This document shows positions 1 to 45,207 of a stretch of DNA of 45,207 nucleotides, one piece after another. The stretch's first letter is position 1. Each line of letters begins with the position of its first letter. The position numbers and the translations under genes are program-made. The notes under the pieces are model-generated. The model searched no databases, was not told the origin of the DNA, and worked only from the letters and a program-made list of their open reading frames with translations. Source of the stretch: a virus; the IMG/VR virus record IMGVR_UViG_3300043470_000498, positions 1-45,207 of that record; one strand, given 5' to 3'.

Positions 1-14
1 CTGGTGTATCCGCA

Positions 15-26
15 CTAACGTGTTAG
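15..26. promoter_or_regulatory. Operator-like palindrome CTAACGTGTTAG (copy A)
   Basis: Perfect CTAAC-N2-GTTAG copy, 30 bases upstream of the first late gene. If the map is circular, it lies in the divergent control region between the late (+) genes and the early (-) genes that begin at 45194. On the minus strand a TTGACA hexamer lies just upstream (35-45 region), as in the other promoter-linked copies. Its role as a repressor site is inferred from recurrence, not shown. Confidence 0.7.
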
Positions 27-56
27 ACTGCTGTCAAGTATTGACAGGAGGCCGTT

Positions 57-194
57 ATGGCGACCAAGAAACCCAACCCGTTTGCCGGCAAAGAATCCAA
101 GCGCGAAGAGGCTGCCGAGATGAAATCTGGCAAGAAGGCACCCCCTTTCGGCAAGAAGCCTGCGGGTAAAGCCCCGCCGTTCGGCAAGAAGTAA
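57..194 (+). CDS. Small basic Lys/Pro-rich protein (45 aa)
   Basis: A short ORF starting at ATG 57 with a strong ribosome binding site AGGAGG at 46-51, five bases upstream. The 45-residue product is rich in Lys, Pro and Gly and contains a tandem repeat, APPFGKKPAGK followed by APPFGKK, at its C-terminus. There is no signal peptide or membrane segment. It is the first gene of the late block, six bases before the small terminase gene. The high positive charge suggests nucleic acid or capsid binding, but this is only inference and no family is recognised. The good ribosome site and tight spacing support it as a real gene. Confidence 0.7.
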   Translation: MATKKPNPFAGKESKREEAAEMKSGKKAPPFGKKPAGKAPPFGKK

Positions 195-200
195 CGCCTG

Positions 201-614
201 ATGAGCGCGAAGGAACTCGCCGACTTCAAGGAAGCCGCGCACGCCGTCCTACGGGAAGGCGGGATGATGGTCATTCCGAAGTATGTCGAGCGGGTCTTTC
301 ACGAGGGCAACATCGAAGACATGCGCAAGGCAGTCGACCTCATCATGCGGGTCACCGGCGCAGAGGCTGACAAGAAGGCGGACCCCAATGCGGGCTTGCC
401 AGTCTTCAACTTCACCTTCACAGGTATTGGCGGTGTTCAGGCCACGATCGTGGCGGAGCCCGCGGCTCCCGCCCTGCCGATCCCCGAGGAGTCGCTTGAG
501 ATTCTGGACGTCGTCGCTACCACAGTGAAGGCCACTCCACTACCCGCTCCGTCACCGGAGCCTGAAGCGCTGGACGACATGGTCCGCGCCCTGGACGACC
601 TCCTGGGGATCTGA
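201..614 (+). CDS. Putative terminase small subunit (TerS)
   Basis: 137 residues, immediately upstream of and overlapping the large terminase by one base (TGATG), so probably translationally coupled. The N-terminal half (about 1-60) is helical with charged residues, followed by a middle region and a Pro/Ala-rich linker. It ends in an acidic, leucine-rich tail (EALDDMVRALDDLLGI). Small terminases recognise packaging DNA and load the TerL motor. The assignment rests on position and size, since TerS sequences are poorly conserved and no DNA-binding motif is obvious. The tail resembles the acidic tail of the putative ssDNA-binding protein at 33857-34942. No strong Shine-Dalgarno precedes ATG 201. 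Confidence 0.6.
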   Translation: MSAKELADFKEAAHAVLREGGMMVIPKYVERVFHEGNIEDMRKAVDLIMRVTGAEADKKADPNAGLPVFNFTFTGIGGVQATIVAEPAAPALPIPEESLEILDVVATTVKATPLPAPSPEPEALDDMVRALDDLLGI

Positions 615-2053
615 TGCTGAACTACCGCCCAAGCCCGACGGGCGCGCGCTTCCTGGAATCCCGGGCCTTCATCAAGCTGATCTGCGGCCCTGTGGGCGGT
701 GGTAAGTCGACGGTGGCCCTGATGGACCTGGTGCAGCGATCCGTCACGCAGGCACCCTTCAACAACGTCCGGCGGACCAAGCACATCGTCCTGCGGAACA
801 CCGTGGCGCAGCTGAAGTCGACCGTCAAGCCCATGATGGACACCTGGCTGGTCACGATGACCCAGGGCTCGATGGGGCAGTGGCGGCTGAGCGAAAACGT
901 GTTCGAGGCCCGCTTCAAGCTGCCGGACGGCACCGTGGTGCATAGCGAGTTCTGCTTGCTGGCCGCGGATACGCCCGACGACGTGCGGCGACTCCTGTCC
1001 CTGGAGGCCAGTGCGGCATGGGTTGAAGAGTGCCGCGAGGTGGACCCCGAGGTGTTTGCCGGCCTGCAGGGTCGTGTGAACCGCTTCCCAGCGCGCATCG
1101 CTGGCGGGGTGACCTACCCGGGCGTGATCTGCTCCACCAACCCGCCGCCGCGTGGCGGCTTCTGGCACGGCCTGATGACGACGCCCGAGCCGGGCATCGA
1201 GGTGTTCATGCAGCCACCGGCCCTGCTGGAGGACGGCACGCTGAACCCGGAGCGGGAGAACCGCGAGTTCCTGGCCCCCGAGTACTACGACAACCTGGTC
1301 GTCGGCAAGACCGAGGACTGGATCAACGTCTACCTCAAGAACCAGTACGGCGCCGGCGACACCGGCCAGCCGCTGTACCGCGGGTCGTTCAAGCGCAGCT
1401 TCCACGTCAGCACCAAGCCCCTGTCGGCGGTCATCCAGGGCATCAACCCCCTGATCGTCGGCATGGACAACGGCCTGCAGGCCGCGGCTGTGGTGGGTCA
1501 GCAGGATGCGCGGGGTCGGGTGAACATCCTGGCCGAGGCGTACGTGCCGGACGGGGAGACGATGGGCGTCGAGCGTTTCCTGGATACGCTGCTCATCCCC
1601 AAGCTGCGCACGAAGTTCCCCCTGTTCCGGGCCGAGAACATCCTGTTCGTGCTGGACCCCGCGTGCTTTGCGCGCAGCCAGATCGACGAGGACACCATCG
1701 CGCAGGCGGTGCAGCGCCGGGGGTACAACACCATCAAGGCGCACACCAACGACCCCGAGCTGCGCATCGCAGCGGTGGAGGGCCTGCTGACCCGCAGCAT
1801 CGACGGCAATGCGGGCTTCCTGATCGACGGCGAGGAGTGTCCGCACTTCGTGGACGCCCTGGAGTGGGGCCACCGCTTCAAGAAGTCGAAGTCGGGCGAG
1901 CCGAGCACCACGGTCGACAAGACCCACCACAGCCACATCGGCGACGCGGGCCAGTACCTGGCACTGCACTACAACGCCCAGATCCGCGGCAGCCTGGCCG
2001 GGCGCAAGGTCCAGGCGCGGCGCGTCGTCCCCCACAGGTACGTCTACTCCTGA
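614..2053 (+). CDS. terL: Terminase large subunit (TerL), ATPase-nuclease
   Basis: 479 residues, the normal length for a podovirus large terminase. It drives DNA into the prohead and cuts concatemers. Walker A is GPVGGGKST at residues 25-33 and Walker B is AAWVEEC at about 134-140. The C-terminal half should be the RNase H-like nuclease: GMDNG near 278 carries the first acidic residue, with further Asp residues around LDPACF and HSHIGDAGQY near the end. The ATG overlaps the small-terminase stop codon. Downstream is a 73-base gap with a possible promoter and a copy of the repeated palindrome. Confidence 0.95.
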   Translation: MLNYRPSPTGARFLESRAFIKLICGPVGGGKSTVALMDLVQRSVTQAPFNNVRRTKHIVLRNTVAQLKSTVKPMMDTWLVTMTQGSMGQWRLSENVFEARFKLPDGTVVHSEFCLLAADTPDDVRRLLSLEASAAWVEECREVDPEVFAGLQGRVNRFPARIAGGVTYPGVICSTNPPPRGGFWHGLMTTPEPGIEVFMQPPALLEDGTLNPERENREFLAPEYYDNLVVGKTEDWINVYLKNQYGAGDTGQPLYRGSFKRSFHVSTKPLSAVIQGINPLIVGMDNGLQAAAVVGQQDARGRVNILAEAYVPDGETMGVERFLDTLLIPKLRTKFPLFRAENILFVLDPACFARSQIDEDTIAQAVQRRGYNTIKAHTNDPELRIAAVEGLLTRSIDGNAGFLIDGEECPHFVDALEWGHRFKKSKSGEPSTTVDKTHHSHIGDAGQYLALHYNAQIRGSLAGRKVQARRVVPHRYVYS

Positions 2054-2067
2054 TTGCCCACGCTAGT

Positions 2068-2096
2068 TTGCGCCCACTTACGCTGTAGGCTACATT
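2068..2096 (+). promoter_or_regulatory. Possible sigma70-type promoter before portal gene
   Basis: TTGCGC (2068-2073) and TACATT (2091-2096) are 17 bases apart and lie in the gap after terL. The operator-like palindrome at 2102-2113 would overlap the transcription start. Each box matches consensus only partly. Confidence 0.35.
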
Positions 2097-2101
2097 ACAG
2101 G

Positions 2102-2113
2102 CTAACGCGTTAG
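2102..2113. promoter_or_regulatory. Operator-like palindrome CTAACGCGTTAG (copy B)
   Basis: The only fully symmetric copy (all 12 bases palindromic). It lies between terL and the portal gene, ending 13 bases before ATG 2127. Confidence 0.7.
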
Positions 2114-2126
2114 ATTGGAACACCAC

Positions 2127-4232
2127 ATGCAGGCGACCGGGCTGAACATCCCAGGACTCGCGTCCCCGGCTCGCCGGGACGTGTCTATTGGCGGCATCAT
2201 GACCGTCAAGTCACTCAGCGCCGTCCAGGAAGATGAAGCCCGTGCAGCGCACGACGCCGCGGTCGCTACGAACAACTCGGTCCTGGTCCAGTCCCTTGCC
2301 TCCCAGATCCGGCGCCACTGGACACTGGCGAAAGAGCACAAGGAAAACGACGCCCAGAAGCGGATCATCGCGGCCCTGCGCTCCAAGCGCGGCGAGTACG
2401 ACCCACTGAAAGAGTCGGACCTGAAGAGCCAGGGCAGCTCCCTGATCTACATGATGCTGTTCGCCACCAAGGCGCGGCAGGCCAAGTCGCTGATCGGCGA
2501 CGTGCTGCTGGGTTCCGGCGATGAGAAGCCCTGGTCCGTGAAGCCCACGGCGGAGCCCACGCTGCCCGAGGAGCTGGTTTCTGAGCTACTGCGCGGCGCC
2601 GCTGAACTGGTCGCCCAGGCGGAAATGTCCGGCGTGCCGATGGGCATTGGCGATATACGCCAGCTGCTGCGCGACGCCAAGGAACAGGCCCAGTCCCAGA
2701 TCGAACTCGAAGCCCGCACCCGCATGAAGCGCGCGGAGCGCAAGATCGAGGACTTGCTGCAGGAGGGCGGCTTCATCGAAGCGCTCAACGCGTTCCTGGA
2801 CGACCTGATGGTCTCGCCCAAGGCGTTCCTCAAAGGCCCAGTCATCCGCCGCTGCGGTGTCCTGCAGTGGGCGCCAGGCCCCGACGGCACCAGCGTGCCG
2901 GTCGCCACCTTCGAGAACAAGCCCCAGTGGGAGCGCGTCGACCCGCTGAACATCTACCCCGCGCCCTGGTCGCGTTCGGTCAACGACGGCTTCCTGATCG
3001 AGCACCACCGCCTGGCTCCGACGGCCATCGCCGAGATGATCGGCGTCCCGGGCTACAAGGAACCCGCCATCCGCGCTGTGCTGGATGCGTATTCATCCGG
3101 TGGATTGCGCGAATGGCTGCGCGTCGACCAGGAACGCGCGCACGTCGAGACCCCCGGCACGTCCGACCCGACACTGGGCTCCGACATGATCGACGCCCTG
3201 CAGTACTGGGGCAGCGTCACCGGCAAGGTGCTGCGCGAGTGGGGCATGCCCGCGGACGAGGTTCCCGACACCGCAGCGGTCTACGAGATCGAGGCGTGGC
3301 TGGTGGGCGACTGGGTCATCAAGGCCGAGATCAACACCGACCCGCTGGCCCGCCGCCCGTACTACGGCGACAGCTACGAGGCCGTCCCGGGCGCCTTCTG
3401 GGGCAACTCGCTGTACGACCTGGTGCGCGACGCCGAGGATATGTGCAACGCCGCCGCCCGCGCGCTGTCGAACAACATGGGCATTTCATCCGGTCCGCAG
3501 GTCTGGGTGATGGCGGATCGCATGCCAGCCGGCGAGGAAATCACGACGCTGTACCCGTGGAAGATCCACCAGGTCACGAGCGACCCGAGCGGCTCCACTG
3601 CCGCCCCGATCGGTTTCTTCCAGCCGACGTCCAACGCCGCCGAGCTGATGGGCGTCTACGAGCGCTTCAGCGTGATCGCCGACGAGGTGAGCGGAATCCC
3701 CCGCTACATGACGGGTGACGGCTCCGCCGGCGGCGCAGGCCGCACGGCCTCTGGCATGTCGATGATGGTCGGCAACGCCGGCAAGACCACGAAGAACACC
3801 GTGCGCAGCCTGGACTTCAACGTCATCGGCCCGTCGGTCCGCAGCGCGTTCGAGTTCACCATGCGCTACGTCGGCGACCCCGACATCAAGGGCGACCTGC
3901 AGGTCGTGGCCCGCGGCGCCATGTCGCTGATGGTCAAGGACACCGCCCAGGTGCGCCGCGCCGAGTTCCTGCGCGACACGGCCAATCCGATCGACATGCA
4001 GATCATGGGCCTCGATGGCCGCGCTGCCGTCCTGCGCGAGGGCGCCAAGTCCCTCGACATGAACACGGACGACGTGGTCCCGCCGCTCAGCGTGATCCGC
4101 CAGCGGCTCGCCATGCAGTCGATGGCCCAGGCAGAGGCCGCACAGCAGACGCAGGGCCAGCAGCCCTCGACCAAGCCGGGCGAGAAGCGCCTCATGAACG
4201 ACGCGCCGGCCACGGACAACTTTTCGTCTTGA
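2127..4232 (+). CDS. Portal protein
   Basis: About 701 residues, in the range of P22-like and other podovirus portals (600-800). The portal is the dodecameric ring at one capsid vertex through which DNA enters and leaves. Supporting features are the position directly after terL, the large mixed alpha/beta body with the segment FWGNSLYDLVRDAEDMCNAA (about residues 430-450), and the Gln-rich C-terminal tail. ATG 2127 has a GGA a few bases upstream. The frame is also open from TTG 2115, which would add MEHH, so the start is uncertain. The stop codon overlaps the -35 box of the next promoter. Confidence 0.85.
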   Translation: MQATGLNIPGLASPARRDVSIGGIMTVKSLSAVQEDEARAAHDAAVATNNSVLVQSLASQIRRHWTLAKEHKENDAQKRIIAALRSKRGEYDPLKESDLKSQGSSLIYMMLFATKARQAKSLIGDVLLGSGDEKPWSVKPTAEPTLPEELVSELLRGAAELVAQAEMSGVPMGIGDIRQLLRDAKEQAQSQIELEARTRMKRAERKIEDLLQEGGFIEALNAFLDDLMVSPKAFLKGPVIRRCGVLQWAPGPDGTSVPVATFENKPQWERVDPLNIYPAPWSRSVNDGFLIEHHRLAPTAIAEMIGVPGYKEPAIRAVLDAYSSGGLREWLRVDQERAHVETPGTSDPTLGSDMIDALQYWGSVTGKVLREWGMPADEVPDTAAVYEIEAWLVGDWVIKAEINTDPLARRPYYGDSYEAVPGAFWGNSLYDLVRDAEDMCNAAARALSNNMGISSGPQVWVMADRMPAGEEITTLYPWKIHQVTSDPSGSTAAPIGFFQPTSNAAELMGVYERFSVIADEVSGIPRYMTGDGSAGGAGRTASGMSMMVGNAGKTTKNTVRSLDFNVIGPSVRSAFEFTMRYVGDPDIKGDLQVVARGAMSLMVKDTAQVRRAEFLRDTANPIDMQIMGLDGRAAVLREGAKSLDMNTDDVVPPLSVIRQRLAMQSMAQAEAAQQTQGQQPSTKPGEKRLMNDAPATDNFSS

Positions 4233-4257
4233 CACTAACGTGTTAGACGTGTAGTCT
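4229..4257 (+). promoter_or_regulatory. Promoter with operator in spacer, before 4282 gene
   Basis: TTGACA (4229-4234, perfect -35) is followed by a 17-base spacer and TAGTCT (4252-4257). The palindrome CTAACGTGTTAG fills the first 12 bases of the spacer, the typical place for a repressor to block RNA polymerase. It would start a transcript for the scaffold and coat genes. Confidence 0.6.
4235..4246. promoter_or_regulatory. Operator-like palindrome CTAACGTGTTAG (copy C)
   Basis: Perfect copy directly abutting a consensus TTGACA -35 box, between the portal gene and the next gene. Confidence 0.75.
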
Positions 4258-4281
4258 CGCCACAAATTCAGGAGTGAGTGC

Positions 4282-4479
4282 TTGCTAACACCAGACCAAG
4301 AGCGCCAGTTGTTCGAGTCCCTCGGACGCGACGCGCGCTTCAAAGACTGGCTGAAACAGGAACTCGACTCCGTGACCAAGATTCTTGTCTCCGCCGTCGA
4401 AGTAGACGTGCTGCGTAAGGCTCAGGGCCAAGCGCAGTTCATCGTCAAGCTGCAGAAGCGACTCGACGCGGGACGCTGA
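4282..4479 (+). CDS. Conserved-type small phage protein, unknown function (65 aa)
   Basis: Starts at TTG 4282, chosen because AGGAG (4270-4274) lies seven bases upstream and no ATG or GTG fits the frame. The product is charged and predicted helical throughout, with no cysteine, signal or membrane segment. It lies between portal and scaffold genes, so a minor role in head assembly is possible, but no family is recognised. Confidence 0.65.
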   Translation: MLTPDQERQLFESLGRDARFKDWLKQELDSVTKILVSAVEVDVLRKAQGQAQFIVKLQKRLDAGR

Positions 4480-4533
4480 TTTCGCCGCATGTCGGCACAA
4501 CTTGCCCGAGCCTAAGAGGCCGAGCCAAAAATC

Positions 4534-5487
4534 ATGAGCAACTTGCCCAGTCGAGTCCAGCAGCAACTGGAGGAGGCCGATCGAATCCTAGCGGCGGCGA
4601 ACAGCCCGCAGGAACAGGCCCCCGCCGCAGCGGACCCCGCAGCAAGTGCGACCCCGGAGCCGACAGTGCCCGAGGTTCCCGCACCCCAGGCAGCAGTGCC
4701 GCAAGCCCCCGCCCCGACCCCGGAGCCCGTCATTCCGCGTACCCAGTACGACGAATTGGCGAACAAGCACCGAGTCCTGCAGGGCATGCACCGCAGCTTC
4801 GAGACCCGCATCTCGGAACTGACGCGCACTGTGCAGACGCTGACCAGCCAGCTGGAGCAGCAGAAGCAAGCCAAGCCGGAACCCGAGAACGTCGACACCG
4901 CCAAAGACGCGGAAGTCTTTGGAGCCGAGTTGGTTGAGATGGTGCGTCGGCACGTCGAAGCCTACATCGGAGCGCAGGCACAACAGTTTGGAGCGCGTCT
5001 CGACGCCCTCGAAGCACACCTGCGGGGAACCACGCAGACAGTGGAGAAGACGAACGATGACATGTTCATCGACCGCCTCGCCGCTGCTGTGCCGGACTAC
5101 GAGGACATCAACGTGAGCGAAGGCTTCCTGGCCTGGCTCTCGGAAGTGGACCCGGTCTACGGCACTCCCCGTCAGGCAGCGTTGACTGCAGCAGCCGATG
5201 CGCGCGACGCCGTTCGTGTGGTCCGGATTTTCCTGGCCTACAAGGACACGCTGAAGCCCGCTCCCGTCTCCGGCCCGACCCCCGCGCAACAGTTGGAACG
5301 TCAAGTGGCCCCTCGCCCGGCGGCATCCAGCACTTCCTTGCCACAAGGCAAGCCGACGATCTCGGAGGCGGACATCACCCGCTTCTACAACGACGTCGCT
5401 CGCGGTGCGTACCGCGGGAAGCAAGCTGAGTTCGCAGCGCGGGAGGCCGAGATCAATCAGGCGCTCGCTGAAGGTCGCGTTATCTAA
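4534..5487 (+). CDS. Putative capsid scaffolding protein
   Basis: 317 residues between portal and coat genes, the classic place for the scaffold. A helical N-terminus is followed by a Pro/Ala/Glu-rich disordered stretch (about 25-70) and a long coiled-coil-like helix (about 70-175, with SQLEQQKQAK). A charged C-terminal helix (about 280-317) could be the coat-binding end. Scaffolds assemble inside the procapsid and leave before or during packaging. The call comes from order and composition, not from a conserved motif. ATG 4534 has only a distant GAGG upstream. Confidence 0.7.
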   Translation: MSNLPSRVQQQLEEADRILAAANSPQEQAPAAADPAASATPEPTVPEVPAPQAAVPQAPAPTPEPVIPRTQYDELANKHRVLQGMHRSFETRISELTRTVQTLTSQLEQQKQAKPEPENVDTAKDAEVFGAELVEMVRRHVEAYIGAQAQQFGARLDALEAHLRGTTQTVEKTNDDMFIDRLAAAVPDYEDINVSEGFLAWLSEVDPVYGTPRQAALTAAADARDAVRVVRIFLAYKDTLKPAPVSGPTPAQQLERQVAPRPAASSTSLPQGKPTISEADITRFYNDVARGAYRGKQAEFAAREAEINQALAEGRVI

Positions 5488-5520
5488 CGCACCCGGGGGC
5501 GCCTCCGCTAGGAGCAAGGC

Positions 5521-6525
5521 ATGGCTGTCATTCGCAATACCGCTGCTGTTTACCCGGTAGCCGCCCCCTTTAACACCAACCCGCCGTACTCGGGCAACTT
5601 CATCCCGGCCGTCTGGTCGGCGAAGATGAATGCCAAGTTCTACGCTGCCTCGGTCTATGGCGACATCGCCAACACCGACTGGCAGGGTGACATTGGCTCG
5701 ATGGGTGACAAGGTCATCATCCACACCGCGCCGTCCATCGCAGTCGCCAACTACACGGTTGGTGGCGGCGTCACCTACTCGGTGCCCGCACCCGACGCGC
5801 AGGAACTCGTGATCGACAAGGGCAAGTACTTCGCCTTCCAGATCAACGACGTCCTGGAGTACCAGGCCAAGCCGAACCTGCTGGACACCTTCTCGACGGA
5901 TGCCGCCGAGCAGATGCGTACCGCCGTGGACGCGAACGTGCTCTACAACACGTTCTCGGACGCTGCCGCCGCCAACAAGGGCACTGCCGCTGGCGTCCGC
6001 TCGGGCAGCTACAACATGGGTACGGACCTGGCTCCGATCACCCTGACGGCCTCGAACGTCCTCCAGAAGATCTTGGAAATGGCCTCGGTGCTGGATGAGC
6101 AGAACGTGCCCCCGTCGGATCGCTGGCTGTTGATTGACCCGTTCACCCGCACGCTGCTGATGCAGTCGAACCTGGCCCAGGCGCAGTTCACCGGCGACGC
6201 AACCTCGCCGGTCCGTAACGGCCTGATCGGCATGATCGACCGCTTCAAGGTGTACGTGACCAACCAGCTGCCCCGCGCTAACGCTGGCACGAACACCCCC
6301 TGGCTGTCGGGTGACGGCGCTGAGAACAGCATCACCAGCACCTCGGGCCTGAAGCGCCGCCTGATCCTGGCGGGTCACAAGTCGGCGATCACCTTCGCTT
6401 CGCAGATCACGAAGATGGAGACGGTTCGCAACCCCAACGACTTCGGCGACTTCATCCGCTCGCTGAACATCTACGGCTTCAAGACGGTGAACCCCGTCGC
6501 CCTGGTGCCGCTGATCGCAGCCTAA
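5521..6525 (+). CDS. Major capsid (coat) protein
   Basis: 334 residues, preceded by a clear ribosome site (TAGGAGC) before ATG 5521. Position after the scaffold, size, the absence of low-complexity sequence and an HK97-like secondary-structure pattern support the coat protein. An N-terminal arm is followed by a GDIGSMGDKVIIHT strand region near 60, a central helix (DVLEYQAKPNLLDTF) and a C-terminal domain ending in FGDFIRSLNIYGFKTV. It is followed by a rho-independent terminator, which helps isolate high coat expression from the downstream tail genes. Confidence 0.9.
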   Translation: MAVIRNTAAVYPVAAPFNTNPPYSGNFIPAVWSAKMNAKFYAASVYGDIANTDWQGDIGSMGDKVIIHTAPSIAVANYTVGGGVTYSVPAPDAQELVIDKGKYFAFQINDVLEYQAKPNLLDTFSTDAAEQMRTAVDANVLYNTFSDAAAANKGTAAGVRSGSYNMGTDLAPITLTASNVLQKILEMASVLDEQNVPPSDRWLLIDPFTRTLLMQSNLAQAQFTGDATSPVRNGLIGMIDRFKVYVTNQLPRANAGTNTPWLSGDGAENSITSTSGLKRRLILAGHKSAITFASQITKMETVRNPNDFGDFIRSLNIYGFKTVNPVALVPLIAA

Positions 6526-6548
6526 TAGACACCTAGCGTCGGGAGGCG

Positions 6549-6560
6549 CTAACGTGTTAG
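6549..6560. promoter_or_regulatory. Operator-like palindrome CTAACGTGTTAG (copy D)
   Basis: Perfect copy between the coat-protein stop codon and the terminator stem, only four bases before the stem begins. No convincing -35/-10 pair surrounds it, so here it cannot easily be explained as a promoter operator. Confidence 0.7.
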
Positions 6561-6564
6561 ACTG

Positions 6565-6592
6565 GCCCCGGCCCGAAAAGGTCGGGGCTTTT
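6565..6592 (+). terminator. Rho-independent terminator after coat gene
   Basis: Nine-base stem (GCCCCGGCC with GGTCGGGGC, one G-U pair), six-base loop CGAAAA, then TTTT. It closely resembles the terminator at 41388-41415. Confidence 0.85.
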
Positions 6593-6612
6593 CTGTATCC
6601 GACAAGGCTTAA

Positions 6613-7263
6613 ATGGCATCCCTGGAAACCTTCCACGCGCTCACGCTGCCACGCCTCCCGGCGTGCCCGATCCCGCTGCTGAACCAACATCTGGTCCTGG
6701 CCGCGCGGGATTTCTGCGCGCGTACGCACGCGGTCATCGCAGTCACCGACCCGGTGGTGCTCACCGCGGGCCGTGGGGTGTACGACGTTGACCTGCCGGC
6801 TGAGACCGAGGTCGCGTTCCTGAGCCGCGTCTGGGTGAACACCCGCCAGCTGATGACGCCGCCCGCCGGTCAGATCGACACGCCGCTGGCCTACGGCCCC
6901 GTGGGCTCTGAGGCCCAGGCTTTGGGCGAGCCCGCCAGCGCCTACCTGGTGTCCCCGACCGAGATCGCCCTCTACCCCGTCCCTGACGACGTGGTTCCCC
7001 GCGCGCTCGCCATTCGTATGGCTGTGCAGCCCATGATCGGCGCTACCACCCTGCCGGACGTCCTGGCCTACCGCTGGATGGAGGCCATCTGCGCCAAGGC
7101 AGCGTCGTCGCTGGCCCTGATCCCGCAGCAGCCGTTCACCAACCCAGAACTCGCTATGGAGCGCTCCGGGGCCTACGAAGTCATCGTCAACCGCGCCAAG
7201 CTGGAGCACTTCCGCGGCGCGGCGATGCACAACCAGTCGGTCCGCATGCGCCCGTTTGCCTGA
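6613..7263 (+). CDS. Putative head-tail adaptor protein 1
   Basis: 216 residues directly after the coat gene. Podovirus head-completion adaptors, which sit below the portal, are encoded here. The protein is mixed alpha/beta with no membrane segment. A C-terminal helical part (about 140-200) could be the docking helices. Its stop overlaps the next start (TGATGA), implying coupled translation with the second adaptor-like protein. The function is inferred from order and size. The ribosome site (AAGG) is weak. Confidence 0.6.
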   Translation: MASLETFHALTLPRLPACPIPLLNQHLVLAARDFCARTHAVIAVTDPVVLTAGRGVYDVDLPAETEVAFLSRVWVNTRQLMTPPAGQIDTPLAYGPVGSEAQALGEPASAYLVSPTEIALYPVPDDVVPRALAIRMAVQPMIGATTLPDVLAYRWMEAICAKAASSLALIPQQPFTNPELAMERSGAYEVIVNRAKLEHFRGAAMHNQSVRMRPFA

Positions 7264-7940
7264 TGACGACCACCGTAACCTCCATCCTCCAACGAGCCGT
7301 CGACCTGCTGCAGGACGCCGGCAACGTGCGCTGGACCGCGTCCGAGCTGGTCCGCTGGTTCAACGACGCCGAGAACGAGGTGCTGATCCACCGCCCGGAT
7401 GCCTTTGCGCACCGAGCCACGGTGGCGCTCGTCGCTGGCGTCACGCAGGCCCTGCCCGCGGAGTACTCGCGCCTCATCGAGATCACGAACAACGCCGTCG
7501 GCAAGAAGACCCCGGTCCGCCTGGTCGACCGCCGCCTGCTGGATGACACGAACCCGGCATGGCGCTCTGGCCGCGCCTCGACCGCCATCTCCCACTACAC
7601 CTACGACCCACGCGTCCCGCGCGAGTTCAACGTCGAGCCGCCGGCCCTCGCTGGCGCAGCCGTCGAGCTGGTAGCCGTCAAGCTGCCGACCCCGATTGCA
7701 GCACCCGCCCCGGGCGCGGAGCACACCGCCATCACCGGCGATGCATCCGTGGCGGACCAGTACCGCGGCGCGGTGGTCGACTTCATCCTGTACCGCGGCT
7801 TCTCGAAGGACGCGGACTACGCCCAGAACGCAGCGCGCGCCGCAGCCCACTACACGGCCTTCGCCAACGCGCTCGGCATCGAGCTGCGCTCCGGCACGGT
7901 CGCGGCCCCCAGCGAGGGCGCCCCTGGAGACGTCGAGTGA
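7263..7940 (+). CDS. Putative adaptor / DUF6682-like structural protein
   Basis: 225 residues. The N-terminal segment RAVDLLQDAGNVRWTASELV followed by WFNDAENEVLIHRPDA is typical of phage adaptor proteins annotated as DUF6682. The C-terminal part (YRGAVVDFILYRGFSKDADY, about 175-195) is also characteristic of that group. It probably joins the portal/adaptor ring to the tail. ATG 7263 overlaps the previous stop, and the next gene overlaps its stop (GTGA), so the three genes appear to be one translational unit. Confidence 0.65.
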   Translation: MTTTVTSILQRAVDLLQDAGNVRWTASELVRWFNDAENEVLIHRPDAFAHRATVALVAGVTQALPAEYSRLIEITNNAVGKKTPVRLVDRRLLDDTNPAWRSGRASTAISHYTYDPRVPREFNVEPPALAGAAVELVAVKLPTPIAAPAPGAEHTAITGDASVADQYRGAVVDFILYRGFSKDADYAQNAARAAAHYTAFANALGIELRSGTVAAPSEGAPGDVE

Positions 7941-8317
7941 AGACCTACATCGTCACCCGCAAGTCAGACGGCCAGAAGGTCTACGAGTACAGCAACACAG
8001 AGCCGGTGGAGTGGCACGGCATGGAGTTCGCCACGCACACCCACGCCGAGAAGGCCGAGGCAATTGAGCCCGAACCGAGCGCGCCCGGCTGGGACGTGCT
8101 GGACGTGATCGACTACCTCAAGCTGCTGCAGCCGGCCGAGCGCATCGCCATCCGCCAAGCGGCAGAAACTGACCCGGTTGTCGAGGACATCGTAGATATG
8201 CAGCGCAACACCTTGCGCATCCGTAGCGACGACCCTGACTTGCTGCAGGCGCTGGACTACCTGACCGCCATCGGCGTCCTGGCCCCGGGCCGCAAGCAGG
8301 AGATTCTTCGTGGCTGA
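7937..8317 (+). CDS. Hypothetical head/tail-region protein (126 aa)
   Basis: GTG start at 7937 overlapping the previous stop codon (GTGA), and a C-terminal overlap with the next gene. The first 40 residues form a beta-rich charged segment. Residues 55-126 are helical, with DVLDVIDYLKLLQPAERI and LLQALDYLTAIGVLAPG. No signal peptide or membrane helix is seen and no family is recognised. Its place between adaptor and large tail protein suggests a virion assembly role. Confidence 0.7.
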   Translation: MKTYIVTRKSDGQKVYEYSNTEPVEWHGMEFATHTHAEKAEAIEPEPSAPGWDVLDVIDYLKLLQPAERIAIRQAAETDPVVEDIVDMQRNTLRIRSDDPDLLQALDYLTAIGVLAPGRKQEILRG

Positions 8318-10244
8318 TTTCTTCCTCGACGTTTCGGCCGTCGGTAACGAATACCAGGCATACACGGACACGCCGACAACCTGGGCTGTGCCTCAGGACG
8401 GCAACGGCCGCGCAGGCCCCGGCCACTCGGCTGCTGTTGCCATTGCCACCATCGACGTGGCAGGCTGCACCGCATCCGGTACGGGCACCATCGGCGTGCT
8501 GGGCGTCACCGTCAGCAGCACGCTCAATGCGTCCGGCGCTGCGCTGGCCACGGCCATTGCCACCGCGATCAATGCGAGCACGACAGCGACCGCTGCCGGG
8601 GTCTGTCTGGCGCTCCTGCCCCTAAACCGTCTAGTGTTTGCTCGCGTGAATCCAGGCGTGAATACGCAGGTGCAGATCATGCTTCGCATCGCGGGTGTCG
8701 ACTGGAATGGCCTGACGCCAACCCAGGCCAACATCAGCCCCGCGGCCACCATCGGCGCCTTTGCTGGCGGTGCCAACGGGCCGTTCGGCTACTGGTGGAA
8801 TACATCGACCGTCTTCGGCAAGACGTTCAGTGCTTCGCAGAACACAACGCCGACCTGGGGCATTGCGTACAACGCCTCGGGCGGGACGCTCAACCCAACG
8901 ATCTCCGACCCGATCATCGTTCGGACGCGCCGGGCTGGCGTCGACTTGGCGCCGCCGAAATGGTCACTCACATCTGGCTTCGTGCATAACTGGCGGAGCC
9001 GTACCTTCGTCTTTGACAACGGCACGACCTGGGCCGGTGACAACGGGCAGTTCACCCTTGGCACGTACACGACGACGGCAGGCGAGCAGTGCTTCTACGT
9101 CGTCACAGCGCCGTCCCGGTGGATTGCACGGTCAAAGTACAACTTGCGCATCACCCACGGCAACACCAACCCGGTCGGTGAGCTGGGCATCTACGAGAAC
9201 GGCGAGCGCGTCGGGTGGGAGGTTGTCAATGTGTTGTTCGATGAGTCCGTCGAGACTCCGACCGCAACCTCGATGGCTTTCAGCAACCGAACCAACCGAG
9301 TCGTCCGATTGGTGCAGGGGTGCCGGTTCAAGCTGCGCGGCTCGCGCTTCCTGGCGGGATCAACGGACTCGGCGCTGTCGTTCTTGGTTCGGTACTTCGA
9401 TTGCGATTTCGATTTCTACATCGCCGGGCCTACGCCGTCCGGGCTCTTCAGGTCCGGCAACGGGCTCGCCCAGGGTGAGGACACGCTGCTGGAGTTCTCG
9501 CACTGCCGGTTCACCTTCGCCTCGGGCGGGCCGATCACCCAGTTGATGCCGGCCGGCTTGACTCTCGGCAGCGCCTTCCGCCTGCTTGTCACTGATTGCA
9601 CCGGCATCCGACCCGACACACTACCCGGCACCCCCGGCGACTTCTCAGGGCATCGTGCGATGGTCTTTGTTGGCTGCGCTGATGCAGCGACCGGCGCCGC
9701 AGCCCGGTCGAGCATCTCTGACACGGGGCATGTGCAGCGGAGCTGGTTCGACAACGGCACCTACCCCTACCTGGCCTCAACGGTTCCGACCGGCGCGGGC
9801 TTCTCGATCCGCGCAGTCATCAAGGCCGGGCGTGAATCAGCGGTGGCATTCGAGATCGCGCGGCTGCTGACGATGTACCGGGCGGCCGACGCGGCGCGCG
9901 TCATCACCGCTGAGCTGGCGGTGCCGAATGGGGTGACTTTCAACACCACGCAGATATACGGCCTCATCACGGCCACCGGGTCTGACAACGCCATCTTCCA
10001 GGTGTCAACTCAGGGTGACTACGCAACGACAGTCACCGGCAGCGCGGTAGCGCTGGCATCGTCAGCCGCATCGTGGACGAGCGCAGCGGGATACACGGCA
10101 GTCAAGATCAGCTTCGACACCGCCTCGATCTCTAAGCAGATCAAGGCCAACACCGAAGTGGTTATGCGTCTCATGTATCGAGGCAACACACCCGGCGGCG
10201 TCGACCGGACCATCCACGTCAGTCCTGAGCTGGTGTTCGCATGA
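8310..10244 (+). CDS. Large tail/minor structural protein (644 aa)
   Basis: GTG start at 8310 with AGGAG at 8298-8302. The protein is rich in Thr, Ser, Gly, Ala and Asn with alternating beta strands and few charged clusters, as in phage surface and fiber proteins. About residues 35-110 are an Ala/Thr-rich beta region. About 190-640 contain aromatic motifs such as FVHNWRSRTFVFDNGTTW. No enzymatic motif is seen. A role on the virion surface is likely, but the exact part is unknown. It overlaps the next gene by four bases. Confidence 0.65.
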   Translation: MADFFLDVSAVGNEYQAYTDTPTTWAVPQDGNGRAGPGHSAAVAIATIDVAGCTASGTGTIGVLGVTVSSTLNASGAALATAIATAINASTTATAAGVCLALLPLNRLVFARVNPGVNTQVQIMLRIAGVDWNGLTPTQANISPAATIGAFAGGANGPFGYWWNTSTVFGKTFSASQNTTPTWGIAYNASGGTLNPTISDPIIVRTRRAGVDLAPPKWSLTSGFVHNWRSRTFVFDNGTTWAGDNGQFTLGTYTTTAGEQCFYVVTAPSRWIARSKYNLRITHGNTNPVGELGIYENGERVGWEVVNVLFDESVETPTATSMAFSNRTNRVVRLVQGCRFKLRGSRFLAGSTDSALSFLVRYFDCDFDFYIAGPTPSGLFRSGNGLAQGEDTLLEFSHCRFTFASGGPITQLMPAGLTLGSAFRLLVTDCTGIRPDTLPGTPGDFSGHRAMVFVGCADAATGAAARSSISDTGHVQRSWFDNGTYPYLASTVPTGAGFSIRAVIKAGRESAVAFEIARLLTMYRAADAARVITAELAVPNGVTFNTTQIYGLITATGSDNAIFQVSTQGDYATTVTGSAVALASSAASWTSAAGYTAVKISFDTASISKQIKANTEVVMRLMYRGNTPGGVDRTIHVSPELVFA

Positions 10245-10648
10245 TCGTCGCGGCAATGATCGGCAGCTTCGGTTCGTGCGATTTGGCCTCAGTCGCAGAG
10301 GCCGGGACGACCTACAAGCCCACCGTGTTCAGCACTGACTTCAGCGTCTACGACCACCAGGACATTCCGAGCGAGCCGCTGGGTCAGTTTGCGCTGACGC
10401 TCACGGGGGTGGTGATCGGGTCGGCCATCCAGATCGAGACGCTGGCTGGCGCGACGCTGGCGAACCGCGTGGCGACGGGCACGACTGAAACCTTCAGCGT
10501 GCCGGCTTTCGGCCTCGGAAACGCGCTGAACAACCTGCGCATCAAGGTGCGCAAGGGCAGCGCCGCGCCGTTCTACCAGCCCTACGAAACCCAGGCCACG
10601 GCCATCGTCGGCGCCCAGTCCATCTTCGTTTCCCAGATCCCAGATTGA
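10241..10648 (+). CDS. Hypothetical structural protein (135 aa)
   Basis: ATG 10241 overlaps the preceding stop (ATGA). The sequence has beta-strand character and looks like one Ig-like or tail-accessory domain (LGQFALTLTGVVIGSAIQIE, then NNLRIKVRKGSAAPFYQPYE). The start MIVAAMIGSFGSCDLA is mildly hydrophobic, but there is no clear signal peptide. It is probably a small tail or baseplate component. No family is recognised. Confidence 0.65.
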   Translation: MIVAAMIGSFGSCDLASVAEAGTTYKPTVFSTDFSVYDHQDIPSEPLGQFALTLTGVVIGSAIQIETLAGATLANRVATGTTETFSVPAFGLGNALNNLRIKVRKGSAAPFYQPYETQATAIVGAQSIFVSQIPD

Positions 10649-10656
10649 GGTAGCAC

Positions 10657-12126
10657 ATGCCCACTATCACCGCCTCAGAATTCAGCATCGGCTCCAACGG
10701 CGACATCCGCTCACTCAGCGGAACGACCGTCTACAGCACGCTGGATCTCCACGCCTGGCTGCAAGACCTGGCGGACGATGCCACGTCGACCGGCGACGAC
10801 AGCCTGAGCATCCTTGGCAGCAACCCGTCCGAACTGGCCGGTAAGCGCAACGCCTCGCGCCCGATGGCGCTGACGCTGCTGCCGAACATCAACATCGACG
10901 ACACGACCGCGCGCCGCTTCAACTTCGGCTCTATCGAGCAGGGCGGCGGCCAGGTGCTCTACACCGGCGTGAAGACCATCGGCTCCATCGTCCCCTCGTC
11001 GCCTGTTTACCTGGTCCAGAACAACGCCAAGCTGACCAAGTTCTGGACCGACGGCCACATCCAGATTCTCGTGAAGGCGCGGACGGGCGGAGCGCTGATC
11101 GACAGCGGCAACCTCACGGCTTTCTCGCGCAAGTACGGACAGAGCTACTCGCACTTCGACGGCAACCTGTCCGCCGGCTCGGAGCAGTCATTCGCTCTCG
11201 GCACGTCCCTGGACGGCAACGTCGACACGGGCACCATGACGCCCGCAGTCGCCGCGAGCTACTTCGCCACCGCTATCGGCGGCACCGGCGGCGCCAGCCC
11301 CAAGATCGCCCTTGCGTTCGGTGACACGAACCGGGACATGGCGAACGGAAACGGCTCCAAGCTCTACAAGGGCACGATCACGCTCGACGGCTCGATCACC
11401 TTGGCTCAGGCGTACCAGGCCCTGATGTGGGCCTGCAGCGAAGACAGCACGATCACGATCAACGGAGCCCCCGGCTGGCGCTACCGCGTGCTCAACGCGG
11501 CTTACAACGAGAACGTCGCGGCGCCTTTCGGCTCGTTCGCTGGCGGACGCTTCTTCGTGGCCCAGGGCTGGTGGCTGGCAGGTAATCAGGCCGGAGACTC
11601 GCGGAACTTCCAGCTGATCGCACACGACGGCACGGTCCAGCAGCCGCCCACCTCGGTCCAGATCGGCGTGTCGGGCCTGGTGGCCGGCGACTACGTGATC
11701 GCAGCGCGCGACAACGGGAGCGGCGGATTCGCCAACGACACGACCCTGGCGTCCGCGGCATCGGCGGCAGCGACCTCAGTCACCCTGACGGCAGCGCCCA
11801 GCGACACGCCCACTGGCGCGGGCTTCATCCGCATCAACGGTAACCGCCACACCTACACGGGCCGTGCTGGCAACGTGGTCAGCGGCCTCTCGCCGGCTGT
11901 GCCCGCCGGCGGCTATGCATCCGGTGCCACGGTGTTCATTCCGTTCATCGACGCCGCAGCGACCGGGGCCAGCATCAACAGCGGCGCGTTCCAGTTCGCG
12001 TCCAACTTCACGGTACGCTACCGGGTGCGTAACGGCGGCGCCAGCCCCATCGTGCCGTTCGAGTCGACCCTGGCTGTGACCAGCACCGGCGGCTCGGGAA
12101 CTGCGGTGCGCAACGCAGACGCGTAA
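10657..12126 (+). CDS. Tail-associated structural protein (489 aa)
   Basis: ATG 10657 follows GAGG at 10647-10650. The 489-residue protein is Gly/Ser/Thr/Ala-rich with beta-sandwich-like repeats, and the C-terminal 150 residues look like Ig-like or carbohydrate-binding modules. The beginning, ASEFSIGSNGD, is encoded by a 17-base stretch repeated exactly after the gene ending at 13323. It is likely a virion surface protein. No catalytic motif is visible. Confidence 0.65.
   Translation: MPTITASEFSIGSNGDIRSLSGTTVYSTLDLHAWLQDLADDATSTGDDSLSILGSNPSELAGKRNASRPMALTLLPNINIDDTTARRFNFGSIEQGGGQVLYTGVKTIGSIVPSSPVYLVQNNAKLTKFWTDGHIQILVKARTGGALIDSGNLTAFSRKYGQSYSHFDGNLSAGSEQSFALGTSLDGNVDTGTMTPAVAASYFATAIGGTGGASPKIALAFGDTNRDMANGNGSKLYKGTITLDGSITLAQAYQALMWACSEDSTITINGAPGWRYRVLNAAYNENVAAPFGSFAGGRFFVAQGWWLAGNQAGDSRNFQLIAHDGTVQQPPTSVQIGVSGLVAGDYVIAARDNGSGGFANDTTLASAASAAATSVTLTAAPSDTPTGAGFIRINGNRHTYTGRAGNVVSGLSPAVPAGGYASGATVFIPFIDAAATGASINSGAFQFASNFTVRYRVRNGGASPIVPFESTLAVTSTGGSGTAVRNADA
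10677..10693 (+). repeat. 17-bp direct repeat, copy 1 (AGAATTCAGCATCGGCT)
   Basis: Exact match to 13322-13338. This copy lies in the start of the 489-residue structural gene and encodes EFSIG. Confidence 0.8.
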
Positions 12127-12134
12127 GGACCGGC

Positions 12135-12329
12135 ATGAAATTCAAAGACCTGCAGGACGGCAACCTCGCCCAGGAGGGCTTCTACTGGGCGCGCAACTTC
12201 AGGGACGACGAGTGGGTCGTCGTTGAAGTGCTCTACCGAGGCGGCTGGGGCACCTACCGCGGCGAGGTGCGTAGCTGGTACGACTACCCCCACACCGAAC
12301 TCCGCAAGATCGAGAAGCCCGCCGACTAA
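12135..12329 (+). CDS. Small acidic/aromatic hypothetical protein (64 aa)
   Basis: Six bases after the previous gene and three before the next one. It is rich in Trp, Tyr, Arg and Glu (YWARNFRDDEWVVVEVLYRG), suggesting a compact beta domain. No membrane segment or known motif is seen. Tight packing between structural genes and good codon bias support it as real. Confidence 0.65.
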   Translation: MKFKDLQDGNLAQEGFYWARNFRDDEWVVVEVLYRGGWGTYRGEVRSWYDYPHTELRKIEKPAD

Positions 12330-12332
12330 GCT

Positions 12333-12722
12333 ATGGCCCTGACCTTCCTCCCCGGCACCCTGGTGATCGAGTCTGACAGCTCGATCCTGGACCTGCCTGC
12401 GTTCCACGCAGCCCTCCGGGATTGGGAGGACAGCGATGTCGCGGCTGTGTATCCAGTGACCCACACGTGGAAGGCGCTGGAGCTGGGCGGTGGCGCGCAG
12501 TTCGTGCAGTGCGACCTCATCAACGGCTGGAAGCTGCGCTTCCCCATGCCCGGCACCTACACCATCACCGGCAACCTGAACGGCACCATCTTGCCGTCGG
12601 CGGGGGTCTACGTGGAGCGCAAGACCAGCGCAGCGTTCATCACTGTCTCTGGTAGCGGCGGGGGCGGAAGCGGCCCGACGGCTACTGAGATCGCAACCGC
12701 AGTCTGGGCGCACACGCAGTGA
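12333..12722 (+). CDS. Hypothetical tail-region protein (129 aa)
   Basis: A beta-rich protein with conserved-looking aromatics (WKALELGGGAQFVQCDL). A Gly/Ser linker near 110 is followed by the short helix PTATEIATAVWAHTQ. Such a final helix after a flexible linker is common in small tail or baseplate proteins that dock onto a partner. Its stop overlaps the next start (GTGA). The function is not known. Confidence 0.6.
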   Translation: MALTFLPGTLVIESDSSILDLPAFHAALRDWEDSDVAAVYPVTHTWKALELGGGAQFVQCDLINGWKLRFPMPGTYTITGNLNGTILPSAGVYVERKTSAAFITVSGSGGGGSGPTATEIATAVWAHTQ

Positions 12723-12991
12723 ACGCCTGGCAGAAGCTGCTGGCCGCGAGCCAGCTCGCTGCGGGCACCGCCTGGCAGTTGATCTCGAACCCGAAGACGG
12801 GGCTGGGCGGCGGTGTGATCGTCAACGACGGGGTATCGGTGGAGGTCGGCGAGGAGCCGTTCGACGTGGAGGTGAGCGAGGTGCTGGCCGAAGTAGAAGT
12901 TTCTGCGGCGTCGGTTGACGTCGAGGTTATGGGAAGCCCGGTGGAGGTCGAAGTCGACCTGGCCGGCATCGAAGTGGAGGTACTGGAATGA
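12719..12991 (+). CDS. Acidic Val-Glu repeat protein (90 aa)
   Basis: GTG start overlapping the previous stop. The first 35 residues form an amphipathic region. Residues 38-90 are an unusual acidic run of alternating Val and Glu/Asp (SVEVGEEP, DVEVSEV, AEVEVSA, VDVEVMG, VEVEVDLAGIEVEVLE), likely a long beta ribbon or repeated strands. The last base triplets overlap the next gene (ATGA). The function is unknown. Position among tail genes suggests a structural element. Confidence 0.6.
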   Translation: MNAWQKLLAASQLAAGTAWQLISNPKTGLGGGVIVNDGVSVEVGEEPFDVEVSEVLAEVEVSAASVDVEVMGSPVEVEVDLAGIEVEVLE

Positions 12992-13323
12992 CCGATTTCA
13001 CGCGCAAGCGCGGCGACACCTACGCCGACGAGATCATCGTGAAAAGCAAGGCCACGGGCCTGCCCATCAACATCACGGGCTACACCCTGGTGATGACCCT
13101 GGACCCGAGCGCGGCCCCCGCGGATTCGAGCAAGAACGTCTACCAGCTGTCGGGCACGATCCTGGACGCCGTCAACGGGCGTGTCGAGTTCGCCCCCAGC
13201 GCAGCGCAGGCCGACAGGGTCGGCGGCTTCTACTACGACGTGCAGATGATCGACGGCGCGGGCCGCAAGCGGACGATCCTGGCCGGCAAATACAAGTACG
13301 TTCAGGACATCTCGAAGGTATAG
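12988..13323 (+). CDS. BppU-like / Ig-fold tail accessory protein (111 aa)
   Basis: The pattern DFTRKRGDTYADEI, then GLPINITGYTLVMTLDP, then GFYYDVQMID and GKYKYVQDIS, matches the small Ig-like domain at the N-terminus of baseplate upper (BppU) and related phage proteins. It is likely a tail or baseplate docking domain that holds host-recognition components. ATG 12988 overlaps the preceding stop. Only the domain is present, without a fiber part. Confidence 0.6.
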   Translation: MTDFTRKRGDTYADEIIVKSKATGLPINITGYTLVMTLDPSAAPADSSKNVYQLSGTILDAVNGRVEFAPSAAQADRVGGFYYDVQMIDGAGRKRTILAGKYKYVQDISKV

Positions 13324-13338
13324 AATTCAGCATCGGCT
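13322..13338 (+). repeat. 17-bp direct repeat, copy 2
   Basis: Exact copy of 10677-10693. Here it follows the stop codon at 13321-13323 and runs into the operator-like palindrome at 13337-13348. Confidence 0.8.
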
Positions 13339-13348
13339 AACAGGTTAG
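13337..13348. promoter_or_regulatory. Operator-like palindrome CTAACAGGTTAG (copy E)
   Basis: Perfect arms with AG between. It lies upstream of the lysis cassette, ten bases before the holin ATG 13359. A TAGAAT hexamer at 13321-13326 is a possible -10 box with a weak -35. Confidence 0.65.
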
Positions 13349-13358
13349 CCTTGTGACT

Positions 13359-13604
13359 ATGGAACACCAGAAGATGAGCCACGAGACCACCGTCGAAGCC
13401 GCAGTCGCCGGCGCAAGCGCTGTTGCGGCAGGCAAGGCCATGTGGAGCGGAGCGGCCGTCGGCGGCTTCGGCGCCCTGTCCCAGAGCGCTGTCATCGGGT
13501 GGGTTGGCGTGCTGATCGCCTTCGCCGGCCTGCTGATGAACTGGTACTACCGCCACAAGGAATACAAGCTGAAAGAGCGCCAGGTCGAGGAGTCCTGCAA
13601 GTGA
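13359..13604 (+). CDS. Putative holin (81 aa)
   Basis: A small protein with a hydrophobic segment (about residues 30-62: an Ala/Gly-rich stretch, then AVIGWVGVLIAFAGLLMNWYY) and a strongly charged C-terminus (RHKEYKLKERQVEESCK), followed directly by an endolysin. This is the standard phage holin layout. Several starts are possible in the same frame (GTG 13353, ATG 13359, ATG 13371), which is compatible with dual-start control, but none has a strong Shine-Dalgarno. Because the endolysin has its own export signal, this holin may act as a pinholin that depolarises the membrane. Confidence 0.75.
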   Translation: MEHQKMSHETTVEAAVAGASAVAAGKAMWSGAAVGGFGALSQSAVIGWVGVLIAFAGLLMNWYYRHKEYKLKERQVEESCK

Positions 13605-14122
13605 AGGCAGCCCGCGTCGCCGTGAGCGCGCTGGCGCTTAGCGCAGCCGCGTTCATCGGCCTCGTCTCCCATGAGGGCTACGTCGAGGACGCGATGGTTC
13701 CCACCAAGAACGACCGCCCGACCGCAGGGTTCGGCAGCACGTTCCACGTCGATGGCACCCCCGTGAAGATGGGCGACAAGCTGCCGCCGGTGCGCGCGCT
13801 CATCACTGCGAAGGCTCACATCGACCGCGAAGAGACGGCGTTCCGCAAGTCCCTGGAGGGCGCGTCCCTGCACCAGGCTGAGTTCGACATCTACATGGAC
13901 TGGGTCTACCAGTACGGCACCGGAGCGTGGCGCACCTCCAGCATGCGGGCGCACATCCTCAAGGGTGAGTACCCCCAGGCGTGCGAGTCCCTGCTGAAGT
14001 GGCGGCGCCAGGGTGGCCGGGACTGCTCCCTGCCCGAGAACTGGGGGCCGCAGGGCTGCAGGGGAGTATGGACCCGACAACTTGAGAGGCACGAGAAATG
14101 TTTGGCCGCACAGAACTTGTGA
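13601..14122 (+). CDS. Signal-anchor (SAR-type) endolysin, GH24-like lysozyme
   Basis: GTG 13601 overlaps the holin stop (GTGA) and is preceded by GAGGAG. The product is about 173 residues. Residues 6-22 form a weakly hydrophobic Ala-rich segment (VAVSALALSAAAFIGLV), typical of a signal-arrest-release anchor. The lysozyme active-site region follows at once: HEGY with catalytic Glu25, then NDRPTAGFGST with the putative Asp38 and Thr41. The enzyme would cleave peptidoglycan glycan strands once released from the membrane. Several Cys residues lie near the C-terminus (CRGVW, HEKCL). It overlaps the Rz gene by 25 bases. Confidence 0.85.
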   Translation: MKAARVAVSALALSAAAFIGLVSHEGYVEDAMVPTKNDRPTAGFGSTFHVDGTPVKMGDKLPPVRALITAKAHIDREETAFRKSLEGASLHQAEFDIYMDWVYQYGTGAWRTSSMRAHILKGEYPQACESLLKWRRQGGRDCSLPENWGPQGCRGVWTRQLERHEKCLAAQNL

Positions 14123-14592
14123 TCGCCGCAGCCGTTGTACTGATGGCCGCCCTGTCGGCGGCATTTGTCGTTAAGGACCGCCAGATCGCGTCGCTGCGCG
14201 CGGACAAGGCCGCCCTTGAGGTGGCACTGGCGACAACGAAACAACAGCACGCAGAGGAGCGCGCCGCAGCCGCAGAGCGCGCCCTGTTCGACTACACCGC
14301 AATGGAGAAGCGCAAAGATGAAGCCCTCAAAGTTGCCGAAGCCCGCGCCGAAGCCCTCGCTGCTGCTGGCGCTCGCGCTCGCGCTGAGTCTGCCCGGTTG
14401 CGCGACGCGCTCGCCCGAGCCGGTGATCGTGTCAGCTCCGCTCCCGAAGCCTCCGTCCGTGAGTACGCCGCAACCGTCACAAGCCTACTCGGATCGTGCC
14501 AAGACGAATATCGAGCAGTGGCTGAAAAAGCTGACGGGCACGCCTCTGATGTCCGAACCCTGATGGAAGCCTGGCCGGGGGTCAAAGAGTAA
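14098..14592 (+). CDS. Rz: Rz-like inner-membrane spanin subunit
   Basis: 164 residues with one N-terminal membrane helix (LVIAAAVVLMAALSAAFVV, residues 7-25), then a long charged coiled coil (about 30-120), as in i-spanins. It works with the embedded Rz1 lipoprotein to fuse the inner and outer membranes at the end of lysis. The start ATG 14098 follows GAGA and lies inside the endolysin gene. The next gene starts one base after its stop region. A Cys (SCQDEY) is present near residue 143, where disulfide dimers form in known spanins. Confidence 0.85.
   Translation: MFGRTELVIAAAVVLMAALSAAFVVKDRQIASLRADKAALEVALATTKQQHAEERAAAAERALFDYTAMEKRKDEALKVAEARAEALAAAGARARAESARLRDALARAGDRVSSAPEASVREYAATVTSLLGSCQDEYRAVAEKADGHASDVRTLMEAWPGVKE
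14318..14563 (+). CDS. Rz1: Rz1-like outer-membrane spanin lipoprotein (nested in Rz)
   Basis: 81 residues in the +1 frame wholly inside Rz. From ATG 14318 the product has a basic N-terminus, a hydrophobic stretch (LLLALALALSL) and the lipobox LPGC at residues 25-28. It continues with a Pro-rich region (APLPKPPSVSTPQPSQ), the hallmark of Rz1. After lipidation the mature protein sits in the outer membrane facing the periplasm and pairs with Rz. The nested arrangement is the classic Rz/Rz1 architecture. Confidence 0.85.
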   Translation: MKPSKLPKPAPKPSLLLALALALSLPGCATRSPEPVIVSAPLPKPPSVSTPQPSQAYSDRAKTNIEQWLKKLTGTPLMSEP

Positions 14593-17174
14593 TGCCGTCC
14601 ATCAAGATCACGCAGTTCGGCGGCCTCGCGCCGTCCGTTGACGCGCGCAACCTGCCGCCCGAGGGTGCCCAGGTCGCTGAGAATCTTGACCTGCGGTTCG
14701 GCGACTTCCGCCCGACTCGCGGCCCCGGCACGTCCGTAGCAACCGTTGGCGTCGGCACGCAGAGCATCTTCCGCACTCCGTCCGGGGTGTGGCTGCACAG
14801 CACGACCGACACCGACTACGTCAACGGCCAGATCCCTGACGCCGAGTCTGAGCGCGTCTACCTGACGGGTCGCAGCGCGTACCCCGAAGCCTGGCAGGGC
14901 GGCGCGTACCGCCGTCTGGGCGTGCCGGCCCCCATGTCTGCACCGACCCTGATCGTCACCGCGGTGGATGAGTTCACCGCGGAGGACGCCAACACCGCGA
15001 AGGACCAGGCGGTCGCCGCCGTCGTGACCGCGGTCACGGCTAACTGCACGGATCGTGTCCTGGGCGAGCCTGCCCCGACGGGCACCTACACCCCCGTGGC
15101 GCTGCCGGACGCGATGTACCCCCAGGTGGCGCTGCACTTGCAGTTCACCACGATGACGGCGAGCAGCACCAAGGACTCCAGCCCGCAGAACCGGGTCATC
15201 TCCGTGGAGTCCGGCGTGTCGCAGAGCACGGCCAACACCGGCCCACTCCTGGTTCCAGGCGGCGCGCACGCGGTTTTCGCTGGCGGCACCACCGGCGGCC
15301 TCACGTTCACCGAGATCAAGCACACCGGCAATGGCGTCAAGTGGACGGTCGACGCGTGGGTCACGTCCACGAATGCGCTGGAATGGCTGACCATCCAGGC
15401 GCGCGACGGCAACATGCGCGAGATCCTGTTCCAGCGGCAGACGGGCGAGTTCCACTGCCTGACGTCCGCCTCGTCGACCGGCCTGTTCTATGAGCAACTG
15501 CGCTGCAAGCGCCCCGACGGCGCCCTGGCTATCGCGGCCAACACGCCCGCCCTGGTCTCGGTGCAATGCACCGGCTCGCGCGTGGAGGCGTACATCGACG
15601 GCGTGTTGTGCGGCGTGACCCCGACGGCCCTCGGCCTGGAGGTCAAGAACATCGGCCGCTCCCAGTGGACGGACTCCCGCGCCTGGATCGGCAAGATGGA
15701 CGAGGTCCGCATCACGCTGGAGCAGCGCTACACGGAGAGCTTCACGCCATCCACGCTGCCGTTCTCAACCGCCGCCGCGCCGACGGGGTTCTGGGCTGTC
15801 CACGGCGATCCCCTGGCGTCGGCCCTGCCCACGGAGAATGCGCGTGATGCGGCCTACCTGGTCCCGCTGACCGCCTCTGGCGGCGGCTTCATCACTGCTA
15901 ACCCGGCGGACGAATACCTGCGCACCGGCTCGCTCGGCGGCGTCCAGATCACCTACTCGGGCGCACCCCACTGGGCCGTGCCGGTTCGGGACTACCGCGC
16001 GCTGGGTCGCACCGTCAACGGCGCAACGCTCAAGACGGCACTGGAGGCCATCAACAACCCGGCAACCCCGGCAGTCAAGCTGCTGACGCCCGCACAGGCG
16101 CAGGAGATCGCTGACGCAGTGGTGGCGGCCTACGACCCAACCCTGAACCCGGCCCTGGCCAAGGTGTCCCTGGTGAACTCCCGGCAGTCGGAGCTGACCG
16201 TGCAGCTGGCTACGCCGACCACAGCGTCCGCGCTGGGCACGCGCATCGACTTGCTGAAGTCCGCGTCCAAGTCCGTGAAGGACCACTACTTCGAGGCCAG
16301 CACGATCCGCACGATCCTGAGCACCGTCAGCACTGACATCTTCGGCTCGATCACCAGCGCGACCGTGACCCGTGAGGTGGACCGCCGCGCCTACCTGGTG
16401 ACCTTCCTGACCGACTGGGATGAGGAGTCCGGCCCGTCTGAGCCGAGCGCCCTGGTGGAGGTCGACCAGAACGACAAGTGCGCAGTCACCGCGCCGTCCG
16501 CGCCCGGGGGCCGGAACATCATCGGCTGGCGCCTGTACCGCAGCGCGACCACCAGCTCGGGCTCGGAGTGGCAGCTCGTCGAGGACGCGAAGGCCACGAA
16601 CGCCATGCTGTACCCCAACGGCACGTTCCGCTGCTTCAAGATCGCCGATCTGCGCTACGAGGACAGCAAGACTCAGGCTGAGCTGCAGGAGACGTGCCCC
16701 TCGCTGACCTGGGCGGAGCCGCCGGCCAACCTGAAGGGCCTCGTCGGCCTGCCCAACGGCATGATGGCGGGCTTCTACGACAACGTGCTGTGCTTCTGCC
16801 ACCCGAACCAGCCGCACGCTTGGCCTATCGAGTACCAGCAGAGCCTGGAGTACAAGATCGTCGGCATCGGCGTGTTCGGGCAGACCGCTGTCGTCCTGAC
16901 GGAGGGCAACCCCTACTACGCCAGCGGCGCGGACTCGGCATCGGTGAGCGCGCAGAAGGTCGAGACGCCGCAGGCGTGCATCGCCAAGCGCAGCATCGTG
17001 AGCGTTGAAGGTGGCGTGATGTACGCCAGCCCCGACGGCCTGTGCCTGGCTGGACCCAGCGGCGTGGCCGTGGTGACGCAGGGCAGCTTCAGCAAGACCG
17101 ACTGGCAGGCTTCGGTCAACGACGCCGCGTTCGCCGCGTACCACGACGGCTGCTACTACCTGTTTGCGAGCTGA
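14592..17174 (+). CDS. Large tail protein with LamG-like domain (860 aa)
   Basis: ATG 14592 overlaps the Rz stop. The first 110 residues (ITQFGGLAPSVDARNLP, then AENLDLRFGDFRPTRGP) match a family of podovirus tail proteins that follow lysis genes. Residues about 170-400 contain a LamG/concanavalin-like jelly roll (WTVDAWV, ANTPALVSVQCTG, AYIDGVLCG, IGKMDEVRI) that could bind glycans. The C-terminus (GGVMYASPDGLCL, then DGCYYLFAS) looks like the beta-propeller end of tail-tubular proteins, but translation stops there. The next ORF continues the same fold, so this may be one protein split in two. Confidence 0.7.
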   Translation: MPSIKITQFGGLAPSVDARNLPPEGAQVAENLDLRFGDFRPTRGPGTSVATVGVGTQSIFRTPSGVWLHSTTDTDYVNGQIPDAESERVYLTGRSAYPEAWQGGAYRRLGVPAPMSAPTLIVTAVDEFTAEDANTAKDQAVAAVVTAVTANCTDRVLGEPAPTGTYTPVALPDAMYPQVALHLQFTTMTASSTKDSSPQNRVISVESGVSQSTANTGPLLVPGGAHAVFAGGTTGGLTFTEIKHTGNGVKWTVDAWVTSTNALEWLTIQARDGNMREILFQRQTGEFHCLTSASSTGLFYEQLRCKRPDGALAIAANTPALVSVQCTGSRVEAYIDGVLCGVTPTALGLEVKNIGRSQWTDSRAWIGKMDEVRITLEQRYTESFTPSTLPFSTAAAPTGFWAVHGDPLASALPTENARDAAYLVPLTASGGGFITANPADEYLRTGSLGGVQITYSGAPHWAVPVRDYRALGRTVNGATLKTALEAINNPATPAVKLLTPAQAQEIADAVVAAYDPTLNPALAKVSLVNSRQSELTVQLATPTTASALGTRIDLLKSASKSVKDHYFEASTIRTILSTVSTDIFGSITSATVTREVDRRAYLVTFLTDWDEESGPSEPSALVEVDQNDKCAVTAPSAPGGRNIIGWRLYRSATTSSGSEWQLVEDAKATNAMLYPNGTFRCFKIADLRYEDSKTQAELQETCPSLTWAEPPANLKGLVGLPNGMMAGFYDNVLCFCHPNQPHAWPIEYQQSLEYKIVGIGVFGQTAVVLTEGNPYYASGADSASVSAQKVETPQACIAKRSIVSVEGGVMYASPDGLCLAGPSGVAVVTQGSFSKTDWQASVNDAAFAAYHDGCYYLFAS

Positions 17175-17176
17175 GC

Positions 17177-17632
17177 GTGTCTCGGGTATGGAAGTTCGAC
17201 CTCGTCACCAAGCGGCTGAGCACCATGCCGGCCACGCGGGAGGAGGGCGTCATCTCGGTGACGAGCAAGCCGTACCCGGCCATCGTGGTGGAGTCGATGA
17301 ACGTCGCGCATTCGTTCTTCGGCGCCCGCTTGTTCGAGCAGCCGAACCCGTTGGACGAGATCGACGTGGCGCACTCGTTTATCTCCGGCGATCTCCGACA
17401 GCCGTTCCGGGCCTACGCGTGGCCTTCCGAGGATCTGACCCTGGCGCACTCGTTCGTCTCCGGCGAACTGAGAACCGTGCAGCTCTCCTATACGAACTGG
17501 CCCGCTGAAGACTTGAACGTCGCGCACTCGTTCGTTTCCGGCGAGCTGAAGAACGTCCTCATCACCTATGCGGCCTGGCCCTCGGAGGACTTGGGCGTAA
17601 CCCACAGCTTTGTATCTGGGACTCTGACATGA
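17177..17632 (+). CDS. Tail protein continuation with 26-residue repeats (151 aa)
   Basis: GTG 17177 begins three bases after the stop of the 860-residue gene, in another frame. The opening SRVWKFDLVTKRLSTMPA looks like the natural continuation of the upstream beta-propeller (aromatic-FDL, then T-rich). From residue 45 it carries five copies of (V/L)(A/T)HSF(V/I)SG, about 26 residues apart, linked by WPSEDL. Such short repeats are seen in phage tail and adhesin proteins and can recombine. The stop overlaps the next ATG (ATGA). The start is chosen because it immediately follows the upstream stop. Confidence 0.65.
   Translation: MSRVWKFDLVTKRLSTMPATREEGVISVTSKPYPAIVVESMNVAHSFFGARLFEQPNPLDEIDVAHSFISGDLRQPFRAYAWPSEDLTLAHSFVSGELRTVQLSYTNWPAEDLNVAHSFVSGELKNVLITYAAWPSEDLGVTHSFVSGTLT
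17299..17620 (+). repeat. Tandem 78-bp coding repeats (AHSFVSG units)
   Basis: Five units of GCGCA(T/C)TCGTT-type sequence spaced about 78 bases apart encode the AHSF(V/I)SG motif. The middle three are most similar. Degenerate copies at both ends suggest unequal crossing-over. Confidence 0.65.
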
Positions 17633-18615
17633 CCCACTATCACCGCACTGAATCTGGCCTGCTGGTCCCGTTTTCCCCGCACATCGTCCGACGCAACTAC
17701 CTGGAGGCCGAGGCGGGCCACCGCAATGAACTCGCAGGCGAGTACCGGATGGTCGTTCGCCGCGCGGACGGGAGCATCAAGCGAGACACCGGCTTCTTTC
17801 CGAACCTGATCTTGGACTCTGGTCTGAATCGGATCGGCTCCGGCACTGCCATGTCCGGCTGCGCCATCGGCACGTCGGCGGTGGCCCCGAGCGCGACGCA
17901 GACGGCGCTTATCTCCCGCAGCGCGTGGACCACGACCTCGCAGAGCAACGTCAGCTCGGCGGCGGCGTCGGCCCCCTACTACTTCCAGAACGACCGCACC
18001 TGGCGGTTCGCGCTCGGCGCGCTGAACGGGAACTTCAGCGAGGTCGGTGTTGGGTGGTCTGACACGCAGATGTTCTCCCGCGCGCTGATCGTGGATGCGG
18101 GCGGAAACCCAACGCCGATCACTGTGCTGTCTGACGAGCAGCTTGACGTGACGTACCGACTCCGCATGTACGTGCCGACGACGGACTGGGGCGGAACCTT
18201 CACCATCGGCGGCACCAGCACCACGGTTACCGGGCGCTCCATTGCGGTTACAACCAACTGGTGGGCCTCCTGGGGGCCGCCGCACAACAACGTGCCCATC
18301 GCCACGGGCATCACCAGTGACTCGGGCCGGGCTTACGCAGGCCCTCTCGGAGCGATCACCGCCGGCAACCCGGGCGGAACGTATGCGGGGGCGTCGTCTT
18401 CCTGCACAAGCAGCGCGTATGTCAACAACTCGCTCTCCAGGACCGGCTCCGTCACCTTTGGCCTGAACGACGGCAACTCCGCCACCTTCAAGGTACTCAC
18501 CGTGACCCTCGGCGTGTTCGGCCAGATCCAGTACGACTTCGACCCGGCGATCCCGAAGAACAACACGCGGACGCTGGTTTTCAATCTGTCCTCGTCCTGG
18601 GCTCGCCGTCCGTAA
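17629..18615 (+). CDS. Tail fiber / receptor-interaction type protein (328 aa)
   Basis: ATG 17629 overlaps the previous stop. The N-terminal 60 residues (YRMVVRRADGSIKRDTGFFPN, about 42-62) resemble attachment segments of tail proteins. The rest is Ser/Thr/Gly/Ala-rich with beta strands and aromatic patches (TNWWASWGPP), consistent with a host-contact domain. There is no signal peptide and no enzyme motif. The stop overlaps the next start (TAATG). Its place among tail genes supports the role, but the receptor target is unknown. Confidence 0.6.
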   Translation: MTHYHRTESGLLVPFSPHIVRRNYLEAEAGHRNELAGEYRMVVRRADGSIKRDTGFFPNLILDSGLNRIGSGTAMSGCAIGTSAVAPSATQTALISRSAWTTTSQSNVSSAAASAPYYFQNDRTWRFALGALNGNFSEVGVGWSDTQMFSRALIVDAGGNPTPITVLSDEQLDVTYRLRMYVPTTDWGGTFTIGGTSTTVTGRSIAVTTNWWASWGPPHNNVPIATGITSDSGRAYAGPLGAITAGNPGGTYAGASSSCTSSAYVNNSLSRTGSVTFGLNDGNSATFKVLTVTLGVFGQIQYDFDPAIPKNNTRTLVFNLSSSWARRP

Positions 18616-19547
18616 TGTCGCTCCCGCTCGACTCCATCTCGTCAACCCCCGCCCCCTCGGCGCTGCTCCACCCGGACGGCATCGAGCGGGACAACCCGAC
18701 CGTGGATTACGAGCTGGGCGGCATCGCGCTGAACGATCCGTCGCAGGGCAACCAGGTGCAGGTGTGGCGGTGCTGGACTGATGGCTCCTCGGTGTGGGTT
18801 GCGCCCGAGGCGAACCTGTCCGCCAAGACGCTGATCCTGACGGACTTCGGCATCACCGAGGTGAGCCTCGCGCTCGACCAGAACATGGCCCCCACCGTGA
18901 CCTACGTCGCTGACGGGCTGTGCAAGCTGTACTGGTTCGACTCCCTGATCTCGGGCTTCAGGACGACGACCTACCCGAACCACTACACGCCCATGCTGAC
19001 GCTGGACGACAAGCGGGAAGGGCAGACGGGCACGTCCGACGTGCTGTTCTTCTACGTCCGCGACCGCAAGCTGTGCTACCGCCAGCAGCGGGACCGCTAC
19101 GGGGTCGAGCGCGTGCTGCAAGCCGTGCCGTCCAACGAGGTGCGGATCATGAGCCTGGGCATGAACTCCGGCGGGCGGTTGCAGGCCAAGATGAAGTTCC
19201 CGTTCACTGCGGTCCACTCGGATCTGAAGACGGACACCCTGTTCCTGGTGAGCGGCACGGACCTGGTCCCACTGCACTCGGGCACGCCGGTGCGCGCCAC
19301 CTGGCGCAGCCGGGTCTACATCTTCGACAACGAGCCGTCGTTCTCTTGGGCCGCAGTGGAAAGCGACGCGCCGGCCACGCTGCGGGTGCTGGCTGACGGA
19401 GCCCTGGTTCGATCGGTTGCGGTGTCCAACGCCGCCCCGGTGCGACTCCCGGCTACGCGCGGGCGCGAATGGCAGGTCGAGGTGGATTCCGACGTCCCGG
19501 TTCACGCCGTCCGTCTCGCAAGCTCGGTATCGGAGCTGGAAGGTTGA
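18615..19547 (+). CDS. Tail-associated protein with duplicated C-domain (310 aa)
   Basis: Residues 1-195 form a mixed beta domain (CKLYWFDSLISGFRTTTYPN). Residues about 198-310 form a second domain (AVHSDLKTDTLFLVSG, PLHSGTPVRATWR, PVRLPATRGREWQVEV) that clearly matches the whole of the next gene. This indicates domain duplication. It is likely a virion surface component. No enzymatic motif is recognised. The stop is one base before the ATG of the paralog. Confidence 0.65.
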   Translation: MSLPLDSISSTPAPSALLHPDGIERDNPTVDYELGGIALNDPSQGNQVQVWRCWTDGSSVWVAPEANLSAKTLILTDFGITEVSLALDQNMAPTVTYVADGLCKLYWFDSLISGFRTTTYPNHYTPMLTLDDKREGQTGTSDVLFFYVRDRKLCYRQQRDRYGVERVLQAVPSNEVRIMSLGMNSGGRLQAKMKFPFTAVHSDLKTDTLFLVSGTDLVPLHSGTPVRATWRSRVYIFDNEPSFSWAAVESDAPATLRVLADGALVRSVAVSNAAPVRLPATRGREWQVEVDSDVPVHAVRLASSVSELEG

Positions 19548-19548
19548 C

Positions 19549-19971
19549 ATGCAGGTATTCAAGTTCGACGTCGCCGGCGGCAAGATCAGCCGCGAGACCA
19601 CACCGACCACAGCTGGAGCGGTCCACTCGGACCTGAGCACCGACACCGCGTTCGTGTTCGTGCCTGGCAGCGGCGTCCTCCCACTGCACAGTGGCGCAGC
19701 GCGCCCGGGCAAGTGGCGTGGCCGGATCATCCGCGTGCCCAGCAGCTCCGCCGTGGGCTTCGCCTGGCTGCGCGTCAACGCCTCGTTCTCCGCGGGCGTC
19801 ACGGTCCGCATCTACGGTGACGGGGTGCTGTTCTACACAACGCCGGTGCTGATGTCCAACCGCCCGGTGCGCCTGCCCGCGGGCCTGCGCCGTGGCTGGG
19901 AGATCGAGGTCGAGAGTCAAGACCGCGTCACCAGCGTCGCCATCGCGTCCACAACTGAGGAACTGGTATGA
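19549..19971 (+). CDS. Small paralog of upstream C-terminal domain (140 aa)
   Basis: Start at ATG 19549, preceded by GGAAGG. The sequence aligns with residues about 198-310 of the upstream gene: AVHSDLSTDTAFVFVPG, PLHSGAARPGKWRGR, RPVRLPAGLRRGWEIEVES and a final ASTTEELV versus ASSVSELEG. A short novel N-terminus (MQVFKFDVAGGKI) replaces the first domain. It is probably a tail component, possibly in a heteromer with its paralog. It overlaps the next gene by four bases. Confidence 0.65.
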   Translation: MQVFKFDVAGGKISRETTPTTAGAVHSDLSTDTAFVFVPGSGVLPLHSGAARPGKWRGRIIRVPSSSAVGFAWLRVNASFSAGVTVRIYGDGVLFYTTPVLMSNRPVRLPAGLRRGWEIEVESQDRVTSVAIASTTEELV

Positions 19972-20345
19972 CCCGACAGTCGCTGTCGAACCGCGGACCT
20001 TACGCCGCCCCTGGCGCCAAGCTGCCCGCCCTGCAGGCCGCGCGCATCGCGGACCCGGAGACCAACAAGGCCATTGAAGCCCTGCGCGAGTGGGTTGAGG
20101 TGCGCCTGGGCAGCCGCGGGGACAAATACGAGAAGGCCGTCACGCTCCGCGAGTTCGAGCGCCTGCTGGCCGATGTGTTCGCAAAGGTGGAGCAGCTGTC
20201 CGCGTTCGACGGCACGCTGTCCGCCCTGGAGGTCGAGCCCGTCTCGGCGGTGCCGACGGACCTCCGCAAGGGTTTCACGCAGGTCGGCGACGACCTGTAC
20301 TACTGCAACGGCAAAGCCTGGAAGAAAGTGACGTTCACCGCATGA
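19968..20345 (+). CDS. Hypothetical tail-region protein (125 aa)
   Basis: ATG 19968 overlaps the preceding stop (ATGA). A Pro/Ala-rich N-terminus precedes helices (NKAIEALREWVEVRLGS, REFERLLADVFAKVEQLS) and a short beta end (GFTQVGDDLYYCNGKAWKKV). That ending, a YYCNGxxWKK patch, is seen in phage structural proteins as a small beta hairpin. No enzyme motif is recognised. It overlaps the next gene. Confidence 0.6.
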   Translation: MTRQSLSNRGPYAAPGAKLPALQAARIADPETNKAIEALREWVEVRLGSRGDKYEKAVTLREFERLLADVFAKVEQLSAFDGTLSALEVEPVSAVPTDLRKGFTQVGDDLYYCNGKAWKKVTFTA

Positions 20346-20587
20346 AGACCTACCTGCTCAACATCCTGATCGCCCTGGATCAAGTGCTCACCACGCTTGT
20401 CGGCGGCTACCCCGACGAGACCCTGAGCAGCTACGCGCACCGGCTGTACTGGAGTGGCAAGACGTTCGGCTTTATGCGCAACGTCATCAACGCGATCTTC
20501 TTCTGGCAGAAGGACCACTGCCATGCGGCTTTCCTCTCTGAGCGGGAGCGCCATCACCTGCCGCCGGCCCTGCGAAACCCGCACTGA
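20342..20587 (+). CDS. Conserved small phage protein (81 aa)
   Basis: The N-terminus MKTYLLNILIALDQVLTTL followed by GGYPDETLSSYAHRLYWSGK matches a widespread small podovirus/siphovirus protein of unknown function. The first 20 residues are hydrophobic and amphipathic, so membrane association is possible. An IFFWQKDHC motif lies in the middle. It overlaps the previous gene by four bases and is the last gene before the promoter at 20590. The function is not known. Confidence 0.65.
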   Translation: MKTYLLNILIALDQVLTTLVGGYPDETLSSYAHRLYWSGKTFGFMRNVINAIFFWQKDHCHAAFLSERERHHLPPALRNPH

Positions 20588-20589
20588 AG

Positions 20590-20619
20590 TTGGCACTAGC
20601 TAACCTGTTAGAGCATAAT
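20590..20619 (+). promoter_or_regulatory. Strong sigma70-like promoter with operator in spacer
   Basis: TTGGCA (20590-20595), an 18-base spacer and CATAAT (20614-20619), each 5 of 6 to consensus. The palindrome at 20600-20611 sits inside the spacer. It would drive the internal virion protein operon (20649-30046). Confidence 0.7.
20600..20611. promoter_or_regulatory. Operator-like palindrome CTAACCTGTTAG (copy F)
   Basis: Perfect arms with CT between, in the spacer of the promoter for the internal virion protein genes. Confidence 0.75.
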
Positions 20620-20648
20620 ACCGACACCACAACACGGAGGTTATCCTC

Positions 20649-20912
20649 ATGAGCGAAAAGAAACTGCTCGACGCTGGCGCCGAGACTGTCTGCGGCGACT
20701 TGATCCTTGGCGGCAAGACCGTCGGACGCTACCGCAATGACCAGTTCCTCATCACCGAGGACGGCCTGGACCTGGTGGCCCGCATGGACGACGCAGCCGC
20801 CGGTGGCGTGCAGGAAGTCTCCGCGGCCCGCAAGACTACCCGTAAGGCACGCGCCAGCGACGCCCCGATCGTGTCCGAAGTGCCGGACGGCGAGGGCACT
20901 CCCGAAGCCTAA
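20649..20912 (+). CDS. Hypothetical small protein (87 aa)
   Basis: First gene after the promoter, with a good ribosome site (ACGGAGG) upstream of ATG 20649. The N-terminal 50 residues look like a compact domain (GDLILGGKTVGRYRNDQFLIT). The C-terminus is basic then acidic and probably flexible (KTTRKARASDAPIVSEVPDGEGTPEA). The function is unknown. Co-transcription with internal virion proteins suggests a virion or assembly role. Confidence 0.65.
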   Translation: MSEKKLLDAGAETVCGDLILGGKTVGRYRNDQFLITEDGLDLVARMDDAAAGGVQEVSAARKTTRKARASDAPIVSEVPDGEGTPEA

Positions 20913-20914
20913 TC

Positions 20915-21346
20915 GTGCCGACCCGCATCATCTCCAACCCTGCGCGCGTGTTTGACTTTGTCAGCAAGCGCGTTCCGGTTTCGTTGGTTGCGGGCACGAA
21001 GGGGCTGGGCCTTGAGCGCGACGGCGAGCTGATCGCCGGCGTGCTGTACGAGAGCTTCAACGGGGCGAACGTGTGGATGCACGTCGCCGCCGTCCCGGGC
21101 GCCAAGTGGATGCCCCGGGAGTTCATTCGGTACTGCTTCCAGTACCCGTTCGATGAGCTGGGTGTGACCCGCATCTCGGGGCTGGTGTACGAAACAAACC
21201 ACGCGGCGCGGCGCACGAACGAGAAGCTGGGCTTCCGTATCGAGACGCGCTTGCTGGGAGCGGCGGAGGACGGCTCCGACGCGCTGATCTACGTCATGCG
21301 GCGCGAGGACTGCCGATTCTTGAAGGACCGACATGGGCAAGAGTAG
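20915..21346 (+). CDS. GNAT-like N-acetyltransferase family protein (143 aa)
   Basis: GTG start at 20915, two bases after the previous stop. The C-terminal half has the GNAT pattern: RISGLVYETNHAARRTNEKLGF (about 82-103, read in two parts around NHAARR), then a beta strand and ALIYVMRREDCRFL. Such GNAT-like proteins are often encoded beside internal virion proteins in podoviruses. The acetyl-CoA pyrophosphate loop (Q/R-x-x-G-x-G/A) is not clear, so activity is uncertain. The stop overlaps the next gene by 14 bases. Confidence 0.65.
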   Translation: MPTRIISNPARVFDFVSKRVPVSLVAGTKGLGLERDGELIAGVLYESFNGANVWMHVAAVPGAKWMPREFIRYCFQYPFDELGVTRISGLVYETNHAARRTNEKLGFRIETRLLGAAEDGSDALIYVMRREDCRFLKDRHGQE

Positions 21347-22139
21347 CAAGGCGCAGCAGCCTGATCCACGACTGACGGACGCGCAGCTCCGCTCGATGAG
21401 CGTGCAGGAAGAGGCGATCCAGGAGGTCATGGCGAACAGCCGTGCGCTCGCGCCCCTGCAGCGTCAGCAGATGCAGTTCGGACTGGACGCCGCTCGCACG
21501 GCTTACGACCAGTCGCAGGAAGACCGCGCATACGCGCTGACCCAGCGCGCAGCCCTGACCAAGATGCAGGACCGCATGACGCGCGAGGCCGAGGAGGCCA
21601 ACTCCGAGGGTCGCATCACCCGCCTGGTTGGCGAGGCTGACTCCGACGTCGACACTGCGTTCTCGTCGGCCCGCGGCCAGATGGATCGCGGCAACGCGCG
21701 CATGGGCATCACGCCCGGCTCTGGCCGCTCCGTCGCGCTGAACACGCAGATGACGATTGCCCAGGCTGGCGCCAAGGCCGCTGCAGCCAACAAGGTGCGC
21801 GCCGCCGCCCGTGCAGAAGGACTCCAGTTGACCGACCGCGCACAGGCTGCGCTGGCCGGTTTCAGCACTATGGGCTCGACGCTCTCGGGCACTGGTGCAG
21901 GCTTCGGCGGCATGGGGCTCGACATCGCAAACCGCTCGCTGGCCGGCGTGAACTCCGGCTTCAATATGGGCGGCAACATGGCGGGTCAGTGGGGTAGCAA
22001 CGCCACAGGCATGTGGGGCGCGCAGGCCAGCTACAAGAACGCGCAGGATCAGATCCGCGCGGCTAACGATCCGTTCAACACCATCCTCGGCGCCGCTTCC
22101 GGTGCCGGCATGAGCTGGGCGCTCGGCGGGAAGAAGTAA
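21333..22139 (+). CDS. Internal virion protein A (ejection protein-like, 268 aa)
   Basis: The first of three consecutive proteins resembling the T7-type internal core or P22-type ejection set. The protein is helical, with a charged N-terminal coiled coil (about 10-110) and a Gly/Met/Ala-rich, weakly hydrophobic C-terminal region (FGGMGLDIANRSLAGVNSGF, then GAASGAGMSWALGGKK). Such sequences can insert into membranes during DNA ejection. ATG 21333 lies inside the end of the GNAT gene. Identity as an ejection protein is from order and composition. Confidence 0.65.
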   Translation: MGKSSKAQQPDPRLTDAQLRSMSVQEEAIQEVMANSRALAPLQRQQMQFGLDAARTAYDQSQEDRAYALTQRAALTKMQDRMTREAEEANSEGRITRLVGEADSDVDTAFSSARGQMDRGNARMGITPGSGRSVALNTQMTIAQAGAKAAAANKVRAAARAEGLQLTDRAQAALAGFSTMGSTLSGTGAGFGGMGLDIANRSLAGVNSGFNMGGNMAGQWGSNATGMWGAQASYKNAQDQIRAANDPFNTILGAASGAGMSWALGGKK

Positions 22140-22141
22140 TC

Positions 22142-23530
22142 ATGGGTGCATTCCAATCCGGTTTCCAGATGGGTCAGAGCGCCTGGCAGCAGGCACTCGA
22201 CAACAAGGCGCGCGAGGAGCGGGACCGCCGCGAGGCTGAAGCCCACGCACAGCGCATGTCCGAAGGCGGCCTCCGCCTCAAGGGCCTGCAGCGCGCCGAC
22301 AACCAGGCAGAGCAGGAATACGGCCTCCGCCAGGACTGGCTCTCCGCCTCGCAGGGCGTGGACCGCCGTGCCACCAACGCTGCACTGGATGCCGACTTCG
22401 ACCAGGCTGATGCCCTGGCACGTCAAGGCGCGGCTCTGCCCGTGGCGGCTCCGAACGTGGAACGCGAAGCGGGCCTGACTCGCCGTATCGCAGCTGCCGA
22501 CATCCCCAACCGTGAGCGCGCAATCGCGGGCCAGCTGGCCGCTGTGCGCGGCGACTACGCCTCGACGACCGCGATCCGCAAGGACCAGAAGGACGCCGAC
22601 TGGCAGACGGGCTTCGCCGCCAAGATGAAAGAGTTCGACTCCATGAAGGACGAGGACCGCGGCGCGCTGGTCCAGCGTCTGAGCTACGACAACGGCGTCC
22701 CGGGCTTCGGCACCTGGACCCCCGGCAAGGGCAAGATGGCGGGCTACCTGACGTACCTGCCGCCTTCCGGCGACCCGGTCAAGCTGAACTCCCGCGAGGC
22801 CGCGCAGCTGTACGCGCTGGGCCAGATGATGGAAGTGGACCCTGAGCGCGCCCTGGCCGCCCAGGAGAAGGTCTCTGACCGCGTGCGCGCGGTTGCCGGC
22901 CAGCTGTTCACTGCGCAGACGCAGGGCGCCACGGGCAACAACACCGCGGTCCACTACGCCAACCAGGATGCCGCAGCGCGTGAGCGGAACAGCATCGCCC
23001 TCGGTGCAGCCAAGCGTGCGGATGCCCGCGCAGAAGCCGCTGAGTGGAAGCTGATCGGCACGTCCAAGGACGGCTCCAAGCTGCTGCGCTACAACGAGCG
23101 CACGGGCCAGATGGCCGAAGCCGCACCGCCCCCGGGCGTGAGTGCCGTCGAGGTGTTCCGCCGCGTCTCTGGCGCACAGCCCACGAAGCCGATGCCCGAG
23201 CTGTCTCCCCGCGAGACGGAAGCCCACAAGTCGTATCTCCGAGCGCTCGACAACACGCCGGGCCTCGCCCCAGCGCAACGCGCCTCGCTGGCTAAGTACT
23301 ACGGCCTCGACCCCGCCAAGATCGGCGTTGTAGACCCCGTCGCGCAGTACGCCGAGCTGCTGAAGGATGGCCCGGCGGACGCCAAGGCCGCACCCGCTGC
23401 AGCTCCAGCTCAGGCCGCTCCGCTGCCGGCCCGCGTGACTCCGAACGACCGACTCCGCGGCTTCTACATGCCGCAGCAGGCACCAGCGCCCATGTCGCTG
23501 GAAGAAGCCCTGCCGTACCTGAATCGCTAA
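22142..23530 (+). CDS. Internal virion protein B (462 aa)
   Basis: Starts three bases after the previous stop. It is highly charged and helical with coiled-coil potential from about 15 to 150 (DNKAREERDRREAEAHAQ), then a mixed region and a Pro/Ala-rich segment near 410-440. No enzyme motif is seen. Size, order and helical content match a middle internal core or ejection protein that sits around the portal inside the head and enters the host with DNA. A nine-base gap separates it from the giant gene. Confidence 0.65.
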   Translation: MGAFQSGFQMGQSAWQQALDNKAREERDRREAEAHAQRMSEGGLRLKGLQRADNQAEQEYGLRQDWLSASQGVDRRATNAALDADFDQADALARQGAALPVAAPNVEREAGLTRRIAAADIPNRERAIAGQLAAVRGDYASTTAIRKDQKDADWQTGFAAKMKEFDSMKDEDRGALVQRLSYDNGVPGFGTWTPGKGKMAGYLTYLPPSGDPVKLNSREAAQLYALGQMMEVDPERALAAQEKVSDRVRAVAGQLFTAQTQGATGNNTAVHYANQDAAARERNSIALGAAKRADARAEAAEWKLIGTSKDGSKLLRYNERTGQMAEAAPPPGVSAVEVFRRVSGAQPTKPMPELSPRETEAHKSYLRALDNTPGLAPAQRASLAKYYGLDPAKIGVVDPVAQYAELLKDGPADAKAAPAAAPAQAAPLPARVTPNDRLRGFYMPQQAPAPMSLEEALPYLNR

Positions 23531-23539
23531 AGGATACTG

Positions 23540-26500
23540 ATGTCCGAACTCGACCGACTGCGCGCCGCGGTCCCCTGGGCCAAGTCTCTGTCCGACGGCG
23601 AGCTGTTGGGGGAACTCCAGCGCCGCACGGGCAAGCCCATCACCGACATCGCTGCGGACTTCGGTGTCCAAGGTGGCGGCAAGTGGGGCGAGCGCGGCAG
23701 CGCTGCTATCGACTCCGCGCAGGCGAACCTCTACGGCATCGGCGAAGCCGCCGGCCTGGGTGACTGGGCCACGCGCGGTCGCAAGCGCAACGAAGCTGAC
23801 GCCAACCTGAGCCGCGAGTTCGCGCGCCAGAAGGGCGCCGTCATGTCCTACAAGGACGTTGGCGGTGTGGGCGATGCCCTCGACTACGTCGGCGGCCTGG
23901 CTGTGGACTCCGCTCCGCAGCTGGTGTCTATGGGCGCTGCTGGCCTGGCAGGCGGCCCGCTCGCGGCTGGAGCTGTGGGTTACGGCTTCGCTGTCGGCGA
24001 CATCCTGGACAGCCAGCGCGACCAGGCGGGCAAGACGAACCTGCCGTCGGCCCTAGGCCTCGCCGTTCCCTACGCTGCGGTGGACACGCTGACTGGTGTC
24101 GGCGGTCGTGTGGTTTCCCGCTCGCTGCCCCGCGCCGCTGGCGTGGCGGCACTGGACAAGGGTCTCGACGCTATGGGCGGCGTCAAGGGCGCGGTGGCCC
24201 GCGGCGGCGCGGCAGCGCTCCGCACGGGTGTCGTTGAAGGCGCTGGTGAAACCTTCCAGGAAGGCATGAACCAGTTTGGCCGCATGGTGGTCGACCCCAA
24301 CGAGCAGTTCTTCAGTGACGCAGCAGTCGACCGCTTCGGCGAGTCGTTCGTTGGTGGAGCAGCGCTCGGCGGCGCCCTGGGCGGATCTACCGGCTGGCGT
24401 CGTGGCAAGGCCGCGCAAGCCCCGCAGGTGAACCCCTCGGGCAAGACTGACCTGCTGGAAGACTGGACCACGTCGCAGGGTTTCGACGGCGCTGCGCCCG
24501 CGGCCCCCCTGAATCCAGGCGTGCCGCCTCGTGGCGAGGCTCCTGACTGGGGTACGTCCCCCGGCTTCGAGGACATCTACCAGGGCAGCGACGCGACCGC
24601 GCCCGCAGCGCCCGACTGGAGCACCTCCCCCGGTGCGACCCTGGAGGGTCAGGTGGCCCCGTTCGACGCCATCTCGCGTCCGGCTACGTCCAGCCCGGAG
24701 CAGATCGAGCAGCAGCTGGGCCTGCGCTTCCCCGCTGGTCCGAAGGACGTGCGCCAGCGCGCGTCGGACGTCATGGCAGCCGTGTCGGACCCGACCAACC
24801 AGTTCGGCGTTGCCGCTGACGGCACCGAAGTGCGCCTCGATGCTGGGCAGGACTCGGCCATGCGTGCCGGCGTGCCGACGCAGGTGGACCCGGTCAGCCG
24901 CGAAGCCGTGGAAGCCCGCGCCCAGGAGATCCTGGCCCGCGACAACCGCGCCAAGGAATACGGCCTGAAGGGCACCGCCGCGATGGATACGTTCTCGCAG
25001 CTGGAGGACGCCCTCAACGACGGCACGATCAACCAGGCCCAGTTCAACGAGAACGTGGCGCTCATCAAGGCGAACCGCCACGGCCAGGTCCGCAAGTTTC
25101 TCAAGGCATACCCTGAGCAGAAGGCGCGCGCTGCGCAGTCCGAAGCTGAGCAGATTGCCGAGGTCTACGCTCGACTCAAGGGAGGAGCCGCCAAGAATGT
25201 GCCCACGCCTACGGAATCTGGAACGCAAGCAGGAACGGCGCCGGCGCCGCAAGGAACGCCGCAAGTCGCTGGTGTCGCCGCGGACAAAACCGTCACCGTC
25301 GGTCGAGCAGGACGCAAGGCCGAGGTAACCCCGGCCAAGATGCTGGACAAGATCAAGGCCGCCCCGCCGCTGGACAAGCTGCGCATCCTGGCCGCCCTCG
25401 GCATGGAGTCGACGAACGACCCGACAACTGGCGCCCCCACGCTGGTGCCGTCGCGCGCCCCGATGACCCTGGATGAGATCGCTGCCGAAGAGTCCAAGGT
25501 GACCGGCAAGAAGGTGTCGCGTCAGGCGGTGTCGCAGGCACTCGCCAAGTTCGGCTTGGACGAGAAGGCCATCTCCGCATTCGTCGCTGGCTCCGCGCCC
25601 GACACGGTCTCCGAGGCTGATCTGGGCATCCAGGCCGGCGAGGATGGCGACGCTGCCACGGGCTTCCGCGTGGAGTCCGAGCTGACCAAGGCCACGGGCC
25701 AGGGCTTGATCGCCGGCGAGGCGGACACTGAGCCCCAGAAGAAGCTGAAGGCCCAGGCGGACGAGATCCTGAAGAACGCCCCGGAGGTCGCGGAGACCCC
25801 CGCAGAAGCCGCTGCAGCCCCGAACCCCGACACCGTGGCGCAGAACATCCGCGTGCTGCTGGGCGACGTGTTCGCGCAGAAGGCCGCCCTATACTGGGAC
25901 GGCTCCGTCGGCTGGTTCGACCTGCCGGACACCCTGAAGGCCGACTGGGTGGAGGAGATGTACGTGATCCGCGCCCGCGAGGGCTCGCTGGAAGGTGCGT
26001 CCGAGGCCGCCATGTCTGCCGCTGAGCGGCTCATCGAGGAGAACTATGCAGAGTACGTCAGGAACAACCCGCAAGCGTCCGAAGGTGACACCCGCGGAGT
26101 CGCTGGAGGGCCTGCGCCTGCTCAAGACACTGCGCGAGTCGCAGGGGCGGAGCCTGAAGCCCGAGCTGGAGACCCTTCTCAAGGAACTGGAAGCTACGCA
26201 GGAGAAGCCGGCGCCCGCACCGGCGGCGCCCAGCCAGTCGTAGTCACCAAGAAGAAGCGCCGCATCGAGAAGCCCGAGGAGCCGCAGCTCTCCAAGGACA
26301 CCGACCGCCAGGGCTCCACCGTGGCCCGCGTCATGACGGAGATCAGCAAGCTGCGCCTGGGCCTCGACCCCAAGAAGGTCGTCGTCGTGCAGAGCCAGTC
26401 GGAACTGCCGGCCTTCATCCAGGCATCGCTGGAGGACGTGCGCCCCCAGGGCTTCGTGCTCGGTGGCCGCGCATTCCTGATCGCCGACAACATCCGCCCC

Positions 26501-29500
26501 GGCAACGCGCGCTCCGTGTTCATGCACGAGGTCGGCGCCCACATGGGTATCGAGAACCTGCTGAGTGCCAAGGAATTTGGCCGTCTGGCTAACAAGGTGG
26601 TGGAGTGGGCTGACCGCAAGGACGGCTCGATCGAATCCGAGCTGGCGCGCAAGGCCATCAAGCGCACTGGCGCCGCGGGCACCCCGGCCCACCAGCTGCA
26701 CTCCGAGGTCGTGGCCTACTTCATCGAAGAGGCTACCCGTGCCGGCATCGACCCGACCGCGCTGCAGTACAAGACGGACGTGGGCCGCTGGATGGCCGAG
26801 GTCGTGCGCCTCATCAAGGCCGCACTGAAGAAGCTGGGTCTAGTGAACGCCGAGGGCCTGACCGCCCAGGACGTCGTCGACCTGGCGTATGGCGCTGCGC
26901 AGCTGGAGATGCAGGTGGACACCCGCGGCGACGCGAAGATGTCCGTGGATTCCTGGGAGCGTTCCGGCAACAACGAGACTGGCCGCGAGACGGCGCTCCG
27001 CCGGCTGTACCGGAAGGCCCAAGACGCCTACTCGGAAGCGGACTCCCCCGATGACGCCTTCGACGCCCTGTTCTCGGAAGCGACCCCGGCAGAGAAGAGC
27101 ATCCTGCGCGCGCTGCGGAACGACGACTTCCTCGGCTTCGACTACCCGCACCAGGCCCTGCCAGCGATCATCGACGAGATGAATGGCGGCGAGTACTCCG
27201 GCGCGTTTGAACTGTCGCCCCAACTCAAGGCCGCGGTGAGCCGCCTCGGCAACACGTTCGGCACCGCCAAGTTCTCCATCGCCGACGAGCTGCCGCCCAA
27301 GCTGCAGAAGTCGTACAGCGCCGTGGGCCGCGTGCTCAATGACCTGAAGTCCGGCGCCGTCCGCCTCGGCGGATTCACGGAAGACCTGGTGCGCGTGGCG
27401 TCGAAGGTGATCCCCGCCGCTGCCGACTATCTGGCCGTCATGAAGGAAGCCCAGGTGGTGAAGACCCGCCTGGAGCGCAACGTCGAGCTGATCCTTGAGG
27501 GCTACCGCAATCTGCCGGCCCACGAGCGCGGCACCGGCCCGAGCAGCGTCAACGCCTTCCTCAAGGCGTCCACGATGGGCAAGAAGTGGGGCTTCAAGCC
27601 TGAGTACCACGCTGACGTCCAGGTGGACCAGGACATGGCCGCGCGCTTCGACGGCATGTCGGCTGACGCCCAGGCGCTGATCCGCTCCGTGTTCAAGCAC
27701 GGCCACGACAGCCTGCAGGATCTGCGCACCGCCATGCTGGAGGACGTCACCTCCGAGTACGACCTGGAGATCGCAGAGGCCAAGCGTACCGGCGGCGACA
27801 CCGCCGAGCTGGAGGCTGCCAAGCTGAAGTCCCTGAAGGAAATCTCCTCCCTGGCTCAGTTCAGCGGCAACTGGCCCTACGCCCCGCTCAAGCGCTTCGG
27901 CAACGAGGTGGTGGTCGGCATGTCCCAGCAGTACATGGACGCCAAGCGCGCCGGCGACAAGGCCAAGATGCGCGAGCTGGAGTCGGACGAGAACCACTAC
28001 TACGTGTCGTTCTACGAGACGCGCGGCCAGGCACGCGCCGAGGCTGAGCGCCTGAAGACCCAGGGCAAGTTCCCTGACAACGGCGTGCAGAACTTCAACA
28101 AGGACTCGGGCATGGAGCAGCTGTACGGTGGCCGTGACACGCTGCACGCGTTCCGCCGTCTGCGCGGCCTGGTGGAAGACATGGACTCCGACAGCGCCAA
28201 GCGCCTGAACGGCCTGATGAGGGACTTGCACCTGACCCTGCTGAGCGAGTCCAGCGCGCGTCAGTCGGAGCGCAACCGCCGCAACGTGGCCGGCGCAGAC
28301 GACGACATGATGGCGGCCTTCGCCACGCAGGGCCGGGCCAACGCGCACTTCATCGGCTCCCTCAAGAGCGGCGGCAAGGTGACGGATGCCCTGTACGCCA
28401 TGAAGTCTCAGGCCGACGCGCTGGAGGGCGACGCCCCCGGCACCCGCGAGGAGCGCCGCGACTACTTCAACGAGCTGATGAAGCGCCACGTCACCGGCCT
28501 GGACTACCGTCCGACGCCGTTCGTCGACAAGGCCATGCGCGCCTCCTCGGTCTGGATGCTGCTGACCAGCCCGGCGTACCACCTGATGAACTTCACGCAG
28601 CCGATGCTGATGTCGATGCCTGTGCTGGCCGCGATGCGCGGCGTCGGCCTGGCTCGTGCCGGCTCCACCATGATGGCGGCGTACCGCGAGGTGCTGCCCA
28701 TGCTGAAGGACGGTCGTGTTGCCGGTGGTGACTACGCGGGCCTGCCAGCCGATGTGCGCGACCTGGTGCAGAAGCTGGCCGACCGCGGCGTGATCCAGAT
28801 TTCCCTGGAGCAGGAGCTGGGCCAGTGGTCTTCGACCGACGGCAACGCCGGCAAGCGCGCACTCGACGCCGTGATGGGCAAGCTGAACGGCATCTCCCAG
28901 GGCATCGAGACGATCAACCGCATGGTGACCGCCATCTCGGCGATCCGCCTGGCACGCCAGAACGGCCTGGATGAAGCCGGCCAGCTGGCCCAGGCAGCCA
29001 AGGTGATCTACGACACCCACGGCGACTACTCGGCCTTCAATGCCCCGCGCGTCATGCGCTCCGGCGTTGGTCGCCTGCTGACCCAGTTCCGCAAGTTCCA
29101 GCTGATCCAGGTCTCGCTCTACACCCGGCTGGCGAAGGACGCCTTCGGCGACGCCTCGCCGGAAGAGAAGCTGGTGGCGCGCAAGGCGCTGGCCTTCAGC
29201 TTGGGCAACATGATGCTGATCGGTGGTGCTCTGGGCCTGCCCGGTGCCAAGGTGATCGGCGCCATCATCGGCGCGGTGTTCGGAGACGAGGACGAGCCGG
29301 ACGATCCCGAGATGACCCTGCGCCGGATCATCGGCAACGATGCGGTGTCGGACCTGCTGCTCAAGGGCGCCCCGGCCTTCGCCGGCGTGGATCTGTCCGG
29401 TCGCTTGGGCGCCGGCGGCATGCTGTCGCTCCTGCCCCGTGCCGAGGGTTCACTGGCTTCCCGTGAGGGCATGCAGTCGGCCATCCAGAACGCGCTGGGT

Positions 29501-30046
29501 CCGTTCTTCGGCGGCTTGCTGCCGCAGTTCGCTGACGGCGTGGGCACGATGCTGGGCGGGGACTACGTCAAGGGCATCGAGAAGGTGATGCCGCGCGGCC
29601 TGGCCGACGTCATCAAGACGGCCCGCTTCGGAACCGAGGGCATGACCCAGAAGAACGGTGACCTGGTGATGTCTCCCGACGAGCTGGGCTTCCTGGACCT
29701 GGCCTTCCAGGCGGTCGGCCTGCCTACCACGACGATCTCGGACCGCGGCCTGCGCGCCAGCTCGAAGTTCAAGGCGGACAAGTTCTACGACGAGCGCGCC
29801 GCCGGCCTGAAGCGGGAATACGCCGAGGCGTACCGCGACAACGACGTGGCAGCGATGCAAGCCGCACGGGACGAGTGGATGCAGGTTCAGGCCGCACGGG
29901 TCCGACTGGGCTACAAGCGCCAGGGGCTGGCCGAGCTGCTCCGCGCGCCGAGGGCGCAGAACGAGCGGGAACGCCGCACGATCGGAGGCGTGCAGTACCG
30001 GGATGGAGACCGGGCCGTCGTCGAGAACCTCGACGAACAGACGTAA
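23540..30046 (+). CDS. Giant internal virion / polyvalent protein (2168 aa)
   Basis: The largest gene, last in the late block. Residues 50-300 contain Gly/Ala-rich hydrophobic stretches (PQLVSMGAAGLAGGPLAAGA). Residues 300-970 are linkers and small domains. HEVGAHMG near residue 996 is a His-Glu-x3-His variant typical of metallopeptidase-like domains in polyvalent proteins. A C-terminal region (about 1650-1900; RASSVWMLLTSPAYHLMNFTQ) resembles the LPD38-type ending found in such proteins. These proteins are packaged and injected to aid ejection or counter host defences. Low-complexity Gly/Ala/Arg-rich parts at about 553-590 and 836-895 coincide with two nested ORFs. Exact activities are unknown. 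Confidence 0.75.
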   Translation: MSELDRLRAAVPWAKSLSDGELLGELQRRTGKPITDIAADFGVQGGGKWGERGSAAIDSAQANLYGIGEAAGLGDWATRGRKRNEADANLSREFARQKGAVMSYKDVGGVGDALDYVGGLAVDSAPQLVSMGAAGLAGGPLAAGAVGYGFAVGDILDSQRDQAGKTNLPSALGLAVPYAAVDTLTGVGGRVVSRSLPRAAGVAALDKGLDAMGGVKGAVARGGAAALRTGVVEGAGETFQEGMNQFGRMVVDPNEQFFSDAAVDRFGESFVGGAALGGALGGSTGWRRGKAAQAPQVNPSGKTDLLEDWTTSQGFDGAAPAAPLNPGVPPRGEAPDWGTSPGFEDIYQGSDATAPAAPDWSTSPGATLEGQVAPFDAISRPATSSPEQIEQQLGLRFPAGPKDVRQRASDVMAAVSDPTNQFGVAADGTEVRLDAGQDSAMRAGVPTQVDPVSREAVEARAQEILARDNRAKEYGLKGTAAMDTFSQLEDALNDGTINQAQFNENVALIKANRHGQVRKFLKAYPEQKARAAQSEAEQIAEVYARLKGGAAKNVPTPTESGTQAGTAPAPQGTPQVAGVAADKTVTVGRAGRKAEVTPAKMLDKIKAAPPLDKLRILAALGMESTNDPTTGAPTLVPSRAPMTLDEIAAEESKVTGKKVSRQAVSQALAKFGLDEKAISAFVAGSAPDTVSEADLGIQAGEDGDAATGFRVESELTKATGQGLIAGEADTEPQKKLKAQADEILKNAPEVAETPAEAAAAPNPDTVAQNIRVLLGDVFAQKAALYWDGSVGWFDLPDTLKADWVEEMYVIRAREGSLEGASEAAMSAAERLIEENYAEYVRNNPQASEGDTRGVAGGPAPAQDTARVAGAEPEARAGDPSQGTGSYAGEAGARTGGAQPVVVTKKKRRIEKPEEPQLSKDTDRQGSTVARVMTEISKLRLGLDPKKVVVVQSQSELPAFIQASLEDVRPQGFVLGGRAFLIADNIRPGNARSVFMHEVGAHMGIENLLSAKEFGRLANKVVEWADRKDGSIESELARKAIKRTGAAGTPAHQLHSEVVAYFIEEATRAGIDPTALQYKTDVGRWMAEVVRLIKAALKKLGLVNAEGLTAQDVVDLAYGAAQLEMQVDTRGDAKMSVDSWERSGNNETGRETALRRLYRKAQDAYSEADSPDDAFDALFSEATPAEKSILRALRNDDFLGFDYPHQALPAIIDEMNGGEYSGAFELSPQLKAAVSRLGNTFGTAKFSIADELPPKLQKSYSAVGRVLNDLKSGAVRLGGFTEDLVRVASKVIPAAADYLAVMKEAQVVKTRLERNVELILEGYRNLPAHERGTGPSSVNAFLKASTMGKKWGFKPEYHADVQVDQDMAARFDGMSADAQALIRSVFKHGHDSLQDLRTAMLEDVTSEYDLEIAEAKRTGGDTAELEAAKLKSLKEISSLAQFSGNWPYAPLKRFGNEVVVGMSQQYMDAKRAGDKAKMRELESDENHYYVSFYETRGQARAEAERLKTQGKFPDNGVQNFNKDSGMEQLYGGRDTLHAFRRLRGLVEDMDSDSAKRLNGLMRDLHLTLLSESSARQSERNRRNVAGADDDMMAAFATQGRANAHFIGSLKSGGKVTDALYAMKSQADALEGDAPGTREERRDYFNELMKRHVTGLDYRPTPFVDKAMRASSVWMLLTSPAYHLMNFTQPMLMSMPVLAAMRGVGLARAGSTMMAAYREVLPMLKDGRVAGGDYAGLPADVRDLVQKLADRGVIQISLEQELGQWSSTDGNAGKRALDAVMGKLNGISQGIETINRMVTAISAIRLARQNGLDEAGQLAQAAKVIYDTHGDYSAFNAPRVMRSGVGRLLTQFRKFQLIQVSLYTRLAKDAFGDASPEEKLVARKALAFSLGNMMLIGGALGLPGAKVIGAIIGAVFGDEDEPDDPEMTLRRIIGNDAVSDLLLKGAPAFAGVDLSGRLGAGGMLSLLPRAEGSLASREGMQSAIQNALGPFFGGLLPQFADGVGTMLGGDYVKGIEKVMPRGLADVIKTARFGTEGMTQKNGDLVMSPDELGFLDLAFQAVGLPTTTISDRGLRASSKFKADKFYDERAAGLKREYAEAYRDNDVAAMQAARDEWMQVQAARVRLGYKRQGLAELLRAPRAQNERERRTIGGVQYRDGDRAVVENLDEQT
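25197..25328 (+). CDS. Possible nested basic mini-protein (43 aa)
   Basis: A +1-frame ORF inside the giant gene, with GGAGGAG ten bases before ATG 25197. The product is very basic in its first half (NLERKQERRRRRKERRKS). In its own frame 33 of 43 third positions are G or C, against 25 of 43 in the long frame over the same stretch, where the long frame encodes a Gly/Thr/Pro-rich linker. It could be an overprinted gene or a chance ORF in a linker. No family is recognised. Confidence 0.3.
   Translation: MCPRLRNLERKQERRRRRKERRKSLVSPRTKPSPSVEQDARPR
26046..26243 (+). CDS. Nested ORF with strong RBS and codon bias (65 aa)
   Basis: A +1-frame ORF inside the giant virion gene, starting at ATG 26046 with GAGGAG at 26036-26041. 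The product looks like a real helical protein: a basic start, then SLEGLRLLKTLRESQG and KPELETLLKELEATQEK, then a Pro/Ala tail. 53 of 65 third codon positions are G or C, against 35 of 64 in the overlapping part of the long frame. There the long frame reads as Gly/Ala/Arg/Pro-rich low complexity. This supports overprinting, with a separate small product or a frameshift product. The function is unknown. Confidence 0.5.
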   Translation: MQSTSGTTRKRPKVTPAESLEGLRLLKTLRESQGRSLKPELETLLKELEATQEKPAPAPAAPSQS

Positions 30047-30050
30047 AAAA

Positions 30051-30070
30051 GGGCACCCCGCGGGGTGCCC
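30051..30070. terminator. Bidirectional terminator between late and early blocks
   Basis: A perfect 20-bp palindrome (GGGCACCCCG and its complement) is flanked by six A on the left and TT on the right. It separates the convergent late (+) and early (-) blocks. The A-run gives a U-tract for minus-strand transcripts. Confidence 0.85.
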
Positions 30071-30073
30071 TTA

Positions 30074-30409
30074 TCACTTAATGGTGCGGAAGAAAGTCCA
30101 GCCGGAACCGACGAAGGCCCCATTGCGAAACACGACGGGGGTCAGGCCGGAGTCGGCGGAGTTATCGCCGATCTGGTCGGTGTAGTAGAACAGCACCGTG
30201 TACGTAGCGCCGCCGACGGCGAACTGCTCCTGGCGCGCGGGGTTGCGCATCTCTCCGAACCCCTTGCTGCCCATCACCTGCATTGCCGCGCTCTGCGTCA
30301 TCCCGACGTTGAGCTTGGCGAGGTTCGACTTGTTGGCGTCCCGCAGTTCGGGATACCCTGCGCAGGCCGTGAGCACTGCGGTAGCTGCGATGGCGAGGAT
30401 GTATCTCAT
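30074..30409 (-). CDS. Small lipoprotein with BamE/SmpA-like domain (111 aa)
   Basis: Start at ATG 30409 with CAGGAGG upstream. An upstream in-frame ATG would add 11 non-hydrophobic residues before the signal. Residues 1-18 form a lipoprotein signal (MRYILAIAATAVLTAC; lipobox LTAC with Cys16). The mature part has the pattern LNVGMTQSAAMQVMGSKGF, then VLFYYTD, DSGLTPVVFRNG and GWTFF, resembling BamE/OmlA-like lipoprotein domains. It would be anchored in the inner or outer membrane facing the periplasm. It is the last gene of the early operon, 36 bases after the primase. A moron or superinfection-exclusion role is possible but unproven. Confidence 0.7.
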   Translation of the reverse strand: MRYILAIAATAVLTACAGYPELRDANKSNLAKLNVGMTQSAAMQVMGSKGFGEMRNPARQEQFAVGGATYTVLFYYTDQIGDNSADSGLTPVVFRNGAFVGSGWTFFRTIK

Positions 30410-30444
30410 AGCGCCTCCTGGGTTGGGGGCGCCATCGTACACCG

Positions 30445-33400
30445 TTAGCTCACAGCCACCTCGTCGACCGTCTCCGGTGCCGTTTCACGACCGCGCAGGG
30501 GGACGACGTTCCCCGCATCGTCGATCTCAGCGCAGTACAACTGCTTGATGTTGAAGGCGTAGCACTTGCAGAACAGGTGCTGGTTTGCCCGCAGGCCCTT
30601 CATCAGGTTGTAGTTCGCTGCCGTCAGGGCGCGGTCACCAGCGGACCAGGGGCGCATCACGCCGGCGTCTTTGGCTGCACGCAGCACATCACGCTCGACA
30701 ACGCCCTTGTCGCGGCACCAGACGCGGAGCGCATCCACCGACAGGTAGGTGACCCCGGTCATCTTGACGTGGCGGGCGTAGATGACGTCAGGGACGCGGG
30801 CATTGAGCGGCTCGTCGAACTTCGTCTTGAAGCGCCCCTGGTGCGTCTCCTCCTCGGTGACCAGCGTGTGCGGGCTCAGGTCTTGGAGCGCCCGGCTCAG
30901 CAACTGCAGGCCATCGGTCGGCATCACGTTGTCCACCACGAAGTCGCGGCCAGCGTCGTGCGCGGTGCGGAAGGCGGCGAGTACACCAGGCAGAGCGAAC
31001 GGCTGCAGGCCGATCTTCTGGAGCAGCACCTGCAGGGCCAGCAGAGCCCCGAGTCCGCGGTACTGGAAGCGCGCAGTCTGGTCCGACTTGAGGTACGCGC
31101 TGGCCTTGGCGCAGCACTCGGTCACCAGCTTCGTCACGCCGGCCACGCCGAGGGCGCAGATTTCGCGGTGGATCACCGCGCCCAGAGCGCCAGCGCAGTC
31201 GCGGTTCAGGTTGGCCCAGTCGTCGGTGAAGGTGTCCCGTGCGGCCTGGTCATACTCCGGCATGTCCTCGACGTTGATCTCAAGCAGGCGGTACTGGATG
31301 GCGCCGCTGGTGTCCTGGATCGACGCGATCATGTCGCGCTGCGAGGTGTTTGTCGTGATGAGGTTGACCAGCGCCCAGGGCACCGTCGACATAAGAGAGC
31401 CGTCCTTGGTGGCACGCTCACGGCCCGTACCGTTCGCCACAGCGCTGACGGTGGCAGCCACGCTTGCCGCGGATGCGCCGCCCATCTCGTCCATCAGGTT
31501 CGGCATGGTGCCGTGCAGGGACAGGCGGGCAATGCGGGCGATCTCGGTGGTGCCGGACTTGCCAGAGTCGTTCGTCAGGTCGGACGCCTTGCCGTAAGCC
31601 AGGATCGCGCTCTGCACCGCGGTGGTCTTGCCTCGCGCCGACTCACGAGAGAACAGCGACACGGACAGGGAACTCATGCGGGGCAGGGTGCTGCCCGAGA
31701 AGAAGCTGCCGGTGACGAACGCCATCAGCGGGGAGGCCAGACCCATCATGATCGCCAGCTGGAAGCGCTCCATGCCCTCGCGGCCATAGTGCTTGCGCAG
31801 GAAGTCGACGTGCTGCTGTGCGCGCGGGTTGATCTCGTCCCAGACTTCCGGCCCCCACTCGCCCGACGCCATCGGCGGCAGGTTGACACGGAACTGACCA
31901 GCTACCGTGCGGAGGTTCGACCCGACGAAGGCTTCCTTGATGGAGCCGTCCGGGAAGATGACGTGGACGCCGTGGGCGGCGACCAGCTGGCCGTCGTCCA
32001 GAATCCGCAGCCCGAGGTGGTCTGCGATCTTGGGGCGGTTGTTCAGGGCTTTGACCCGGTGCAAGCCCGCCTTCGTGTAGTCTTGCATGGCTTGAGCTGC
32101 TCGCTTGTGTGTGGTGGTCTGGATGGCCTTACCCGACAGGTACTCCAGCAGTTTCGACTGGCTTGCGACCAGCGACTGGTCCATCAGGTACTGCTTCACG
32201 ACGCGCCCGTTCCAGACGCAGAGAGTGACGACCGCCGTGTCATCGCTGTGCTCCGCGCCGGCGCAGGGGCCGAACCAGAAGATGTCGTGGGTGACGGGCA
32301 CCTCGACGATCATGGGGACCATCTCGCCCGTCTCGCTCTCTTTCTCGACCCGCATCTCGCAGACCAGCATGGGGGTGCCGGTGAGCTTGCCGCGGATGAC
32401 GTTGAAGCCCGAGGGGATCTGGCCGTCCCAGGGGTCGCCGGTGGGCGCGGCCTCGACAGGTGCCTGGATGACTTCCTGCTTGACCTCTTCCGGCAGTTCC
32501 TCGATCTCGGGTGCGGTCATCAGGCCCAGGTTGATGGGCGACTTCACCTTGCCCGCGAACTTGCAACCGGCGCAAGCCTTGGTGTGCCTGCTGAACTCGG
32601 CGCAGGTCGTGGGGCCGGTCGTCCAGGCGTGGAACTTGCGCTCCACCTCGTCGGAGTCATAGCCGTCGTAGCCCATGCTCCACTCTTGGGCGATGTCGAG
32701 GCCCTCGACCGTGCGCTTCACCAGGCCCAGCATGGCCCGCCACAGGGGCTCCTGCACGTCACCGCGGGCGGTGGCGACTTCACGCAGGGCGGCGCAGTTC
32801 TCCGCGACCTTGAGGGCGCTGGAGGGCGGACCCTGGAAGCTCAGGTCCAGTTCGGAGTTGATGCTGGTGTCGTACTTCCGGGCCGGCGCGGCAACCGGAA
32901 AAGCTGCGGTGAGGGTTTCGGCGGTGTAGACAACGCCTGTGTCGCGCAGTACACGAACTCGTTTGTCCTCGGAGTGGAGTCCTCCCGGCGGGCGAAGGAT
33001 TCGGGCGGAGTCGGTTGTGACCGAGGGGTCGACGCGCAGGCTTCCAGTTGCCACAAGAGACGCCAGTCCGACAGCCAGGGATTTCCAGGCCACCGGGTCG
33101 ACTGGCGTGTCGAGGCAGTAGTAAATGTGCAGGCCCTCGCCGCTGGAGACGATGTAGCTCGGAGGGAGGCCGGAGGATTTGAAAAACTCCACAGCGGCTG
33201 CGAGAGCAGTTCGCTGGTCAGGGTAGGTTCCTTCTGGGTCACGCTCATACTTCTTTGGGCCTGCGTCGATGTCGAGCCGCAGTGCCTTGAGTGATAACAC
33301 GTTAGCCTGAACGCGACTCTCAGGCGTGAGGAATGCGGCGGTGCCGAAGTAGACGCCCTTGCGGTCCTCGTAGCGCTCGCACAGCTCGGCCAAGGTGTCC

Positions 33401-33516
33401 AGGTTGTCGGCCCACAGGTGGCGGCCTTCGGGAAGCAGCGTGACGCAGTAATGGCCCACATGGGTATCCCACGGGCCGAATGAGGGGAGGACGTCCCCGA
33501 GAAATTTGCGCAGCAT
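30445..33516 (-). CDS. Primase-helicase fusion (PrimPol-like + P-loop helicase, 1023 aa)
   Basis: The N-terminal 190 residues carry archaeo-eukaryotic primase signatures: LRLDIDAG (Asp82, Asp84), SGEGLHIYY (His130) and RVDPSVTTDSARILRPPGG (162-179). A Cys/His cluster follows at 305-318 (C-x5-H-x3-C-x2-C). A P-loop ATPase domain has Walker A SRESARGKTT (623-632) and Walker B-like PNLMDEMGG (672-680), as in DUF927/SF3-like phage helicases. It would unwind and prime phage DNA for the PolA polymerase. It starts at ATG 33516 with GGAGG upstream. A one-mismatch operator copy lies about 210 bases inside the gene. Confidence 0.85.
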   Translation of the reverse strand: MLRKFLGDVLPSFGPWDTHVGHYCVTLLPEGRHLWADNLDTLAELCERYEDRKGVYFGTAAFLTPESRVQANVLSLKALRLDIDAGPKKYERDPEGTYPDQRTALAAAVEFFKSSGLPPSYIVSSGEGLHIYYCLDTPVDPVAWKSLAVGLASLVATGSLRVDPSVTTDSARILRPPGGLHSEDKRVRVLRDTGVVYTAETLTAAFPVAAPARKYDTSINSELDLSFQGPPSSALKVAENCAALREVATARGDVQEPLWRAMLGLVKRTVEGLDIAQEWSMGYDGYDSDEVERKFHAWTTGPTTCAEFSRHTKACAGCKFAGKVKSPINLGLMTAPEIEELPEEVKQEVIQAPVEAAPTGDPWDGQIPSGFNVIRGKLTGTPMLVCEMRVEKESETGEMVPMIVEVPVTHDIFWFGPCAGAEHSDDTAVVTLCVWNGRVVKQYLMDQSLVASQSKLLEYLSGKAIQTTTHKRAAQAMQDYTKAGLHRVKALNNRPKIADHLGLRILDDGQLVAAHGVHVIFPDGSIKEAFVGSNLRTVAGQFRVNLPPMASGEWGPEVWDEINPRAQQHVDFLRKHYGREGMERFQLAIMMGLASPLMAFVTGSFFSGSTLPRMSSLSVSLFSRESARGKTTAVQSAILAYGKASDLTNDSGKSGTTEIARIARLSLHGTMPNLMDEMGGASAASVAATVSAVANGTGRERATKDGSLMSTVPWALVNLITTNTSQRDMIASIQDTSGAIQYRLLEINVEDMPEYDQAARDTFTDDWANLNRDCAGALGAVIHREICALGVAGVTKLVTECCAKASAYLKSDQTARFQYRGLGALLALQVLLQKIGLQPFALPGVLAAFRTAHDAGRDFVVDNVMPTDGLQLLSRALQDLSPHTLVTEEETHQGRFKTKFDEPLNARVPDVIYARHVKMTGVTYLSVDALRVWCRDKGVVERDVLRAAKDAGVMRPWSAGDRALTAANYNLMKGLRANQHLFCKCYAFNIKQLYCAEIDDAGNVVPLRGRETAPETVDEVAVS
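33294..33305. promoter_or_regulatory. Operator-like site ATAACACGTTAG (copy H, intragenic)
   Basis: One mismatch to CTAAC-N2-GTTAG. It lies inside the primase gene, 211 bases from its start, where it is read as Asn-Val-Leu with a TTA leucine codon. Confidence 0.55.
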
Positions 33517-33530
33517 GTGCCTCCCGGGCG

Positions 33531-33797
33531 TTAGGCGGCTGTAGCGCGCGTTTGTTCGATGACCCGGGTCAGTGCGTCATAGCGGCTGTCGCGCTCGACG
33601 TTGTTGGGCAGGGGCAGCAGTCCGGCCTCGATGGCGGCTGCGATGGCGGTCAGGTTGTCCTTGACTCGCGCTTGAATGTAGCGATGCGGGGCGAATTTCT
33701 TGGTGGCCCACAGGTTGGCCGTCACTCGGCTGACCCCGCACAGGCGCCCGAACTCCTTCTGCGTGAGTTCCGCCTTTTCGATCAGTGAAAAGTCCAT
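33531..33797 (-). CDS. Cro/CI-type HTH transcription regulator (88 aa)
   Basis: The N-terminal HTH is clear: LTQKEFGRLCGVSRVTANLW at residues 11-30, the helix-turn-helix of the XRE/Cro family, followed by helices that could form a dimer interface. Start at ATG 33797 with CTGGAGA upstream. A small hairpin at 33810-33831 precedes it. The gene sits between the ssDNA-binding protein and the primase. With no full-length CI-like repressor visible, it is the best candidate to bind the repeated CTAAC-N2-GTTAG sites, but this is inference only. Confidence 0.75.
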   Translation of the reverse strand: MDFSLIEKAELTQKEFGRLCGVSRVTANLWATKKFAPHRYIQARVKDNLTAIAAAIEAGLLPLPNNVERDSRYDALTRVIEQTRATAA

Positions 33798-33809
33798 CGT
33801 ATCTCCAGT

Positions 33810-33831
33810 CAGGTGGGCGGCGCCCCACCTG
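33810..33831. other. Hairpin upstream of HTH gene
   Basis: Eight-base stem CAGGTGGG/CCCACCTG with loop CGGCGC, in the 59-base gap between the ssDNA-binding protein and HTH genes. It has no U-tract, so it is more likely an RNA processing or attenuation element than a terminator. Confidence 0.45.
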
Positions 33832-33856
33832 GATAAGCGCCGCCCGGGTTCGGTTA

Positions 33857-34942
33857 TCAGTCGTCGGTGCCGCCGCCCAGCAGCTCGTCCAGACCGCCCA
33901 GCAGGTCATCCATGCTGGAGCTTGCAGCCGCGGGGGCAGGTGCCGGCGCAGCCTCGGCCTTCGGCTTGGCCTTCGGCTTGGGGGCAGGTGCCGGAGCGGG
34001 CGTCGGTGCCGGAGCAGCCAGTGCTTCGTCCAGCTCGTCCAGGTCAATCGCCTTGGCCGCCGGCTTGGGGGTCGGCTTCGGTGCCGGTGTAGCGGCCTTG
34101 CCGATAGCGTCCTTGGCGGCCTTGGCTGCCAGCGCAGCGTCCAGGTCAGCCTCGTTCGCGTCCTGTGCAGCGGTGTCCGGGTGCTCATCAGCGGCCTTGC
34201 CGGCGCCCAGGCCCACGATCGCCTTGATGTCGTCGGTCTCGTACATCGCGGACAGCTTGCCGTAGGTGTGGTCGTCGACCAGGCCCACCAGCTTGAACGT
34301 CAGCTTGGGGCTCGGGGCTTCCTTGTCGAAGCCGACCTTCAGTGCCAGCGCGTTGTAGGGGATGCCGCGAGCCTCTGCCGCCTTGACGACGTCGCCGAAG
34401 TTACCACGGCTGCCGGCGGGGACGCGCAGCAGGTACGCCTCGGGCTCATCGCTCTTGGCTGCCTGGTCGGGGTCGATGACCGCCAGGCGGGTGTTCACCG
34501 TGCAGGCCGTGCCCTTGCCGCCCTGGCCGTCAGCGCTGACCTTGGAGCCCCACACAGCGTGCGGGCAGAGCTGGCACTTCTTGGCCTGCGGGTTGCGCGA
34601 GTCCGCGTTCGGGGCGATGCCGTCGTTCGACGAGCAGTCCGGCTTGGCGGCTGCGCCATCCTCACCCTCGACGTAGCTCTTGGCATAGAAGACGCGGCTC
34701 TTGGTGTTAGCGCGCACCACGGTGAGGGTGATGGACTGCAGGACTTCGTCCGGGTCTTCCGGGCGGGTCAACACCTTGCGCTCGCCGTCCTTCACCAGCG
34801 TGAACACCTTGCCCTTGATGGACAGGACGGGGAAGCCGGCCGCGTTGGACAGGACTTCCTTGTTGATTGCCGACAGCACATCACGGCGCTGCAGGTACGC
34901 GGGCAGATTGGCGCCGGGGGTCAGGGGGACGATTGCGGTCAT
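33857..34942 (-). CDS. Putative ssDNA-binding protein with acidic tail (361 aa)
   Basis: Residues 1-230 form the core, with a Cys cluster (KPDCSSNDG near 103, KKCQLC near 123, GTACTV near 147) that may bind zinc. Residues 275-340 are a long Pro/Ala/Lys linker, and the protein ends in an acidic tail (SMDDLLGGLDELLGGGTDD). A core plus flexible linker and acidic tail is the layout of SSB and T7 gp2.5, whose tails recruit replication partners. The replication operon context agrees. Homology to known SSB folds is not obvious by eye. Start at ATG 34942 with CCGGAG upstream. Confidence 0.55.
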   Translation of the reverse strand: MTAIVPLTPGANLPAYLQRRDVLSAINKEVLSNAAGFPVLSIKGKVFTLVKDGERKVLTRPEDPDEVLQSITLTVVRANTKSRVFYAKSYVEGEDGAAAKPDCSSNDGIAPNADSRNPQAKKCQLCPHAVWGSKVSADGQGGKGTACTVNTRLAVIDPDQAAKSDEPEAYLLRVPAGSRGNFGDVVKAAEARGIPYNALALKVGFDKEAPSPKLTFKLVGLVDDHTYGKLSAMYETDDIKAIVGLGAGKAADEHPDTAAQDANEADLDAALAAKAAKDAIGKAATPAPKPTPKPAAKAIDLDELDEALAAPAPTPAPAPAPKPKAKPKAEAAPAPAPAAASSSMDDLLGGLDELLGGGTDD

Positions 34943-34968
34943 GTTAGTTCTCCGGTGGGTTGGTTAGT

Positions 34969-35349
34969 TTAGGACGAGCGGCGCACGCGCACCACGTTTT
35001 CTTCGCGCCAGTTGACGCCCGGGGGAAGGTCATCGTTCGCCGAGCGGAACTCCACCACGGCAGTCTTGTTCACCTTGCGCTCCAGGAAATGCCAGGCGCC
35101 GTGCTGCTTGATCCACTCCAGCGTCGTGTCCCAGTCTGCCACGGTGGCCGAGGTCTGGGGTGCCAGGTACGCGGTGCCCATCTGGGTGCCAGCCGAGGTC
35201 TGCCCGGTGTTCTTGAAGTGGGCGAGCAGGTAGTTTTCCAGGCGCTCGATGGCGGCATCGACGCCCTCCACCTTGTCCTCGTATTCCTTCTTCAGCTCGG
35301 CCTTGCGGTCGCGGAGCTGGATGTAGCGGTTGATGACTTCGTCAATCAT
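34969..35349 (-). CDS. Coiled-coil phage protein, unknown function (126 aa)
   Basis: ATG 35349 follows AGGAGC and an upstream promoter. The N-terminal 45 residues form a coiled coil (YIQLRDRKAELKKEYEDKVE). The rest is a small mixed domain (LEWIKQHGAWHFLERKVNKT). It is common in podovirus replication operons next to SSB and helicase genes, but no function is established here. It probably forms oligomers through the helix. No nuclease motif is visible. Confidence 0.6.
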   Translation of the reverse strand: MIDEVINRYIQLRDRKAELKKEYEDKVEGVDAAIERLENYLLAHFKNTGQTSAGTQMGTAYLAPQTSATVADWDTTLEWIKQHGAWHFLERKVNKTAVVEFRSANDDLPPGVNWREENVVRVRRSS

Positions 35350-35372
35350 GGAGTGCTCCTGGTTGGGGGTGT

Positions 35373-35402
35373 AGTATATCTAACGTGTTAGCCTTTGAGC
35401 AA
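35373..35402 (-). promoter_or_regulatory. Promoter with operator in spacer, before 35349 gene
   Basis: On the minus strand: TTGCTC (35402-35397), an 18-base spacer and TATACT (35378-35373, 5 of 6 to consensus). The palindrome at 35380-35391 fills most of the spacer. It lies at the end of the helicase gene and would drive the SSB-HTH-primase genes. Confidence 0.65.
35380..35391. promoter_or_regulatory. Operator-like palindrome CTAACGTGTTAG (copy G)
   Basis: Perfect copy. It overlaps the stop codon of the helicase gene (TTA at 35388-35390 on the + strand). Confidence 0.7.
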
Positions 35403-36953
35403 GTCGAGCAGGATGCCCTGCGTTGTCTTCTTGCCCTGGAGTCGGTCATAGACCTGGCGCTCGACCTGGCCGCCTTCGATGTGGACGATGAGGGTCTGCA
35501 GCTTCTGGCCGGGGCGGGGTGTCCGCTCGTTGGCCTGCATGTAGACGCTGTTGTTGTGGGTGGGTCCGTACCAGATGGTCGTGTTGGCAGCCGTCAGGGT
35601 TAGACCGTGGCTCATGGTCCGCGCGTCGGCGATCAAGACGTGGGGGTCTTTCTCGTTCTGGAAGGATCGGAAGATCCGGTCCCGCTCGTTCTTGGAGACG
35701 TCGCCGTAGACCACTGCCGTGGTGTAGTACTGGTTCAGCCACTCGGCCAGGCTGTTGAGCGCTGCCGTGAACGGCACGAACACGATCACCTTGGCCTCGG
35801 CTTCGTCGATGATTTCCTTGACAAGCTCCATGCGGGGGCCGGCTGGGATCACGACTTCGCCGTCGTTGCCGTATGCGACACCGCTGCAAATCTGCAGCAG
35901 CTTGGACAGTTTGACCGCCTCGTTGACCGCGCTGATCGAGCCGCCGTCGTACTCGGTGCGCAACTTCTTCAGCATCTCGTTGAAGGCCCGCTGTTGCTCC
36001 GCGGTGAGCGGCGCGTGGCGGGTGGCGTAGGTGGTCGGTGGCAGGTCGATGCAGTCCTCACGAGAGAACCGGACCGCTGGTTGCATGGCGTCCCGGACAA
36101 TGTCGAGCGCGCCGTCGCGGGGCGCCCACTTGAACTTCGTGACCTGCCGCATGACCGACTCGCGGAACGCGATGTAGGAGCGGCCCACCCGACCCGGGTT
36201 CACGATGCGGACCTGAGCGTAGGAGTCGGTCGGTGCATTCGGGATCGGCGTGCCGGTCAGCCCCCAGCACCACTTCTTCGGCTGCCAGCCACGCTTGGCG
36301 TCACCGTTAACGAGTCGGTTCAGCGCCTTCCAGCGCTCGGTGCTTGTGTTGCGGAACTCGGCCACCTCGTCCGGCACGATCACGTCAAGCCCCTCGCGGG
36401 TCGCCAGCAGCTCCAGGGTGTCGGCTGACTTGATGCCGTCGTGGTTGATGATGTAGACGTCGAAGTCCTGGGCCAGCAGCTTGTGCCGCCGCTCTCGGGT
36501 TCCGTGCAGGACCGCGAACGTCATGTCCGGGAAGTGCCGGTAGATTTCGTCGCCCCAGGCGCGCTCCAGCGTGGACAGCGGGCCGATCACCAGCATGCGC
36601 TTGGCGTGGCCTGACTTGCGGAGGTAGTCGAAGGCCCACAGGACCGAGACCGTCTTGCCACTGCCCATGCCGTTCAGGCAGAACGCCCGAGGGTTGGTCG
36701 TCAGGAACTCAGCGGTGACTCGCTGGTGGGCGTAGGGGGTGTAGAGACCCGGCCAGTCGTAGTAGTACGACATTGGCGCCGGCGCCTCGATCCCCAGGTT
36801 GCGTAGGACGCGGACTTCATCGAGCCGGTGGGGCACGGCGACCAGCGTGGTGCCCTTGTACTCCATCGTCCTTGCGCTCGGGATGACGGCCGTCACCCGC
36901 TCTGGCTCGCGCAGGTTCAGGATGATCTTCTTGTGCTTCTTTGATACCAGCAC
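35388..36953 (-). CDS. SF2 DNA helicase (521 aa)
   Basis: Helicase motifs are clear: Q-like region before LYTPYAHQ, Walker A GMGSGKT (95-101), motif II DEVA (195-198) and motif III GLTGTP (231-236). The C-terminal RecA-like domain has SHGLTLTAANTTIWYG and QANERTPRPGQ, the motif V/VI pattern of SNF2/UvsW-like phage helicases. It probably remodels forks or recombination intermediates during replication. GTG 36953 is the start, with GGAG six bases upstream. The operator at 35380 overlaps its stop. Its promoter region is shared with the integrase repeats. Confidence 0.9.
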   Translation of the reverse strand: MLVSKKHKKIILNLREPERVTAVIPSARTMEYKGTTLVAVPHRLDEVRVLRNLGIEAPAPMSYYYDWPGLYTPYAHQRVTAEFLTTNPRAFCLNGMGSGKTVSVLWAFDYLRKSGHAKRMLVIGPLSTLERAWGDEIYRHFPDMTFAVLHGTRERRHKLLAQDFDVYIINHDGIKSADTLELLATREGLDVIVPDEVAEFRNTSTERWKALNRLVNGDAKRGWQPKKWCWGLTGTPIPNAPTDSYAQVRIVNPGRVGRSYIAFRESVMRQVTKFKWAPRDGALDIVRDAMQPAVRFSREDCIDLPPTTYATRHAPLTAEQQRAFNEMLKKLRTEYDGGSISAVNEAVKLSKLLQICSGVAYGNDGEVVIPAGPRMELVKEIIDEAEAKVIVFVPFTAALNSLAEWLNQYYTTAVVYGDVSKNERDRIFRSFQNEKDPHVLIADARTMSHGLTLTAANTTIWYGPTHNNSVYMQANERTPRPGQKLQTLIVHIEGGQVERQVYDRLQGKKTTQGILLDLLKG

Positions 36954-36966
36954 TGGGATCTCCGAT

Positions 36967-36982
36967 CAGTGATACAGAAGTG
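36967..36982 (+). repeat. 16-bp inverted repeat, left arm (attP-like region)
   Basis: CAGTGATACAGAAGTG is the exact complement of CACTTCTGTATCACTG at 37085-37100. It contains the first GTGATAC unit (36969-36975) and overlaps the second (36980-36986), 11 bases apart. Confidence 0.8.
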
Positions 36983-36988
36983 ATACGG

Positions 36989-37031
36989 CTCCGTAGTTCT
37001 CATAGAAGGATCTCCCCATTGAACTACGGAG
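36989..37031. other. Putative attP core: 11-bp inverted repeat with 21-bp loop
   Basis: CTCCGTAGTTC at 36989-36999 and GAACTACGGAG at 37021-37031 are perfect complements. The element lies between the outer 16-bp inverted repeats, next to the integrase. It is the best candidate for the attachment core, but no attB is available to confirm it. The minus strand reads GTAGTTCAATGG, like a tRNA D-arm. Confidence 0.4.
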
Positions 37032-37084
37032 GGCGGAGGGGTTTTCCTAGCCCTGGGACTCGCCCGCTTTCATAGAGCAGAACT

Positions 37085-37100
37085 CACTTCTGTATCACTG
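37085..37100 (+). repeat. 16-bp inverted repeat, right arm (attP-like region)
   Basis: CACTTCTGTATCACTG, the exact complement of 36967-36982. A related unit, CTCACTTCGGTATCA, follows 21 bases later (37104-37118). Confidence 0.8.
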
Positions 37101-37156
37101 CTACTCACTTCGGTATCATTCCGTCTGCGATACGGACGTGATACAGGGGGTGATAC

Positions 37157-38170
37157 ATGGCAAGCGTGCTCAAGATCGGCGAGAAGTGGCGTGCACTCGT
37201 TCGCCGCAAGGGCTTCAAGCCTCAGTGTAAAACATTCAGCACCAAGGCCGCCGCTGAGACGTGGGCCAGGCGCGTCGAGTCCGGCATGGATCAGGGGTCA
37301 GTTGTTGCCGAGCCGTCGAGGCTCACCGTGGCCCAGGTGCTGGAGGCATACGCCGAGCTGCGCGAGAAGACCCGGCCCATCCTGGACACCTCGAACGAGC
37401 ACTACATGCTGAAGGCACTGAAGGCCGGGCTGGGTGAGTTCGTGGCGGCATCACTGACGGTGGATCAGCTGGTGAGCTACGCCAAGTCGCGCCGCGAGGA
37501 TGGCGCCGGACCCTACACGGTGAACATGGACCTGAGCAAGCTCGGGACCGCCATGCGGTATGGCGCTGCCGCCCTGAGAGTGCAGCTGCCCGACGTGGTG
37601 GCCGCGGCCAGGCCGACGCTGAACTACCTGCGCCTGATAGGCGGCGGGGGCAAGCGGGAGCGCCGGCCCACCGAGGATGAACTGAACGCGGTGCTGGCCT
37701 ACTTCAACGAGCACTTCGGTCCCAGGTTCCGGGACGCGGTGGAGTTCTCTGCGCTGACCGCCATGCGGCGGGGCGAGGTCACTGATCTGAAGTGGGCGGA
37801 CATCACCGACGACACCCGCATGGCTAGCGTATTACGCAAGCACCCCCGGAAGGGCAAGGTGCTGGAGCGCGTGCCGATCTTGGAGCCGGCCTGGGAGGTG
37901 CTGCAGCGGCAGCCGCGCGATGGTGACTTCGTGTTCCCGTTCGGCGGTTCCACGCTGTCGAAGTACTTCACCAGGGCCTGCCGGGACTTGTCGATACCGG
38001 ACCTGCATCTGCATGACTTGCGGCATGAGGGGACCAGCTCCCTGTTCGAGCAGGGGTACGAGATCCAGCAGGTGGCCTTGGTGACGGGGCACAAAGACTG
38101 GCGCAACTTGAAGCGCTACACCAACCTCCGGCCCGAGGACGTTCACAACGTCAAGCCGCCGCGCAAGTAG
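37157..38170 (+). CDS. int: Tyrosine integrase
   Basis: 337 residues with the catalytic set of tyrosine recombinases: Arg in TAMRRGEV (204/205), HDLRH (His286, Arg289), GHKD (His312) and the nucleophile Tyr321 in RYTNL. The N-terminal 100 residues match an arm-binding and SAM-like core-binding region. It would integrate the phage genome at attB and, with an excisionase, excise it. It is the only + strand gene in the early region, and its upstream area is full of GTGATAC repeats. ATG 37157 is preceded by AGGGGG and one iteron. Its C-terminus overlaps the HTH gene by 20 bases. Confidence 0.95.
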   Translation: MASVLKIGEKWRALVRRKGFKPQCKTFSTKAAAETWARRVESGMDQGSVVAEPSRLTVAQVLEAYAELREKTRPILDTSNEHYMLKALKAGLGEFVAASLTVDQLVSYAKSRREDGAGPYTVNMDLSKLGTAMRYGAAALRVQLPDVVAAARPTLNYLRLIGGGGKRERRPTEDELNAVLAYFNEHFGPRFRDAVEFSALTAMRRGEVTDLKWADITDDTRMASVLRKHPRKGKVLERVPILEPAWEVLQRQPRDGDFVFPFGGSTLSKYFTRACRDLSIPDLHLHDLRHEGTSSLFEQGYEIQQVALVTGHKDWRNLKRYTNLRPEDVHNVKPPRK

Positions 38171-38381
38171 CCCGCTCTCGACAGGCGTCCAGGTAGGCCG
38201 CGACGTCACGGTAGTCCGCGTAGCGCTTGCCGTTCTCCAGGTAGGTCGGGATGGGGCAGGTGCCGCCGCTGAACTGGTTGTAGAGGGTTGGCTTGGTGAC
38301 CCCCAGGACTTCGGCGAGCTGCTCTGGCCGCAGGCGCAGGCCGTACTTCTCGAAGACCAGCATCTGGGTTACGAGGCTCAT
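38151..38381 (-). CDS. Excisionase-like HTH protein (76 aa)
   Basis: Start at ATG 38381, overlapping the upstream stop (ATGA). The sequence has an HTH of the MerR/Xis-like type: LAEVLGVTKPTLYNQFSGG, then PIPTYLENGKRYADYRDVAAYLD, the wing-like pattern of HTH_17/AlpA/Xis proteins. Its place next to and convergent with int (20-bp overlap) suggests an excisionase or control factor that sets integration direction. It may bind the GTGATAC repeats. This role is inferred from position and fold. Confidence 0.7.
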   Translation of the reverse strand: MSLVTQMLVFEKYGLRLRPEQLAEVLGVTKPTLYNQFSGGTCPIPTYLENGKRYADYRDVAAYLDACRERATCAAA

Positions 38382-38791
38382 TTGCTCAGCTCGTCCCGCA
38401 GGCGGAAGCCGAGCAGCGGCCACATCTTCTCGACGGCCTTCTCGCGCGCCAGGCGGCGGCCGATGTCCGCATTGAAGTTCTCCGGGCTGGCGCAGGCCGA
38501 CTCGCCGGTGACCGTGAAGCCGTTTTTCAGGACCAGCACGCAGAAGGTTAGCAGCTCCAGCGGAGCGGGCACATCCAGGACTTCGACTACCGATGGCTGG
38601 CCCACCTGGTCGATCGAGTACTTTGCCGCGGCGTAGGCCCCGCAGTGCCCATTGGCCGCCGTGAAGTAGTGCTCGCTAGCGATCTCCGCCTTGATGGCGT
38701 CCGCGGTGACCCGCGGGGCGGTCAGGCCCTTGAGCTGCATTTCGCGCTCGATGCCGGCGTCGCTGTTGTCGGGGGAGGGGGTGCGGATCAT
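38378..38791 (-). CDS. Phage Gp49-like protein (N4 gp49 / Sf6 gp66 family)
   Basis: The C-terminal half carries the family signature VLKNGFTVTGESACASPENF, then IGRRLAREKAVEKMWPLLGF, of the Phage_gp49_66 group. Residues 30-60 (ADAIKAEIASEHYFTAANG) match its N-terminal part. The family is widespread in tailed phages and its role is unknown. It overlaps neighbours on both sides by ATGA. Confidence 0.85.
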   Translation of the reverse strand: MIRTPSPDNSDAGIEREMQLKGLTAPRVTADAIKAEIASEHYFTAANGHCGAYAAAKYSIDQVGQPSVVEVLDVPAPLELLTFCVLVLKNGFTVTGESACASPENFNADIGRRLAREKAVEKMWPLLGFRLRDELSK

Positions 38792-39057
38792 GCTTTGCCT
38801 TTCTGCTTCCCGCCCGGACCGTCCCGGCGGAATGACTCGTTGCGTTCTTTGGGGATGGCGCGCAGGTTGCTGGCTGCGTTGGTGCCGCCCCGGCTGATGG
38901 GCTTCTTGTGGTCGACGTGCGTGTTGGTCGGCAGGTCGCCGTGCTTCTTCTCGTAGGCGTAGCGCGCCTTCTGGCGGTCGCGCCGGGCCTGCTTGCGGTC
39001 CTCGCTCTCGCGGGCAGCCTCTTTTGCGTAATCCCTCTTGTCTTTAGGCGTCGGCAC
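38788..39057 (-). CDS. Small HNH endonuclease (89 aa)
   Basis: GTG 39057 with AAGGAGG upstream. The product is basic, with the HNH signature THVDHKKPISRGGTNAASNL and IPKERNESF at about 47-77. Small HNH nucleases of this type support terminase function or act as homing-like endonucleases. Here it lies in the early operon, not next to terminase. It overlaps the 3' end of the larger HNH gene by 14 bases. Confidence 0.85.
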   Translation of the reverse strand: MPTPKDKRDYAKEAARESEDRKQARRDRQKARYAYEKKHGDLPTNTHVDHKKPISRGGTNAASNLRAIPKERNESFRRDGPGGKQKGKA

Positions 39058-39490
39058 TTCGAGCCTCCTTGAAGCGGTTGGTTGTTTTCGGGGGGCAAGA
39101 GAGCGCCTGATCCAGCGGCACTCCGTTTTTCAGGCGCCACATAAGGGTGTCGTACCGAATGCCATGCTGCTCAGCTAGCTGGGCTATTGGCGTGCCGTCT
39201 GGGGCGCGGAGCGTCTTGCGCTTGTTACGGGAGTTCTGACTGCGCGTAGCCCACCGACAGTTGTCCGGGGAGTACCCCGCATCGTTGTCTACCCGGTCAA
39301 GCTCGGTGCCGTCGGGCCGGACCCCCATGTCGCCGACGAACTTCTCGAACTGGAGCCAGTCGTCGCACACCGTAATGCCCCGGCCCCCGTACCTCAAGTA
39401 CGCTGGGTCGTTCGGGTTCAGGCACCGCGATTTCATGGCCCTCCAGGTTCTGTAAGTGGGCGTACCGTGCATGCGGTGGGTTTTGGTCAC
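39044..39490 (-). CDS. Free-standing HNH homing-type endonuclease with C-terminal HTH (148 aa)
   Basis: GTG 39490 with GGAG eight bases upstream. The motifs YGGRGITVCDDW (34-45), ELDRVDNDAGY (63-73) and NCRWATRSQN (77-86) define a phage HNH-family endonuclease. Residues 100-125 form an HTH (IAQLAEQHGIRYDTLMWRLK). It is a close relative of the nested endonuclease at 42297-42995 but lacks its zinc-ribbon N-terminus. Such genes often spread as selfish elements. It sits between two small genes without breaking an obvious one. Confidence 0.8.
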   Translation of the reverse strand: MTKTHRMHGTPTYRTWRAMKSRCLNPNDPAYLRYGGRGITVCDDWLQFEKFVGDMGVRPDGTELDRVDNDAGYSPDNCRWATRSQNSRNKRKTLRAPDGTPIAQLAEQHGIRYDTLMWRLKNGVPLDQALSCPPKTTNRFKEARSADA

Positions 39491-39681
39491 CGTTGCTTCT
39501 CCTGCGTAAATCGGCACCAGTCGAACAGGTAGTAGTGGGGCAGGCGGCCGTAGCGCACCCACAGGCGCTGGGCTCGGGCCAGCACGTCGTAGGGCACATC
39601 GGAGATGCCGTAAATGCCGAACCGCTCCCCCTTCGCGGAAGCCGCCATAGCCTGCGAGATGTGCGGGTCAGGGGCGCGCAT
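39487..39681 (-). CDS. Hypothetical protein (64 aa)
   Basis: Start at ATG 39681. The stop TGA overlaps the GTG start of the HNH gene. The product is charged with a compact helical pattern (SDVPYDVLARAQRLWVRYGR, then LPHYYLFDWCRFTQ). There is no signal or membrane segment and no recognised family. It overlaps the DksA-like gene at its 5' end, so it is part of the same tight operon. Confidence 0.6.
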   Translation of the reverse strand: MRAPDPHISQAMAASAKGERFGIYGISDVPYDVLARAQRLWVRYGRLPHYYLFDWCRFTQEKQR

Positions 39682-39892
39682 TCTTCCGCTCCCGGGATTC
39701 CTGGCAGTACACGCAGCGGATGCGGCCCAGGGCCAGGCGGCCGGCGGGGATCTCGCCGTCGCAGTCGATGCAGTGCTGTCCGTCGAAGTTAGGGTGGCTC
39801 TCGGCCTGCGCAGCGCGGCTGGCTGCGGCGACGGAGGCGTCACGCTGAGCGGAGTCCAGCCGCTCGGCCATCTCTAGATAGTTCTCATCCAT
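39668..39892 (-). CDS. DksA/TraR-like zinc finger protein (74 aa)
   Basis: The C-terminal part has CIDCDGEIPAGRLALGRIRC with YCQE next, the C4 zinc finger of TraR/DksA proteins. Small phage and plasmid relatives can bind RNA polymerase and alter initiation without ppGpp. ATG 39892 lies inside the nuclease gene above and just downstream of a degenerate operator-like site. The protein is short but typical for TraR-type members. Confidence 0.85.
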   Translation of the reverse strand: MDENYLEMAERLDSAQRDASVAAASRAAQAESHPNFDGQHCIDCDGEIPAGRLALGRIRCVYCQESRERKNARP

Positions 39893-40176
39893 TTGTCGTC
39901 CAGTGAATCTAACAGGCTAACGTCGTCCACCACGAGCGCAGTTCCGCCGGCGGCAGCTATGGCGGCCAGCTGGTCATCTTGCATGGTGGTCGTGTTGCTA
40001 CGCTTGCCGGGGGCCTTCGCCTCGATGGCGAGAAAGCGGCCTGCCCAGCAGCAGATGAAATCGGGAACCCCGGAGGAGCCGAATCCTGTGCCCATCGGCA
40101 TGCAGTACCAGATCCCCCGGGCTCGCAGCCAGGACTTGATCCTGGCCTTGACCTTGCCTTCAGGCGTTTGCGCCAA
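39874..40176 (-). CDS. VRR-NUC domain nuclease (100 aa)
   Basis: The motif GVPDFICCWAGRFLAIEAK (36-54), then TTTMQDDQLAAI and a GG turn, is the PD-(E)xK core of VRR-NUC proteins (Asp39, Glu52, Lys54). These are structure-selective nucleases, possibly acting as resolvases in replication or recombination. Start at TTG 40176, chosen because GGAGG lies six bases upstream and no better start fits. It overlaps genes on both sides. Confidence 0.85.
   Translation of the reverse strand: MAQTPEGKVKARIKSWLRARGIWYCMPMGTGFGSSGVPDFICCWAGRFLAIEAKAPGKRSNTTTMQDDQLAAIAAAGGTALVVDDVSLLDSLDDKWMRTI
39909..39921. promoter_or_regulatory. Degenerate operator-like site CTAACAGGCTAAC (copy L)
   Basis: Two mismatches in the second arm. 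It is located inside the VRR-NUC gene, 17 bases upstream of the DksA-like start codon. Confidence 0.35.
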
Positions 40177-40330
40177 CCGGCACCTCCCGCGGGGCTTTAA
40201 CGGCTGTCAGTCGATCGATCTCCTCAATCGCGGCCCGCAGGCGCTCGACCAGGGCGGTCTCCTCCTGCGTTTGGCCCGTGATCCCCAGGACGTGGTCGAT
40301 CAGTTCTTCGTTGGTCAGGTTTTCTAACAC
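40160..40330 (-). CDS. Small helical hypothetical protein (56 aa)
   Basis: Start chosen at GTG 40330, eight bases after the upstream stop, with GGGAG eleven bases upstream. This GTG lies inside a one-mismatch operator copy (40324-40335), so repressor binding could block initiation. The protein is acidic and helical (TNEELIDHVLGITGQTQEET, then LRAAIEEIDRLTAVK). No family is recognised. Confidence 0.55.
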   Translation of the reverse strand: MLENLTNEELIDHVLGITGQTQEETALVERLRAAIEEIDRLTAVKAPREVPVGANA

Positions 40331-40335
40331 GTTAT
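40324..40335. promoter_or_regulatory. Operator-like site overlapping a start codon (copy I)
   Basis: CTAACACGTTAT on the + strand. The minus strand gives ATAACGTGTTAG with the GTG start codon of the 40160 gene in its centre. Confidence 0.55.
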
Positions 40336-40337
40336 TT

Positions 40338-41003
40338 TTAACTCCCGCAGTGCTCACACAGCCGTTTACCGACTGGACACCAATTCTTACAGAGGCCGGA
40401 CGGACGGGGCGGCCAACTGTCATTTTGTTGAGATGCCTCCATCCTGCGAATGCGGGGGATGAACTCCTGCCAAATTAAGGGGACTTCGTCTTTAACGAAG
40501 GTTCTGGCGGACACTTTGTTGTGCGCAAGCCACACATATCCGGTCTTCACCTCTTGCAAATACGGATTCTGTGCGAATGTCGCCCCGGCAAACAGCTTGA
40601 GCTGGTCCCCGTCCTCCTTGACCTTGCCCGTCTTATAGTCGAGCACGACCGCTTTCTCGGGCTGCAGGATTGTCAAGTCCAACACGCCGCGGAACCACAC
40701 ATCCTTCGCAAAGAACGAAGTCGGTTTGAACGATGCCGTCAGGCCGAATTTCTGCTCCGGCTGCTTCTGGCCGGGCGCCGCGCGCAGCTTGTCGATGATC
40801 GGGGCGTAAGCCACGAACCGGGGTTCCAGCGGCGTGGCGTTCTTGATCGCCAGTTCGAGGGCCTTGTGGACCTCGTTACCCCAGAGCGTGGCCTCGGTCT
40901 GGGGCTCCGTCACTTGCTTCACGATGCGGGTCAGGTAGAAGCGCCGCGGGCACGTCTCGTAGGCGGTGAGGGAGCTGTAGCTCCACGGGACGACACCGGC
41001 CAT
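40338..41003 (-). CDS. PD-(D/E)XK (RecB/Cas4-like) nuclease (221 aa)
   Basis: Motifs: SYSSLTAYETCPRRFYL (8-24), WGNEVHKALE (41-50, His46), FRGVLDLTIL (104-113, Asp109) and VVLDYKTGK (119-127, Asp122, Lys124). Cys18 and the C-terminal Cys cluster (CKNWCPVGKRLCEHC) may bind an iron-sulfur centre, as in Cas4/AddB relatives. It probably trims or processes DNA ends in phage replication or recombination. It starts one base after the previous stop. Confidence 0.85.
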   Translation of the reverse strand: MAGVVPWSYSSLTAYETCPRRFYLTRIVKQVTEPQTEATLWGNEVHKALELAIKNATPLEPRFVAYAPIIDKLRAAPGQKQPEQKFGLTASFKPTSFFAKDVWFRGVLDLTILQPEKAVVLDYKTGKVKEDGDQLKLFAGATFAQNPYLQEVKTGYVWLAHNKVSARTFVKDEVPLIWQEFIPRIRRMEASQQNDSWPPRPSGLCKNWCPVGKRLCEHCGS

Positions 41004-41004
41004 G

Positions 41005-41292
41005 TCAGACCGCCACGCCGTTCAAGCGGTCCGCGACCAGCTTGGAATACCCGGCGATGTCCACCCAGCTGTCGGCGTAGTTCGGGTCGCCGTTGATGAT
41101 GCGGCCCAGCTTGTGGGCGATCATCTCCAGGGCTTCCTTCTGGTCGTCGGCCAGGTAGTCCCACTTCTCACCCATCTTGACCTTGATGATGGCTTTCAGG
41201 GTTTGCGTGGTCTCCGCGTGGTCTTTGAACACGCCATAACGGGTGCCGCGCTCGGCGAGAACGGCGGTGATGTTAGTTTCGATACTTTGCAT
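41005..41292 (-). CDS. DUF6378 family protein (95 aa)
   Basis: The core LAERGTRYGVFKDHAETTQ, then ALEMIAHKLGRIINGDPNYAD and WVDIAGYSKLV, fits the DUF6378 family common in phages. The function is unknown. It may be related to nucleotide or RNA metabolism. No Shine-Dalgarno precedes ATG 41292. A TAGAAT -10 box lies only about ten bases upstream, suggesting a leaderless or near-leaderless mRNA. Confidence 0.75.
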   Translation of the reverse strand: MQSIETNITAVLAERGTRYGVFKDHAETTQTLKAIIKVKMGEKWDYLADDQKEALEMIAHKLGRIINGDPNYADSWVDIAGYSKLVADRLNGVAV

Positions 41293-41301
41293 GGTTAGTC
41301 G

Positions 41302-41330
41302 ATTCTAGTCGCTACGGTCTAACACTGGAA
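41302..41330 (-). promoter_or_regulatory. Possible promoter for DUF6378 gene
   Basis: Minus strand: TTCCAG (41330-41325), a 17-base spacer and TAGAAT (41307-41302). A GTTAG half-site (41323-41319) lies in the spacer. The -35 box is weak. Confidence 0.35.
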
Positions 41331-41334
41331 GGGG

Positions 41335-41415
41335 TATGATGAAACACCCAGCGAGCCATTGCGCTGGGTTCTCCTGTTGGGTTGGTTGCCCCGGTCGAAA
41401 GGCCGGGGCTTTTTT
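41335..41415 (+). ncRNA. Candidate small structured RNA
   Basis: TATGAT at 41335-41340 is a good -10 box and predicts a start near 41346. A hairpin with stem ACCCAGCG/CGCTGGGT (41346-41369) follows, then a linker and the terminator at 41388-41415. A CTAAC half-site lies just upstream of the -10. The region also contains a possible short peptide ORF from ATG 41339, but the hairpins fit an RNA better. All neighbours are on the other strand. Confidence 0.4.
41388..41415 (+). terminator. Rho-independent terminator (+ strand)
   Basis: Nine-base stem GCCCCGGTC/GGCCGGGGC (one U-G pair), GAAA loop, T6. The U-tract is on the + strand, although adjacent genes are minus. It overlaps the stop codon of the 41414 gene. 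Confidence 0.85.
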
Positions 41416-41986
41416 ATCGCCGGCGCAGAGCTGCCTCGGCTTCGTCCATGCGGGCGTCGACTGACTCCCAGAACTGGGTCCGCATGGTGTCCTGCGTTTC
41501 CTTCGGCAGCCTGCCGCCCACTGCGGTGCGGGCCGAGTCTAGCTTCTCCTGCAGCTCTTTGCCCCACGCTGCCAGCTGGCGTCTCTCGAACTCCAGGCGG
41601 GCGTTGCCGATCAGGCGGTCCCTCTCGGGGCGGCGGGCGTTCTCGATCTCCAGTGCCCGGCCTGCGCGGCGTCGGCGCTCTGCCATGAGCTGCCGCTGGT
41701 ACTCCACCTTGTCGAACCGTTCCGGTCCCTCGGCGGGCCAGAGTGGGGGGAGGCCGGAGTCGACCCGCTTGTTGTCGATCAGCCGCTGGACGTTCACATA
41801 ACCGTCTGGGTCAGCGGACCGCAGGTCCAGCAGGGGGTTTAGGACGGCCAGGGCGGCGGTGAACGCCACCGGGTAGCGGCGGCGGAGTGGCGAGATTGCT
41901 TCGATGGCGTCGACCTTGAACTGCGGGGTCGCATCGGAGATGAGGTCATTTACCGCGGCGAGTAGCGCGCGTTTGTCTACGTCCAT
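41414..41986 (-). CDS. Hypothetical charged protein (190 aa)
   Basis: Start at ATG 41986 with AGGAGG six bases upstream. The frame is open further, but that start has no ribosome site. The N-terminal half contains an alpha-helical domain (AVNDLISDATPQFKVDAIEA). The C-terminal half is a long Arg/Glu-rich helix (QRQLMAERRRRAGRALEIEN), likely a coiled coil. No known domain is recognised. It follows pol by 53 bases in the same direction. Confidence 0.7.
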   Translation of the reverse strand: MDVDKRALLAAVNDLISDATPQFKVDAIEAISPLRRRYPVAFTAALAVLNPLLDLRSADPDGYVNVQRLIDNKRVDSGLPPLWPAEGPERFDKVEYQRQLMAERRRRAGRALEIENARRPERDRLIGNARLEFERRQLAAWGKELQEKLDSARTAVGGRLPKETQDTMRTQFWESVDARMDEAEAALRRR

Positions 41987-42039
41987 TAGGAGCCTCCTAT
42001 TGCTCGGTATCATATCTAACAATAAGAGACCCCTCTGGC

Positions 42040-44895
42040 TTATTTAGCCGAGCCGTAGTCTCCCGCGGTGCTTCCCTCACTCCAGACCACGAGTTCCTTC
42101 CACCACCGAGGCGGGGTTCGCATGATCCCCTGCAGGTGCGCGAGCAGCTGTTCGGCTTCGCTGTCCGGGAACAGATAAACCAGCTCGTCGTGAACCCGCA
42201 GTTTGGGGCGGAAGCCCGTGTCCTTGTAGAAGTCCAGGGCGCAGTCGAACACCGAGTCGCGGGCCAGGGCCTGCACGATGTTCTCGCAGTTATGGACTAT
42301 GAACGGGCCTCCGGCTCCGAGGACGACGAACCGCTTGCGCGGGCCGCAGTTGACGATGTCGTAGACGTCCCTACGGGGGCCGCCAGATCCGCTCCGGTTA
42401 GACCGCGACGAAGCCGGTGGTACAGCGTCGAACGGCTCAGCCCCGTGTCCTTTGCCAGAGCGGCCACATCCACCCCGGTGCTGGCGCGGCGGTTCATGCA
42501 GTTGCTTTTCCGAGACGTCCAGTGGCAGTTCTCCCTGCAGTACCCCGCGTTGTTGTCCCTGCGGTCCAGGTCCAGCCCACGCTGATACGAGCCGCCCATA
42601 TCCGCCCAGAATGCGGAGAAGCCCGCGGACCACTCGGGACAGACGGTTATGCCGCGCCCCCCATAGTTCTTCCACGCTGGATGATTGGGCTTCTGGCAGC
42701 GCGCCAGCATGGACCTCCATACCGCGTACGCCGGGTGCCGTGTCATGCCATGTGTTTGCAGTTTCTTGCGCATCAACTCGGCTGTCTTGCACCCGCAATT
42801 GGGGGTTCCGGGGCGCTTCAACTCGCTGACGACTTTCGTCGCTGAGCGAACTACTACGGTCCCGCATGTGCAGCGGAACCTCCACAGCGCGTGGTGCCGA
42901 CTCGCGTCGAGCCCCTCGTACGCCTCCGCTGTCAGGCATCCGTATGTCTGGCCGGTATGGTTTAGGGCTCGCCCCCGCTTGGACCCATCCTTCATCTGTC
43001 AGTACCTCGTGGTCAGGTGTCATCAGCACGCCGTCAACTTGTACGCAGGCTTTCGTACCCTTAAAGATAAGGCCGTCGTGGCGAACAAACTCGACGCCGT
43101 CGTGCAACAGGTCCGATGGTAACACGTTAGATAGCTGCTTCCAGCCGGAGTCTGTGAGCACCAAGGCATCGCCTTCTACGCAGGCTTTAGGTCCGGTGAT
43201 GCGGGCCTTGAAGCGTCCGTGTCCGTAGAACCAGGAGCGCCGTGCGCGTCCATCCGGCCACTCGCCGTCGTCCTCCATGCGGAGATCCGGGTAGCGGATG
43301 AGCCGGCCCGACGGAAGCACGATGCCCTCGCGGCAGGTGTGCGTTAGACCCCACTCGTCGATGTTCGCCTCGGTGCCGCGGCTGATGTCGGTCAGTGCGT
43401 TGGCGCAGTACTTCCAGCCGGAGACGATCTTGTGGTACGTCGAGCGCCAGGCGAACACCACCTCCTCGGAGGTCAGGACGTCCTTCGGGGTGTTCTCATC
43501 CCGGGTCAGCGGCATCTTGATGCCGGCCATGATGCGAGCGATGTTGCAGAACGTGGGCGCCCCGGAGCCGAAGCCTAGACCCAGCTGCGCGACCTTGCCC
43601 ACCTGGCGCTGGTCCTTGCTGACCTCCTCGGGGGCGATGCGGTAGAGAGACTCAGCGGCGAAGCCGCGGTAGAGGTCCGCCTTGTCCGGGCTGGCCCGGT
43701 ACAGCTCCATGCTGGACGCCACCTTCCACAGGAAGTGGTTAACCCGCAGCTCGATGCCGGACTGGTCGGCGACTGCTACGAGGAAACCCTCGGGGGCTCG
43801 CAGGGACTTGCGCAGGGCGTTGGCCGGGCGGCCCGGGTCTTTGGTGTTCACCCGCGGCAGGTTCTGCGGGTTGTATTCCTCGCCGGAGTCGCGCCCCGTT
43901 GTATCCGCACCACAGTATCGGATCGGGATAGGCAGCAGGCCGCCCGTCAGCCGCCCGGCGGTGAGGAACTTCTCGATGCGGGTCTCCAGCAGTGTGGACT
44001 TCACGTCCAGCCTGGCGAGCGCTGCGGCGGCCACCACCGGGTTGTCGTGCTCCTGCAGGGCCAGGAAGGCTTCGTCGGTCTTCGCCAGCGCGGGGACCAG
44101 CTTATCCGGCTTGGTCGGCGAGCGCTTCATGGGCACCTCGACCCCCAGCTTCTCCAGGATGGACGAGAACTTCGGGGCGCTGGCGAGTTCCTGGCGGACC
44201 GCCTCGATCGTGTCTTCGCTGAACTGGATGCCCAGCATGGAGCCGAGATCCAGCAGTGCCTTGTGCTTGCGGGTCCGCTCAACGGACGCAGCGGTCTGGA
44301 GCAGTGCGCGGTCCAGCACGAAGGCCGGCTCAGTCCGCATGCGGATGAGTGCGTCAATCTGCCACAACTCTGCCGGCGTGAAGAACTGGCGCAGGTGCTG
44401 GAACAGGGCGTAGTCCTGCTCGGTGTCTTCACGGTTGTAGACCTCCATGCGGGCCAGCTCGTCCTTCGTGAAGTCGGCCAGGCGCTTGCCTTTGGTCTGC
44501 ATGAGGACGGCGTTGTTCTTCTGGCCGATGCCGAGGTACTCGACGAGTGCCCCCAGGCCCAGACCGGTCACCTTGCCGTAGATGGGCCGGGCCATAGCCA
44601 GCGTGCAGCCCCACATCTTCGGGTTGATCTTCAGGCGGTACGCCGAGACGTAGCAGTCGAAGCCCGAGTTGTTGTGAGCGATCACTAACTTGTTAGACCA
44701 GTCCAGCTTCTTGAAGGTGCGCTCGATCTCCGCGTGCCCGAACAGCACGTCGGTCGGCGCCTTGCCGATCTTGATGGCGCACGAGATCAACTCGAAGCGG
44801 TCGTCCATGACGTACTCCAGGGGAGACATCCTGGACAGGGAGTAGTCGGTGTCCCAGTGGGTTTCGTAGTCGAGGGTGCAGAGCTGAAGGCTCAT
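42040..44895 (-). CDS. Family A DNA polymerase containing an intein (951 aa precursor)
   Basis: 3'-5' exonuclease motif LDYET (Asp9, Glu11) is followed by polymerase motif A ADQSGIELR (Asp377), motif B-like QVGKVAQLGLGFG (431-443) and motif C VHDELVYL (His902, Asp903, Glu904). An intein of 298 residues (572-869) sits between motifs B and C, at GPKA/CENIVQALARD. The spliced polymerase would be 653 residues. ATG 44895 follows AAGGAACC, overlapping the small upstream gene by four bases (ATGA). It replicates phage DNA with the primase-helicase. An operator copy lies about 200 bases inside it. Confidence 0.9.
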   Translation of the reverse strand: MSLQLCTLDYETHWDTDYSLSRMSPLEYVMDDRFELISCAIKIGKAPTDVLFGHAEIERTFKKLDWSNKLVIAHNNSGFDCYVSAYRLKINPKMWGCTLAMARPIYGKVTGLGLGALVEYLGIGQKNNAVLMQTKGKRLADFTKDELARMEVYNREDTEQDYALFQHLRQFFTPAELWQIDALIRMRTEPAFVLDRALLQTAASVERTRKHKALLDLGSMLGIQFSEDTIEAVRQELASAPKFSSILEKLGVEVPMKRSPTKPDKLVPALAKTDEAFLALQEHDNPVVAAAALARLDVKSTLLETRIEKFLTAGRLTGGLLPIPIRYCGADTTGRDSGEEYNPQNLPRVNTKDPGRPANALRKSLRAPEGFLVAVADQSGIELRVNHFLWKVASSMELYRASPDKADLYRGFAAESLYRIAPEEVSKDQRQVGKVAQLGLGFGSGAPTFCNIARIMAGIKMPLTRDENTPKDVLTSEEVVFAWRSTYHKIVSGWKYCANALTDISRGTEANIDEWGLTHTCREGIVLPSGRLIRYPDLRMEDDGEWPDGRARRSWFYGHGRFKARITGPKACVEGDALVLTDSGWKQLSNVLPSDLLHDGVEFVRHDGLIFKGTKACVQVDGVLMTPDHEVLTDEGWVQAGASPKPYRPDIRMPDSGGVRGARRESAPRAVEVPLHMRDRSSSLSDESRQRVEAPRNPQLRVQDSRVDAQETANTWHDTAPGVRGMEVHAGALPEAQSSSVEELWGARHNRLSRVVRGLLRILGGYGRLVSAWAGPGPQGQQRGVLQGELPLDVSEKQLHEPPRQHRGGCGRSGKGHGAEPFDAVPPASSRSNRSGSGGPRRDVYDIVNCGPRKRFVVLGAGGPFIVHNCENIVQALARDSVFDCALDFYKDTGFRPKLRVHDELVYLFPDSEAEQLLAHLQGIMRTPPRWWKELVVWSEGSTAGDYGSAK
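42297..42995 (-). CDS. HNH homing endonuclease nested out of frame in the intein (232 aa)
   Basis: Complete gene inside the intein but in a different frame. ATG 42995 lies just after block B, with CGAGG nine bases upstream. The product has a zinc ribbon (CTC at 42-44, CGC at 67-69), YGGRGITVCPEW (111-122), DLDRRDNNAGY (142-152), NCHWTSRKSN (156-165) and a C-terminal HTH (175-196), as in free-standing HNH endonucleases. The last 25 residues (Ser/Thr-rich) overlap block F/G codons and look non-native. It likely cuts intein-less pol genes to drive homing. It stops 8 bases before the intein ends. Confidence 0.8.
   Translation of the reverse strand: MKDGSKRGRALNHTGQTYGCLTAEAYEGLDASRHHALWRFRCTCGTVVVRSATKVVSELKRPGTPNCGCKTAELMRKKLQTHGMTRHPAYAVWRSMLARCQKPNHPAWKNYGGRGITVCPEWSAGFSAFWADMGGSYQRGLDLDRRDNNAGYCRENCHWTSRKSNCMNRRASTGVDVAALAKDTGLSRSTLYHRLRRGLTGADLAAPVGTSTTSSTAARASGSSSSEPEARS
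43119..43130. promoter_or_regulatory. Operator-like site inside intein (copy J)
   Basis: GTAACACGTTAG, one mismatch. It is read as Asn-Val-Leu (AAC GTG TTA) in the intein N-terminus, about 124 bases upstream of the nested endonuclease start. Confidence 0.55.
44685..44696. promoter_or_regulatory. Operator-like palindrome CTAACTTGTTAG (copy K, intragenic)
   Basis: Perfect arms with TT between, inside the polymerase gene about 200 bases from its start, encoding Ser-Asn-Lys-Leu with a TTA codon. Confidence 0.65.
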
Positions 44896-45194
44896 GTGGT
44901 TCCTTTCAGTTTGCGCAGCAGCGCGACGCGCTCCATGTCCCAGTCCTTCTGCCTCTCAGCCATGCGGCGGTTGGCGATGCCGTCACACTGGGCTGCGTGG
45001 TCCAGTTCCCGGGCGATCAGGCCGTCCAGCAGTTCGTGCTCGCGGGGGGTCAGGGGTGTCGGGGTGTCGGCTTCGTAGTCGGCGAGGGCTGCCTCGGCAT
45101 CCCTCGATGCGGTCGTGTCGGTGATGATGCGGCCGAACCCGCACTCATCCAGCAGACCGCGCAGCGCTTGGGCCATCTTCTCGGTGGTGCTCAT
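44892..45194 (-). CDS. Small hypothetical protein at start of early operon (100 aa)
   Basis: ATG 45194 with AGGAGC upstream, only 13 bases from the end of the window. The protein is acidic and helical (EKMAQALRGLLDECGFGRII, then LTPREHELLDGLIARELDHA). No enzyme or DNA-binding motif is clear. It overlaps pol by four bases (ATGA), so the two are translationally coupled. If the map is circular, the divergent region at 1-50 would hold its promoter. Confidence 0.65.
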   Translation of the reverse strand: MSTTEKMAQALRGLLDECGFGRIITDTTASRDAEAALADYEADTPTPLTPREHELLDGLIARELDHAAQCDGIANRRMAERQKDWDMERVALLRKLKGTT

Positions 45195-45207
45195 CGTGCT
45201 TGCTCCT

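Follow-up and report, generated by a model that had tools for sequence, protein, structure and literature searches.

A phage DNA polymerase intein with an HNH endonuclease gene overprinted in another reading frame

The window, by which we mean the whole analyzed stretch of 45,207 nucleotides (IMG/VR record IMGVR_UViG_3300043470_000498), carries an uninterrupted 951-aa ORF for a phage family A DNA polymerase with an intein (PolA, 42040–44895; Pfam DNA_pol_A 4.2e-12; phrog_17 5.2e-51) on the minus strand, as are all features described here. Motifs, AlphaFold and Foldseek place the intein, 298 aa from Cys1 to Asn298, at 42289–43182, with the insertion point ...ITGPKA^CENIVQALARD upstream of Pol motif C. 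It starts at Cys572 of the polymerase (codon 43182–43180) and ends at Asn869 (codon 42291–42289), directly followed by the Cys+1 of the extein (codon 42288–42286). Motif alignment identified block A (CVEGDALVLTDSGW; 43141–43182), block B (GVLMTPDHEVLTDEGW; 42985–43032), block F (RDVYDIVNCGPRKRFVV; 42322–42372) and block G with Cys+1 (GPFIVHN|C; 42286–42309). The nucleophile at position 1 is Cys, the core of block B is TPDH, of which T and H are invariant in the family alignments, and the C-terminal junction is HN|C.

AlphaFold modeled the splicing domain at both ends of the intein (residues 1–80 and 270–299) with a pLDDT of about 97, and residues 85–265 (42388–42930) as a disordered, low-complexity linker with block means mostly of 38–56 and one helical patch near 66. 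The best Foldseek matches of the intein model were all intein structures, including the gp41-1 and DnaB inteins (probability 1.00); their E-values of 1.5e-3 and weaker are modest, probably because of the disordered linker. The window intein had no match above threshold in Pfam and NCBIfam, and a relative (L111) matched Pfam Hint_2 and PT-HINT, with Intein_splicing slightly under the cut-off. We found no near-identical DNA to the window in phage records. These data support a protein-splicing element of the Hint fold in the window polymerase, and its motifs and modeled structure predict that it splices.

The linker is an HNH gene read in the intein frame. This second ORF (232 aa, 42297–42995) lies in the +1 frame relative to the polymerase and intein and is wholly contained in the intein coding region, the intein frame being unbroken throughout: across its 699 nt, the intein frame has no stop codons and the third frame has 13. 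The encoded protein matches the PHROG profile phrog_374 'HNH endonuclease' (4.8e-55) and was modeled with a mean pLDDT of 84. It contains an N-terminal zinc ribbon recognized from Cys pairs and alignment (CTCG...CGC; 42789–42872), a YGGRGI motif (42648–42665; Y, G, R and G invariant in 26 sequences), the beta-beta-alpha catalytic motif LDLDRRDNNAGYCRENCHW...N (42492–42575), supported by alignment and by a strand-strand-helix at residues 141–166 of the AlphaFold model, and a C-terminal helix-turn-helix (42402–42470; domain search and sequence). A weak sequence-profile match linked the protein to I-HmuI (1u3e, E 0.049). Searched with Foldseek, the HNH model had no significant match in the PDB, so that the HNH identity rests on sequence profiles; the protein belongs by these to the HNH family, has a beta-beta-alpha motif and is predicted to act as a homing endonuclease.

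A Shine–Dalgarno-like GAGG (43005–43008; duplex −7.2 kcal/mol) stands 9 nt before the HNH ATG (42995), and this GAGG-N9-ATG context is written inside the coding sequence of block B, the same codons containing both the ribosome site and the start. At its other end, the ORF passes through block F and ends 8 nt short of the intein end. The sequence-only reading, which had seen here an intein and an out-of-frame endonuclease with its own ATG and ribosome site in the same DNA, was confirmed with exact coordinates. The motifs that it named are present (TPDH, HN|C, the zinc-ribbon Cys pairs, YGGRGI, LDRRDN...NCHW and the helix-turn-helix), and the intein frame over the HNH gene does form a low-complexity linker, disordered in the AlphaFold model and free of amino-acid constraint across the family. 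Its placing of the HNH domain cleanly between the blocks needs adjustment: the conserved part, up to about codon 210, stops at block F, but the ORF itself continues, and the ATG lies within block B and not just after it.

Using similarity to nested members as the criterion, we sampled about 190 related inteins from IMG/VR, GTDB and named phages. In this census, 174 complete inteins belonging to the family combine an out-of-frame HNH with an open intein frame; about 17 others are mini-inteins, 3 of which retain HNH remnants, and 3 are split inteins (L009, L162 and L127). All 183 clean inteins have Cys at position 1 and [HS]N then Cys+1 at the end. An HNH fused in the intein frame, which the sequence-only reading had named as contrary evidence, was found in none of the roughly 190, a sample that by its similarity-based design would miss intein families with in-frame HNHs outside these relatives; the sole HNH piece in frame 0, that of L074, crosses an assembly break containing Ns. 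The HNHs fall into three lineages, of which two are in +1 and the third is in +2. The +1 layout is found in APSE, Shewanella SFCi1 and Caulobacter RW phages as well as in Streptococcus Javan113 and Gardnerella vB_Gva_AB1, the +2 layout in Jerseyvirus and EBPR siphovirus 2. The insertion sites in the polymerase are in motif B or next to motif C, most HNH5 elements sitting at motif B, and some family members are located in helicase genes. The Jerseyvirus helicase has an in-frame intein, LAGLIDADG-type by appearance, and the polymerase intein of the same genome has an out-of-frame HNH. In the examined records of Salmonella, Streptococcus and Gardnerella phages, the polymerase alone is annotated and the HNH is missed. 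The double-coding layout, first noticed as a single case, is widespread and has repeatedly evolved, HNHs of at least three lineages and both alternative frames being involved; the intein tree has too few columns to give the deep order of the frame gains.

The intein frame is open over the HNH gene in 152 of 156 nonredundant elements, against about 1.1 expected, and the third frame in 0 of 156. Among free-standing HNHs of the family, a control of 117 genes that excludes the window element (L005), 2/117 and 1/117 were open. For the GC-rich window element taken alone, an open intein frame has a chance probability of about 0.08–0.10 with host codon usage and 0.01 with its own, and is thus only weakly surprising; across the family, the signal is decisive. 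The substitution patterns agree: wobble falls on host codon position 3 in the exteins, blocks A/B and blocks F/G, and over the HNH stretch it shifts to host position 1 where the HNH is in +1 and to position 2 where it is in +2. Within 12 Jersey-type phages, pN/pS was 0.145 in the HNH frame vs. 1.085 in the intein frame, a within-lineage comparison for which the window element has no close relative. We rejected a conserved function of the linker at the amino-acid level, as between relatives it is no more identical than the unused frame and about as identical as free-standing HNH genes are, and its pN/pS is close to 1. The HNH frame is under purifying selection, and the intein frame over it is selected almost solely for being free of stops; an unselected HNH frame, the other outcome that would have counted against the original observation, is refuted by the codon-phase switch and the low pN/pS.

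Shine–Dalgarno duplexes with dG ≤ −5 precede the HNH in 90% of HNH2 elements (background 14%), 93% of HNH6 (41%) and 40% of the +2 class HNH5 (9%). Internal ribosome sites are thus enriched, least so in the +2 class. The HNH might alternatively lack a start of its own and be made through programmed frameshifting, fused to the N-terminal half of the intein. In several elements, mainly +2, its frame is indeed open for 130–220 nt upstream into the intein-N coding, and ribosome sites in these are weaker. Most +1 PolA elements, however, have an HNH ORF opening only about 25 nt before the end of the intein-N coding, HNH6 carries AGGAGG-N7-9-ATG at a fixed place and the helicase members carry GGAGG-ATG, so that we consider such a fusion unlikely. 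Equally unlikely in our view is that the HNH has been domesticated, e.g. for packaging or nicking, and no longer homes at this site. HNH proteins are known to have other phage roles, but the exact insertion sites are patchily occupied and close intein-free alleles exist, HNH lineage is tied to site, as in HNH5, and repeated losses of the HNH have left functional-looking mini-inteins. The joined window exteins have matches over at least 80% of the query in 426 phage records, and occupied and empty alleles form close pairs, such as APSE-1 (occupied) and L017 (empty) with 87% over the joined site. The comparison proposed in the sequence-only reading has thus recovered both homologous inteins with out-of-frame HNHs and intein-free homologs.

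Group I introns in phage polymerase genes often carry an HNH gene (I-HmuI and I-PfoP3I), and the element of Sodalis phage SO-1 is annotated as a 'type I self-splicing intron'. The HNH could accordingly reside in a self-splicing group I intron, with the open polymerase frame being incidental. Against this, an Rfam intron search gave no match in the window at E ≤ 1 and no intron at the gathering threshold in 13 related loci including SO-1, and the near-universally open host frame, the conserved splicing blocks with Cys1 and HN|C, codon-level selection in the host frame and the intein fold make an intron highly improbable. Sequencing error or decay, in which compensating indels or frameshifts in a once in-frame HNH mimic the out-of-frame state, would be consistent with two records with N runs (L074 and L157) that appear frameshifted and with the remnants in mini-inteins. 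The same frame recurs in many independent genomes, however, all 12 Guernseyvirinae/SO-1-type inteins are exactly 897 nt long, and the purifying selection on the HNH frame and the census without in-frame relatives leave this explanation a negligible probability. Compensating indels, a concern from the start, are excluded because independently sequenced APSE, Shewanella, Caulobacter, Salmonella, Streptococcus and Gardnerella phages have the same kind of layout and the 12 inteins are identical in length. Finally, the insertion could be retained and the linker be a tolerated polymerase loop, as suggested for the ShiLan domain, in which an HNH is inserted out of frame, the host frame stays open and a splicing domain is lacking (PMC11855218). 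The complete set of invariant protein-splicing residues in 183 inteins and the confidently predicted intein fold argue against retention, and as the insertion lies in motif B or next to motif C, a retained 300-aa loop should inactivate an essential polymerase; we regard this as very unlikely.

We favor, with a probability of roughly 0.87, a mobile intein with a split coding strategy, a mini-intein in one frame and a free-standing HNH gene in another. The computational evidence for it comprises both frames, the splicing residues and fold, selection on the HNH frame, stop avoidance, internal starts, empty and occupied sites, and recurrence. The first frame would encode the polymerase and a mini-intein, with the disordered linker lying between its N- and C-terminal splicing blocks, and the precursor would splice to give active polymerase. 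The second frame would contain, inserted between blocks B and F, an entire HNH homing endonuclease gene that has a ribosome site, a start and a stop to itself and whose product is made from the shared mRNA by separate translation. The endonuclease would cut intein-free polymerase alleles, and repair would copy the whole intein, while the intein frame may be maintained solely through the purging of stop codons. The out-of-frame placement would be explained by the HNH keeping its own stop, which in frame would truncate an essential host protein. We infer splicing, separate translation, site-specific cleavage, homing driven by the endonuclease and this out-of-frame logic.

The element shares with canonical large inteins the Cys1, TxxH and HN|Cys+1 residues, the endonuclease between blocks B and F and the insertion in a replication gene, but its endonuclease is a separate ORF in another frame and not part of the spliced-out protein. 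Split inteins whose halves flank a free-standing endonuclease gene were reportedly described by Dassa et al. in 2009. As in those, the endonuclease would here be separately translated from between the intein-N and intein-C coding parts; there the host gene is broken in two, whereas the host frame of the window is a continuous 951-aa ORF with intein and HNH overprinted. A split form also occurs within the present family, in its three split inteins. With group I introns the element has in common an HNH endonuclease aimed at a phage polymerase gene, but these are removed at the RNA level and interrupt the host frame, and we found no intron structure here. APSE-1 P45/P46 and Sodalis phage SO-1 gp38/gp39 are elements of the same kind, present in GenBank as overlapping polymerase and HNH CDSs; the APSE-1 CDSs have no link to an intein and the HNH is annotated short, and the SO-1 record labels the element a type I intron. 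The closest published case is the ShiLan domain or Pacc40 insertion, an out-of-frame HNH in phage DNA methylases with an open host frame that is inferred to be mobile (Arsenault, Gosselin, Gogarten 2025; PMC11855218). It lacks the splicing motifs and the fold of an intein, is presumed to stay in the host protein and has no detectable ribosome site reported (PMC11855218), whereas a real intein, by blocks and fold, encloses the HNH here and internal ribosome sites are evident. The earlier impression that no example had been described holds for the intein form, an out-of-frame HNH inside a real intein being apparently undescribed as a mobile-intein design, but not for the GenBank overlaps or the non-intein case.

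We think it fairly probable that, next to in-frame and split forms, mobile inteins have this layout as a third general architecture, with the homing endonuclease as a separate protein overprinted in an alternative frame. Three or more HNH lineages would have adopted it within related inteins, in the +1 as well as the +2 frame, across polymerase and helicase genes and across phages of many bacterial phyla, and it would decay to mini-inteins and be able to resolve to split inteins. Textbook inteins are nested parasites with endonuclease and splicing domain in one polypeptide; here, the two selfish functions have their DNA in common but separate proteins. This makes two origins directly testable, that of inteins, in which a splicing domain would have been invaded by a free endonuclease gene, and that of split inteins; a single family contains free and overprinted HNHs, remnants, mini-inteins and split inteins. 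The family also provides an unusually clean case of natural overprinting, with strong protein-level selection on one frame and, on the other, selection against little more than stops; an internal ribosome site is encoded within conserved splicing-motif codons. Annotation overlooks such endonucleases, and intein engineering could draw on the compact splicing domains and their disordered linkers as candidates.

In the window, an IMG/VR virus record of 45,207 bp, the family A DNA polymerase is encoded on the minus strand by a single unbroken frame of 951 amino acids (44895..42040), which contains a 298-amino-acid intein running from Cys572 to Asn869 and followed by Cys+1 (43182 to 42289, minus strand). 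The junctions read ...ITGPKA before and CENIVQALARD after, with polymerase motif C just downstream. Entirely within the intein, in the +1 frame relative to it, lies the ORF of a 232-amino-acid HNH endonuclease (42995..42297, minus strand) with a zinc ribbon, YGGRGI, LDRRDN...NCHW...N and a helix-turn-helix. Its ATG sits within the codons of block B (LTDEGW), with GAGG 9 nt upstream. At 39044-39562 (minus strand) a separate ORF, with no intein noticed around it, encodes another HNH endonuclease from this broad family; it shares 44% identity with the nested enzyme over 135 residues.

The window intein was barely detected by Pfam and NCBIfam. Its relatives align with it across all blocks, Cys1, T..H and N|C being invariant, and each of the 183 cleanly delimited inteins has Cys at the start and [HS]N then Cys at the end. 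One relative, L111 in an SNF2-type helicase, scored above threshold for Pfam Hint_2 and PT-HINT and just below it for Intein_splicing. AlphaFold modeled residues 1-80 and 270-299 of the window intein with pLDDT of about 97 and the linker, the intein-frame reading of the HNH stretch, with mostly 38-56; the top PDB matches were intein or intein-like (Hint) structures, gp41-1 and mycobacterial DnaB inteins first. Sequence and predicted fold alike support the element being a real intein.

The closest named relatives of the HNH protein (tblastn) were found within polymerase genes of APSE phages, Shewanella phage SFCi1 and Caulobacter phages. At the loci read out, APSE-1, APSE-7, SFCi1 and RW, the polymerase ORF is intact and the HNH is flanked by intein blocks and lies in the +1 frame, as in the window. 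Our census covered 340 sequences, drawn from profile scans of IMG/VR and GTDB for HNHs and mini-inteins and joined by the phage loci and the window itself. In 174 complete inteins the HNH was out of frame and the intein frame open; 60 of these belonged to the HNH lineage of the window (+1), 74 to a second lineage (+1) and 40 to a third (+2), and no intein with an in-frame HNH was found. About 17 mini-inteins were present, three with an out-of-frame HNH remnant, as well as three split arrangements in PolA (L009, 136-1154; L162, 695-1677; L127, 4001-5120), with a stop after block B, an HNH in its own ORF and a separate intein-C ORF. Split inteins were reportedly studied by Dassa et al. in 2009.

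The host sites include several in PolA (motif B, adjoining motif C, and motif A) and others in helicases. Three polymerase genes (L017, L028 and L131) carry two inteins of the family, with HNHs in different frames (+2 and +1). The same intein type occurs in other, candidate host genes whose flanks resemble helicase motifs, PDVV^CIDYADN in L327, L330, L336 and L340 and GRGTRTAPGKSD^CLILDYG in L332, L335 and L339. Among the named carriers are 163 phage records; most are Salmonella Jerseyvirus, with the HNH in the +2 frame wherever the locus was read out. Streptococcus Javan113 and Gardnerella vB_Gva_AB1 (+1) are named carriers too, as is EBPR siphovirus 2 (+2). In Jerseyvirus vB_SalS-S10 (L357), a helicase gene has an in-frame, LAGLIDADG-looking intein and the polymerase an out-of-frame HNH intein.

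Both frames are maintained, each for a different reason. Among 156 non-redundant elements, admitted on intein-N and intein-C matches only and with openness not required, the intein frame was open across the HNH in 152, the closed ones being the split cases and one further element; about 1.1 were expected when synonymous HNH codons were resampled with host codon usage. The unused third frame was open in none of the 156, and free-standing HNH genes of the family were open in the corresponding frames in 2/117 and 1/117 cases, one of the two being L023, a nested element truncated at a contig end. Since the DNA is 64% G+C, the stop test has little force for the window by itself (P about 0.08-0.10). 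Across 106 pairs of relatives, host codon position 3 was the most variable in the exteins and in blocks A/B and F/G. Within the HNH stretch the excess variation fell on host position 1 in +1 elements (0.50 vs 0.22 and 0.17 for the window lineage) and on host position 2 in +2 elements (0.51 vs 0.25 and 0.17), in both cases codon position 3 of the HNH. The inteins of 12 Guernseyvirinae/SO-1-type phages are all equally long; over their HNH core, pN/pS was 0.145 for the HNH frame against 1.085 for the intein frame, as simple counts ignoring the overlap. Linker identity among relatives was not above that of the unused frame and near that of free HNH genes. Together, codon phase, pN/pS and linker identity indicate that the HNH is selected as a protein and the linker essentially only for its lack of stops.

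The HNH is probably translated from its own internal start, judging from the upstream sequences. An HNH start with a Shine-Dalgarno duplex of <=-5 kcal/mol was present in 90% of the window lineage, 93% of the second +1 lineage and 40% of the +2 lineage, against 14%, 41% and 9%, respectively, in matched host-gene stretches. In the second +1 lineage, AAAGGAGGTAATCGAGTATG runs through the intein codons at the HNH start, and helicase members have GGAGGATATTATTTATG there. An internal start is less clear in the +2 lineage, whose HNH may be produced by frameshifting or reinitiation. In APSE-1 (L001, NC_000935.1), the annotated start of the P46 HNH CDS (3720-4142) is probably too far downstream; a conserved zinc-ribbon part, with a conserved GTG/ATG start, lies upstream of it.

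The insertions are exact and the occupancy of sites is patchy. Motif B holds a +2 intein in L017 and is empty in APSE-1, with 87% identity across the joined 300 bp, and SFCi1 and the related locus L193 show reciprocal occupancy at two sites (83-84% identity). The site used in the window was apparently empty in 426 phage records, every one below 60% identity. In a quick, midpoint-rooted tree, the +2 HNHs form a single clade, window-type +1 HNHs fall among free-standing phage HNHs and gut-type +1 HNHs make up a third group, a grouping that suggests at least three HNH captures. Mini-inteins are spread over the poorly resolved intein tree, with 12 changes for 12 rows, a pattern that fits repeated HNH loss.

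The nearest report is that of the ShiLan domain, an out-of-frame HNH in phage methylases described explicitly as lacking intein features; the HNH is out of frame there as here, whereas intein features are present only here (PMC11855218). We found no description of an out-of-frame HNH within an intein in the literature searched. GenBank already shows the overlapping layout in APSE-1 P45/P46, and in Jerseyvirus records the product is called an 'intein-containing DNA polymerase precursor', with the HNH left unnamed. For Sodalis phage SO-1 (L356, NC_013600.1), GenBank labels the polymerase and overlapping HNH as a type I self-splicing intron. We reject that label: the locus holds an intein whose HNH lies in the +2 frame, and searches for a group I intron came back empty for SO-1 and for every other locus tested.

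A free-standing HNH gene has a stop codon of its own, which would cut short the product of an essential gene if the insertion were in frame. Placed out of frame in the loop of a mini-intein, the HNH gene could keep both start and stop, provided that the intein frame were purged of stops. This inferred constraint would account for the finding of no in-frame case and for the use of both alternative frames in these elements, with their putative splicing, endonuclease activity and homing.
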